Positions 1-64,000 of a stretch of 64,000 nt of DNA are shown here, piece after piece. The translations under genes and the position numbers were made by a program. The notes beneath the pieces are model-generated. The model ran no database searches, was not told where the DNA came from, and worked only from the letters and a program-made list of their open reading frames with translations. This DNA is from Mya arenaria. Its lineage: Eukaryota; Mollusca; Bivalvia; Myida; Myidae. Position 1 is the first letter of the stretch, and every line of letters begins with the position of its first letter. The stretch is taken from contig NC_069136.1 in NCBI RefSeq assembly GCF_026914265.1, forward strand, positions 52,197,381-52,261,380, read 5' to 3'.

Positions 1-678
1 ATTTCGGAAGCAGCTACGGTAGCAGCTACGGAGGTGGCCACGGAGGTAGCCTCGGCGGTGCCGGTTACGGTTACTCGTACATGCCCTACTACGGCGGCGC
101 TGGCGGTGCTGGTGGTGCCGGCGATGGTGGCATTTGTAAGTTCATTTTTACACTTTCCAAATTATTTGTTTTCCATTTTCGGCTGGAAGTTATTGTGCAG
201 TTACTGAAACTAGAACCGTTATTGTTTACCTGTGATACAGTAGTTATGAATATTCAACATATTGTAAATTAACATTGGCACTTCTATTGTGCAAAATGCA
301 AGTCAAACAATTTAATAAGTAAATGGTCTGATTTTACGCATAAATAAGGATTGTTTTATTTTATCCAAAAATCGCATCTTTTAAAATATTTCGATCAGAT
401 ATTACAGGAAATTAGTTTTCCCTTCTTTTCTTATGTAATGAATTACCGCCTTTAGTTCTACGCACATCATTTATGGCGATACGACGCCACTTTTTTCATT
501 GAACAAAACATATGAACATATAAATAAAATTTAAAATTAACAAAACATTTTTTATTTCTCCATTATAGTGATGCTGATTGGTCTTCTCTTCGTCGTCGTC
601 CTGTTGTTCAGCAACAACAGCTTCTTCAACAGCACCTCGGGCTCAACTGTGACCCCCATCACCATCGTCCAGGGTTAA
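1..678 (+). CDS. Small secreted/anchored Gly-Tyr-rich protein, copy 1 (5' end cut by window edge)
   Basis: Coding exons 1-135 and 569-678, joined by a GTAAGT...ATAG intron at 136-568. The visible protein starts in a Gly/Ser/Tyr-rich stretch (SSYGSSYGGGHGG), passes through GYGYSYMPYYGG and GGAGGAGGAGDGG, then exon 2 gives a hydrophobic run (LMLIGLLFVVVLLF) and a short Asn/Ser/Thr tail ending TPITIVQG and TAA at 676-678. The intron splits the codon after its first base, exactly as in copy 2 at 20154-20864. The exon 2 protein is identical in the two copies, while the Gly-rich part here has about 8 extra residues. The signal peptide lies left of the window. I do not recognise a named family; the composition recalls mollusc shell-matrix or other low-complexity secreted proteins, but that is inference. 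Confidence 0.75.
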
Positions 679-1025
679 ATGGTGAGTGACTGAACTTTAA
701 TGCAAATATACCACGGATTTGTATTGAAAGCCATTTTGCATGCTATTTTAGTTCAAGGAGCTCTTCAATAGTAATGCTCTGACGTGGTTTAGCTTTTTAT
801 TACAACATTTGTACAAAATAACTAGATTTAAACATTTAAATATTTTCTTTCTTTTTTCATTTCAGATCTTCAACCGACCACAGCTATCCATTATCATGTA
901 TGCATTTGTCCCATCCATTATTTTAATGTATTTCCATGTTGTTTAATGTTGACTGATCATCTTGTGTACCCAACATATGTGCTGATCTCCATCCATTGTT
1001 TTCAAAATAAAATCATCAGAATGAA
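679..1025 (+). other. 3' UTR of copy 1 with its own intron and poly(A) signal
   Basis: Three bases after the stop comes a splice donor (ATG|GTGAGT at 682). The acceptor ends TTTCAG at 865 and a noncoding last exon starts at 866. AATAAA lies at 1006-1011. The same arrangement occurs in copy 2, which supports a genuine spliced 3' UTR. An intron starting so soon after the stop should not trigger nonsense-mediated decay, because the exon junction is only a few bases downstream. Confidence 0.65.
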
Positions 1026-1254
1026 GTTTGCCTTTGTTGTTCATGTATATAATACCTTAAATGAATGAAATACAATTATTGAAAACTGGACCAAATCCTA
1101 GTATGGATCTCGAAAGCGAACTGTTTTGCTGGATAAAACAAATAAGAAGAACCTTACAGCTCACGGCTATGAAACGCACTTCGCCGGAAATAAATACCAT
1201 CAATAATACAAGAAATGAATACGGGATAGTGGTTTATCAAACCCACCAAGAGTT

Positions 1255-4200
1255 ACTCAGAGCAGTTAAGACCTAAAAACTAACTACTAAGAGCAATTAA
1301 GAGCTTCTTCAGGCTACTAAGAGCTACTTATAACTACTTAGAGCCACTGAGAACTACTAAGAACTACTAAGACCTACTAAGACCTGCTAAGAGCTACAAA
1401 GAACTATTACTAGAGTTACTATGACCTACTAATATTAACTTAGAGCCACTGAGAACTACTAAGAACTACTAAGACCTACTAAGACCTGCTAAGAGCTACT
1501 AAGAACTATTACTAGAGTTACTATGACCTACTAATATTAACTTAGAGCCACTGAGAACTACTAAGACCTGCTAATACCTGCTAAGACCTGCTAAGAGCTA
1601 CTAAGAACTATTACTAGAGTTACTATGACCTACTAATATTAACTTAGAGCCACTGAGAACTACTAAGAACTACTAAGACCTACTAAGACCTGCTAAGAGC
1701 TACAAAGAACTATTACTAGAGTTACTATGACCTACTAATATTAACTTAGAGCCACTGAGAACTACTAAGAACTACTAAGACCTGCTAATACCTGCTAAGA
1801 GCTACAAAGAACTATTACTAGAGTTACTATGACCTACTAATATTAACTTAGAGCCACTGAGAACTACTAAGAACTACTAAGACCTACTAAGACCTGCTAA
1901 GAGCTACTAAGAACTATTACTAGAGTTACTATGACCTACTAATATTAACTTAGAGCCACTGAGAACTACTAAGAACTACTAAGACCTGCTAAGACCTGCT
2001 AAGAGCTACTAAGAACTATTACTAAAGTTACTATGACCTACTAATATTAACTTAGAGCCACTGAGAACTACTAAGAACTACTAAGACCTACTAAGACCTG
2101 CTAAGAGCTACTAAGAACTATTACTAAAGTTACTATGACCTACTAATATTAACTTAGAGCCACTGAGAACTACTAAGAACTACTAAGACCTGCTAAGACC
2201 TGCTAAGAGCTACAAAGAACTATTACTAGAGTTACTATGACCTACTAATATTAACTTAGAGCCACTGAGAACTACTAAGAACTACTAAGACCTGCTAAGA
2301 CCTGCTAAGAGCTACTAAGAACTATTACTAGAGCTACTATGACCTACTAATATTAACTTAGAGCCACTGAGAACTACTTAGAACTACTAAGACCTACTAA
2401 GACCTGCTAAGAGCTACTAAGAACTATTACTAGAGCTACTATGACCTACTAATATTAACTTAGAGCCACTGAGAACTACTAAGAACTACTAAGACCTGCT
2501 AAGACCTGCTAAGAGCTACTAAGAACTATTACTAGAGTTACTATGACCTACTAATATTAACTTAGAGCCACTGAGAACTACTAAGAACTACTAAGACCTA
2601 CTAAGACCTGCTAAGAGCTACTAAGAACTATTACTAGAGTTACTATAACCTACTAATATTAACTTAGAGCCACTGAGAACTACTAAGAGCTACTAAGACC
2701 TGCTAAGACCTGCTAAGAGCTACTAAGAACTATTACTAGAGCTACTATGACCTACTAATATTAACTTAGAGCCACTGAGATCTACTAAGAACTACTAAGA
2801 CCTGCTAAGACCTGCTAAGAGCTACTAAGAACTATTACTAGAGTTACTATGACCTACTAATATTAACTTAGAGCCACTGAGAATTACTTAGAACTACTAA
2901 GACCTACTAAGACCTGCTAAGAGCTACAAAGAACTATTACTAGAGTTACTATAACCTACTAATATTAACTTAGAGCCACTGAGAACTACTAAGAACTACT
3001 AAGACCTACTAAGACCTGCTAAGAGCTACAAAGAACTATTACTAGAGTTACTATGACCTACTAATATTAACTTAGAGCCACTGAGAACTACTAAGAACTA
3101 CTAAGACCTACTAAGACCTGCTAAGAGCTACTAAGAACTATTACTAGAGCTACTATGACCTACTAATATTAACTTAGAGCCACTGAGAACTACTAAGAAC
3201 TACTAAGACCTGCTAAGACCTGCTAAGAGCTACTAAGAACTATTACTAGAGTTACTATGACCTACTAATATTAACTTAGAGCCACTGAGAATTACTTAGA
3301 ACTACTAAGACCTACTAAGACCTGCTAAGAGCTACAAAGAACTATTACTAGAGTTACTATAACCTACTAATATTAACTTAGAGCCACTGAGAACTACTAA
3401 GAACTACTAAGACCTACTAAGACCTGCTAAGAGCTACAAAGAACTATTACTAGAGTTACTATGACCTACTAATATTAACTTAGAGCCACTGAGAACTACT
3501 AAGAACTACTAAGACCTACTAAGACCTGCTAAGAGCTACAAAGAACTATTACTAGAGTTACTATGACCTACTAATATTAACTTAGAGCCACTGAGAACTA
3601 CTAAGAGCTACTAAGACCTGCTAAGACCTGCTAAGAGCTACTAAGAACTATTACTAGAGCTACTATGACCTACTAATATTAACTTAGAGCCACTGAGAAC
3701 TACTAAGAACTACTAAGACCTACTAAGACCTGCTAAGAGCTACAAAGAACTATTACTAGAGTTACTATGACCTACTAATATTAACTTAGAGCCACTGAGA
3801 ACTACTAAGAACTACTAAGACCTGCTAAGACCTGCTAAGAGCTACTAAGAACTATTACTAGAGTTACTATAACCTACTAATATTAACTTAGAGCCACTGA
3901 GAACTACTAAGAACTACTAAGACCTGCTAAGACCTGCTAAGAGCTACTAAGAACTATTACTAGAGCTACTATGACCTATTAATATTAACTTAGAGCTACT
4001 AAGAACTACTAAGAACTACTAAGACCTGCTAAGACCTGCTAAGAGCTACTTAGAACTATTACTAGAGCTACTATGACCTACTAATATTAACTTAGAGCCA
4101 CTGAGAACTACTAAGAACTACTAAGACCTACTAAGACCTGCCAAGAGCTACTAAGAACTATTACTAGAGTTACTATAACCTACTAATATTAACTTAGAGC

Positions 4201-5215
4201 CACTGAGAACTACTAAGAACTACTAAGACCTGCTAATACCTGCTAAGAGCTACAAAGAACTATTACTAGAGTTACTATGACCTATTAATATTAACTTAGA
4301 GCCACTGAGAACTACTAAGAACTACTAAGACCTGCTAATACCTGCTAAGAGCTACAAAGAACTATTACTAGAGTTACTATGACCTACTAATATTAACTTA
4401 GAGCCACTGAGAACTACTAAGAACTACTAAGACCTGCTAAGACCTGCTAAGAGCTACTAAGAACTATTACTAGAGTTACTATGACCTACTAATATTAACT
4501 TAGAGCCACTGAGAACTACTAAGAACTACTAAGACCTGCTAAGACCTGCTAAGAGCTACTAAGAACTATTACTAGAGTTACTATGACCTACTAATATTAA
4601 CTTAGAGCCACTGAGAACTACTAAGAACTACTAAGACCTGCTAATACCTGCTAAGAGCTACAAAGAACTATTACTAGAGTTACTATAACCTACTAATATT
4701 AACTTAGAGCCACTGAGAACTACTAAGAACTACTAAGACCTGCTAAGACCTGCTAAGAGCTACTAAGAACTATTACTAGAGTTACTATGACCTACTAATA
4801 TTAACTTAGAGCCACTGAGAACTACTAAGAACTACTAAGACCTGCTAAGAGCTACTAAGAACTATTACTAGAGCTACTATGACCTATTAATATTAACTTA
4901 GAGCCACTGAGAACTACTAAGAACTACTAAGACCTGCTAAGAGCTACTTAGAACTATTACTAGAGCTACTATGACCTACTAATATTAACTTAGAGCCACT
5001 GAGAACTACTAAGACCTGCTAAGAGCTACTAAGAACTATTACTAGAGCTACTATGACCTATTAATATTAACTTAGAGCTACTGAGAACTATCAAGAACTA
5101 AATAAAACACTCAGAACTACTAAGAACCAGGAAGAGCTACTTAGAAATTCGTAGAGCTACTAATGATGACAAAGAGCTGCTAAAAGCTACGAAGGACGAC
5201 TAAAAGAATTACTTC
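1255..5215 (+). repeat. 102-bp higher-order minisatellite, about 37 units
   Basis: The landmark TAGAGCCACTGAGAAC recurs at 1441, 1543, 1645, 1747, 1849 and 1951, exactly 102 bp apart, and the phase holds for most of the array. Each unit is itself a run of 10-bp words such as AAGAACTACT, AAGACCTGCT and AAGAGCTACT, so this is a two-level repeat. Edges are degenerate (1255-1340 and about 5090-5215) and a few units near the right end are shorter. Stop codons are frequent and no long ORF runs through it. A short degenerate patch of the same 10-bp words lies at the matching place behind copy 2 (21536-21640). Confidence 0.95.
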
Positions 5216-5224
5216 GAGTATCGA

Positions 5225-5360
5225 TAACGTGCTTTGAAATGTTGTTATGTAATGAAATAAATGCTTATGACAAAAGTTCTAACTTAGAGGGATAGGTCAT
5301 TCTCAAGTTGGTCTATGTATTTGCGTATTTATAGAAATAATATTTTATGAAAGGTTGACA
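5225..5360 (+). repeat. Segmental-duplication flank, copy 1, part a
   Basis: This stretch aligns with 21640-21775 behind copy 2. Shared marks include the AATAAATG...TATGACA stretch, TTCTCAA and CTATGTATTTGCGTATTTATA. It shows that the duplication unit ran through the minisatellite position, so the 102-bp array was expanded in this copy or lost in the other. Confidence 0.75.
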
Positions 5361-5417
5361 AACAAACCAACCACGCGTTTTTTGCACATTTCGCACATCG
5401 CCGCGATTTTTACTATA

Positions 5418-5435
5418 CCCCCCCCCCCCCCCCCC
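5418..5435 (+). repeat. Homopolymer C18
   Basis: Eighteen consecutive C follow TACTATA at the left end of the extra segment. The short ORF across it is a product of the run and is not considered coding. Confidence 0.9.
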
Positions 5436-6009
5436 GCGTTCCAACGCGTCGATTCACCGCTATACGCGGCGTTGCGAAGTATTCATTTAAATACTAAACG
5501 TTTTAATACAATACGTATCGAAATAGAAAAGGTATAGGGGTTAGATTATTTGATACTGCGAAAAAAACGAAGTCGGCGAGGTACCCTTTTCTTGATATCA
5601 GGCGATTTGTAATAAAACATTGAATACATGTATTTTAAAAAAAAAATCAAAATTAAACGAGCAGTTTTTTTCAAGAATTAGAGACAGGCGCACTTTTTTC
5701 AGCAAAACACGACGCCGTTCAAATCATTATTTCTATTATTTTATATACCTATTTTTAATCATTCAATATCAAATTGACAATTATGTTTACCATTACAAAT
5801 CAAAGCGCGAGGCGCTGAAAGACTATCTGCGGGCAAATATGTGAGAGCTGCAAATCTTATTTGAACTATGGGAATGGGTGAAGGGCACATTGATAAAAGT
5901 GAAAAATGTGCCGAGGGCCAAGAGCGCTTTTGCCCACACTGGGCGAGGAAACAACAACATTTTTACCTATTTTATGGCGTCTTGTGTCATTTTGTTTATG
6001 TAAATATCA

Positions 6010-6203
6010 CTTCAATCGTCGTAAACCCCCCTCCCCATGTATTTAATGTGACAATGCATGCTAAAGATATTTCGTTGCTTTTATTAGATATCATACGATA
6101 GGAAAATACAATACATCATATATCATTTCCTTTAATGAACATACACGTTTTGTTTAAGGAAAATCATTTTTTTACAAACAACTTCAGCAATAATTCCATT
6201 CAA
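6010..6203 (+). repeat. Local direct duplication, interrupted in its second copy
   Basis: The block containing CCCCATGTATTTAA, ACAATGCATG, ATCATACG and GAACATACACGTTTT at 6010-6203 recurs at about 6225-6257 plus 6683-6832. The second copy is split by the element at 6258-6682, and the intact copy therefore serves as an approximate empty site. Confidence 0.7.
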
Positions 6204-6257
6204 GATGCACAGCTTATCACTTAAGTCGACGCATCCCCATGTATTTAAAGATACAAT

Positions 6258-6344
6258 CAGAGGCGTAGCCAGACTTTACCGAATGTTACGCACTAAAGGG
6301 GGAGGGTGTGGGATGGGGAATATCCCTGTAGCCGGTTGTGGGTT

Positions 6345-6408
<64 letters not shown>

Positions 6409-6682
6409 CTACCCAGTGGAAAACAATGGAAAATGGAACGAACATGTTGAACTCTGGGGTGTATTTGGAGGGATTAATAGGTTCGAGGCCGCCGACTTTG
6501 TAGTAACCAAACCAAGTGATTGATTTCGGCTCAGAAAGCTTAATCTATCACAGGGAAGCAACGTTTTCTTTGGCTGCTCTTCCTTTTATTCTGATATCAA
6601 TTTTTAGCTTAGCCGTCGACCTTCCATTGTTCAAATTAATGTTACGCACATGCGTAAGTGCGTAACGCTGGTTACGCCCCTG
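6258..6682. mobile_element. hAT-like nonautonomous element (425 bp)
   Basis: The ends are inverted repeats: CAGAGGCGTAGCCAG at the left and the complement of CAGGGGCGTAACCAG at the right, followed inward by related GTTACGCAC sequence. CAGGGGCG-type ends are typical of hAT transposons. ACAAT flanks both sides and occurs once in the related block at 6010-6203, consistent with a short target duplication of 5 bp (hAT target duplications are usually 8 bp, so this point is uncertain). No transposase is present. Confidence 0.65.
6346..6406 (+). repeat. Homopolymer G61
   Basis: Sixty-one consecutive G occur inside the hAT-like element. Three overlapping poly-Gly ORFs across it are artefacts of the run. 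Such a long G tract is prone to G-quadruplex formation, polymerase slippage and assembly error. Confidence 0.9.
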
Positions 6683-6832
6683 ACAATGCATGCCCCTTTC
6701 AATCGCTTCTAAAGATTTTCAGTGCTTCGATTATATATCATACGTTATGCAAGTTTTATGAACATACACGTTTTAACTGTTTAAGGAAAATGATTTTATT
6801 TTTACGAATAACTTGAGCAATAATTCCTATCC

Positions 6833-8041
6833 GATTGAAAATGTATGTAGAAACTATATTTAGAAAATCAGTCTGTTAATGTAGTTGAAACTATTTCTAG
6901 ATTATCGGAAATTTTCTGTTCTAAGAATGGGAATATGATTGTGCCTTTTCAAGTATTATTGATAAATAAATGTTATTTATGTTTTATGTAAGTATCTGTG
7001 TAGAAATAATACTAGTGCTGTTATGAATGCTTCGCACTCTTTGGGTGTTTTACAGGTTAAATCCGAACTACTTTGCTTCATCAAAAGTATGCATAACTCA
7101 CTGTCGTATCAGGGAATGTGTGTTAGAATAAATTGAAAGGCTAATGTCCAAAACTATGCCAAGAATACACCGGAACGAAGCTTTTACGCAAAAAATGTGA
7201 ACATCTTATTAGAAAAGTATACGCCTAAAAATCATAGAATGAATAGTATTTTGTTTTTGTATAGCAGGCAAATCATAGTATTTGAAGCATTAGCAACGCG
7301 AAACCTGAGATACAACTATTTTAACTTTCAGACAATCATTTTTGTTTTTTATCTCATACAAGTTATATTAGAAATACACCATTACAAATAAGCGTGCTTC
7401 ATGGTCACACAGGGTTATAATAACAAACCCTGCAGGCGATGGTACACTTGCGGTCGGTAATAATTTCTAAAACATCTTGGTCTGAACTCAGAGTGAATAT
7501 CAGTATGTTACCTTCCTACCTGAGCATCTATTATTTTGACCCACACTAATCTGATAAATATAACGATCTATAAATAGTTATATTCTGCTAAAAATTAAAC
7601 GCCGGAATACTATTTATAGTATTGCTAATTTATGTATTAATCGTTACAGATATCATCAAAACAATGTTTTGAATGATAATCGAGGTACGTTATTCTAGAA
7701 TAATTTATGTTGTTTTACTTTTTAACTATGGTATAATCGTAAACACATACAATTGTAGTTGGTCAGAGGTATGTAGTTAATTTTACAGCACAATATGAAC
7801 AGTTGGACACACTGAAATGATGCAGAAGGTTGTTTGCACTGTCACCAAAATGTGGGTAATGTGCTTGCACTAAAAAAGGAGGGGGTAAGGTACAAAAATC
7901 GACCAGGAAACGTGTACAGTCGAGTAATAACCATGACGTTTGGAAGATAGGAAAATATACATGAAAGCACGGTTAAAACATGCACAGATATGCCATATTT
8001 GCCGAGAAAATACGAAAAATGAGGATAAATTCGACATATTT
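6833..8041. other. AT-rich stretch, nothing recognised
   Basis: There are only short ORFs without family features. No terminal repeats or RNA gene were seen. Confidence 0.5.
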
Positions 8042-8645
8042 ATTTGTAAACATTGCCTCCCGAGCCACAATCTGTTCAATAACTTTTTTATCTTTAAAGT
8101 TATGATACCAAACTAAGATGTCGATTGAAGAATATGTTTTTCCCCACACACTGGACGCATTCATTTTTTCACGATTATAAAAAAAGTCAACTTACCAGGC
8201 AAAAGTTGGTCCCAGAATCGATATTTATCAATCCAAATACGCCATTTTGTTTGCCATGAAACATTTTTCTCACTTAATGTTTGCCAGAAACGAAACTACG
8301 TCCTCCCCCTTGTTTACATGTACAATCTTCTACTAGTACCACCTTCACCTTTTAAAATTGCTGCATATCCAATTCAACACATTAATTTGTAAACATTGCC
8401 CCCGAGCCATAATCTGTTCAATAACTTTTTTATCTTTGTTATGATACCAAACTGAGATGCCGATTGAGGAATATCTTTTTCCCCACACACTAGACGCATT
8501 TGGTTTTAAAATTATAAAAAAGTCAACTTACCAGGCAAAAAATGGTCCCAGAATCGGTATTTATCAATCCAAATACGCCATTTTGTTTGCCATGAAACAT
8601 TTTTCTCACTTAATGTTTGCCAGAAACGAAATTACGTCCTCCCCA
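8042..8645 (+). repeat. Tandem duplication of about 265 bp (period about 342 bp)
   Basis: Copy one spans about 8042-8308 and copy two about 8385-8645. Shared words include ATAATCTGTTCAATAACTTTTTT-like sequence, CCCCACACACT, CAACTTACCAGGCAAAA and ATACGCCATTTTGTTTGCC, with scattered differences (roughly 7-10 percent). On the minus strand each copy holds a good splice-donor consensus (CTG|GTAAGTT). No conserved reading frame links the two copies. Confidence 0.8.
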
Positions 8646-8859
8646 TCGCGGTAAGCCGGCATCACGGCGATACGCCGAGTGCATGTTTTCGGAAGTCATA
8701 CGCGATAGCAACAGATGAACGCAGCGATGACCCGCACCACTGCGTTGGCTACCGCGGAATATATCGCCATGATTTATCCGCGATGATGCAATCTCTTCCG
8801 CGGTTCTAACGCGAATTGGTAGTGAATCAAGTTGTTCATAGAAAAGGGATCGTAATAAA

Positions 8860-9275
8860 GGTAAAATAAAATCGATTTACTTGTTAAAAGTATATTGGAT
8901 TTAAAGGACAAATTAAATTTAAAGCATCTTATAAGGGTCGAAAATGGCTCGCAAAATTACCAAATACTAAATATATTGCTAAGAGTTCTTGTGTCTCTAT
9001 AATTTCTAACTCATCTGTTGAAGTGACGTAGTTTAAATATTTTCAACTGGCTATGTAAGATATAAAAGCGCGCGAGTGATGTCGGCAACATTCGAAAGCA
9101 ATGAGCGAAATGTTCATTTTCAGACACGATTCACATAGCACTAAATAAAACCCCAAAATAGTATGCATATACTTTAGCACTAAGTTCATTCACTAATAAC
9201 ACTTTGTTTTGATAAATAATGTACATATATAAAAACGTCAAAAAATTAAGTCTAAAAACTTCTTGAACAGCTCTG
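8860..9275 (+). repeat. Segmental-duplication flank, copy 1, part b
   Basis: Aligns with about 21800-22180. Shared sequence includes AAAGCATCTTATAA, GGGTCGAAAATGGCTCGCAA and AAAAGCGCGCGAGTGA. The 42-bp satellite begins just past its end, so the satellite abuts the boundary of the recognisable duplication. Confidence 0.8.
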
Positions 9276-9298
9276 ATGAGAGTCTGAAAACCTTTGGT

Positions 9299-9635
9299 GG
9301 GTACGCGGTATACAGGGCGGTTTCAAAGGAGTACTCGGGTCTCAAGAGTATAATAGGCGGGTTTACGGAGTATCCGGGTCTCAAAGAGTATACAGGGAGG
9401 GTTTTAACGAAGTACTCGGGTCTCAAGAGTATGCAGGGCGGGTTTTAACGAAATACTCGGGTCTCAAGAGTATACAGGGAGGGTTTTAACGAAATACTCG
9501 GGTCTCAAGAGTATACAGGGAGGGTTTTAACGAAATACTCGGGTCTCAAGAGTATACAGGGAGGGTTTTAACGGTGTTCTTGGGTCCCAAGAGTATATAG
9601 GGTGGTTTTAACGGAATACTCGGTCTCAAGAGTAT
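9299..9635 (+). repeat. 42-bp satellite, left part (about 8 units)
   Basis: Units contain GAGTAT(A/C)AGGG, a T-rich GGTTTTAACG segment and GTACTCGGGTCTCAA. They are more divergent than most of the right-hand array, as expected at an array edge. The run is cut at 9635 by the element at 9636-12242 and resumes at 12243. Confidence 0.9.
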
Positions 9636-10296
9636 CACGGTGGAGAACCCACGTGACTTATTTGGTCAAGTGCACGGCAACAAATGTCAACAAGTCTCGA
9701 TTCAGGTAAAATTTTTAAAGATAACTTTCTTAATATTTGGAGAATTTTTGTGAAATAAAGACCATAAAACCCACATTTAAGAGCTCTATCTAATATCCTA
9801 AAGTTTTCCTGAAAATCTTGACAAACTGATTTCTCGGAGTTGAAATTTAATGCAAAGTACACGGCTTTTGACAAATATATCGCTTTACTTCGTGTATGCC
9901 GTAATTAATTCATACAATAGTTTTATTTTAAGCAAATTGTATGTATTTAATAGTTTTCAGCGTGTATTTTTTTAACTTCTTATAGTTATTTCAAGGGCGA
10001 AAATGAGCTAAAATCAAATTGATAAAGTACACGGACATTTTAGGATTGATAAAGTACACGGTCGTTTTTAACCTTCAGTATATATACGCATTATTTCACT
10101 GACGGGTGCTTAAATGAGTTATTATAAATATATATTTATATTCTTCAAATTCATTTTTGAACTTTGCTACCTGTTTGAAAAAGGCGCATTTTAATGGAGT
10201 GGCAATGTTAGACTGAACGCGTTTTAACAGTTAGACCGACGGAGTTGCCTAAATGATGGGCTCTTTTTCATAAATCATGTGTTATCGCAGTAAAAT

Positions 10297-10641
10297 TCAG
10301 TTCCGAATTTTAACAATATACTCGCAATTGATATATAAAGGGCTTGTAGTTTGCTGTAAAGGGTGTTCCACTCCTTTTTCGTATCGTATATATAATACGT
10401 GTTTGTATGCATTATACATGGTATACAGTAACACATAACCGCTTAATAACTCTTCATTTTGACAATTTTGAGAAAACAAAGTGTTCTTGTACTTTTTAAT
10501 GTCTTCGATTGCCAGCTGATTTGACTTATAGTTTTGTGATATTTGTTTCATTTCAGGATATGAAGATTCCGACTGGCATTTCAAAATAAAAAACAACAAC
10601 ATCTTATAACCATGATAGAAGGCATTCTGGTCTATTGCCAT
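10297..10641 (-). CDS. Unrecognised 114-aa ORF inside the TIR element
   Basis: The longest ORF in the element starts MAIDQNAFYHGYK and is Tyr/Lys/Asn-rich with no motif I can name. It has no Gly-rich or satellite bias, so it is not simply a repeat product. It could be a chance ORF in AT-rich DNA or the remains of a cargo gene. No splice or promoter evidence supports it. Confidence 0.2.
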   Translation of the reverse strand: MAIDQNAFYHGYKMLLFFILKCQSESSYPEMKQISQNYKSNQLAIEDIKKYKNTLFSQNCQNEELLSGYVLLYTMYNAYKHVLYIRYEKGVEHPLQQTTSPLYINCEYIVKIRN

Positions 10642-10821
10642 CGTTTTTGCGGGAAAGTTTTTACTTCACGCGTACAAGACACAGGTTATTTTTAAGATTC
10701 ATTTCTTTCGCAGAGTAATAAGAATATACTAACAGTTATACCTTTATTATGATTCCCCTCGTGTAGAGGTGAAGATTTGCCTTCGTCTGGCAACGTTTTT
10801 TAGGAGTTGCGTTATTCACAT

Positions 10822-11078
10822 AATAATGTGGTCCGTGTTTCAGTGGACAGGGTCGTTTAGTTTTATGATGCTGATTACACGATCAAACACTCATTGCGTA
10901 GTAATATGGTGTTTTTTATAAATTATATTCAATTACTGACATTGCCAGCCTTTCTCGTTTGTGAGAGGTTGCGTTTCTCACATAATATGTGGTCCGTGTT
11001 TCAGTGGACAGGGTCGTTTAGTTTTATGATGCTGATCACACAATCAAACACTCATTGCATGGCAGTAATATACTAGTA
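10822..11078 (+). repeat. Tandem duplication (period about 160 bp) inside the TIR element
   Basis: GTGGTCCGTGTTTCAGTGG and the following 70 bp occur at about 10827 and again at about 10989, with only a few differences between copies. Confidence 0.8.
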
Positions 11079-11166
11079 GTGTGTTTTTAAAAATTAAACT
11101 CAAGTACTACATTGCGAGCATTTCTCACTAACTTGTGACATTACATGTCTTTTTCATAGGTGCAGC

Positions 11167-11390
11167 AATCACGGCGAGATAAAGTTACACGTTTGCAAAA
11201 ATTGTGGCAAAGCATTTGCTCTTGCAAGACTTGAAGATACACGAAAGACGCGAAAGCGGCCAATTGAAGCTAAACTGTGATGTGTGTGGGTTCAAATAAG
11301 GTGACACGTCCAAGCTCAGCGAATAGATTTCTTCTAGACACCGGCAAATGACATGTCACAAAGTCTACAGTGTCGCTCAGCATTCATATT
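11167..11390 (+). pseudogene. Broken C2H2 zinc-finger fragment within the TIR element
   Basis: After a T-rich stretch ending CATAG, the sequence reads HVCKNCGKAFALA, the first half of a classical C2H2 finger. One frame over it continues LKIHERRESG and LNCDVCGF, the helix and start of a second finger. At least one frameshift and in-frame stops break it. It may be a host zinc-finger exon captured by the element, or part of an ancestral transposon protein. Confidence 0.5.
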
Positions 11391-11758
11391 AAAATCTGGA
11401 TTCCAGTATTTTGCCGAGTTTACCTAACGTGTTGATGAGTTTAACATTTTATTAAGATAAATAGCAAAACGTCGGTTACCAATTAGTGCTCTTTTAAAAC
11501 GTTCGTTTGTCTTACAGTACTGAAAAAAATTCTGTGTAAAATTAGTATGAAAACGGATTGAGCATAAAACATTTTCATAAGGTTTAGAGATGCATTGTTG
11601 TCATTTTCCCATTGATGGCCTATAAACTCTTAGCTGCATGTATCTTATATGATTCAGCAAGCTTTGAAACACAATTATGTTGTAATCACAGTTCAGCCTT
11701 CAGTCTAGAACATTCTAATGTTCAATGCTGAGCTCTAATCTCGATGTTCAAGTTTTAG

Positions 11759-11960
11759 TCCTAGCCTGTAAGTTGGTAATATAGTGCGCTCTCATTCCTC
11801 CTTGCTGTTCCTAGCCTGTAAGTTGGTAATATAGTGCGCTCTCATTCCTCCTTGCTGTTCCTAGCCTGTAAGTTGGTAATATAATGCGCTCTCATTCCTC
11901 CTTGCTGTTCCTAGCCTGTAAGTTGGTAACATAGTGCGCTCTCATTCCTCCTTGCTGTTC
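11759..11960 (+). repeat. Four 50-bp tandem repeats inside the TIR element
   Basis: CTAGCCTGTAAGTTGGTAA starts at 11761, 11811, 11861 and 11911. The copies are nearly identical, implying recent expansion. Confidence 0.95.
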
Positions 11961-12242
11961 CCATCTAACTTCGAGGCTCAGTCTTTACAATGAGTTCCTG
12001 TCTGTATTAATGCACTCGAGTTTCTTTTTTGCTTTAAGTCTTGCTCTGACCGGATCATCAAATAGGTGTTCACTGTTTAAATGAAACATAAACACAATAT
12101 ATTGTCGGATTCTATATAAGTAGGTCAGGCACTATATTTAAAAACTTATCTTTAAAAACCTTACCTGAATCGAGACTTGTTGACATTGTCGAGACTTGTT
12201 GCCGTGCACTTGATCAAATAAGTCAAGTGGTTCTCCACCGTG

Positions 12243-15200
12243 AGTATAAAGGGCGGGTTTATAACGGAGTACTCGGATCTCAAGAGTATAAAGGGCGGTT
12301 TATAACGTAGAATTCGGATCTCAAGAGTATAAAGGGCGGTTTATAACGTAGTACTCGGGTCTTTAAGAGTATAAAGGGCGGTTTATAACGTAGTACTCGG
12401 GTCTTTAAGAGTATAAAGGGCGGTTTATAACGTAGTACTCGGGTCTTTAAGAGTATAAAGGACGGTTTATAACGTAGTACTCGGGTCTTTAAGAGTATAA
12501 AGGGCGGTTTATAACGTAGTACTCGGGTCTTAAAGAGTATACAGGGCGGTTTTAACGGAGTACTCGGGTCTTAAAGAGTATACAGGGCGGTTTTAAAGGA
12601 GTACTCGGGTCTCAAAGAGTACACAGGGCGGATTTTAACGGAGTACTCGGGTCTTTAAGAGTATAAAGGACGGTTTATAACGTAGTACTCAGATCTCAAG
12701 AGTATAAAGGGCGGTTTATAACGTAGTACTCGGGTCTTCAAGAGTATAAAGGGCGGTTTATAACGTAGTACTCGGGTCTTAAAGAGTATAAAGGGCGGTT
12801 TATAACGTAGTACTCGGATCTCAAGAGTATAAAGGGCGGTTTATAACGTAGTACTCGGGTCTTAAAGAGTATAAAGGGCGGTTTATAACGTGGTATTCGG
12901 ATCTCAAGAGTATAAAGGGCGGTTTATAACGGAGTACTCGGGTCTTAAAGAGTATACAGGGCGGTTTATAACGTAGTACTCGGGTCTTAAAGAGTATACA
13001 GGGCGGTTTATAACGTAGTACTCGGGTCTTAAAGAGTATAAAGGGCGGTTTATAACGTAGTACTCGGGTCTTAAAGAGTATACAGGGCGGTTTATAACGT
13101 AGTACTCGGATCTCAAGAGTATAAAGGGCGGTTTATAACGTAGTACTCGGGTCTTAAAGAGTATAAAGGGCGGTTTATAACGTGGTATTCGGATCTCAAG
13201 AGTATAAAGGGCGGTTTATAACGTAGTACTCGGGTCTTAAAGAGTATACAGGGCGGTTTATAACGTAGTACTCGGGTCTTAAAGAGTATACAGGGCGGTT
13301 TATAACGTAGTACTCGGGTCTTAAAGAGTATAAAGGGCGGTTTATAACGGAGTACTCGGGTCTTAAAGAGTATAAAGGGCGGTTTATAACGGAGTACTCG
13401 GATCTCAAGAGTATAAAGGGCGGTTTATAACGTAGTACTCGGGTCTTCAAGAGTATAAAGGTCTCAAAGAGTATAAAGGGCGGTTTATAACGGAGTACTC
13501 GGGTCTCAAAGAGTATAAAGGGCGGTTTATAACGTAGTACTCGGGTCTCAAAGAGTATAAAGGGCGGTTTATAACGGAGTACTCGGGTCTTAAAGAGTAT
13601 AAAGGGCGGTTTATAACGTAGTACTCGGGTCTTAAAGAGTATAAAGGGCGGTTTATAACGTAGTAGTCGGGTCTTCAAGAGTATAAAGGGCGGTTTATAA
13701 CGGAGTACTCGGGTCTTCAAGAGTATAAAGGGCGGTTTATAACGGAGTAATCGGGTCTTCAAGAGTATAAAGGGCGGTTTATAACGGAGTACTCGGATCT
13801 CAAGAGTATAAAGGGCGGTTTATAACAGAGTACTCGGGTCTTAAAGAGTATAAGGGCGGTTTATAACGGAGTACTCGAGTCTTAAAGAGTATAAGGGCGG
13901 TTTATAACGTAGTACTCGGGTCTTAAAGATTATAAAGGGCGGTTTATAACGTAGTACTCGGGTCTTAAAGAGTATAAAGGGCGGTTTATAACGTAGTACT
14001 CGTCTCTCAAAGAGTATAAAGGGCGGTTTATAACGGAGTACTCGGATCTCAAAGAGTATAAAGGGCGGTTTATAACGTAGTACTCGGATCTCAAAGAGTA
14101 TACAGGGTGGTTTATAACGGAGTACTCGGATCTCAAAGAGTATAAAGGGCGGTTTATAACGTAGTACTCGGGTCTCAAAGAGTATACAGGGCGGATTATA
14201 ACGGAGTACTCGGGTCTTAAAGAGTATAAAGGGCGGTTTATAATTAGTACTCGGGTCTTAAAGAGTATAAGGGGCGGTTTATAACGTAGTACTCGGGTCT
14301 TAAACAGTATAAAGGGCGGTTTATAACGTAGTACTCGGGTCTTAAAGAGTATAAAGGGCGGTTTATAACGTAGTACTCGGGTTTTAAAGAGTATACAGGG
14401 CGGTTTTAACGGAGTACTCGGGTCTTAAAGAGTATACAGGGCGGTTTTAAAGGAGTACTCGGGTCTCAAAGAGTACACAGGGCGGTTTTTAACGGAGTAC
14501 TCGGGTCTTTAAGAGTATAAAGGACGGTTTATAACGTAGTACTCAGATCTCAAGAGTATAAAGGGCGGTTTATAACGTAGAACTCGGGTCTTCAAGAGTA
14601 TAAAGGGCGGTTTATAACGTAGTACTCGTCTCTCAAAGAGTATAAAGGGCGGTTTATAACGTGGTATTCGGATCTCAAGAGTATAAAGGGCGGTTTATAA
14701 CGTAGTACTCGGGTCTTAAAGAGTATACAGGGCGGTTTATAACGTAGTACTCGGGTCTTAAAGAGTATACAGGGCGGTTTATAACGGAGTACTCGGGTCT
14801 TAAAGAGTATACAGGGCGGTTTATAACGGAGTACTCGGGTCTTAAAGAGTATAAAGGGCGGTTTATAACGGAGTACTCGGGTCTTAAAGAGTATAAAGGG
14901 CGGTTTATAACGGAGTACTCGGATCTCAAGAGTATAAAGGGCGGTTTATAACGGAGTACTCGGATCTCAAGAGTATAAAGGGCGGTTTATAACGTAGTAC
15001 TCGGGTCTCAAAGAGTATAAAGGGCGGTTTATAACGGAGTACTCGGGTCTCAAAGAGTATAAAGGGCGGTTTATAACGTAGTACTCGGGTCTTAAAGAGT
15101 ATAAAGGGCGGTTTATAACGTAGTACTCGGATCTCAAAGAGTATAAAGGGCGGTTTATAACGTAGTACTCGGGCCTCAAAGAGTATAAAGGGCGGTTTAT

Positions 15201-18200
15201 AACGTAGTACTCGGGTCTTCAAGAGTATAAAGGGCGGTTTATAACGTAGTACTCGGGTCTTAAAGAGTATAAAGGGCGGTTTATAACGTAGTACTCGGAT
15301 CTCAAGAGTATAAAGGGTGGTTTATAACGTAGTACTCGGGTCTTAAAGAGTATAAAGGGCGGTTTATAACGTAGTACTCGGGTCTTAAAGAGTATAAAGG
15401 GCGGTTTATAACGTAGTACTCGGGTCTTAAAGAGTATACAGGGCGGTTTTAACGGAGTACTCGGGTCTTAAAGAGTATACAGGGCGGTTTTAAAGGAGTA
15501 CTCGGGTCTCAAAGAGTACACAGGGCGGTTTTTAACGGAGTACTCGGGTCTTTAAGAGTATAAAGGACGGTTTATAACGTAGTACTCGGGTCTTAAAGAG
15601 TATACAGGGCGGTTTATAACGGAGTACTCGGGTCTTAAAGAGTATAAAGGGCGGTTTATAACGGAGTACTCGGGTCTTAAAGAGTATAAAGGGCGGTTTA
15701 TAACGGAGTACTCAGATCTCAAGAGTATAAAGGGCGGTTTATAACGGAGTACTCGGATCTCAAGAGTATAAAGGGCGGTTTATAACGTAGTACTCGGGTC
15801 TTCAAGAGTATAAAGGGCGTTTTATAACGTAGTACTCGGGTCTCAAAGAGTATAAAGGGTGGTTTATAACGGAGTACTCGGGTCTCAAAGAGTATAAAGG
15901 GCGGTTTATAACGTAGTACTCGGGTCTTAAAGAGTATACAGGGCGGTTTTAACGGAGTACTCGGGTCTTAAAGAGTATACAGGGCGGTTTTAAAGGAGTA
16001 CTCGGGTCTCAAAGAGTACACAGGGCGGTTTTTAACGGAGTACTCGGATCTCAAGAGTATAAAGGGCGGTTTATAACGTAGTACTCGGGTCTTCAAGAGT
16101 ATAAAGGGCGGTTTATAACGTAGTACTCGGGTCTCAAAGAGTATAAAGGGCGGTTTATAACGGAGTACTCGGGTCTCAAAGAGTATAAAGGGCGGTTTAT
16201 AACGTAGTACTCGGGTCTTAAAGAGTATAAAGGGCGGTTTATAACGGAGTACTCGGATCTCAAAGAGTATAAAGGGCGGTTTATAACGTAGTACTCGGGC
16301 CTCAAAGAGTATAAAGGGCGGTTTATAACGTAGTACTCGGGTCTTCAAGAGTATAAAGGGCGGTTTATAACGTAGTACTCGGGTCTTAAAGAGTATAAAG
16401 GGCGGTTTATAACGTAGTACTCGGATCTCAAGAGTATAAAGGGCGGTTTATAACGTAGTACTCGGGTCTTAAAGAGTATAAAGGGCGGTTTATAACGTGG
16501 TATTCGGATCTCAAGAGTATAAAGGGGCGGTTTATAACGTAGTACTCGGGTCTTAAAGAGTATACAGGGCGGTTTATAACGTAGTACTCGGGTCTTAAAG
16601 AGTATACAGGGCGGTTTATAACGGAGTACTCGGGTCTTAAAGAGTATAAAGGGCGGTTTATAACGGAGTACTCGGGTCTTAAAGAGTATAAAGGGCGGTT
16701 TATAACGGAGTACTCGGATCTCAAGAGTATAAAGGGCGGTTTATAACGGAGTACTCGGATCTCAAGAGTATAAAGGGCGGTTTATAACGTAGTACTCGGG
16801 TCTTCAAGAGTATAAAGGGCGGTTTATAACGTAGTACTCGGGTCTCAAAGAGTATAAAGGGCGGTTTATAACGGAGTACTCGGGTCTCAAAGAGTATAAA
16901 GGGCGGTTTATAACGTAGTACTCGGGTCTCAAAGAGTATAAAGGGCGGTTTATAACGTAGTACTCGGGTCTTAAAGAGTATAAAGGGCGGTTTATAACGT
17001 AGTACTCGGGTCTTAAACAGTATAAAGGGCGGTTTATAACGTAGTAGTCGGGTCTTCAAGAGTATAAAGGGCGGTTTATAACGGAGTACTCGGGTCTTCA
17101 AGAGTATAAAGGGCGGTTTATAACGGAGTACTCGGATCTCAAGAGTATAAAGGGCGGTTTATAACGGAGTACTCGGGTCTTAAAGAGTATAAGGGCGGTT
17201 TATAACGGAGTACTCGGGTCTTTAAGAGTATAAGGGCGGTTTATAACGTAGTACTCGGGTCTTAAAGAGTATAAAGGGCGGTTTATAACGTAGTACTCGG
17301 GTCTTAAAGAGTATAAAGGGCGGTTTATAACGTAGTACTCGGGTCTTAAAGAGTATAAAGGGCGGTTTATAACGGAGTACTCGTCTCTCAAAGAGTATAA
17401 AGGGCGGTTTATAACGGAGTACTCGGATCTCAAAGAGTATAAAGGGCGGTTTATAACGTAGTACTCGGGTCTCAAAGAGTATACAGGGCGGTTTATAACG
17501 GAGTACTCGGATCTCAAAGAGTATAAAGGGCGGTTTATAACGTAGTACTCGGGTCTCAAAGAGTATACAGGGCGGTTTATAACGGAGTACTCGGGTCTTA
17601 AAGAGTATAAAGGGCGGTTTATAACTTAGTACTCGGGTCTTAAAGAGTATAAGGGGCGGTTTATAACGTAGTACTCGGGTCTTAAACAGTATAAAGGGCG
17701 GTTTATAACGGAGTACTCGGGTCTTAAAGAGTATACAGGGCGGTTTATAACGGAGTACTCGGGTCTTAAAGAGTATAAAGGGCGGTTTATAACGGAGTAC
17801 TCGGATCTTAAAGAGTATAAAGGGCGGTTTATAACGGAGTACTCGGATCTCAAAGAGTATAAAGGGCGGTTTATAACTGAGTACTCGGTACTTTAAGAGT
17901 ATAAAGTGCGGTTTATAACGGAGTACTCGGATCTCAAAGAGTATAAAGGGCGGTTTATAACGTAGTACTCGGGTCTTAAAGAGTATAAAGGGCGGTTTAT
18001 AACGTAGTACTCGGGTCTTAAAGAGTATAAAGGGCGGGTTTTAACGGAGTACTCGGGTCTCAAAGAGTACACAGGGCGGGTTTTAACGGAGTACTCGGGT
18101 CTCAAAAGTATAAAGGGCGGGTTTTATCGGAGTACTCGGGTCTCAAAGAGTACACAAGGCGGGTTTTAACGGAGTACTCGGGTCTCAAAAGTATAAAGGG

Positions 18201-18600
18201 CGGTTTATAACGTAGTACTCGGGTCTTAAAGAGTATAAAGGGCGGGTTTTAACGGAGTACTCGGGTCTCAAAGAGTACACAGGGCGGGTTTTAACGGAGT
18301 ACTCGGGTCTCAAAAGTATAAAGGGCGGGTTTTATCGGAGTACTCGGGTCTCAAAGAGTACACAAGGCGGGTTTTAACGGAGTACTCGGGTCTCAAAAGT
18401 ATAAAGGGCGGGTTTTAAAGGAGTACTCGGGTCTCAAAGAGTACACAGGGCGGGTTTTAACGGAGTACTCGGGTCTCAAAAAGTACACAAGGCGGGTTTT
18501 AACGGAATACTCGGGTCTCAAAGAGTATACAGGGTGGTTTTAACGGAGTATTCAGGACGCAAAAGTATACAGCGTGGGTTTCAGCGGAGTACTAAAGAGA
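12243..18600 (+). repeat. 42-bp satellite, main array (about 150 units)
   Basis: The unit is 42 bp: GAGTATAAAGGGCGG, then TTTATAACGTAGTACTCGG, then GTCTTAAA, with variants (CGGAGT for CGTAGT, TACAGGG for TAAAGGG, ATCTCAA for GTCTTAAA). Because 42 is divisible by 3, two minus-strand frames stay open over long runs (repeating RPEYYVINRPLYS or VLRYKPPFIL). This follows from the unit length and is not evidence of protein. Rare variants (TGGTATTCGG near 12890, 13185, 14670 and 16497; GTAGTAGTCGG near 13655 and 17044; GAGTACACAGGGCGG near 12615, 14473, 15513 and 16018) recur at kilobase spacing, pointing to higher-order block duplications. Confidence 0.97.
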
Positions 18601-19700
18601 CTCAAGATACACTCTCGTATATGTTTAGTTTAGGTATTAAAATTTTATTTGAAAAAAATACACAATCGCAAACATGTAAGCTAAGTGGTCATAATAATAT
18701 TATCTTACTAACGTTATTCCCATTTTTGAAACGCAGCACTAAGGTCCTTTTTACTTTATAAAGTAGCTGTCACTTTATAACTAAGATGTATCGAAGTTAA
18801 TACACAAGTTGTTTATTGAAGGGACTAGACACTAGTTGGTTTTAAAATCGACAGATACAAGCCTAGAATCGTCAATACGAGCTAGTATGAGGCCGATAAT
18901 ACATCATTATACATTATTAGAATAATATTTTGACGCTGCCTCAGCTGCGTTTTCCCGTTTTACAATAACCCATAATGGTTTTCCCGTTGAGTTTAAAGTG
19001 TGTGTTTTTTAGCATGTGAAAGTCACGTTATTAGTACAGATGTATATGCCGTCGCTATTATTTAATTATTGGGGGAAACGTGGTAGACAAACCCAGTAAA
19101 TTTTCGAATTATAAAAAATACGCAAAAAATACGAAAGATACATTTGTCATATACGATGTGATTCATCGGCATATAAAATTTAATGCTTTGTACATAACGA
19201 AATAAATTTCATGTAAGTTTATGTAAGATTTTGACGGTTTTTTCTTCATCATGGCATACAATATGCATGTAATATCACAAAACAATGAAAGATATATTTT
19301 ATCAACGCTAAATGAAATAGTTAACAAGCATATCAAGCATAATCACTTTTCCAAACAACAGCAGGGAAATATGAAGTAATAAGACACAGCGGAATGGTAT
19401 TGTTATTATCAACAGTTCTTGCAGTATATTCCAAGTATGGAGAAAAAGTCGTCTGAATTTCAGTAAGATAGTTTTACCAAACTATGTCAAGAAAATCAAT
19501 TTATCAACACATTACCGAATAAACTTCAATGATATGTTGTACCCGTCGGCCATTTTTAGTCTGCAATACTCGACAAGCCGAGAGCTCTTCGTCTTTTTCC
19601 GTCAAAAGCAAACAAAGTGAACCCGACAGTTTACGAACGGATCGATTGTTTCCGCCATCTCCGATCTAAGCGGAAGGGTAGACTGATGTAGTGAAGGGTG
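18601..19700. other. AT-rich upstream region of copy 2, nothing recognised
   Basis: No ORF with family features, no tandem repeat and no terminal repeats were found. It presumably contains distal regulatory sequence for the gene that starts near 19741. Confidence 0.4.
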
Positions 19701-19710
19701 CACCAGGAAA

Positions 19711-19720
19711 TTATATAATA
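19711..19720 (+). promoter_or_regulatory. TATA-like box of gene copy 2
   Basis: TTATATAATA lies about 30 bp upstream of the likely first noncoding exon, which ends CAACAAG|GTAAGA at 19791. Spacing and sequence fit a core promoter. The start site itself (about 19741-19750) is inferred. Confidence 0.5.
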
Positions 19721-20153
19721 TAGGACTATAATTAGTGGCGTGTTCAAATATTCTTTACTATTCTCCGGTAGTCAGCTCAACAACCAACAAGGTAAGAAAA
19801 CGTCTCATGCTTTTCTTATTTAATAGCGACCTTTGGCGATTATTTTTGTATTCATGCAATTCTCGAGTGTTTTTTTAATTATTTGTTTATTTCAGTTTTA
19901 CGATTTACATAAAAAATGAGTTCATCGAACAATTTTGCAAAATTGAATGCGATGTGTGTTTTTTATCATATGAATAGAATCATATAAAACACGAACCTAA
20001 CTGTTTCGAAACCGTCGAAAATTAATCATGGGATAACTTGTATATTTTAACTATTGGTCATTTTATGCTTATCTGGTGAAATATAATTGCAACATTGCAA
20101 AACAAATAAGCACCCTTTACCTGTTCTTAATTTACCTCTTACTTTCAGCAACC

Positions 20154-20864
20154 ATGAAGATCTCCGCCATTGCCGTTATTGCCCTCATGGGAGTTTTGGG
20201 AGCCGCTCTGGCCGATTACGGATACGGTAGCGATTACGGAAGCAGCTACGGGGGTGGCCTCGGCGGTGCCGGTTACGGTTACTCGTACATGCCATACTAC
20301 GGCGGCGCTGGCGGTGCCGGTGGTGCCGGCGATGGCGGCATTTGTAAGTTTATTTTCTTACACTTTCCAGTTTCGGATTAAATTCTGCAGTGAATGTATA
20401 AATTAAATCATTTATGTTTCCCTCCGTCCAAATGGAATAGTTCTGAATACTCCAATTGGTTAATCGTCATTGACACTTCTATTGTGCCAAATGTACGTCA
20501 AACATCTTTCATGGAAAAATGATCTGCACTGACATAAGCATTTCTTTCATCGAAAATTCGTTTTCCTTTTGAAGTATTTCTATAAGATATTATATGAAAT
20601 GAGTTCATTTTCTTTCTTATGTAACGAATTACTGCCCTTTGGTCCATGCACTTCATTTAAGGCGATACGATGCCACTTCTTATATTGAACAAAACATAAT
20701 AAAATATCATTAAAATACAAAACTTACAAAACAATTTCTATTTCTCTCTTCTAGTGATGCTGATTGGCCTTCTCTTCGTCGTCGTCTTGTTGTTCAGCAA
20801 CAACAGCTTCTTCAATAGCACCTCGGGCTCAACTGTGACCCCCATCACCATCGTCCAGGGTTAA
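20154..20864 (+). CDS. Small secreted/anchored Gly-Tyr-rich protein, copy 2 (complete, 99 aa)
   Basis: Coding exons are 20154-20343 and 20755-20864, with a noncoding first exon ending at 19791 and an acceptor at 20148. The ATG at 20154 is chosen because it directly follows the acceptor and opens a clean signal peptide (MKISAIAVIALMGVLGAALA, cleavage likely before DYGYG). An upstream in-frame ATG at 20076 lies in intron sequence. The mature part is Gly/Tyr-rich (DYGYGSDYGSSYGGG, then GYGYSYMPYYGG and GGAGGAGGAGDGG). Then come a hydrophobic segment (ILMLIGLLFVVVLLF), possible N-glycosylation sites (NNS, NST) and the end TPITIVQG. The layout suggests a secreted protein with a short membrane-active or anchoring segment. 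No named family is recognised, and expression in a mantle, byssus or epithelial gland is a guess. Confidence 0.85.
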
Positions 20865-21225
20865 ATGGTGAGTTACCGTCCTTTGATGCAAATATACCAC
20901 TGATTTGTTTCGAATGCCACTTTTTCACGTTGTTTTTAGTTCAATGAATTTTTCAATATATCAATGTTCAAATTATTCAAATATACTGTTCCTTTTTTAC
21001 AACATTTGTTAAAAAAAATATATCTATTTTCTTTAAATATTTCCTTTCTTTTTTATTTCAGATCTTCAATCGACCCCTGCTATCCATTTTCATATAAGCA
21101 TTTGTCCAATCCATTATTTTAAAGTATTTCCATGTTATAGAATGTTGACTGATCAATTTGTGTACCCAACATATGTGCTAATCTCCATTCATTGTTTTCA
21201 AAATAAAATCAACAGACCGAAGTTT
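20865..21225 (+). other. 3' UTR of copy 2 with intron and poly(A) signal
   Basis: Donor GTGAGT begins at 20868, three bases after the stop. The acceptor TTTCAG ends at 21061 and the last exon starts at 21062. AATAAA is at 21202-21207. The structure is the same as in copy 1. Confidence 0.65.
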
Positions 21226-21535
21226 GCCTTTGTTATTCGTGTATATATAAGAACATAATGAATGAAATACAAGTGTTGCATACTTGACACAATTCTGGTA
21301 TGAATCTCGAAAAGGAACTGTTCTGCTGGATGAGGAAAATTAGAAGATTATTAAATGCACACGGTAATATCATCAATAATAACAAGAAATGAATGAAAAT
21401 GCACACTTTAAGGGAACGCCTCAATGTAAAATATCCACACATCAGATTTTCAAAAGGAAAGTTCAATGTATTTTTAAGGTTCAATATATCCCTAAGGTAA
21501 CACATACAATTCTTCAGATTTGTTCAGAGCTTTGA

Positions 21536-21640
21536 AAGTCACTAAGATATGCTAAGAGCTAATAAGATTCACTAAGAGCTACAAAGACCTACTAAGAACT
21601 GCTAAGAGCTACTAAGAGTTACTTTTAAGTACTAAAATGT
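21536..21640 (+). repeat. Short degenerate patch of the 10-bp minisatellite words
   Basis: Words such as CTAAGAGCTAC, AAAGACCTACTAAG and AACTGCTAAGAGC occupy the position that corresponds to the 4-kb 102-bp array behind copy 1. It looks like the seed or a collapsed remnant of that array. Confidence 0.75.
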
Positions 21641-22180
21641 GGAAATTAAATGTAATAAATGATCATGACAATATCTTATACTCAAAAAGGAAGATTATTC
21701 TCAACTGTTCTATGTATTTGCGTATTTATAAAAAAAGCTGTTGATGATAATATTCGATGATAGGTTATCATATCAGGTTGTCCCAATAAAGGCATGATCA
21801 AACCGGTAACATGTAAAAGGTAAATATTGGATTTATTATAATTTAAAGCATCTTATAAAGGGTCGAAAATGGCTCGCAAAATAGCCAAATACTTAGTATA
21901 TTGGCTCTTTAATGTAAAACTCATATGTTTCAGCGTTGAAGTTCAAATAATTTCCTCAGTGGGTTATTTACTTTTGATAGCATACAAAAGCGCGCGAGTG
22001 ACGTCAGTTACGTGCGAAACGTCAACAGGCTTCAAACACGAAATAGAACCATAGTGCACAAATTATCACCCCAAAATAATATGCATTGATTTTACTTATA
22101 ATATTTTGTTTTGATCCCAGCTGGTATTGAAAAATAATATATATATGAAAATACTTTAAAAGTTCTTGCGCAGAATTTTC
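21640..22180 (+). repeat. Segmental-duplication flank of copy 2
   Basis: Aligns in two blocks with 5225-5360 and 8860-9275, which are about 3.5 kb apart in copy 1. It contains a perfect CRE-type palindrome, TGACGTCA near 22000, where copy 1 reads TGATGTCG. Confidence 0.75.
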
Positions 22181-23060
22181 ATTGCATAAAAATCATAAAT
22201 TTGACTTATATTTACCTTATTTTTTGGGACCCTTTTAAATTGAAGAAATATTTCATATTTCACTTTTTAATACACAGACAATATATAAGTTCGCAATATG
22301 ATTGTTATTTACTCTAATAAATAAGACATTTATTTTTCTTAAAACAGGAAAGAATCACGCCACTTTTGCCAGACGAATACGTGTTTTGAGCAGGCTTTTA
22401 AATGTGACTTAAATAGTTGCTTTTAATTTTTATTTGCTATAGGAACGCATTATTGTTATACATATTAATATATATGTTACTATATATAGTAACACATTTG
22501 TGCAGGGATTCCGCGATTATTTGCATGACTTAGCGAGTATCAGTTTTGCGGCCCGGGCCGATTATCATTTTGCGGCCCGTAGAACGTACGCACGTGAATT
22601 AAATTTTCGACTTTAAATCCAATATGGCGACTGTAAAATAGATAGATGTGGACTATACGGCGGCGTTTTTATACAGTGTTGTTTGTTGACATTCTGAAAA
22701 CAAAACAAATGAAGCGGTAACATGATTGAATCTAGAATCTACTTGAAAACAACTACTGTACATACATGTTGTAATTAAAAATACGATGTATTTGTTTGTT
22801 TAAGTACAAATAATCGTTCTTGGCCAAACCTTTGACACAAAAAAGGCTAGAGCACCGAGTTTAAACATTTAAAATACAACGTTACACTGGTATTTAAGAC
22901 GCTGAAATTGAGGAAAAATCCGTACGCAAGCGCAGTCACATTAGATAGGTATAAACCAAATAATTTTAACTAGACTAAAATGATTAAATTAAAATGTTTG
23001 TGTTTCAAGATATTTAAGACGGACAATATAGGATGTAAGAATGAAAGAAGACGTACTTTT
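22181..23060. other. Intergenic, nothing recognised
   Basis: AT-rich, with one CG-rich patch near 22545-22590 in which TTTTGCGGCCCG occurs twice. No gene or element was identified. Confidence 0.4.
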
Positions 23061-23067
23061 TACAATT

Positions 23068-23361
23068 GTAACCACGCCCTACCCCCCAGGTCCGGGGGGT
23101 ATACCGGGGACAACCGGGGAAATTGGCCGTGTTTTAACCTTTCAGGTAGCCCCGCAGTGCCGGGTGAATGCGGTGGTTTTGTCTTCCCGCAAAATACAGC
23201 GGGGAATGGGCCTTACCTAGGGTCCCTGGGGTGCAGGGGCATTTGGCGGGGATTTTACCATCAGTTCGTCCCCGAAGGGCGGGGATTTTACCCGGGGTTG
23301 GCTGGACCGAAAGTCAAAGTCCCCGCTATTCCCCGGACCTGGGGGGGGGGGGCGTGGTTAC
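23068..23361. mobile_element. GC-rich 294-bp foldback/MITE-like element
   Basis: Begins GTAACCACGCCC and ends with its complement GGGCGTGGTTAC. The inverted repeat continues inward past a C/G tract into CCAGGTCCGGGG and CCCCGGACCTGG. AATT flanks both sides (23064-23067 and 23362-23365), giving a 4-bp target duplication. Its GC content is far above the surroundings. An ORF (22980-23378) happens to run through, giving a Gly/Pro-rich peptide, but it starts outside the element and is not believed to be a gene. No transposase is present. Confidence 0.75.
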
Positions 23362-23549
23362 AATTGACTGGTGCATAATGTCCGTGTAAACAGGCATAGT
23401 TTGTTTGATAGGTCTATGAAATGGAAAGGTCAGGGATGGAATTATACCACGAACATGTAGGCGGAATTAGGTGGTTTTCAAAAGATGAGTAATCCTTTAC
23501 TATTACGTTCACTGCAAGGCTAAACAAATCATCACTAGGACTTATAATA

Positions 23550-23830
23550 TAAGTTATTGAGCGGAAACCATTTCTCAGCTTTAAGTCACCGCCTATTGTT
23601 CTTTAACTAAAATCACTGTGACCCTGACCTACTGATCTTAAACTCAATAACGATCATCTACTGGTCATGAACAACCTGCATACCAAGTATGAGGTTCCTT
23701 GGTCTTATCGTTCTCAAGTTGTTGAGCGGAAACCAAGTGTGACGTATGGGCTGACTGATTGACGGATGGAAAGGGCAAAAAACACTATGTTTCTTCCATT
23801 TATTTGGGGGGGGGGGGGGGGGGTACATAA
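23550..23830 (+). mobile_element. Old copy of the TTATGCCCCC-ended element (145-bp-unit subtype)
   Basis: Contains diverged forms of the words seen at 28100-28950 (GCGGAAACCATTT, CACTGTGACCCTGACC, CATCTACTGGTCATGA, CCAAGTATGAGGTTCC). It ends in an 18-G run (23806-23823) followed by TACATAA, where the family normally has a short G run and CATAA. Confidence 0.6.
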
Positions 23831-23989
23831 CAAACTGCTCGTCTGGTATTGCATAATATATGAGTTTTTTTTCGTACGGAAAGACTTTAAATCAGTAGAG
23901 AATTCATTAATTGCGACAACAGTTCGTGAAAGAGTAGAAAAGGTAAATTTAGTTTTGAAAACTGCTAGAAAATAAAGGCTTGGACAAAA

Positions 23990-25080
23990 AAGTCAAAAGT
24001 AAACAAGAGATGTTTGTTCAACATTATGCCCCCCCCCCCCCTGAGCGCCATGTTTTCAGGATTATATGGACAACTGAATGAAATATGAATGGACCGAAAT
24101 GACAGCTGATTTGTCACTGACATTGGATGCCGTTGAGGCAGTTTTAAGAGTATGACCATTCAAAGTGTGAGGATAGAGTGTGTTATGACCATGACATTTG
24201 ACTCTCTGACCTCAAAATCCATGAGTCGTCACCAAAAATTTAAATGTCAAGTTTGAGGGCCATGGGTGCAGGCATTTACAAGTTATCACACAGACAAGCT
24301 TTTTTCGTTCAAGGTCACTGTGACCTTGACCTTTGACCCGATGACCCCTTAAATCATAAGAGGATAAGAGGATATCTACAGGTCAGACGCAACTCCAAGT
24401 CAAGTTTGAGGGCCATGGGCATTGTCGAGTTACTAGTATCACTTAAAACATTTTCGCATTCAAAGTCACTGTGAACTTGACCTTTGACCCGATGACTCCT
24501 AAAATAAATAAGGGTCATCTACTGGTCAGGCCCAACCTTCATGTCAAGTTTGATGACCAAAGGTCCAGGAATTGTCGAGTTTGCTTTCAAGGTCTCAGTC
24601 ACCTTGACTTCTAAAATCTAGAGGTCATCTACTGGTCAGGCCCATCCTTCAAGTCAAGTTTGAGGACCATGGGTGCAGGCATTGTCGAGTTATCACTCGG
24701 ACAACCTTTTACCATTCAAGGTCACTGTGACCTTGACCTTTGGCCCGATGACCCCCCAAAACAATAGGGGTCATCAACTGGTCAGGCCCAACTTCCATAT
24801 CAAGTTTGATGACCATATGTCTTGGCATTGTTGTGTTATTACTCGGAAAAGCTTTAAAATTCTTCTACCATTAAAGGTCACTGTGACCTTGACCTTTGAC
24901 CCGATGAGCCCTAAAGTCAATAAGGGTCATCTACTGGTCAGGCCCAACCTTCATGTCAAGTTTGATGACAATACGTCCTGGATTGTTCAATTATCACTCG
25001 GACAAGCTTTGGTCTACCGACGGACCGACCGACTTACATGTGCAAAGCAATATACCCCTCTACTTTGAAGGGGGGCATAA
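23990..25080 (+). mobile_element. TTATGCCCCC-ended element A with tandem core
   Basis: The start is AACAAGAGATG, then ACATTATG followed by 13 C. The end is GAAGGGGGGCATAA near 25065-25078, so the ends form a short inverted repeat (TTATGCCCCC / GGGGGCATAA). The core is tandem units of about 155 bp with AAGGTCACTGTGACC, TTGACCTTTGACCC, CATCTACTGGTCAGGCCCAA and TTATCACTCGGACAAGCTTT. A CTTCGAAG-like palindrome precedes the 3' end in family members, recalling Helitron-like noncoding elements, but the class is uncertain. Confidence 0.65.
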
Positions 25081-25650
25081 CAAGAGATGCCATGTTGTCA
25101 GGATTACATGGACAGTTGACTGAAATATGCATGGACATCCAAGTCAAGTTTAAGGGCCATGGTTGCAGGCAGTTTCAAGTTATCACACAGACAAGCTTTT
25201 TGCGTTCAAGCTCACTGTGACCTGGACCCGATGACCCCTTAAATTAAAAGGGGTCATCTATAGGTCCGGCCCAACCCCCTAGTAAAGTTTGATGACCATA
25301 AGTCCAGGAATTGACGAGTTATCACTCGGACCTTTTATCATTCAAGGTCAATGTGACCTTGACCTTTGGCCCGATGACCCCCAAAATCAATAGGGGTAAT
25401 CTACTGGTCAGGTCGAACCTCCAAGTCAAGTCTGAGGGCCATGGGTGCAGGCATTGTCAAGTTATCACTCATACAACTTTTTATCATTCAAGGTCAATGT
25501 GACCTTGACCTTTAGCCCAATGAACCCCAGTATCAATAGGAGTCAGGGAATTATCACTCGGACAAGCTTTGGCCTACCTACGGACCGACCGTCTGACCGA
25601 CATGCGCAAAGCAATATACCCCTTTTTTTCGAAGGGTGGCATAACAAGAG
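25078..25650 (+). mobile_element. TTATGCCCCC-family element B
   Basis: Starts AACAAGAGATGCCATG immediately after element A and ends with CGACATGCGCAAAGCAATA, a C run, and GAAGGGTGGCATAA. It carries three tandem-core units, two with AGGTCAATGTGACCT. Confidence 0.6.
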
Positions 25651-27185
25651 ATGCTTGCCAAATGGTACCCCTAATCCCCTCTGAGACTCTTGTTGTCAGG
25701 AATGTTTGGAGAATTGAATGAAATATGCATGGACCGAAATGACAGCTGATTTATCATTGACATTGGATGCCGTTGAGGCAGTTTTAAGAGTATGACCATT
25801 CAAAGTGTGAGGATTGTAGGTACAGTTTTTGTGTCGCCTGAAAAGACGACATATAGGGGTTACTTTTGTCGGCGGCGTCGGCGGCGGTGGCGGCGTCGGC
25901 GGCGGCGGCGTCCGCGTCCCATTTTCGCTTGTCCGGGGTATATCTCCTAAACTATTAGTGGTATCAACTTGAAACTTCATATGTACATAGATCTAATTGA
26001 GGGCAGGTGCAGTGCACAAGAACTGTTGCTCTTGCTTCCATATTTTTTAGAGTTATTGCCCTTTGTTATTTTTCATGCTTAAAGTTTTGTCCGGGGCATA
26101 TCTTGTAGAATATAAGAGTTATCAACTTGAAACTTCATATGTAGATAGATCTCATGGAGGGCAAGTGTAGTGCACAATAACAGTAACTCTTGCTTTCTTA
26201 GTTTTAAAGTTATTGCCCTTTGTTAATTTTCATGCTTAAAGTTTTGTCCGGGGCATATCTTGAAGAATATAAGAGGTATCAACTTGAAACTTTATAGCTA
26301 GATAGATCTCATTGAGGGCAAGTGCAGTGCACAATAACAGTAACTCTTGCTTTCTTAGTTTTAAAGTTATTGCCGTTTGTTAATTTTCATGCTAAAAGTT
26401 TTGTCCGGGGCATATCTTGAAGAATATAAGAGGTATTAACTTGAAACTTCATAGCTAGATAGATCTCATTGAGGGCAAGTGCAGTGCACAATAACAGTAA
26501 CTCTTGCTTTCTTAGTTATTAAGTTATTGCCCTTTGTTAATTTTCATGCTTAAAGTTTTGTCCGGGGCATATCTTGAAGAATATAAGAGGTATCAACTTG
26601 AAACTTCATAGCTAGATAGATCTCATTGAGGGCAAGTGCAGTGCACAAGAACCGTTACTCTTGCTGCCATATTTTTAGAGTTATTGCCCTTTGTTAATTT
26701 TCTTGCTTAAGTTTTGTCCGTTGCATATCTCGGAAACTGTAGGAGGTTTCAACCTGAAACTTATTCTGTAGGTATATCTGAATGAGGGTTCAAATGCCAC
26801 CTACACTTGAAAGTTAAATGGCAACATCATTGTCTATAAATGAATAAAATGCCAATCTAACAGCTATAATGTCGACAGTAAATAATTCGTCAGGCGACAC
26901 ATCCGACTCGCGGAGTTCTAGTTAATCATTAACATCTGATTTGTCATTGACATTGGATGCCTTTGAGGCAGGCATTGTCCAGTTATCTATCAGACAAGCT
27001 TTTCACATTCAAGGTCACTTTGACCGATGACCCCTAAATTCAATAGGGGTCATTTACTGGTCAGGCCCAGCCTCCATGTCAAGTTTGATGACCATAGTAG
27101 GTTCAGGCATTGTTGAGTTATCACTTGGACAGACGGACCGATTTGTGCAAAGCAATGTACCCCCTCTAGATAGTATGCCAATAAC
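25645..27185 (+). mobile_element. TTATGCCCCC-family element C, split by another element
   Basis: The left part (25645-25816) and right part (about 26930-27180) carry words in family order (GACAGCTGATTT, CATTGACATTGGATGCC, then AAGGTCACTTTGACC, CATTTACTGGTCAGGCCC, TTATCACTTGGACAG). The element at 25817-26925 sits between them, a nested insertion with some local duplication of the host words. Confidence 0.55.
25817..26925 (+). mobile_element. GTCGCCTG-ended element with six 157-bp tandem units
   Basis: Ends carry an inverted TGTGTCGCCTGA (left near 25831) and its complement TCAGGCGACACA (right near 26890). After a CGGCGG/CGTCGG-rich start, GTCCGGGGCATATCT-type words fall at 25931, 26089, 26246, 26403, 26560 and 26716, that is 156-158 bp apart. 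Each unit includes TATCAACTTGAAACTTCATA and TTATTGCCCTTTGTTAATTT. No coding capacity. The Pro-rich minus ORF at 25696-25980 is a product of the CGG repeats. Confidence 0.75.
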
Positions 27186-27726
27186 ACATTAACCGAGTTT
27201 GACAACAAAAATACTTAATAAGAGCAGATGATGGCCATCTGAGGCCATGGAAGGTAATGGCGCTAGACAACTTGATTTCCATGTTCAATGCATGCAACAT
27301 AAAAAGTAAACACGAACACGAAAGCAATTTCTCTTGATTTAATCCTAGAGTATAGTTAACCAGAACCAACAATAATATCATAATACATTCAGCATATAAC
27401 AAAACCATACAATTAGAAAGTCTTATCTTTAATCAAGTCGATTCATACACATGTTACACATAATAACAATCAATCTCGAATAAAAATTCTCCATAAAAAA
27501 TCTCAATGTAAGTTTTAAACTAGCTATGAGACTGAATTTAACTGAAAGTCAAACTATAATTTACATAACATAATTGAACATATACATAAACTTCATTTCG
27601 ATGTAAGCATGCACAACTTATTATAAAATTCAAAATATTTACAAACATACCTGTAAATGGCATATAACTAATAGTCCACAACATTGTATTTAAATAGATA
27701 AAGATATAAATGAAAATATACATTTA
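27186..27726. other. AT-rich spacer, nothing recognised
   Basis: There are only short AT-driven ORFs and no repeat or gene signature. Confidence 0.4.
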
Positions 27727-28016
27727 ACAAGAGATGTTTGTCAAACATTATGCCCCCTGAGCGCCAAGTTGCCAGAAATATTTGGACAATTGAATGAAAT
27801 ATGCATGGACTGAAATGACAGCTGATTTGTCATTGGATGCATATGAGGCAGGTCATCTACTGGTCATACCTAATCTTCATGTCAAGTTTGATGACCATAG
27901 GTCCGGGAATTGTTGAGTTATCACTCGGACAAGCTTTGGTCTTCCAACAGACCGACCGACATGTGCAAAGCAATTATATAACCCCTCTGCTTCGAAGGGG
28001 GGCATAATTAAACTAG
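27727..28016 (+). mobile_element. Short complete copy of the TTATGCCCCC-ended element (E)
   Basis: This 290-bp copy has both ends: AACAAGAGATGTTTGTCAAA with ATTATGCCCCCTGAGCGCC at the left, and CTGCTTCGAAGGGGGGCATA at the right. It holds less than one core unit, so the tandem core expands and contracts between copies. It is the best single copy for defining the family. Confidence 0.75.
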
Positions 28017-28099
28017 ATGTTCACTGAAAACTGATACTTCAACTCATGCATTTAGTGACATATAAATTTCTACTGTCTACTATATAAGAAAATAAAATA

Positions 28100-28950
28100 T
28101 GGACAATCAGAAAACCTTTTTTCAGCTTACAGTCACACTGACCTTGACCTTTGACCCACTGACCTCAAAATCAATAGGGTTCATCTGCTGGTCATGACCA
28201 ATAAGCCTACCTAGTATGAGGTCCCTGGGTCAAAGCGTTCTCAAGTTATTGATCGGAAACCGTTTTTCATGTTAAGGTTACACTGACCTTGACCTTTGAC
28301 CTCAAAATCAATAGGGTTCATCTGCTGGTCATGACCAATACACCTACCAAGTATGAGGTTCCTGGGTCAAAGCGTTCTCAAGTTATTGATCGGAAACCGT
28401 TTTTCATGTAAAGGTCACACTGACCTTGACCTTTGACCCACTGACCTCAAAATCAATAGGGTTCATCTGCTGGTCATGACCAATAAGCCTACCTAGTATG
28501 AGGTCCCTGGGTCAAAGCGTTCTCAAGTTATTGATCGGAAACCGTTTTTCATGTTAAGGTCACACTGACCTTGACCTTTGACCCACTGACCTCAAAATCA
28601 ATAGGGTTCATCTGCTGGTCATGACCAATACACCTACCAAGTATGAGGTTCCTGGGTCAAAGCGTTCTCAAGTTATTGATCGGAAACCGTTTTTCATGTA
28701 AAGGTCACACTGACCTTGACCTTTGACCCACTGACCTCAAAATCAATAGGGTTCATCTGCTGGTGATGACCAATACACATACCAAGTATGAGGTCCCTCG
28801 GTCAAAGCGTTCTCAAGTTATTGATCGGAAACCATTTGGTATTCCGACCGACCGACCGACAGACAGACCGACCGACCGACCGACCGACCGACCGACCGAC
28901 ATGTGCAAAACAATATACCCCACTTTTTTCAAAAGGGGGCATAAAAAGTA
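28100..28950 (+). mobile_element. TTATGCCCCC-family element F with five 145-bp units
   Basis: CGGAAACC falls at 28254, 28391, 28536, 28681 and 28826 (one spacing of 137, the rest 145 bp). Units contain AGGTCACACTGACCT, TTGACCTTTGACCCACTGAC and CCAAGTATGAGGT. A GACC microsatellite (about 28843-28900) and then ATGTGCAAAACAATATACCC and AAAAGGGGGCATAA close the element, the same 3' end as A, B and E. Confidence 0.75.
28843..28900 (+). repeat. (GACC)n microsatellite
   Basis: About 14 tetramers (GACCGACC...) with two interruptions near the 3' end of element F. The PTDRPTDRP peptides it yields in two frames are artefacts. Confidence 0.9.
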
Positions 28951-30480
28951 CACACTATTACACAGGAATGTTGAATAACAGACTTTTTAAAGTGTGCACT
29001 TCAGTAAACTAATAAAACAAATAATTTAAGTGCTCAAGAAATGTCCACACATATTGTGTTAAGGTGAAATCCAAATAAAAAATAGGTAAAGCAAATTTAA
29101 CTATTATGACAATTCCAATATTTGGAGGATAAAAGCACAACATTTATTATAACTATTTAATTTCCTTGCAATTAGTTTACAGAGTAAGTCACATTTTTTT
29201 TTAACAATTGCAATTGTACAAAGGACTTGTAAGTGTAGATTATAAAAGTAAACTAAAATTGTATGGCATATACTTTTTGTAACCAGAAATCATTTTGATA
29301 TTAGCTGGAAAAATATTAACATAAATCTAATCAGAATCAAAAATATAAATATATAGATTCTAAAAAAACAACCCAAATTACAAGTGATTATGATTATGCG
29401 AACACTTATATACTAAGTTTACATACATTATAAATTATATTCCAATGATAAAAAATGTGTCATGTACTCAAAAATGTTATACAGAACATGTACAATGTAT
29501 AACAGAAAACCCCAATAAAGGTGATAAAGTAAATGAATAATGGTGAAAGAATATGATACTCAAATCCAAAATCAGTAATGAACATAGGTTTGACAATTTA
29601 AAAAAAATATAAGACTACATGTGGGACACCATGGATTAATTGATCGATAACGTCATTGTATCATACCTCACTTTATAAGTGGATATGTCACATAGGAGTA
29701 ATGTTCACCCCTAAAGGTGGCCACGAGTCATTTAGCCCATCTCCGTCAAGTACCGACGCCATTACAGGGAAGAATATTTTTCAAATGTCATTAATCAAAC
29801 TTCAAGAATTATTTATCAGGGTAAATATATTTCAGACACCCTAAAAGAACAGTGCTGTACTAGATTAGCAATCCTTGTAAAGTTATTGATGGCTGTGATG
29901 GACATTCTAAGGAATGAATTAGGGGTTATCTGTTTTAGTTAAAACTTCATCCAACGGATGTTTCTCATGGGCGGCTGCCATTCTTATGAAGGATATATAA
30001 TCAAATCTGTATCTCTATTAGTAAGAATTAATAGACACAGAGTAACATTGTAAAAATTTGTTATTGTTGATACCTGGTAGTCTACAGGTTTAATCAGGGC
30101 ATGTGCCGGATGTGCCGTCAAAATGCAGACAGAATGGAACAGTATGTTCGAACTTTACAGTGTTGTTAAAGTATTTACATAAAGTATTTGTTTTTTGTTT
30201 GTATACGTTTGTGGGACTGTTGTGGGACTGTGTGCCACACTGCTCCAACATGTGCCAAAATTAATCAAAGTCTTGCCCCATGGTTTGTGCAGAGGGATGT
30301 TAAGACGAAGGCTAACCTGTTGTTGCAAAACCATATTTGAATCATCCTATCTGCTTGAGTCTACTGGTAAAACCCCAAAGCTATATGAAGGAGCAGCGAA
30401 GCATACACAATAAAATCATCATCAACATTTTCATGTGTTAACAAAGAAAAGTGATGGGTCATTTAGTAACAATGTGAGAC
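28951..30480. other. AT-rich intergenic sequence, nothing recognised
   Basis: Scattered short ORFs only, including 29656-29844 and 30195-30413, neither with a recognisable family. AATAAA near 30409 could be a poly(A) signal but no gene can be attached to it. Confidence 0.4.
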
Positions 30481-30559
30481 AGTGTGATGGAACTTTTTGC
30501 ATTCGAGTTGGGAATGTAAAAAAATAAAGAGCAATTGAAACAGTCAGTCAACACTTGTT

Positions 30560-30890
30560 TTCACATATAATTTTGAAAAAAAACCCAGATTTACCAACAG
30601 CAACAACAATCAGAAATATAATTGATGAAGGACATTACCTAGCAAAACGTTACATCGCTCACAAGATTGAGAAAGCTGGATTATTGGAATAAGTCGTGAC
30701 AGAACAACTCGCAAGAAAGAGAAAATTTCAGACACTTCAGTGACATTAGATTCAGGTGTAGTTATGAGCCTTTGCTTCACTGAAGTGGCAAAAGAAACTG
30801 CTGAAAAAATTAATGTCACAAAAACATGATTGAATGAGCTTGCGGAGACAGTATTAACAACTGATTGTGGCCGCAATCCAGGAAAACACT
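30560..30890 (+). pseudogene. Decayed coding fragment, family not identified
   Basis: Pieces in different plus-strand frames read like protein: TIRNIIDEGHYLAKRYIAHK, then ISRDRTTRKKEKISDTSVT, then VVMSLCFTEVAKETAEKIN. Stops and frame changes interrupt them, so it is dead. The pattern resembles repetitive uncharacterised proteins common in invertebrate genomes, but I cannot name one. The minus-strand ORF 30610-30876 is a shadow of this region. Confidence 0.4.
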
Positions 30891-30911
30891 AACGTCCTCC
30901 GAACTGTCAAA

Positions 30912-31028
30912 ACCACAGGCATCTGAATCATTGTTTGTCACTAAAATGTTGTTTAAAACCATTTTGGGTACATACAATGAGATAAACAACACATCTGAAG
31001 ATATTTAGTGTCTTTGATATACAAAAAA
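30912..31028 (+). repeat. Left arm of a 117-bp inverted repeat
   Basis: Starts ACCACAGGCATCTGAATCA and ends ATATACAAAAAA. It is the reverse complement of 31583-31699, apparently without mismatches, across a 554-bp spacer. Such identity implies a recent origin or ongoing gene conversion. Confidence 0.9.
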
Positions 31029-31582
31029 GAAACAAGGTATGTAACTCAAACTTACCCGATTTCACGGTAGAGTCCAGTTTTATGCAAATTTCTCAACCAA
31101 CATAAAAAACAATCCATTTTTAAATAAGTGACATGGAAAGACGAGTCAATTACCTTTAAAATGGTGTGCGATATGTTGGTGTAACTATATTGTCTTTAGA
31201 CAAACAAGCATAATTCAATGTCCAATTCTCATGTTTTTCTTTAGTCGGAAAGAGTACAGCAAATTCAGATCGTCAATTTTCCCCGTGTAAACAGTACTAA
31301 AAACAGACCTATTGAAGTTATTTTATGCTTTAGTGTACAGATAAATTAATTCCATTCCATAATATCACGAAAACCCTAACATCACAATGTTAGAAACAAC
31401 TGTATCAGTCTTTAAACTAAATCCTCTTTAAATTTCGTAGGCAGCTGGCCATTTTACCCACAAGCGCCCAGATGATGTCATTGACATGTACATTTAACAT
31501 CTTTGTACCGGCTTGAATGTGAGCCACACAAGCTTGGATGGGTCAAATACTCTTCTTTGGAGGTTGATCAGAAACATCTGAG

Positions 31583-31699
31583 TTTTTTGTATATCAAAGA
31601 CACTAAATATCTTCAGATGTGTTGTTTATCTCATTGTATGTACCCAAAATGGTTTTAAACAACATTTTAGTGACAAACAATGATTCAGATGCCTGTGGT
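31583..31699 (-). repeat. Right arm of the 117-bp inverted repeat
   Basis: Reads TTTTTTGTATATCAAAGACA onward to GATGCCTGTGGT, the reverse complement of 30912-31028. Coding-like sequence follows directly at 31700-31850. Confidence 0.9.
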
Positions 31700-31850
31700 C
31701 AAAACCACTGTTGACATGTTAAGAAACAAACTGTACCGGGTGGAACAGAGGGTGAATCATATATCCAACAACTTGCTAACAGCATTCTGGGATGCGGATA
31801 GAATGGAGAAAAGCACAAAAAGCATGGTGGTAAAGCCAAAGATAAAATAA
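31692..31850 (+). pseudogene. Exon-like open stretch, unidentified
   Basis: An open frame reads VVKTTVDMLRNKLYRVEQRV and then HISNNLLTAFWDADRMEK before TAA at 31848-31850. Codon usage and amphipathic character look protein-like. There is no clear acceptor site and its first codons lie in the inverted-repeat arm. It may be the end of a decayed gene. Confidence 0.3.
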
Positions 31851-32627
31851 ATTATAACTAACTTTCTGAGTAAAAACTGTTATTTAAAATGTTCAAATTT
31901 GTGTTAAATGCTATTTTATATATATGGTAACATTTAGATACCACTCCGGTCGAAGAGTTCTTTGTTTACTTTTCCTGTCAAGTTGTCTTTAATATTAAAG
32001 GCAGCAGGAGCTCGCCTTCTTAAGATGGGGGTGTTGATAAGCCCCAGGCCAGGACATTAATTTGCGTTCTTTAATTAAATGTTCTTACAGTTACATTTTA
32101 CAAATCATTTATATTTATGAAGTGAAATGGGACCTGTGATATATAATATCCTCGATTACTTTGAAACACAGGTGGGGTCGCACAAACTTTACAGACATGA
32201 AAACATCTTATTGCATTACCCAACCCGATGACATTTTATGTAAGTTTCACAGAAGTTTTACTATTTTCTATGTGTTGACTTACTAATAAGTTAATTCATC
32301 ATTATAAGCATCAACAGTAAGGCTTATTGGTTTACTATACTTATATCACTATTTGTTTTACCCACTATTATTCGCTTATTGCATGTAAACTCCATTGTAA
32401 TGTAACACTGCCTCAGCAATCTTGTTGTTATCATTAATTTATGCTCTTCCTATTCGCTCAAGGTCACAAAATACTTCCTATTCGCTCAAGGTCACAAAGT
32501 ACATCAATTTTACACATTATTTCACGTTAGTAATTTGAGGCTTAATGGAACCATTGTTAAATTCCATAAGCTTACTCATTTATGTTACATTCCAGTCTTG
32601 TTTACATCTATTGTACAGGGTTACCAA
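31851..32627. other. AT-rich spacer with a 28-bp tandem duplication
   Basis: TTCCTATTCGCTCAAGGTCA is repeated in tandem near 32447-32500. Nothing else was recognised. Confidence 0.5.
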
Positions 32628-33276
32628 CAGGGCTCGAATTTAAGCTCGCAATTACTCGCTAAATGCGAGTCAGTTTTGCCGATAGCGACCTGATAAAAAA
32701 TCTACTTGCTAAAATTCGCGAGTCCCATATTTCAAAACAAAATACCAGAGAACAAACGCTAATGAGTATGCAACGAATATCATGTCGCTTAGACGCTTTA
32801 CGATGCATAACAGAAAAGCATTAAACGCTTTTGAGACACTGATTGCGAGTGCCAATTTTGATGACATAGTACACATTTGTAGTACACAAAATTCCAATGC
32901 AGTGATCTCCCTTGACCAGCAGAGAAGTACAGCAAAGGAAAGAAACCACTTTTGTGTGTGCGTTCGATACCCTTTCGGGTTTTCCCGAATGTGTCGTCTG
33001 CAGATATAAATCATTTGTTACTGTCAGAATGGACAAATTTCTAAAACGCACTGTAAGAACTTTCAGAACTGATAAAAATGAAGAAACTAGCAGACTAATA
33101 AATCGTAATACATTTGTATTGACATTTGTTACTATATTTATTATATGGCATAGCATGCTTAATTAACCTAATTTAATACTTTGGAAAAAAGCAAGTAACT
33201 CTATGTAAATGCGAGTTGAAAATTTACCCACTTGCGAAAAATTGCAAGTAGGTAAAAAGTTTAAATTCGAGCCCTG
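32628..33276. mobile_element. hAT-like nonautonomous element (649 bp)
   Basis: Ends are perfect inverted repeats, CAGGGCTCGAATTTAA and its complement TTAAATTCGAGCCCTG, a hAT-type terminus. Subterminal words (CTCGCAATTACTCGC at the left, ACTTGCGAAAAATTGCAAG at the right) are related to each other. No clear 8-bp target duplication remains. Several overlapping ORFs of 65-111 aa inside show no transposase motif and are considered noncoding. Confidence 0.7.
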
Positions 33277-34430
33277 GGGTAAAGTAAATAAAACTGACTT
33301 GAAGGAAATCACCTCAAGAAAGAAAGAACTGTTAAAATCATGCAATGCTAACGCTATCATTTATCAAGAATTCAATGATTTTCTAGTTAGAGCAAATACA
33401 TCAGAAAGTTAAAAAGAACTATCTTCTTTGACCAAAAAACCTAATGAAAAGAAATTGAACAAGCACATGCTTTTTTGGACAACCTTATCGTACAGCTTAG
33501 CGAACGCTGGTCAGTCGTAAAAGTGAAAAGTACCGGGTAGATCAAGTATAAACTTTTCCTGCTCTAAGACTGGTTTGAAATTGGCTGAAGATCATGCAGT
33601 TTACATTTCCTTATAGCAAAATAAAAGGTCAATTGTTATGAGATGCGTGAATACTTGGTTTGCTGTCAGTCATAACTTTCGCTGATACAAGCGAAAACCT
33701 AGGTTAAGGTAAAATCCATGAGAGGGAAGTAACTTGAACTTGTACTAGTCTAGAATTAAAGATTAAAAGAAAATTTTGTCCTTTACGCTCATCTTACTGA
33801 CACACTGCAAGCGTATTAACCGCTGTTTGGAAATGTGCTGTATATGAGTTCAGAAATGTCTCTCTAATCGAAAATATGTTCTGTGTGTGAACTACATCAT
33901 CTCTATTGCATTTAAGGTGTAATTAATGATTATCTGTGCATGCTTTAGACCATAGTAAGACTGCATAGTAAGACATTTTGATGTCGGTAGATATGCAAAT
34001 ATGTGGTCTACATTATAAAACAAGAATGGTCTCTTTTTTTGAAATTACTATAAATCTAAAAAGTGACACTATGAATACATGGGATGTTACATATATTAAT
34101 TTTACCTGATCTTATAAAAGGATACAAATGACTCCATCGGACATTAGAATCCTTGTTCATTAGACATATATTTTCTTTATTTCTACGTATTTTTTATTTA
34201 AAATTCTTTGATGACGATGATCCAATATTTATTGAAAGAATCTTACTTCCTCTTGTTCAGACCTAAAATTAAATAGAATTTAGTATAAATGACCAATCTG
34301 CCAATTGACATGTCATAACACACATTTTGAAGCCATGGAAAATTTCGGTCACCAAGTTGTGGTCAGACAGAACAGCAATTAAAAGAAAAACTACGAGTTT
34401 AATGTGCTTGTAAATAAAAAAAAGTTTGAT
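33277..34430. other. Intergenic with weak coding-like patch
   Basis: 33281-33412 reads VNKTDLKEITSRKKELLKSC in an open frame that begins inside the neighbouring element, so it cannot be a simple gene. The rest is AT-rich and unassigned. Confidence 0.3.
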
Positions 34431-34760
34431 CCAGCTGTGATATTTAAATTGCAGTTGGGCACTTAAAGCATGCTGAAAAGTCAGCAAACACTTATAAAAT
34501 ATAGTATGAGAGAATTGTTCGATGTACAAACAAACAGACAAGATATGTATTATTTATGTAGTACTGACAAACATTTAACAGTTCAAGTCAGCTTTTGACA
34601 TGCTTATGGTTAAGGCTAACCAAGAATCATTAATCTTTTAGAACATTACAGTAAATATGCGAGTTTTTCTAAAATAAATCAAATTTCTAGTCTGAAAGCC
34701 GAAATCCATGAAATACGTCAGACGGAACAGCACATTAACAGACAATTTTAAGAGTGAAAA
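34430..34760 (+). repeat. Dispersed repeat R1, copy 1
   Basis: Shares GCTGAAAAGTCAGCAAA, GTACAAACAAACAGAC, CAAGTCAGCTTTTGACATG, GGTTAAGGCTAACCAAGAA and TCTAGTCTGAAAGCC with 37100-37545. Identity is patchy, as expected for an old family. Confidence 0.7.
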
Positions 34761-34860
34761 AGGGTTAGACAATTTAGGTAGATCATCTTGAATTTAGAAC
34801 ATCCAAATAAAAGATTTACCACTCATCATATACATACAAGCAGCCCTTTTTGCCTTTCAG

Positions 34861-34959
34861 GATGATACTAATTTGGCAGTGCTTAAAGCCTTGGAGACCG
34901 AAACAGGCTACAGATCAGGAAAGGGCCAAAGGACAAGGTCTATAGTTCAGATAGTTAAG
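34861..34959 (+). CDS. Single exon-like segment (33 codons), gene unknown
   Basis: A polypyrimidine acceptor (TTTTTGCCTTTCAG) precedes a 99-bp open segment reading DDTNLAVLKALETETGYRSG and KGQRTRSIVQIVK, followed by a good donor (AAG|GTATGT). It looks like a genuine internal exon of a host or transposon gene. A second exon-like segment with an acceptor occurs at 36693, but the DIRS-like fossil and repeats lie between, so the gene is either interrupted or dead. Confidence 0.4.
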
Positions 34960-35469
34960 GTATGTTATACCAGGATAAGCTGCTTATTTGCAGTGTGCAG
35001 TATAACCTACTTATGCCCCATAGCCCAAAGCATCCATTTTGTCCTATTTCGTAGTCAGTATGCATAGTATTCAGTTACAGGTTAAATGCTAAAAAAATTG
35101 TTTTGTATATGGATGAATATCATTCATCCGTTAACAGGTCTCTTCCCTTTAATTATTAAGCAAACCAGGGGAATACCATGGTACATTATTGGATGTTGTC
35201 AATCATCATTGGCACATTTATGAATTTTATAAACATATGAAAGTATTTATGTCTTTGTTTGATATTAATTAGATGTATATTTAGACCAATGACGTCAGAG
35301 CCAATTGTCTTATCGTCTTAAATCATGTGACCGAAACTTTAAACCATGTGACTAATATCAGCCAATCAAGGCACTCCTATTTCATCACTCTTTGTTCAGA
35401 TTCAAAGCGGAACCACGCTAAAATGTTTGGAAAAATTTCCGTTATTTTTGCACATTTTTCTACCGCTTA

Positions 35470-36475
35470 TTGGATTTATTTTATACGATGAGGCCGAAGC
35501 AGTCAGCTTCGTCAACTAAGGCATCATGTTCGTGCTGCCATGCTTCACCTGCTCCAACTAACAAGTCAGCCACAAGTACAAGTGGCCATCCAGTTGAGGT
35601 GCCACCTCGAAAGAAATCCCGACAGCAGATTTCCCATGAGGTTGCCACAAGAAAAACCGTGGGTCACAGGCGCGCCAACACTACCGGTAGTGGCCAGTCC
35701 AGTGTTTCCCATACAAATCATGTGGAGCACCTGGAAGGTAGTACACATGGGCAAATGGATCCTGAGGCACCTGCTGTCCACCCCATACCACTCAACAATT
35801 TCGTGTCAATATCCTGGGATGACAGCGATGATTCTGGTAGTGATCTGTCTTCCGAAGAAGATTGTACTTTGGATGGTCCCATAGCCCACCACGCTCAGGA
35901 CATTAGTAATGGCCTCCAATTTGTGAATCCTATTTCTACACCGATTGTTGTGCAAGTAAAAAAAGTCCATCCAGAGGAAGATTATACAAAATAGATTTGT
36001 TGACTTTGCGTTGTTATTGCCACTCCAACATTGTGGTCCAACAGCAAATTCACCTTACAATTTGATAGGTTTTCACAAGTCAGTCTTGTTCCATCTCATA
36101 GGCCTAAGAAGATCACATCTATCTATTTTCACCATTTTGTAGCCATATATGCCACACATTACCCTCATATAACCCCTGCATTAATGAAATATGCTGAAAT
36201 TGTCAGGGACCTTGCCCAAAAACATGGTCTGTTATGAGAACATCAGGTCATTCCTTGGGATAGGTTACACAGAGTTTTGGGTAATGGTCACAACCCAAGC
36301 TCATCTGACAGGTCAAACCGGTCCTTTCCATCAGGCCCGAGTCCCTCCGCTGGACAACCCAAGCAATTTCAATGGCAACAAAATCGGTTTCTTAAGAATA
36401 CCTGTTGGATATTCAATCTGGCAGCGTTCCTTGTGGCGGTTTATTAGCTGTCCAGATATGGAAAAATAACTTTAA
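35470..36475 (+). mobile_element. Fossil DIRS-like retroelement gag fragment (broken)
   Basis: An open segment at 35470-35994 encodes a Ser/Thr-rich N-terminal region with an acidic patch (SWDDSDDSGSD). It is followed at about 36031-36470 by pieces resembling the conserved C-terminal part of gag-like proteins of DIRS-type (tyrosine-recombinase) retroelements in invertebrates, such as TPALMKYAEIVRDLAQKHG. No reverse transcriptase, recombinase or terminal repeats were found in view. It is broken with several breaks, a moderately old fossil. Confidence 0.45.
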
Positions 36476-36692
36476 ACTTATGGCACTCTAGAATAAATGC
36501 CCTTAATTCAATTCAAACACATGTTGTTATTATTTCCATACATAGTGAAACCAGGTTGTCCATTACTCCGGAAACAATAGAACATAAAATTCTTCGATGT
36601 TGGAACTCCTTGTTTATCTACTGACATAGGTTTCTTCTTGGCCAGAAATACCATATAGTCCAGCATGGTTAATTTATTAATGTTTATTTCAG

Positions 36693-36960
36693 CTTGAAGG
36701 TGAGAATATGGAGCGACTACTTTCTTCATCCCAAATGTCTACACCAAGGTTGATTGCCATCAGTAAAGAGGAAAAAATCGTGAACATGGCTATTGTGTGT
36801 GACACTATCTTACAATCCCCTGGATACAGCGGACACAGCCGAGGCCATGCTGATAATGCTGGGAGTGTATTATCTTACAGACTTAGAGTATCCAAAGGCT
36901 TATTAACAGGTTCTGGGATTATTGCAACAGGCAATTGTACAACAACAATTTGAGGGTCAC
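36693..36960 (+). pseudogene. Second exon-like segment, unidentified
   Basis: Follows an acceptor (TGTTTATTTCAG). The open frame reads LEGENMERLLSSSQMSTPRL and EEKIVNMAIVCDTILQ. Farther on, a different frame gives TAEAMLIMLGVYYLTDLEYP, which looks like the better coding match there, so there is probably a frame change. It could belong with the exon at 34861-34959 in one decayed gene. No function assigned. Confidence 0.35.
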
Positions 36961-37099
36961 AAAACATCTGGTTTCGTGCAGTTTTGAAACTGTTGATTGA
37001 AGATATTGAGAAATGAGATTGAATTAAAATATATCATGTGAAATTTAAGTCCTCATAATCTAGTCTTAATGGGGTACATTGATAGATGATATATATTGT

Positions 37100-37545
37100 T
37101 TTTTTCAAGTACTGACAAACTTTTCACACGTTCAAGTCAGCTTTTGACATGGTTAAGGCTAACCAAGAAGTGATTAATCTTTTATAACACAAACAGTTAA
37201 TATGTGATTCATTTCTAAAGATTTTTCTAAAATAAATAAAGTCTCTAGTCTGAAAGCCATAATCTGTGAATTACATCAGACGGACCAGCAATTTAAAGAA
37301 AAACTATTACAAGTTGAATGTGATTGTAAGTTAGAATAAATGTTCCAGCTGAGATATTAAACTTGAGGCTGGGCAGTTGAAGCGTGCTGAAAAGTCAGCA
37401 AATAATTATAAAAGAAAGTACGAGTGAAATGTCCGACGTACAAACAAACAGACCAGATATGTACTATTTTGTTTTTTATTATTAAGTACCGATAAACTTT
37501 TGACCCGTTCCAAGTCAGCTTTTGACATGGTTGAAAGCTACTGCA
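37100..37545 (+). repeat. Dispersed repeat R1, copies 2 and 3
   Basis: A long copy (about 37100-37440) and a short third copy (about 37484-37540) repeat TTTTGACATGGTT and neighbouring words of the family at 34430-34760. The transposase-like fragment starts at the end of the last copy. Confidence 0.7.
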
Positions 37546-38058
37546 GCAACAACTGCCGGTGGCATTCAGGCCAGATTCGTGTGTGAATGGGACGTTTACA
37601 GAGAAGCAATGCAAGACGCCATGACTCTTATGTACTGGCTAGTGGAGGATGAGAGTCCAAACAACATAAAATTTGAGTCCCTGGTTGCTACTATCAAGGG
37701 CCTACGTCTTGATATTCTGAAGATGCTGTGTCAAGGTGAGAACGCAAAGTATACTAGTAATGACTTTATCAACAAAACAGTGGTTATGTTTTGGAACGTT
37801 ATATTAAGGAACATTATTGATGATGTGAAACAGTCACCCCTCTACTCAGTAATGATCAACAAGACGACTGACATCGCCACGCACAGCCAGCTGGTAATTT
37901 ACATTCACTACCTCCACCCTGCTAAAAGCAGGACAGTGTTCTGTTCCAAGTCCTAGTGAACAACGGGATGTTAAATACCATCCGGGCAGCAGAAGTGGAA
38001 TCAATGTTCTGGTGGAAGGGCTTGATGCCAACAGGGACAACTAACATCAGGCTCTTTG
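37522..38058 (+). pseudogene. ZNF862-like hAT-derived transposase fragment
   Basis: The frame 37522-37956 reads AMTLMYWLVEDESPN, FESLVATIKGL, CQGENAKYTS and SPLYSVMINKTTDIATHSQL. This pattern matches the start of the catalytic RNase H-like region in hAT-derived proteins of the ZNF862/KIAA1586 type (SxMxDExTDxxxxxQL, with Asn where Asp is usual). The match continues in another frame (FQVLVNNGMLNTI) to about 38058, so there is a frameshift, and it then stops abruptly before the G tract. It is truncated at both ends: a domesticated or dead transposase fragment. The Asp-to-Asn change in the DxTTD block argues against activity. Confidence 0.6.
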
Positions 38059-38116
38059 AACTGATTTTTTTGTGTATGTAAAAATGCTGAGGGCTATTCC
38101 ATTGAAACATATAACC

Positions 38117-38118
<2 letters not shown>

Positions 38119-38150
<32 letters not shown>
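38119..38150 (+). repeat. Homopolymer G32
   Basis: Thirty-two G follow CCCC. The Pro-rich minus-strand ORF across it is an artefact. Confidence 0.9.
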
Positions 38151-38152
<2 letters not shown>

Positions 38153-39050
38153 GACGGCAATTTTTTTCATCATATATGGTAGGGAGTCGTTTTCACTAAT
38201 TTGCACCTGTAGGTGGTTGCCAAATTGTGAAATTTGCTTCTGATGGGGGGGTATCGAAATTTAAAAATTAAATCGCATATGACGTAAGGGTGAAAATCCC
38301 TTCAGACTGATTGAACAGTTAATTCGTGTTACCTCCCTTGAATTGTTTATATTTTGTGGAATACTTCCGTTTTATTCCTTGATAGCAACTTTTCAATATA
38401 CCATAATCCTTTGCGGCATAGGAACTTCTGGTTTCTTTTCGGGTTGAAGGTTACACACCACCATTGTTTTTCCATATATATAATTAAATGTAAAATTATA
38501 ATTTTTAGACAACATTTAAAGGCATTTCGAGCGAATGCAGGCTATGATAACCACATATATTCTTAAAGTACAAGCTTTAAATTACATTTTAAGCCAATAA
38601 AAAAGGGGGGTCAAGTTATTCCTAAGAAAAATCACTCCACTTGAAAAACAAACTCTAAAAATTGCACCGTCCGCCATGACAGTTCTTCCAAAATGACCTT
38701 TCAACTATAGGGCAGTGGTTTATGCTTTAATAGTCGTAATAGTTAGAGCATAATAAGCATATGTTTTGGTTGCCTATCTTTCGGTTGTATCTCTAAGTAC
38801 GCTGAACGTCAGGTCGGTGACCCGTCAGGTCGGTGACCCCGTCAGGTCGGTGACCCCGTTAGGTCGGTGACCACTAAATAGCGTAAACAAGTACATCGAT
38901 CAAATTAGGACGGCGAAACGTGTCCTCGAGCAATATAAATTAGGTAAACGACCCGATCCATCAAATTTAATAGTTTTGTTATGACAGTGTTAACATTCCA
39001 ACCGCCGTTCGAGGGTGGCCAAGACGCTATTTAACCCGGCCGATTTCGCA
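38151..39050. other. Spacer with a 17-bp minisatellite
   Basis: AGGTCGGTGAC starts at 38811, 38827, 38844 and 38861 (four copies, spacing 16-17 bp). The base composition becomes richer in CG words from about 38880, which may mark the edge of the fossil element that follows. No gene recognised. Confidence 0.5.
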
Positions 39051-39094
39051 GTGTTGATCATTAAAAAAATCGTAATTTTATATTGAGAAGAGTG

Positions 39095-39307
39095 CGGAAT
39101 TTGTTATAAGGACGTCAAATTTTATTTTATAAATACTTGTCAATGCACTAACTTAGTGTGTCAGGATTGTTTCTCACAATTAAAAAGATGTCCTTTTTGT
39201 ATGAAAAATTTTAATTGGGATTTACCACCACCAGTCTCAACTGCATTGCCATTAACGTTTTCAACTGTTCCAGTTTTCAATTTGTTTTTAGCCGGACATT
39301 TCTGATT
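39095..39307 (+). other. RING-finger-like ORF in the Polinton fossil
   Basis: Cysteine spacing (CGIC, then CQCTNLVCQDC, then CPFC) fits a RING-type zinc-binding domain followed by a hydrophobic C-terminal tail. RING proteins occur in several large DNA viruses and in some adintoviruses. Listed as a fossil part. Confidence 0.45.
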
Positions 39308-39752
39308 TAAGGGCGATTATTCCACCCGCTGGATATTTCCCATCAACTTTACTCGATCGATCAAATTCTCTGCGAGCGAAAAGAAACTGGAATCATTGGT
39401 TCGATTTTTATCATGGATTAAGCATAATGAGACCACACATCACGCAACTATTTAATCATGATGAAATACACAGGATTTTAAGGACAGGGTCTTTTCAAGA
39501 TGTGACTGAAGCTGGCGTTTGCCAAGACAGACAAATCGCTAGAAACTTCGTGCGAAGACAGTTGAACACATTTATGAATTCTATGTCCTAATTATCTTGA
39601 TGTTTTATACCTATGATGCTCTTTTATACCCGAGTTGATAATATTATAGAGCTTGTAAACTTATTACACGAAACTATAATAACAGTGACTGGTTCTGATG
39701 TGAAATATTTACTACTATATAATACCGGTCGACGGTATACTTTTTAAACAAA

Positions 39753-39995
39753 ATGAAACTACCCTTCTCGAAAGCAAAATATTTGTCACTCGGAAAGTCA
39801 ATTAAATGTCGGATTTGTGATAATTGTGATAAAATTCCAAGACAAATAGACGAGATAATCGGATGTAAACAATGTCTTCATTGTTTTCGTGTATGCAACG
39901 TTTGTGTGAAATATTTATCTGTTGAAACTTGTTTGTTATGTTCCGAGAAGAAACGCACAAATAATATAGACCTTGTTAATCCAATGTGGTTGTAA
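39753..39995 (+). other. Second cysteine-rich ORF (80 aa) in the Polinton fossil
   Basis: Reads KCRICDNCDKIP, GCKQCLHCFRVCNVC and TCLLCSEKK, giving about a dozen Cys in paired spacing, again RING- or zinc-ribbon-like. Basic N-terminus. Function unknown. Confidence 0.45.
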
Positions 39996-40786
39996 CGAAT
40001 TTTTCAGAATGTGGAATATAATTATTAACAGTCGAAATGAAATTGAGCAGTGATAATGTCTCCGGGCCATCCATCTAGTTTGAAATTATAATATAATATA
40101 TATTATCAGTAAGGATAAAAAACCCGAGGAGTATACACCCAGCCAAAGGTAACTGTTTTAATTATTAAATACTAATATTTTGTTCATTTCTTTAATTCCA
40201 AAGCACGCAAAACTGAATTGGCGCCAATGGTCTGTGATATCCGAAATAAGGTGCACTTTTACGTTCTGTTGAAACGTTTATTTTGTCACAAATCCGTAAC
40301 CAATTTACCCAAGTTTGCTCGCTTTCTGAGTAAGCGAGACTTTACTTAATTGAATCCGATCGAAGAACACTATTTTATAAACCACTATTTCACTCCATTT
40401 CAGTGTTAAAATAACGATTTAGCTATTTGTTTACATTTTAGGTGACCTATTTTCAAGGACCGTTCGCTGTTTGACTACCGATGACGATACTATATTACAT
40501 ATAGTAAGCCGAGAACCGAACGTTAAAATGTAGGTCGATATAATATTCTAAGCGCGTAAAACAGAAACAGGTTACACCTCATTTGACCTCAATACAATAA
40601 TAAACACCACCAACAATACTATGAATGAGTTTTAGCCTAGTTCTCACGTATGTAAATTCCTGAGCAATGAAGTGTTAACATGACCACGCTGGTAGCTTTA
40701 CTATCGTTCACCGCTGTTAGTTAGTTATCTGTTGTACGTTGTATCTCATTCAAGTTTAACATCAACTGTCTGACAAACCCCGACGA

Positions 40787-41514
40787 TTGCTAGTAGGCGG
40801 CATGAAGGCCAAACAAATGTTGCTAGCCACGCCGCTGTTACGATGGTACATCAACCACGGTCTCGTAGTGAGCAAAATATATCAGGTGGTCGAGTTTCAG
40901 GAGCAACGTTGTTTTAAAGAGTTTGAGCGCGAGGTGAGTGAGGCACGACGACAGGGGGACGCGGATCCAGACACGGCCATTATCGCCGAGACCAGTAAGT
41001 GATAGGTAACTCCAGCTACGGCTCGCTAATCATGGATAAAACCAAGCATAGCGGCGTCCAATACGTTCAAGGCGAAAACGAAACATGTCTGCAAGTCAAC
41101 GACCCTCGCTTCAGCAAACTAGAGTGTTTAGACCAAGAAGAACAGTACTATGAAATTGAGATGTCCAAACGAAAAATAAAGCTGGACTTGCCGATTCAGT
41201 TGGGATATTTTATTCTCCAGTACGCTAAGCTTCGCATGCTGGAGTTTTATTACGATTTTATGGACGTCTACGTCGACCGCCGGGACTTCGAATACTGCGA
41301 GATGGACACGGACAGCGCCTACATGGCCATATCCGGAAAAACGTTGGAAGAGGTGATCAAACCCGACATGCTGGAAAAGTATAAATTCGGATTGTGGTAC
41401 ACGGTACGTGTCAGATACCGACATGAGATAAAAAGAAATTGGAGACCAAAAGCGCGGTCATTCGTCGATTGGTGTCACCGAGAGACAGCAAAGACGGTTA
41501 TTAAACAAACATAG
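40787..41514 (+). other. Type B DNA polymerase pieces in the Polinton fossil
   Basis: Contains GNSSYGSLIMDKTKH, the conserved palm-region block, and YCEMDTDSAYMA, the DTDS metal-binding motif C of family B polymerases. The spacing matches Polinton-type protein-primed polymerases. It is partial: the exonuclease part is not seen. Confidence 0.75.
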
Positions 41515-41565
41515 CGATATATTGCCGTTAGTGTTAAAACCGGTGGTGAGCATGTTAAAGAAAGC

Positions 41566-41997
41566 ATGACCAGCGAAAAGTATATCTACGTTCAAAGCGA
41601 CGACAGCGACACCTTTTTCTCGGAAAACTCAACAGCCGATTTTAAAATTCAGTTAAAGGTACCTTTGTGTTTGGAGGGTACCTGGAAAATAGCCCTTGTC
41701 GATTTCAACGCAACAGAAAAAAGCAAATCGAAAGCAGACACCGGACTTTACGTGTATTCGGATATTTGCGGGGAAAGCTTGGTGAAGGGCGAAGAAAGGC
41801 CTCTGTTAAAGCCTCTGGAAAAAACCAAAAAGAGCCAATGGGATTACGTGTTAGATAGTCCTTACTACGTACCAGTGAGACGAAAAGAAATTAGAGAATT
41901 CAGGATCTATATAAGGCAAGACGATGGGACGGATTCGCCAGATTTAATAAAACCAGTGCGGTTAACGCTTCACTTAAAACGCTATCCTTTTTACTGA
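41566..41997 (+). other. Penton-like minor capsid ORF (143 aa) in the Polinton fossil
   Basis: The N-terminal pattern YVQSDDSDTFFSENSTADF, followed by LEGTWKIALVDF, is the usual opening of short single-jelly-roll minor capsid (penton) proteins in Polintons/adintoviruses. Its position just before the basic ORF and protease fits. The assignment is from pattern memory and should be treated as likely, not certain. Confidence 0.55.
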
Positions 41998-42004
41998 AAA
42001 AAAA

Positions 42005-42403
42005 ATGAAATTATATGTGCCGAATCAGCAAAAGTGGGTGGACTTTTTTTATCGCGTTAGCAGCGGTAAAACGTCGTTAAATCAAACGGGAGGTGGACGG
42101 CATTTGTCGGTGATACCCGTGGAATACGCGACAGTAAATGACGACAAGACCTACCCTTTAAATGCGGTTTTACTGGCTGAGCAAACCATGGCGAGAGCCA
42201 AATCTGAGCTCGAAAGAAATGTTATAAAACAAGGCGCTGTCGTGGAAAACCTTCAGTCTTCCGCTAGCAGTTCACGGCGCGGGATCAAACGCAAGCGAAG
42301 ACCGGCTAATTTACTGTTTAAACGACGAAAGAAGGACGTCAAGGAGCGTAGTAAAGATAAATCAGGAAACAGAAAGAAGGACATATTCGAAATAAGAAAA
42401 TAA
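42005..42403 (+). other. Lys/Arg-rich ORF (132 aa) in the Polinton fossil
   Basis: Basic C-terminal half (GIKRKRRPANLLFKRRKKD). Similar small basic proteins, likely virion core or DNA-binding, lie beside capsid genes in this group. Function inferred only. Confidence 0.45.
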
Positions 42404-42411
42404 TTAAAAAA

Positions 42412-42636
42412 ATGTCTGTGTTTAATGGAAAGGCTCCAAGTGCCAATGGTGTTTATTTTAGGCAATGGCTTAATGGTCACGCGAAAACATTTACATATAA
42501 TCATATCCAAATACAAAGCAATGACTCGAGCATATGCGGACTCTATGCCATTTTATTTTTGCACCAAAGGCGTATTGGATATAGCATGACGGAGTTTGTT
42601 AATAGATTTGATCCTACAGACTTTCGACATCCTTAA
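42412..42636 (+). other. Adenovirus-type cysteine protease C-terminal piece in the Polinton fossil
   Basis: Contains QSNDSSICGLYAILFLHQRR, the Cys-containing block of adenain/Ulp1-like maturation proteases found in Polintons. It is shorter than a full protease. Confidence 0.5.
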
Positions 42637-42640
42637 ATAA

Positions 42641-44203
42641 CAATAGTGGCGTCAGTACTCAACTCAGGAAGGGGTGATGGGAATGACTCAAATACGTTTA
42701 ATTAAGGCTCGGAGTTCAGATGACGTCATCCACTTTCTGCCATCAATGTATGTGTCCAAAGTGACCCACTTGTAGTAAAAGCACCACTTTAAATTTAGTT
42801 AAGCATTATATATATATATATATATATAAAGGAACAGAAAGAACCAGCTTTCTGCATAAGCTACAGTAAATGTGCATGCATTCATCAAATCAGATTTAAA
42901 TGAATGATTACTTTGATTAAGGCATTAATAGGAATGTTTAGATATTTTCCAATATAGTGGGAATAACAAGTAACAGGTTTCATTGTAATCAAATGAACAT
43001 AGATAAACAATGAAATGGAGGAAAATACATTTTATTATATGCTTTCTGGTGCTTTAGTGATTTATCAGTTGAAAAATATTTTTCACTGTTTTGAAATTTT
43101 AGTCTGCTCGCACTTTAAAATCAAACGCTGTCTTCAAAGACAATTTGGCGCAGTGTTTTGGAAAAACTACCGGTACAATAAAGTGTCATTTTAAATCTTT
43201 TTAAGGCATATAATATATTTTTTATTTGTTTCAGTGTAAGATCGCCATATATTTCAACTTGTGAACACTCAAAAGAATTTATTTTACTTTTACCTTAGGT
43301 GCTAATTTGTGAAATATATATTAGATCTTACACTGCAACAAACAATTTAATCCTCTATTTCAGTGCCATCTTGTTAAAAGGAATATCAGCAAAGTTTTGA
43401 TTTAACATTATAAATAATGTACCTCTGACATATAAGCTTTGAATACACAATATGGTGCTATAAAAACCTCATACATAAGTCTACTATTGCAAATTCTTCT
43501 TCAATCTTACTATAATATAACACATAATAAAAGTTAATGAACATATATTTTAAAAGAGTAGAACAACAACCATCAATGGTACAAATTCAAAGGTATGGTA
43601 AGAGTTTTGATATTGACCCCAATGTATTCGCAATGCAATCATCATATGAATCACTTCCATAAAATGTTTATATTGTAAATTTTCAAATATTATCATGTTA
43701 AGACTTGAATTTGTAAGATACTTCACAAAATGGCCAAAAAGTTGTTTCATTAATAAATAATTTGTGTTGAAGTTGGACTTCTTTAATTATCACCATAAAA
43801 CACTAAACACTTGATTATTCACAAAAGCAAGAGTGCTTAAAGAGAAATGCCAAGCTTGTCTGTTGTTTTTCAATCAAAAAAGGGGCATTATCAATAAATA
43901 GTAAAGTCAGGGTTATGAGACCTGATATACATTTGCAATTATCTTTAACATGAGTACCAAGTTTCATTTGGATATCAGGAATATAGCCTAAGGCTATGAC
44001 CAACTCAGATGAAACCACTGAGGCTAAAATGTAAAAAAATGAAAAAAATGCACAGAAACGATTTTTTCCTATTTGTGTTGTTTGCTATATGCTGTGTGTG
44101 GAAAAATAGTATTGAAAAATCCAACGGTGTAAAATGTGATTTTGGGGGTAAAAGGCAATCCGAAGTATGTAATCCATCTTCTAACACTTGAAATTGAGTA
44201 TTC
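42641..44203. other. Intergenic, with AT microsatellite and one dispersed repeat
   Basis: A (TA)n tract lies at about 42807-42828. 43865-44040 is a copy of the AAGGGGCATAAC intron repeat family (TACCAAGTTTCATTTGGATAT present). The rest is AT-rich and presumably contains the BLZF1 3' UTR; several minus-strand AATAAA candidates exist (for example the complement at 43221-43226) but none can be chosen. Confidence 0.5.
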
Positions 44204-47200
44204 TTACACAATCCTGATATCTCCCTTACACTTACAGCACACATTCATGGTGAGGTTATCAAAGTTGGTACTCGGGTGGAACCGGTCCACCGCACACCCA
44301 GTGGGGGCTTGCAGCTGGTAAGTCTGGGTCGTGAGGTACCGGAAATCCTCGGGCCGCATCTCACGGGACAGGAGCTGAAAGAAAGTTAGAAGTAGAAGAT
44401 TGCTTTGGTGATATGGTATTTGATATGTAGATTGACAGTAGTATCTTATTTTCCTTTTTTTTATACAACTGATAACACTTATAAACCTACCACTTACATG
44501 TTGTTGCACCTGAGGAGTTAAATCAATACATAGCATATTTAAGTATGAATTTTACAACACACATTCTACACATACCTGGATGATACATTACTCAAAGTTA
44601 ACAGGAATGCCGTGGGGCTAAACCCAACGCTTGTCTTCGTTTTCAGTTGAAAAAAGGCATAACTTGACAATTATTTGAATCAGAGTTGTAGGCCTTGATT
44701 GACATGAGTGTATTGTGTCTAGCAAGTTTTGTACCAAGTTTCAGTTTTGAAGTTCTGGCCAATTTAAAAAATTCAGACCGCAGACCACTAAAAGGCCATG
44801 ATAGTACATAAACTTCTTTTCTTCAAAAAACAGAAAAGCAAAAATAATACACTCACAAAGTAGCATTCCCATTCTTTTATATCTACAGAATTAAAGCTAT
44901 ATCTATTTCCACAATGAGAGCACTTACCTGTTTTGCATGTGATTCTGCCTGAGTGAGATAATCATGCCAGTCTGTATCCATGTTACTATTTATAGTTGAG
45001 GTCACATGACTGGGCAGGAGGCGGTACTTGATGGCCTCGGTAAGGTGCTGATTGGTAGATGCAAGTTGAATGTTGTTTCCGCCTGCTAGAAGGCGTGGTC
45101 CACAGTTGTGAGAGTTGAACGGGTCAAAGGCTTCTTGTACCTGCTGTAAACCTCTGTAAAATTGAATTATAATGTTCTTTATTAACATTACTCAAAACAA
45201 ATTTAGTTTTGGAATTTCTTTTAGTCTAGTATTAGGCTTTAATTAATAGTTTGTTTGGCATTTCCTGACCTAAATACAAAAAATGCCTGCTTAAATACAC
45301 AACATGATCAAAATGCCCAATTGACTCATTAAAGTGATTCTAAAATAAACATTAATACAGCGTTATTTCTTTACACTTCTACGTTATAATTTAAAAGACA
45401 AAACAAGCTGGGTGATGAGTAACTTTTGTCTGACAAATATTTTTTGTGTGTACATTGAAGGCTTGTGATAATCTTGACAACTGTTTTATTACCGGTAAGT
45501 ATCGTAAAGATTTGCCCGTAGCTGGTGCCTCTCGTTCAGCAGCTTCTCAATGGCAATCTGACACTCATGAAGCTGTGTGGCATAGAACGCCTTGGAGGCT
45601 GCCACCTCATCCGACATCACCCTGAAGGTAAAAATCACACACTTTTCATAGGCTGCTCATTCTCTAAGGGCACATATTTTAACTATACACCATACTCGGT
45701 ATGATACAGGCCATTGTCAAAGTGTATAACCATGATGTCATATTATATACTTCGTATGTTTGTTAGGTAGATACATGGGTCAGTGACTGAATCAATTATT
45801 AAAGTCTGACTTACATAGAAACATTTAATTTTTAAACAGAAGAGTTTGACAACAAATTCAAGGACCAATATCATATTATGGTTCCTCATAAAAATGAAAT
45901 AAGCTCTGATACTTGCCATTTAATGCAGTGACAAGTTAAAAGATAAGACATTCTTCTTAATATAAATCTTACTCTTTAAAAACAATAAAATATTATCCTC
46001 TATGAAAGAATGTTTTGTAATCATTGAAGAATGGTGTTAAAATAATTTTCTGAATAAAGCTTTAAAGGTCTTAAACTCCCTATTAAAACAAGCACTTAAA
46101 ACATATATACATTTTTTATAAAAATTACCATCTGACTATGAAAACAGTAGGGTCAGTGCCATTTCCGTAGGTAGGGTCAGGTAACCTGAACCAAATGTAT
46201 ATATTTTTTTAAGCCATTCTTCTATGATATTCTATAGCTGTACAGCACCTACCTGCATGCGAGGTACTTGCTTCGCCACATATCTGCCTGTATGGAGATC
46301 TGGTCAAGATGCTCATAGTCATCACTGATCTTCCTGGTAAAGTCACCAAGCTCAACCGACATCAGCGCCTTGTCCCTGGTTAAACAGAGAGTATTCTTAA
46401 AACATCTAATAATAAGCCATTAAATAAATTTTCTAAATGTTTTCCTAGATAAACTGCATTAAGTGTAAGGATGATACAGCCTTTCACTAAAACGACCTTA
46501 ATTGGTGGACTATACAGTTTAGTTATATTTTTTTTAATTTATGTCACATTGTCTGCAATCTAGGCCATATCAGCAATGAGCCATATTGTTTGATGAACTT
46601 TTCCTACATGACATGGTAATTATATGTACAAAGTCAAAAGTTCTAAATAATTGTGTATAAGGTGACAGTCAATCTTATTGATTGAATTTATTGGTGCCAA
46701 TGGTGATTGCCGGAGGGGAGCCTGGGATGATTATTTGAATGAAATAACGTTGCAAAAGCAATTAAGGACACTCATGTACATGTATTTATGTACCTGGTGA
46801 GTCTCTCCACCCGGTGCTGCAAGTCCTCCCCTACTGATGCCACCAACAATTTCTTCAACTCCTGATTCACCTGAAACAACCATGTAACATTTAAGTTAGA
46901 TTATCACTTTAATGGCTTAAGTAGAAATGCAAAGCAGAAACAACAAAGTGAAAGAGAGGTCTTAAAAACCCCATTTCACCTTCAAATTTTAATGCTTATG
47001 TTGAATGCTATGTCACTTTTGCCAAAGACATATCATTTCTTTACTGGACTACATGTACATAAAGCTTGGCTTTGAAAATAAACAAAGCAAAAAATAGTTA
47101 TGATCCCATGCAACTGCAACGTGGCTGTATTTGATTTTTGGGCTCGAAATTCAAATTAGAGTCAATTAAAAGCTCACCTGCAATTGGACCTCAAGCTGAT

Positions 47201-47978
47201 TTTTGAGCATCTGCTTCTCTTCCTGCAGGTGATTCACTTTCTCTGAGCACCTGCAACAAGCCTGAACACCTGCACTTGATTGGTTAATCTCTGTCCCGAG
47301 CTCAGTGAATGAGCCCTCTTCATCCGGACTGGTTTCACTGTGAACATGATTTGCTGACTCAGTTAGCATGTGACTTTCCTCGTGACCAGGTAAGGGAATA
47401 ACAGTTTTGTTGCCAGATGACAATGTCTGTGTGTTTTGACTAGAAGTTGGTAGAGGTATTAATGGTTGGTTGGTCTGTAAGCCAAGTAGTGAGTCGCTTA
47501 CTGAGTGGGTAAGTGAGTTTGCAGAGTTTTTACTTAGTGGACAAACTTTGTTGACTGGTTTGTCTTTGATAGAAGATGCATTCCCATTACCATTACTTTC
47601 AGTCCTGGGGGTGTCAGTAGTAGTCTCTGTTTTTACTGGCTGTTGTGGAAATGAATTCACCAGTTTTCCAATTCTAAAGGAGTCTTGTAGGTCAGTTTCA
47701 TTTTTTACATCCCACAAACTTGCCTTTCCAGTTAACTGCTCAGATGTTTTAACAATCACATGCTCAGAGTCTTTCTTTTTTGTTCTATCTGCTTTTTCAG
47801 CTGTTGATTTCTTCTTTGGTTTTTGGTCGAAGCTGTATTTTGGTAGAGGGTTCCTCAGTAATACTGTTTCAGTGCTTTTAGACTGCCCTGCTGATTTCTG
47901 ACCGGGCGGTGGGGACTGGGCGGTCCTGTGCCGAGGAGCAACTGTGACAGAACTAGATGACATAGCTTCTTGGTTCAT
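44204..47978 (-). CDS. BLZF1: Golgin-45 (basic leucine zipper nuclear factor 1) homologue, 508 aa, six coding exons
   Basis: Exons in transcript order: 47978-47178, 46870-46794, 46375-46253, 45621-45493, 45153-44928, 44374-44204. All have GT-AG sites, the phases agree, and the total is 1527 bp including TAA. Golgin-45 is a Golgi tether that binds GRASP55 and Rab2 and supports stack structure and secretion. Exon 1 (residues 1-267) is Ser/Thr/Lys-rich and disordered until HLQEEKQMLKNQL starts the coiled coil. Exon 2, VNQELKKLLVASVGEDLQ, is almost identical to the vertebrate block. Exons 3-4 continue it (ISIQADMWRSKYLACR, VMSDEVAASKAFYATQL). The C-terminus (CAVDRFHPSTNFDN, then CCKCKGDIRIV) keeps the CxxC and hydrophobic tail that dock on the GRASP55 PDZ region. 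The ATG at 47978 is the first in frame after the acceptor at 48016. It is longer than the 400-aa human protein because of exon 1. Confidence 0.93.
44640..44800 (+). repeat. AAGGGGCATAAC-family intron repeat, in BLZF1
   Basis: Words AAAAAAGGCATAACTTGACA, AGAGTTGTAGGCCTTG and TGTACCAAGTTTCAGTTT match other copies at 43865-44040, 58290-58450, 58765-58815, 61105-61160 and 61515-61600. It is an old family, most copies partial. Confidence 0.6.
46010..46215 (+). repeat. Intronic dispersed repeat R2, copy 1
   Basis: Shares GAAGAATGGTG, ATAAAGCTTT, TATTAAAACA, GTAGGGTCAGGTAACCTGAA and CCAAATGT with 63745-63960. Lies in BLZF1 intron 3. The AGGCCTAAAAA-type end (on the minus strand) is also the end of the inverted-repeat element at 59246-61009. 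Confidence 0.6.
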
Positions 47979-48015
47979 GGTTTTTAGGTAAGAATGGTCA
48001 AACTTAAAGTCCCAT
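47979..48015 (-). promoter_or_regulatory. BLZF1 5' leader with a 3-codon upstream ORF
   Basis: An acceptor (TTTCTTTCAG) ends at 48016 on the minus strand, and the exon then begins ATGGGACTTTAA. This is a minimal upstream ORF (Met-Gly-Leu-stop, 48015-48004) that ends 25 bases before the main ATG. It could dampen translation or be bypassed. The upstream noncoding exon and promoter were not located. Confidence 0.5.
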
Positions 48016-50073
48016 CTGAAAGAAATTACATTGAGAATACAAAAGCTGTTTAAATTACTGTTTTAAATTGTGTCAAGGTGTACCTGTGTAACTGTCTACA
48101 AATGTTATATTGATTAAACAGCAACCAAAAAATAAAAGAAATCAGATAGTTAATTAAATGCCGTTCTAGTACATGTATTTCACATTACAACTATTCATTT
48201 ATTTGACACTTTATGACACTTTCAGTCTAATATAATTTTTAAATGAAGAGTAAATTTTCAAATCAGGCTTTATAATTGTCTTTGGTCTATTTAATGCAAG
48301 TAAATATAAACCCTGAAATAATAACTATTATTCATTGGGCAAAATTAATGATAGTCTGGTCTCCAATGGCAACAAAAAAAGAGTGGGATCAGCATAGTAT
48401 TGCTCCAATTGATTAATCCTTGGGATTTCTCATGTTCCTCACTGAATAATGTTATTCATTACTGGATGGAGAATTTGTTCAATGCCATACATGTTGAAAC
48501 AACTTATAATAATTATAACTCTAATAATAATTGTCATTGATGTTTTATTGATTTAAATATTACTACACCTGTAACAACACAATTTTCAATCAAATAAATC
48601 CACATATTTAAAGTCATGTACATGTAACACAAGTTAAGTCAGTTCAAATTAAGTTATCCCTTTCAGTTCCGTTCAAAGTCTAGAATTGAAGCATATTGTC
48701 TCTAGCTGAACATGAAATAACATCAGAGTGGTAAACAATCTACTATGTTAAAATTATAGTCAAAAATGTGAAAAGATTAACTTCTTGTAAGAATAAAATT
48801 GTGTGAACAACAAAATAATTTTTAATCAAGAAAACAATGGTTATATCTGATGTTGTTTCTAGATACTGGTATATGTATTTAAATTATGCTGTCTATCTAT
48901 AAAGGAACTTTAAATACATTTTACAACACAATATTAAGAAATATATATTTTTGAAAGCTTGGATAATTATAAATAAAAGTTCAGAGGAAATTTGCAGCAT
49001 AAAACAGGTTTTGTTTATTGGTTCTATGCTGATTCTTTTAATTTAGTTCTGTGTAACCTTCGTTATTCGGCACAGTTTTTTGGAGTTTCTGGTAAATTAT
49101 ACCACGAGGCTTTTGGTTTCCTTTCTACCGTAAATTCAGGTCCTGTTTGGCCTTAGATGCTTGGACGTTCACAACAATGTATGTATTTTAAACTCCCTGA
49201 CTGTTGTTATAAATGTCTTGCTTAATTCGTCTTGATATTTTTTATAATCGTCATTTTTCTGTCGAAAGCATTCGTACTCATATCATTAGAAAAATGTTTA
49301 TTTGTTAGATTTAATCTCTTTAGTGATATGGATTGTACTTAAGACGTTATATCTTCATTGAGATGTTAAGTATACATTTATCATAAAAGGCAAAACTATA
49401 TGTAATTTAATGTTGACATTCTAGTGATACATTCTATTTGTATATTTACAGTTTTTACCACGCACACACACAAACGTACATGTGTTCACCAAGACTGGAA
49501 TAAACAAAGTTAATCCACCTCTCGTTTTATCTTTTCCACCTTGGGAAATGGTTAATACTTGCTGCGAGTATATTCAGCATATATATGAAGCAGTACAGGT
49601 TCAGCAGTTATGCCCACTCTCAGTTACAAAAATGTGGGAAACATTGGACCATGTGGTCTCATTCAATGGTAAATCACAAAGGTTTACTTGTCCATAGAAG
49701 TGTCACAATTTTTATTTTTTTATTTTTTTAAAACCAAACAAACAAATAAAATTAATACTTCCCTGTGCAAGTCATGTTGTGTCTGCTCTTAAAATATAAC
49801 CTGTTCATTTGTTATTCTAAACTGACATCAGGAAATAATCACATATTCATGTCACTTCCATAAGATTATACAGTTCTATGCCTTTCAAGAGACCGCATGA
49901 CCTACTTTTTTCTTACCTATCAAACATTTGTTTCCGGTCATGTGACCAGAGCTGGAAGAACCCACCTTACAACCCCTATGTTACATGAGTCACGCGCAAC
50001 AATGCATCACTTCTTATTTCTTTTATTGTATGGTTTATGAAAAATATATTATGCCATTTCAATAAAGCACAAT

Positions 50074-50076
<3 letters not shown>

Positions 50077-50124
<48 letters not shown>
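50077..50124 (+). repeat. (AT)n microsatellite, about 24 units
   Basis: An uninterrupted AT dinucleotide run between CAATCAA and GCAAGAC. Confidence 0.95.
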
Positions 50125-50127
<3 letters not shown>

Positions 50128-50869
50128 AGACTTTTAATTAATATTGATAATAAATAATCTTAAAAAAATGATTTTAGAGGAAATATTTCATATCATGATT
50201 TTAAATTATTGCGCTTTGTGATGTTCCTCAGTAAACAAAGCTCACAATTATTGGTGAAATGTACAAAAGTGTGTTTTCTACATCCATTTTTCCACAAATT
50301 GATAATTTTAGATATATGCAAGAAAAAATATGAATCATGTTTTTCCACTGAAAAATCTAACCCTCAGGCACGCTGCATGGCTGATAACTCCGCAAGTCAC
50401 ATAACCGGCTTAAGGGCGTGCCCTAGGGATGGGGAAAGTCACTTGGAAAGTAATTGTTTGAACAAAGTTGAAAAGTTAAGTGTTACAGCAACACTTCTTC
50501 CATCGTTTTGCAATGTGAATTGTCTATATACAAATGTGAATACCCATCTGAGTAGTCCAAATAATTGTACGTTGGCGGATTTTTTTAGATTTTTGATATG
50601 GCAAATCCTTCACGTACAAATTGTTTAGTATCAAAAGTGGGTAGTTGTTCCGATCAGGATTCCGGGTTAAAGCATATAGAGTCTATAAAATATAAAAAAA
50701 AAACAAGAAATATTACCAGATAATGTTATTTTATATTAGTTCCGTACACAAAAAATAAATATCCAACTTATGATTATGAGTTTGACGGCTTTTCTTCATT
50801 TCATTCAGTCAAAACATAACGATATATACATGAAGGGCACCTGCAAGGCTTCAGGGCACAGTTTTCAGT

Positions 50870-51030
50870 CGCTTGGAACATTTCGGCCATGGCTGAGTTG
50901 TTACGATTGTATAACGAGGTCTATCTCGAAGCTTTGTCGGAGGAGGCCGAGTTATTACGATTGTATCGAGTTGTTCCTCTTCGCATAATTGTTTTCTGTG
51001 TCAGTCAACTTTCTTTTATTGGAAAGGTAA
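50870..51030 (+). promoter_or_regulatory. Paired 29-bp motif with a strong ATG context
   Basis: GGCTGAGTTGTTACGATTGT near 50892 is repeated about 54 bp later as GGCCGAGTTATTACGATTGT, with TATAACGAGG/TATCGAGTTG following. The first follows GGCCATGG, an excellent start context. From that ATG a frame of 46 codons (MAELLRLYNEVYLEALSEEA...) runs to a possible donor AAG|GTAAAC near 51028. It could be a promoter element pair, a first coding exon, or chance. Not recognised. Confidence 0.3.
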
Positions 51031-51424
51031 ACAACTTGCTTTAATGCATTAAATGCTTGTTTAGTGCAAAATAACATATCACTTACATGGTAAAATATTA
51101 ATATAACTCTTTATGATCAATTTCAACCATAAAATACTTCACTTTAAACAATTTCAATATTTTTAAAACACCCCCGTTTTTTGCACATTCCCGTTTAGAC
51201 GTTAGGGATTGGAAGAATCCCGTATAACACGTCTATTATTTTAGACTACCCATCTGAGGACATGTATTGCAGTTTAAAGAACCATTAACTATGACATTAG
51301 TCTATACAATAATTCCATAATTTTCATTCGCAAGTCTATGCAAAGATATACATTGACATCCCAATTCTATATATGTAAGTTTATCTAATAAGTCATTGTT
51401 TGTATGTATGTATCTATTTCTTTA

Positions 51425-51655
51425 GACCTTGCGGTCAAGGATAACCCGTGAAAGTGCAAGCACTTATTTCCAACGGGGTCCTTTGATTTTGCTGAAGGGA
51501 CAGCACGCTGAAGAGACAGTGGTGGGATACAAGGAAGTCTGGGTGTGATACCCTAGCTCTTTTTCGAAGAGACCCCTTGGTTCTTTTACGTGCTTGGTGT
51601 AAAGCACCGATATACACAGGGTACAATTTTCCTGGGTTAAACCATTACTGAGTAC
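51425..51655 (+). repeat. Dispersed conserved repeat (SINE-like), about 230 bp
   Basis: The body, with ACCCGTGAAAGTGCAAGCAC, CAACGGGGTCCTTTGATTTT, GGGACAGCACGCTGAAGAGA, TGATACCCTAGCTC and GGTGTAAAGCACCGAT, is a sequence I associate with a repeat found widely in mollusc and other invertebrate genomes. It is more GC-rich and better preserved than its surroundings. The minus ORF 51435-51626 across it is commonly predicted in such repeats and is not regarded as a gene. Class uncertain. Confidence 0.5.
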
Positions 51656-52760
51656 ACCACTAAAGTGTTAAGTTGATTTCTCTCATGAAATAAGTTCAAT
51701 TCATTCATATATATATTCTTGTTTTTATAAAAAAATGCACTTAAAAGAATAAAATAAGTGCAGAGTTGAGACCCGACCAATTTCCCCCTTTCATCTTCTA
51801 AATTCTTGGAAAACTATCTACATTGGAAACCTTGTGACCAAATAGTGCCCTCATTACCAACACAATTATCATTGTTTGCCTAGAATAGCAATTTTATCGA
51901 GTATGGTCAGATGGCACAATTGTTATTTAAACAAAAAAATAAAAACAAGACCCCTCCCTTTTCTGTTGTTTATTATCATTTACTCGTTTACAGTTTCACT
52001 GTCTTGAAACCATTTATATTTTTATTGAAGTATAGACTAAAATTAGTATTCAATCACAAAGCATTGTTTAATCTTTTATTCTTAGTAGTTTGCAATCTTC
52101 TGACAAGTTGACTTTTTAATTACTAACCGATTTCCTTTCCACAGATTTGACCGGAACTGATCCGTTGATAAAATACCTATACCGTATAGCTTTGCAATTA
52201 GTCAAAACGGCATGAGAGAAACGGTTACTAAAATAATATAAAAATCTGTCGATACCATATAAAATTTACCTGGTCATTTAAAAATGAATAAACACCTTGC
52301 AATATTTAAAGTCCACATGAGCCCACCATTTCTAGCTTATAGGAGGGTGTGTCTTTAGAGGGTCTTTCTAGAACCAAGTTGGGACATCTGCAAGCCCCAA
52401 ATGTTGCAAGTTTTTCATTTATATGTTCTGTATATACATGGAAAGAGCATTAACTTTTTTAAGTGCAAACATTTACTAATCACAGTCTAAATATATTATA
52501 AATTATAGGCCGGGACTTTTAGAGTTGTCAGTAGTAGTCCCAAGACTCACAGAAATTGGAGTTTAGGAATGAAATGATACTATTTCAAGATTCAAGACAC
52601 ATTAAGTGTGTATGTTTTCCACATGAGCATGTAGTCTTCATGTTAGTAGGTAAATATTATTTTATGTAGTTCTACAATATTATACTGTTCTGTACAGTCT
52701 GGGACCAATAATAAAAATACTCCCGGATAAGGTGGAATAAAAACAATTTGTTGTTTAACT

Positions 52761-53638
52761 TTTATTCTGTTAATTGTGAAACAAATAGCAAACTAGCATT
52801 CATGATCACAAAATGCAGTCATTAACAAATCACAGTATTAGACAGAAGCTAGACAAACTCTAAAAAAGGATAGGGTAAGGCAATGATTATAAAACATATA
52901 ACAATCAAACAATAGTGACTACATGACTGTACGTACACTTAATAATGACTATATCCAGCACTAAATCCAAAACAATACAAAATTAATCACATGCATACAT
53001 TACAATACCTATCCACTTTAATATTCCAGATTTAAAAGATATCCTAATATGCAAACAGGTTTGGCCACAAGTTATGAACAATACAAGTGACAGATCACTT
53101 ATTTAAGATTTGTGTATTTCTTTTATAATTGTAAAACCTTCAAATAGAGAAGAATTTAATGTAATAATTGAATTATACAGGTGTAACCTTGTCAACTTAA
53201 TACATGTAATTTATAAAGAAAATTGGTACAGGAGGAATAAGGAATGGCTGGTTAGTGGAGGTGTCAATTAAAAACAGGTGCCCATCTTTTTATATGGATT
53301 TCAACAACAATAAAGATTGATTATGAAAAGTAATAACACATTTCAAGTAGTTTTTAATAAATGCCATTATAGAAAAACAACCAGTTAATCTTTCTCTTAC
53401 ATGAATTCCTAAAAAAAAATGATAATGTACATGAATTACTGGAGTAAATGATACTATCCATACAACATCATGTTGCAATTAAATCGAGCATACTCTTTTC
53501 CAAAACGGTCAAACATAGTGTTTTGGTAAAGGGTGTATACCAATAACATCTGTTTCAACATTTTCGAATATTTTGTAATACTATATAAGGTTTGAGTTTA
53601 TATCTCTATAGTTTATTGGACACAAGGGGCTGTTCTAG
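52761..53638 (-). other. Likely ESD 3' UTR
   Basis: Sequence downstream of the ESD stop without repeats. A minus-strand AATAAA (TTTATT at 52761-52766 on the plus strand) is a plausible poly(A) signal, giving an 880-nt UTR. A nearer TTTATT occurs at 53611-53616 as an alternative. Confidence 0.35.
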
Positions 53639-56600
53639 TCACTGGGTCAGGTATTTCACATGGTGCTTGATGTGCTCCTCCACAAATGAGGCAATGAAGA
53701 AGTAACTGTGGTCGTAGCCCTGAAAAAACAGAATTGGGACATGTAGTTGCATCCCAGTATAATATTTTCAAGATGCACTGTCACAGATTGACAGTTTTTG
53801 CATTGTTTTTAATATTTTGTCTCAGAATCAGTTGATTTTGGCCTTAATGCCTTCAATTAGGCATGTAAGATAACTCACTATGGAACAGAACTCAAGGAAA
53901 ACTGCCGAAAACTCGAAGTTCTTAAAGCCCTAGTAACGTTTTCAGTCATAAAACATCAATTATCAAATGAAAATTATGAAAAATTGAGGTCTTATATCAC
54001 TGGTTTACTGGCGTTTACACAATAATTGGTTCATTCTTAGACAAAATATTTAAAAAAGGTTGTAAAACATTGAATCTGTGAGAGTGCAGCTTTACAGGAC
54101 CATTGGGTGTAGTAGTATATATGTCTGTTCACCCAAGAGGCTGAGGGTTCAAACCCCACCAGTGTTGCTTTCTCACGGCCTCTCAAAATGGACACCATTA
54201 ACAGTTTCTTCCCAAGAAACAGACAGGAGAGTGATTCAATAAGCTTATAATAAAATTTCGTCAAAATGGAAATAAAAGAAAGAAGTATTAATTTAAGTAA
54301 TGCAATTTCAATGGTCTCAAATATAACACATTAATGGAATTCTAGAAAAACATGTTAAAATAATGTTATAGATGATTCAACCTGTTTTTGTTTTATTTCA
54401 TTCATGAACATAAGCAAATACACTTGCCACCTTTAAACAGTTACATACGGCAAACACTTGTCAGTCCTTCTCTGTTAACTCAGATAACTTAAGAGCAATT
54501 TCCAAAAACCAAGCCTATTGTCATTGCTTCATGTCCATCAAGTTTCAAGTGAAATCATTTAACAGATTTTAAGTCTGACACATGTATTTTAAAAATTATT
54601 TAACATGACAACATGACAGTGATACTTCCACTTTTTTACACATCATAAAACAAAAACATAAAAAAAACACCTTCAACCAAAATGTTTACCTCCTGTATTC
54701 TCAACGTAATGGGGACATTATTCTCAGCACAGGCAGCAGACAGGTTGTCAGGCAGTAGTTGGCCCTCAGTGTAGAAGTTGTCTGCCTGTCCCTGGTCTAC
54801 AAGGATATTGAGTTCTGGCCCTTTGTACTGCTTAGCTAACTCAGTAGCATCATATTCCTGAAAGACAAAACAGTGGTGAATTTGTCTGTTGAAAGATTTG
54901 GTCCTCAATGTTGAAGTTATATCCCCTAGATAACAAGGATATTGAGTTCTGGCCCTTTGTACTGCTTGGCTAGCTAAGTAGCATCATATTCCTGAAAGAC
55001 AATACAATGGTGAATTTGTCTGTTGAAAGAGTCAGTCCTCCATGTCAAAGTTATCTGCCTTGATCTTGTTAACGAGGATATTGAGTTCTGGTTTCTTGTA
55101 CTGCTTAGCTACCTCAGTAGCATCCTACTCCTGAAAGACAATACCCAGTCAGCCTATATTTGTCTGTTAAAAGAGCTGGTTCTCATTGTTGAAGTTATCT
55201 ACCTTGACCCATCCTGAAAAAAAATATGGAGTTCTGTCCCCTTGCACTGCTTAGCTTGTGTTGTAGCATCATATTTTTGAAAAGCAATACACAGTTAACC
55301 TAAATTTGTTTGTCAGGGTTGCCAGCACTATGGTGAAATAAAATTCCCTGACTTTTCCCTGACTTTTCACTGACCAATTCATGTTTTTCACTGACCAAAA
55401 TCGTCAAACACATAAACGGCCTCCTGACCTCCCCTATAGCCGTCCAATCCTCCCATTATCTTTTTGCATGTAAACTTGTATTTATTTTCCAAAATATAAA
55501 ACATTTACATTGTACATCAAAGTAATGATTCAAACATAGTGTTCTACTATTCTTAACTATTTCTATTCAAACACAGTGTGACTGTTGGTCAGTGAAACAT
55601 GTGAAACATTAGCATGAAAACAAGAACATAGGGCTCATTTTGGCATATCATGAAATAATCACTATAAAATTAAAGACTTTGAATGAGTATGGTAAGTAAG
55701 TGTGAAAAAAAGTTAGTGTGAAAAACATAGCATTGCATAATTTAACCAGTTTCCATCATGTTTGCAAGACAAATCCTCTTGTACAATTTCTTAGTGTCAA
55801 AGCAAAAAGCAAAGCAGGTTATATGCCAATATGGTAGTTTGGTATACATGTATACTGACTAGATTTTGTTAGTAATTAAAAGCCCTTCTAGTTCTACCCA
55901 ACACTTAAACTCTGTGTCCGTAAGCCAGTTATTATTGAAAGATGTCTGTTTTGAACTCATATTTGTTAATTTGTCATGCTAACAAGGAAGAGCCTGAAAC
56001 AGAGTAATTTAATTATATTATCTGCCATCAAATCCCTTTATTAGATGATATAAAGAAACCGCAACACCTGAAACAAGGATAATAATCTATAGATTAGAAT
56101 ATAATGTCAGGTAAATTCTCTTTTCTGGTGTTATATTCCTACAATACAACAGAAATTACGTATTAGTCAGCTCTGGAGGCAAGGGTTGCAAAGCCTTTCA
56201 GTCTTTAGGCTGAATGATGTTCTAAGGTAAATAATGGGTATTATAATCACTAAGTTAACATATAATGCTTCTTAATATCACAGTTTACTGTTATTTGAAT
56301 TTAATGCTTAACTGTGAGAGTGATAAAGTCAAATATTAAATGCCTAAAGACTGCCATAGCCAAGAAAGACCTTCAATGCGTATATTTTTCGACCTTTGAA
56401 ATAATTTTTCCCTGACTTTTCCCTGACTTTTCAGGATTTTCATTTTTCACTGACCAAATTTCAAAATTCCCTGACAATTCCCTGACCTTGAAAAAATACC
56501 CAATTTCCCTGACTTTTCAAGTCCGCTGGCAACCCTGTTTGTGAAAAGAGCTGGGCCTCAAAGCAGAAGTTCCCTTGCCCTGGTCCACAATACTACAGAG

Positions 56601-59600
56601 TTTTGGCCCTATGTACCACTTAGCTAGCTAGGTAGTTGAAAGACAACACACAGTATTCATTATATATCCTGACACAATGTGTTTAACTTATTATTATGTA
56701 CGATAATTGTTTGGCAAGTAACAGTTCTTCATGTTTGTTGTGGTGAGTATATAGAGGATTTTAGACATCAATGATTTCAAACAGGTGGGAGTCCGCCACC
56801 ACAGAAATATGCTTGTAGGGATTGTTTCCTCAGATTTCCTGATACTTGCAACATCTCAGACCTCAGGTATTTTTACAAATTTCTGTGCTCTTGGGAAGAG
56901 CTTTAGACAACAATTTTGCCAGTTTGTCTAAATCCCCTTGGTGAAGCCGCCAGACCCACGACGGGAAAACATTGATAGGTACTAGATATCTCCACCAACC
57001 TTCCATTTTGCCTGTTCCGGTCCCAGGTATCCAGTGAATGCCTTAATGCCCCATGGAGCCTTGATGGGGTTGGATATCGGGGCGAATGCACTCACAGACT
57101 TGAACTTGCCCGGGTTTTTCAGAGCACAGATTAGGGCTCCATGGCCACCCATACTGGAAATGTCAAGATTCAGTTGTAAATAATGACTGATTAATTGTAA
57201 ATAGTATCTATATATGAAATATGCATTTATCTGTTCATTTAGAAGTTCTTTACCAAACATTGATACCTTGGGGACAAACAAAAACACTGATTTTAAACAA
57301 TTTTAGCTCGGACACTATAATAATTTATGGTCCTTTTGTTTTACTTGAATGAATATCATTATATCTATAATTCTATGTACGGATATTTGTCAAGTAAAAC
57401 TCTTAGAATTTCATTGAAATGTCATATTATTACTTTGTAAACAATATCAAAGGTATATATCCAAGCTGATGATCACCTGTGATTTTTTTTTACATTTACA
57501 TTTTTCTCAACAAACTGTCTCATTTCAAAGGCAATACAAAGACATCTTTCATTTTGTCAGATACAATCATCCTTTTTTTTAAATGCTGATAACTGACAAT
57601 CAATGGACGACTTATAAAGAGGGTCAGAGCAGTCAAGTGGTAAGGCAGTCCACCACACCCACACGGTTTTGGAATTGATGCCAACCAGGGGTACTTTCAT
57701 ATGAACTCTAGAAGGCCACCAGTACTGCTTTTTACCCAGGAAATGAACCCAAAAGTATTTCATGGATACTTTCAGCAGTCTTCACAGTATCGCTTAAATA
57801 AACTAGTATAAATGAACAACTTGTAAATTAATTTAAGATCACCAATATAATAAATACACAAAGCTGACTGACCAAGAAGCTCAAACCTATATATACCCCT
57901 CTCCCTACTAGCCTAATTAAATTTCAAAAAATCAAACAGCATAAGAAGGAATGTGAAGTTCAAGAATAATAAAGCAGAAAATTGAATATACAATAACATA
58001 TTAAAGAAAGAAAGAAGTACATATGTTGGATTTAAATTCAAATGGCTATACAATTACTAAGATCATCAGTAAGGGAATAGAACTACAACTTTCTATTTTA
58101 AGCATATATTAACAACAAGGTATGTGGGATTTAATGGGAACCAATAAAAAAATGATAATAAATCTTGGAAGTTTACATTTGTTTTGCAATTCCAGTTTCT
58201 GAAATGTAAGCAATGTGCAAATGAGTATCACCACAGTCCAAGAGAAGAGCTCCACAAGAGGATGACATTGCTCATCTTTTGTTGTTTTGTCAGTTAAAGA
58301 GGGGCATAACCTTAATTATTATTGGCAGAGATACGGGCCTTGCTACACATGTGTGGATTGTTTCTGGTTACATGTGTACCAAGTTTCATTTAAATATGTT
58401 GAACAAATTTTGATTTATTGAGATATTGCAGAGGCTAAAATTTCAGAACACCGGCAAGATGCCGACAATGACACTTTGAAGGCTATTACAATACCACTAC
58501 ACTTATTCTTTGAAAAACAGATGACCTCATGTAAACGAACAAGACTACAAATATGCAAAGTGTTTACATGTCACAGCTGATATCAACAATTATTACATTG
58601 ACCAACCAAACAAATTTTTCTTTATTATTTTCAGTAAAAAAGGGGCAATTATCAAAAGATACAACACCTACCACTAAACTTGTACTATGAAATAATTAAA
58701 AGTACCTATATATAGAAGTGGAGCAATCTCCAATGCTCCTCTGCTGTTGTGTTTTTGAATTGAATAATGGGCGCAACTCAACAATTATCAAAGCCAGAGT
58801 TATGGAACTTGCTTACATATTTTTTAACTTGAATGGAACAAAACATAAGATAACATTGTAAAACTACCTATTACAAACACATGTAAGTTGCAAACCTGTG
58901 TCCAAATATGGAGATCTTGTCTGCATCGGTGTTGAAATTACTGTTGATTATGGCCGGAAGCTAAAACAGAAAAATCTGTTCATTTTCATCCAGATTTAAA
59001 ACTATATGATAAAGTTTCAAAAGAATATTTTTAAGGTTAAATGTGTTTCCATCACCAATGTAAATATATCATAGTTGCAGTAAATATTGTCTCATATTTC
59101 CATCTTATCTTTGTATACATGTGCTCCAGATCTTCATGTTTTTGTTTAACATCATAATACATCATGCATTTAAGGTACATGTATATGTCCTGCTTTACAT
59201 GAGAGCATTCTGCAAGAATGTATGAATAAACTCTACATGACAATTAGGCCTAAAAAAAAATATGTCTGTTTCCTGTAACCCGACCGACCTTAATTTTTTA
59301 CCACCGACCGCAATTTTTTTATGCCCCAAAATTAGAAAAGTCAGATTTTTAGCGTTCTCTGGCCTGTGATGACAACGATAATTTAAATAATTTAGTGGTG
59401 TCCGAATCGTCGCATAGTTACAAACGTTTCCGGTTTGACAAGTTGAAACAATGGCAAAAAGATTAATGGCTGTGACATTAAACTGTAGGGCTTTCAATTG
59501 ACCCGAGCTCCCGGGTTTTAACGCACAGAAATCGTAAATGACCCGAAATCGATGCATCATACATTTGTAGTATGCGTCAGTTTTGACCCGGGATATATTG

Positions 59601-62600
59601 GTGTGAGAGTCAGTATCATCTGAAAGGAGCCTCAATGCATGATCTGTATGTTTGTTTAACCCGCCAGAGCAATTAACACCCGAGGTGACAAGTGACTATC
59701 GATCTGGAATCTGATCGGTAACCATTCAATATTAGCAGCACTCAAACTCAATGACGTAATATTAACTCCGCCCATTATGCAAATTAACGGATACCTTCCA
59801 CTTTTTTACTAAGTGCGATTGTTTTGAAAAACAACAATGCTATTAAGATATATTTTGTTCAATTATTTTAATTTGTTTTATTATATCTCCGATTATTAAA
59901 AAAGAATTCTTATAAGTTTTTAATGAGTTGACAGAAAAATAAACATTTTTCGTACCACATGGACTAAAAAGCGCGGGAAACAGGTGCACGCTAACTTCCT
60001 GTCAATTTTAATGAAAATGAAAGGAGAACTGCTTAGATCGTTGTCAGTGTTATAGTTAAGTTCTAAAACAAAAAAGTATTGTATGGTTATGGTTATGCCA
60101 TTTATGAAAAATACTATGTTGCAATATTGGCAATAGGAACATTGAATGTTTTTGTTTACTTCCGGAAAAAAAGATAAACGTGAAAGTGAAACTGAAAGTT
60201 CAAGTAAGAAAGATGTCGTTGCAACTAAACAATTGCTGGTGCATATTGGAATTTGACAAGGATGCACTGGGTTACATAACGAAGATGCATTAACTAAATA
60301 ATACGTTTGTCAGAGTCAGAACATATTTTTCCAAGTTTTGACTCTGGGAATTTTTTAACCACCGTAGTCCAGTGAAGTCCAGAAAAGGAAATAAGACAAG
60401 GTATTCTATTAAAAGTTATATTGATTATTTTTCATCGTGCTTGAGATTTTTAGAGAATGAATAGTGGATCTTTAACAGCAGATCTTTTTAAAATACTGGA
60501 AATTGTTAAAAAAAAATAAGTTGTGGAAACTATTTAATGAAGGTACTGTATGTTTACTAGTTTTGCTGTTTTACTGTTTAAAAAAAATGGTATTAATTTT
60601 TGATCAGTCAGTCCAAGCTTTTTTGATACTGATTCTATTCCATAAACATATCATTTTACACTGTTCGCTGCCGAGTCAGTAGCTAAGGTTTAAGTGGCCA
60701 AGCAGTGAACAACGAAGACCATGGGTCTATCTTTTGTGGAGATTCAACTTGATATTATTACACAGTCTATTTTAAAATAGTTTGTGCAATAATATCATGT
60801 TTTAATATTACAAAATGTATGCATTTTGAAAATTTTGTTTAAAACATTTGCCAAAAATAAATTGTCTAAATGTTATTTGATTCACTTTTTCACTGGGTTA
60901 TATTTGCAAAGTGTAAAGATAAACTGCTTCCCTGGTGAACATACTGACAATACCAACCCATCTTTTTTTCAGCATGTTACAGGAAACAGACATAACTTTT
61001 TTTAGGCCTTATCAAAATATGACACATATATCTTAAAAGCCGTGATATGAAATAATTACTTGCAGAAACTACCTAGAAATATAGGGTTGTCAGTTGTTTT
61101 TTAAGTCAAACAAGGGGGAAAATTCAATAATTATTCTAGTCAGAGTTAAGTGCCTTTCTTAAACGAACATATTTTAGTTTCTATTAAATATCATCAATGT
61201 TGATTGCATTATAACCACATAACAACAAAGACACCTAGGCTATGGCAATACCTCAACATTTTTTTTGAAAAACATGCTGATAACACATGTTCTTTCTCAT
61301 TCATAAAAATACCTCTTTGGTTATGTAGGAATACATTCGGTAGTTCGTCTTCCACTTCTCTTCTGTAGCGTCAACATAAAATCCAGCACCAGACCCAAAA
61401 TCATAGGAATCATCTTCTCCCTCAATGTTTACACCTCCTGAAGAATATTGTATGTACCAAGTTCGCCATGGAGCGAAAACCAATGCTCATATCATATGTT
61501 GTTGTTGTTGTTTTCCAACCAAACAAGGGACATAACTCAACAATGGTTAAAGACAGAGTTATGGTCATTGATATTACATGTTAACCATTTTAATAATTTA
61601 CCGGTAAGTAATGGTCAATTTTTTGCCCTACAGCAACACCACCACTAATGACACCCAGGTAAAAACAGACCAGCTAAAAACACCTTTTTATAACCTCAAA
61701 TTCATGATGGAAAAAAATCTCAAAAGTCAAAGTAAACACAAAATAAGAAAGCAAAAAAATTGTCACTTTGATAAGAAAAAAAAATAACAAGATGTGTCTG
61801 ATTTCATTGCCCATGGGTACCAAACCACAGGGGTTTCTTTCGATTTGTTTTACCCTTTATATTTTATAAAGACTTTATAATATATATATCAGGTAAAAAC
61901 ATTAATGAAAATTCCTCTGTACCCAACAGGAGGTCAAAATATGTCAGAAAGATATTGTCTTATGGCAATAAATATATAAGGGTTTTGCAGAAAAAATAAT
62001 GGTAGGTCGGGAAAACGAAAACATTTTTTTTTGGTATGTCTAAAAATATGATAATAATGATTTAGTTCTGTTCCCTAGTTTACAGACTGTTGAAGCTTAA
62101 AATATTTTAAGTTCTTTTTTGCTTGTCACCTCACTCCTATTGACGACCAGTAGATTGTACTTGAATCATTTCAAAATATTGAATTACCAATCAATTGATA
62201 TCATTTACCATTATCTATTACAGTAATTCACAGCCACTACTCTCGTACTTTGATCCCGGAGACCTACATCAATTACACTCACATTACTACCAATAATCCT
62301 TTTTATTGCTGTTATGCTAAATTAAATTTGCTTTACAATTTAGACCAGGACTACTATTCATAAAACATATTAAGTCATTCCATAACTTCTTTTCAGATTT
62401 TATTTTGTCAAATTAAAAAGCATATATGAAGGCTTTTTCAAACATTAAAAAACATTAAACTGTATTTTCAAAAAAGTAAATTATTGTTAAAATAAAGTAT
62501 GTCAGAAGTTATCAAATATAAAGTAATAACTTGTTTTTTTTTAACGTTTTAGGTAACCACGCAGTGCTGTCCTAGACAACTCTGAACTGATGATTATCTC

Positions 62601-63601
62601 AGACCACTGTTTTCAATACTGCTTTACACATTAAATGGACAGTGCTTTCTTGGTGTAATTTACTGCCATTTATCGGATAATTCTCCCCAAGACAACTAGC
62701 CAAAAGTAACGGTAGACCTACGTGGGCTTGTATCCGGGGCAACGAGGATCACTCCTTTCTCAGCTGCCACTCGCTGGGCTCCGGCCTTTGTAACAAAATT
62801 CTGCTCTGTACATGTCAGCCCTGGAAGATAAGAGCATTTATGACAAACTTTATCATATTGTCACCTTTGCCTCGACTTTCTGCTTTAAACATATAAAACT
62901 CAAAGAACCCTTTATGGTCTTAATACACTGATGTATTTTTGAGTGCTTCTGAGATTAACATGTTCTGTTACAGTTCAGTTATTCTCAGGTGGTAACAAAG
63001 AATAAGTATTAATTAATCATCTGTTCATTTTTAGCTATCCATTCTGGTTTGTTTTATTAAACCTTTATTATTAAAAAAGGTTTCTACCTAAAGGCATATA
63101 GTGGATGGATTATGTACAACTCTATCAAAATGATGAATTGTGAAGGGCTGGGCATATACTGCAATACAGCATTTGGTACATTGTTGCAGCAATATCACAG
63201 CCGGAAGCAATTATTTAATTTTGGGCATATGTACTTAAATTCATATAAATTTTCAGAAGGTTAAAATTTGCATCCACCAGCCAGTTGTATAAAATTGTTT
63301 ATTTTTGGTTTGGTCAAAAGAAAGCCAAAATGTTAATTGATTGGTCAATATATTAAAATAACTATTATGAACCAATCATATGATTTAAATGTGCAAGCTA
63401 GGGTAAAGATAACCCATGGTAAACTTACATAAATCTGATTCAATTTGGCTGCTCGTCTGTAAGCAAAAAATCAAGAATATGAAACCATGCCAAATTAAAA
63501 AATCCGCAATACCTGAGAGCCAGTATATAACCGGCAGTTTCTTGTTCGCCACTTGGGATGGAAGGTAGATGCCAAATTTCATGGCACACTTGCACTCTGA
63601 A
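53639..63601 (-). CDS. ESD: Esterase D / S-formylglutathione hydrolase, eight coding exons in view (N-terminus beyond right edge)
   Basis: Exons in transcript order: 63601-63513, 62820-62722, 61437-61313, 58960-58896, 57153-57000, 54857-54690, 53719-53639; phases agree throughout. This lists seven exons; with at least one more outside the window the gene has eight or more. The enzyme hydrolyses S-formylglutathione to glutathione and formate in cytosolic formaldehyde detoxification (alpha/beta hydrolase fold). Visible landmarks: [37 protein letters not shown], the nucleophile elbow [28 protein letters not shown] with the likely catalytic Asp, and [13 protein letters not shown] with the catalytic His, ending KYLTQ. 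The nucleophile Ser codon is split AG|T by the 57154-58895 intron. About 259 residues are visible of a usual 280, so roughly 20-25 N-terminal residues are missing. Confidence 0.95.
54085..54255 (+). mobile_element. tRNA-derived SINE in ESD intron
   Basis: A box-B-like GGGTTCAAACCCCACC follows a degenerate box-A region. The body then reads GCCTCTCAAAATGGACACC and TTCTTCCCAAGAAACAGAC. It is too degenerate upstream to be a functional tRNA gene. Related to 57610-57775. Confidence 0.6.
54869..55305 (-). pseudogene. Tandem decayed copies of ESD exon 54690-54857
   Basis: Three extra copies of the acceptor plus the 5' two-thirds of the exon follow the functional one at spacings of about 134-149 bp. 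Shared words are ACAAGGATATTGAGTTCTGG, CCCTTTGTACTGCTT, TAGCATCATATTCCTGAAAG and GTGAATTTGTCTGTTGAAAG. The nearest copy keeps the acceptor but has an early in-frame stop (ACT TAG); the next reads GAG TAG at once. None has a donor at the usual place. A fourth copy is at 56540-56650 beyond the hAT-like insertion. Confidence 0.8.
55314..56537. mobile_element. hAT-like nonautonomous element (1.22 kb) in ESD intron
   Basis: Terminal inverted repeat CAGGGTTGCCAGC and its complement GCTGGCAACCCTG. TTTGT lies on both sides. The neighbouring pseudoexon copy shows the uninterrupted sequence (ATTTGTCTGTTAAAAGAGC), supporting insertion with a short target duplication. Near both ends the word TTCCCTGACTTTTCC is repeated many times in the same orientation. 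No transposase. Confidence 0.75.
56540..56650 (-). pseudogene. Fourth decayed ESD exon copy
   Basis: GAGCTGGGCCTCAAAGCAG, GTTTTGGCCCTATGTACC and TTAGCTAGCTAGGTAGTTGA are diverged forms of the exon array at 54869-55305, cut off from it by the hAT-like element. Confidence 0.65.
57610..57775 (+). mobile_element. tRNA-derived SINE, second copy, in ESD intron
   Basis: Box-A-like AGTCAAGTGGTAAGGC and box-B-like GGTTTTGGAATTGATGCC are followed by GGCCACCAGTACTGC and TTTTTACCCAGGAAATGAAC, matching the body of the SINE at 54085-54255. Degenerate. Confidence 0.55.
58190..58850 (+). repeat. AAGGGGCATAAC-family intron repeats in ESD
   Basis: Two or three partial copies: AAAGAGGGGCATAACCTT with TGTGTACCAAGTTTCATTTA and GAGGCTAAAATTTCAGAACA (58290-58450), and GGGCGCAACTCAACAATTAT with CAGAGTTATGGAACTTG (58765-58815). 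Further copies lie at 61105-61160 and 61515-61600. Confidence 0.6.
59246..61009. mobile_element. 1.76-kb inverted-repeat element in ESD intron
   Basis: A 34-bp arm beginning AGGCCTAAAAAAA and containing TATGTCTGTTTCCTGTAAC is repeated in inverse at 60976-61009. The interior has a CG-richer, promoter-like patch (about 59390-59700, with CCCGGGTTTT and GACCCGGGATA) and no recognised protein. The 146-aa minus ORF at 59195-59635 starts in the interior and runs out through the left arm, so it is probably fortuitous. No target duplication is clear. It could also be two facing copies of one dispersed repeat. Confidence 0.55.
61515..61600 (+). repeat. AAGGGGCATAAC-family repeat copy
   Basis: CAAACAAGGGACATAACTCA and AAAGACAGAGTTATGGTCAT match the family consensus seen at 58765-58815. 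Confidence 0.6.
61650..62710. other. ESD intron sequence, nothing recognised
   Basis: AT-rich intron DNA without repeats or ORFs of note. Confidence 0.4.
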
Positions 63602-63744
63602 CTGTCAAAAATAACCAAGTCAATATATATTCATATATCATTATAAGAAAAAAAAGCCAGTTGGGATGGGTTAAATCCTTTTTCAAAAACAGGTAGGGAA
63701 GGTAGGCTTTTTATTTATTTATTTCTTCATTAGACTTCATATAA

Positions 63745-63960
63745 GATTGTAATTTACATCATTGGAGAATGGTGCTAAAGTAATCTTCTGTATAAAGCTT
63801 TCAAGGTGTTAAAGTACGTATTAAAACACACACTTAAACAAAATAGTTATATTTTTATTTTTTTAACAACTGACTTTAAAAAAGGTAGGGCAAGGGTTCA
63901 TTTCGTAGGCAGGGTCGAGTAACCTGAACCAAATGTGTTGTTTTTAGGCCTAATCATATC
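63745..63960 (+). repeat. Intronic dispersed repeat R2, copy 2
   Basis: Matches 46010-46215 (GAGAATGGTGCTAAAGTAAT, ATAAAGCTTT, GTAACCTGAACCAAATGTG, ending TTTTTAGGCCTAA). Lies upstream of the first visible ESD exon. Confidence 0.6.
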
Positions 63961-64000
63961 ATTTACAGGGCCCTCATATAACTCTGTGAGAAAGGTGCTT

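Follow-up and report, generated by a model that had tools for sequence, protein, structure and literature searches.

A DNA transposon with CAC ends, possibly of Transib type, within a 42-bp satellite array of Mya arenaria

An element that splits a satellite array

The window, by which we mean the whole stretch of 64,000 nucleotides of Mya arenaria DNA that was analysed, holds an element of 2607 bp at positions 9636-12242, where it splits a satellite of 41/42-bp units. These coordinates and the CACGGTG ends, both proposed in a first-pass annotation, were borne out. The element and its immediate setting comprise the following features:

9308-9635, no strand assigned: left-hand satellite array of about eight 41-bp units (Tandem Repeats Finder)
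9631-9635, plus strand: left target duplication AGTAT (in an alternative 3-bp reading, GTA at 9632-9634)
9636-12242, plus strand: DNA transposon of 2607 bp, almost certainly nonautonomous, with terminal inverted repeats and a flanking duplication
9636-9736, plus strand: left terminal inverted repeat, starting CACGGTG, as aligned to the right end
12134-12242, minus strand: right terminal inverted repeat, ending CACCGTG, as aligned to the left end
12243-12247, plus strand: right target duplication AGTAT (in the alternative 3-bp reading, GTA at 12244-12246)
12243-18550, no strand assigned: satellite array to the right of the element, 41-42-bp units (Tandem Repeats Finder)

The left end starts with CACGGTGGAGAACC at 9636, and the right end closes with the reverse complement of this sequence at 12242. 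Both terminal repeats have the start CACGGTGGAGAA in common, and the heptamer CACGGTG at either end is one base away from the RSS heptamer (6 of 7 matching). The terminal repeats had been put at about 100 bp; they span 101 bases on the left and 109 on the right, share 84.5% identity across 110 aligned columns that include one 1-bp and one 9-bp gap, and reach a local alignment score of 147, as against 29 at most in controls (300 random pairs of 110 bp taken from 19-63 kb of the window).

Two minor observations concern the same region. Each terminal repeat contains, as seen by eye, an inner inverted word pair (9650-9672 and 12207-12229), which reads CACTTGA/TCAAGTG in the right repeat and differs by one base in the left. 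The satellite units are unlike across the element, being of a 41-bp AGGGAGGG type on the left and of a 41-42-bp AAAGGGCGG type on the right, which might reflect separate homogenisation of either side or a position of the element at a variant boundary.

Target site and length of the duplication

AGTAT flanks the element on either side. With the flanks joined and one AGTAT removed, division of the array at each AGAGTAY yielded 150 intervals; 42 bp is the commonest length (97/150), and 38 intervals measure 41 bp. Single-unit length (39-43 bp) is found in 138 of the 150, and 133 of these 138 contain AGTAT exactly once. Because the delimiter itself includes AGTAT when Y is T, as in 140 of the 150 intervals, what the figure chiefly conveys is the rarity of a second copy; outside the anchor word AGTAT occurs in only 8 of the 150. 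Removal of the element together with one AGTAT (5 bp) leaves a junction unit of 42 bp beside neighbouring units of 39 and 41 bp. A collapse by 6 or 7 bases would give lengths of 41 and 40, which are also plausible, and would delete bases that are present after AGTAT in the right-hand units.

The presence of a target duplication is well supported, and its length less so, since the boundary is not unique. When both ends are shifted one base outward, the added T and A are complementary, the ends become TCACGGTG, the duplication becomes GTA (3 bp) and the empty site is identical. This T and A stand at the inner edges of the two AGTAT copies, and since they pair, the 3-bp reading fits the same letters. 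The first-pass annotation had taken the site as exact proof of 5 bp; the restored 42-bp unit stands, whereas "proof" is too strong a word.

If the 3-bp reading were right, the element would have to be placed in a superfamily with 3-bp duplications, which we consider rather unlikely. In its favour, the added bases pair perfectly and GTA then stands on either side. However, it calls for a target that was A-GTA-T by luck (1 in 16), whereas for a 5-bp duplication it is enough that the outer target bases pair with each other (1 in 4); at equal base frequencies this would favour 5 bp over 3 bp by about 4 to 1. It also sets the first base at T, while CACTA-type elements begin at C. An example of a superfamily with 3-bp duplications is Academ, as given in a portion of PMC5199201.

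An origin without any transposon, through chance insertion or rearrangement within the satellite, is scarcely credible. Satellite arrays rearrange, and an exact 5-base overlap between two registers might occur in about 1 in 42 cases, but the 100-bp inverted repeats exactly at both junctions and the restored satellite register argue against such an origin. We are nearly certain that the element is a transposon, and specifically a nonautonomous DNA transposon of the cut-and-paste kind.

Interior of the element

Between and within the terminal repeats lie the following features:

9668-9677, plus strand: AAGTRCACGG in the left terminal repeat
9855-9864, plus strand: subterminal AAGTRCACGG, first word
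10025-10034, plus strand: subterminal AAGTRCACGG, second word
10052-10061, plus strand: subterminal AAGTRCACGG, third word
10794-11126, plus strand: direct duplication of about 160-170 bp inside the element, with 84% identity between its two copies (self-BLAST)
11158-11386, plus strand: broken C2H2 zinc-finger remnant with a frame change and stops
11759-11961, plus strand: 50-bp tandem repeat, 4.1 copies, 98% matches (Tandem Repeats Finder)
12202-12211, minus strand: AAGTRCACGG in the right terminal repeat

The three subterminal words AAAGTACACGG that had been noted previously stand at element positions 219, 389 and 416, and the wider word AAGTRCACGG occurs additionally once per terminal repeat. 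Its shorter form GTRCACGG has six occurrences in the window, of which five lie in the element (one per terminal repeat and three at 9857-10061) and the sixth at 41397. Among 2000 dinucleotide-model sequences of element length the mean was 0.058 and the maximum 2, a comparison in which the two terminal-repeat copies are not mutually independent. All three inner copies are left-sided. We regard the AAGTRCACGG words as putative binding sites.

The broken C2H2 zinc finger and the four 50-bp repeats of the earlier description were both recovered, the latter as the 4.1 copies listed above. Taken separately, the zinc-finger frames give weak Pfam matches (best E 0.0079 and 0.011) that fall below the curated cut-offs; joined across the frame change they match zf-H2C2_2 at E 7.1e-6, likewise below the curated cut-off. 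Compared with solved C2H2 proteins, the joined piece matched 133 sequences at E <=10, and the top match among the 60 listed of these 133 was ZNF568, with a whole-sequence E of 7.3e-17 and a best single-stretch i-E of 9.3e-5, this target being a multi-finger array. Just upstream of the remnant a splice-acceptor-like stretch can be seen by eye. The remnant is possibly a captured host exon, and more generally may represent a decayed piece of a captured or accessory gene.

A Pfam search of the element in six frames, with stops as X and E up to 10, detected no transposase. It returned only two matches (E 8.4 and 0.091), both below cut-off, and RAG1, RAG2L, the Transib core and hAT transposase were not among them, in agreement with the earlier view that the interior lacks a core recombinase.

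Two further coding candidates were set aside. The longest open frame (122 aa, minus strand, 10297-10665) has a length that 8.6% of 500 dinucleotide-model sequences attain, and its sole Pfam match, at E 0.099, lies below cut-off. A second zinc finger at about 10612-10719 matched no Pfam family in either of two forms.

Affinity of the element

The mobilising enzyme may quite conceivably have been of Transib type (the RAG1-related superfamily), an assignment that we hold tentatively as the likeliest single reading, the closest known counterparts being moth Hztransib and the mosquito nonautonomous Transibs N1-N3. The element shares with Transib its CAC ends, a heptamer-like start, long terminal repeats and, in the simplest reading, a 5-bp duplication. 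It differs in that it has neither a detected transposase core nor a nonamer-like block, in that its duplication is AT-rich as opposed to GC-biased or CNNNG, and in that it holds zinc-finger debris and internal tandem repeats. The ends of the active moth Hztransib likewise begin with CACGGTGGA, which is the exact start of the element. Literature searches on CACGGTG and CACGGTGGA returned no paper on a CACGGTG Transib and no match to the Hztransib ends.

Several published traits bear on this assignment. Passages on target sites give 5 bp as the duplication of Transib and RAG-like elements (PMC7204232, PMC4411706, PMC1852546). AGTAT has the form ANNNT and is AT-rich (1/5 G/C), being neither CNNNG, the form that Table 2 of PMC7764229 gives for Transib miniature elements of a moth, nor GC-rich, the bias that a passage of PMC8289069 describes for Transib duplications. 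A nonamer-like block at 12-bp or 20-23-bp spacing is described for Transib in a figure legend of PMC8355894, and the nonamer is slight or absent in Hztransib according to a section of PMC8289069. At these Transib spacings (spacers of 11-13 and 20-24) the RSS nonamer is absent from the element, the best score per end being 4/9, which 64% of 5000 random element windows equalled; neither the nonamer nor the GC-rich or CNNNG duplication, which is a preference, is strictly required of a Transib, and a single copy is considered here. As for the heptamer, a portion of PMC9723617 reports that CACNGTG heptamers, CACGGTG included, show good mammalian RAG usage in some spacer contexts, and that CACGGTGGA falls in a bottom-quartile spacer group of that usage. 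The Transib reading is weakened by the rarity of the superfamily in a mollusc survey, where Transib accounts for 1 of 14,275 DDE/D elements (PMC10294476).

The first-pass annotation had described the element as Transib/RAG-like. Its nonautonomous nature, its CAC ends and 5 bp as the simplest reading of the duplication stand; against the assignment are the lack of a RAG1 or Transib core among the six-frame Pfam matches, the missing nonamer, the AT-rich duplication and a chance-level match to the RAG-like consensus after CAC. This last point makes a true RAG1L-RAG2L (RAG-like) derivative very improbable. Such a derivative would account for the CAC start and the 5-bp duplication, which protostome RAG-like elements share, and nonautonomous derivatives are known, as from the oyster P. 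imbricata in the relevant passage of PMC7204232. The element shows no RAG1L/RAG2L Pfam match, as would be expected for a nonautonomous copy in which these genes are missing. Its end sequence after CAC, however, departs from the protostome RAG-like consensus CACTWMCAAACKTYKBB: the two ends match it at 6/17 and 7/17 positions overall and at 3/14 and 4/14 after CAC, as against 5.75 expected by chance, and the conserved AAA at positions 8-10 is absent from both.

A larger place must be left for a nonautonomous transposon of another superfamily with 5-bp duplications (e.g. hAT5) or of a superfamily as yet undescribed, perhaps within the CACTA-Mirage-Chapaev-Transib clade, which we consider a substantial possibility, if a somewhat doubtful one. 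The likeness to hAT5 consists of the 5-bp duplication and the terminal inverted repeats. On the other hand, the hAT end consensus YARNG has a purine as its third base, whereas the ends of the element start CACGG, with C at that position, and there is no hAT transposase match among the six-frame Pfam results. Within the CACTA-Mirage-Chapaev-Transib clade, moreover, only Transib and RAG-like elements are known to combine CAC ends with 5 bp, which argues against another member of this clade. A section of PMC12730594 gives 5 bp for hAT5 duplications and, for the clade, mostly 5'-CA..TG-3' ends with duplications of 2-5 bp, a description that the element fits.

The window itself also speaks to this alternative. 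It was scanned for exact inverted 12-mers within 8 kb of each other that are flanked by a direct repeat of at least 4 bp; of the pairs listed, which include several others and many TA-repeat pairs, the element alone combines a 5-bp flank with CAC ends. In the control for the inverted 12-mers, 10 random dinucleotide-model windows held 0-2 pairs of any kind each. One of the other pairs, at 55314-56537, has the ends CAGGGTTGCCAG and a 5-bp flank match, TTTGT on both sides, with no alternative boundary; we take these CAGGG ends to be hAT-like. Another belongs to a perfect inverted repeat at 30912-31699, whose arms measure 117 bp each and enclose 554 bp. Read as 30914-31697 it starts with CACAGGCATCTG, has CAC ends and shows an 8-bp flank match, GTCAAAAC, which becomes 6 or 4 bp if each end is lengthened by one or two bases. 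With CAGGG and 5 bp in one case and CAC and 8 bp in the other, neither hallmark alone is Transib-specific in this window, and the CAC ends beside an 8-bp flank at 30.9 kb have led us to lower the Transib reading and to raise that of another superfamily.

If the Transib-type reading is followed, a transposase encoded elsewhere would have bound the terminal repeats, and perhaps also the repeated AAGTRCACGG words, and would have cut at the CAC ends. The element would then have been inserted at a 5-bp staggered cut within one 42-bp satellite unit, and repair of this cut would have duplicated AGTAT. The fuller version, in which a Transib-type element carries a captured piece of a host zinc-finger gene and is aided by the subterminal AAGTRCACGG binding words, strikes us as improbable.

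The element is likely a further member of an already known kind of transposon. If matching ends were shown to enclose a Transib core, a family of cargo-carrying RAG-related transposons would be gained, together with a clean example of an empty site. At present its interest is mainly that of a tandem array which records the target duplication of an insertion, and naming a superfamily from a single copy calls for caution.

Search for relatives

The element is known from a single copy in the 64-kb window. With the element masked, its two ends had no matches in the window beyond exact ones of 10-12 bases, and the best match of the whole element to the masked window was 21 bases long (E 0.14). Two long terminal patterns had no matches in viral contigs, one long terminal pattern had none in genome contigs, and the satellite pattern matched no viral contig. 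A short end pattern of 17 letters, 16 of them fixed bases, matched 16 viral contigs. A BLAST search of the whole element against a separate set of 16 loci (E <=1) yielded seven short stretches in seven loci, the best with 22 of 23 letters (locus L013); none had a second end listed, and all were treated as chance. Relatives were thus not found in these collections, which were not built for animal genomes.

Other features of the window

Searches of the window for tRNAs and, at gathering thresholds, for Rfam families were both negative. A 102-bp satellite occupies 1315-5063 (36.9 copies, 95% matches, Tandem Repeats Finder), and its unit appears different from the 42-bp unit. A segment of 294 bp at 23068-23361 has terminal inverted repeats beginning GTAACCACGCCC, with the palindromic AATT on either side. 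Open frames at 40999-42403, which gave no significant Pfam match, are reminiscent of Polinton-like elements.
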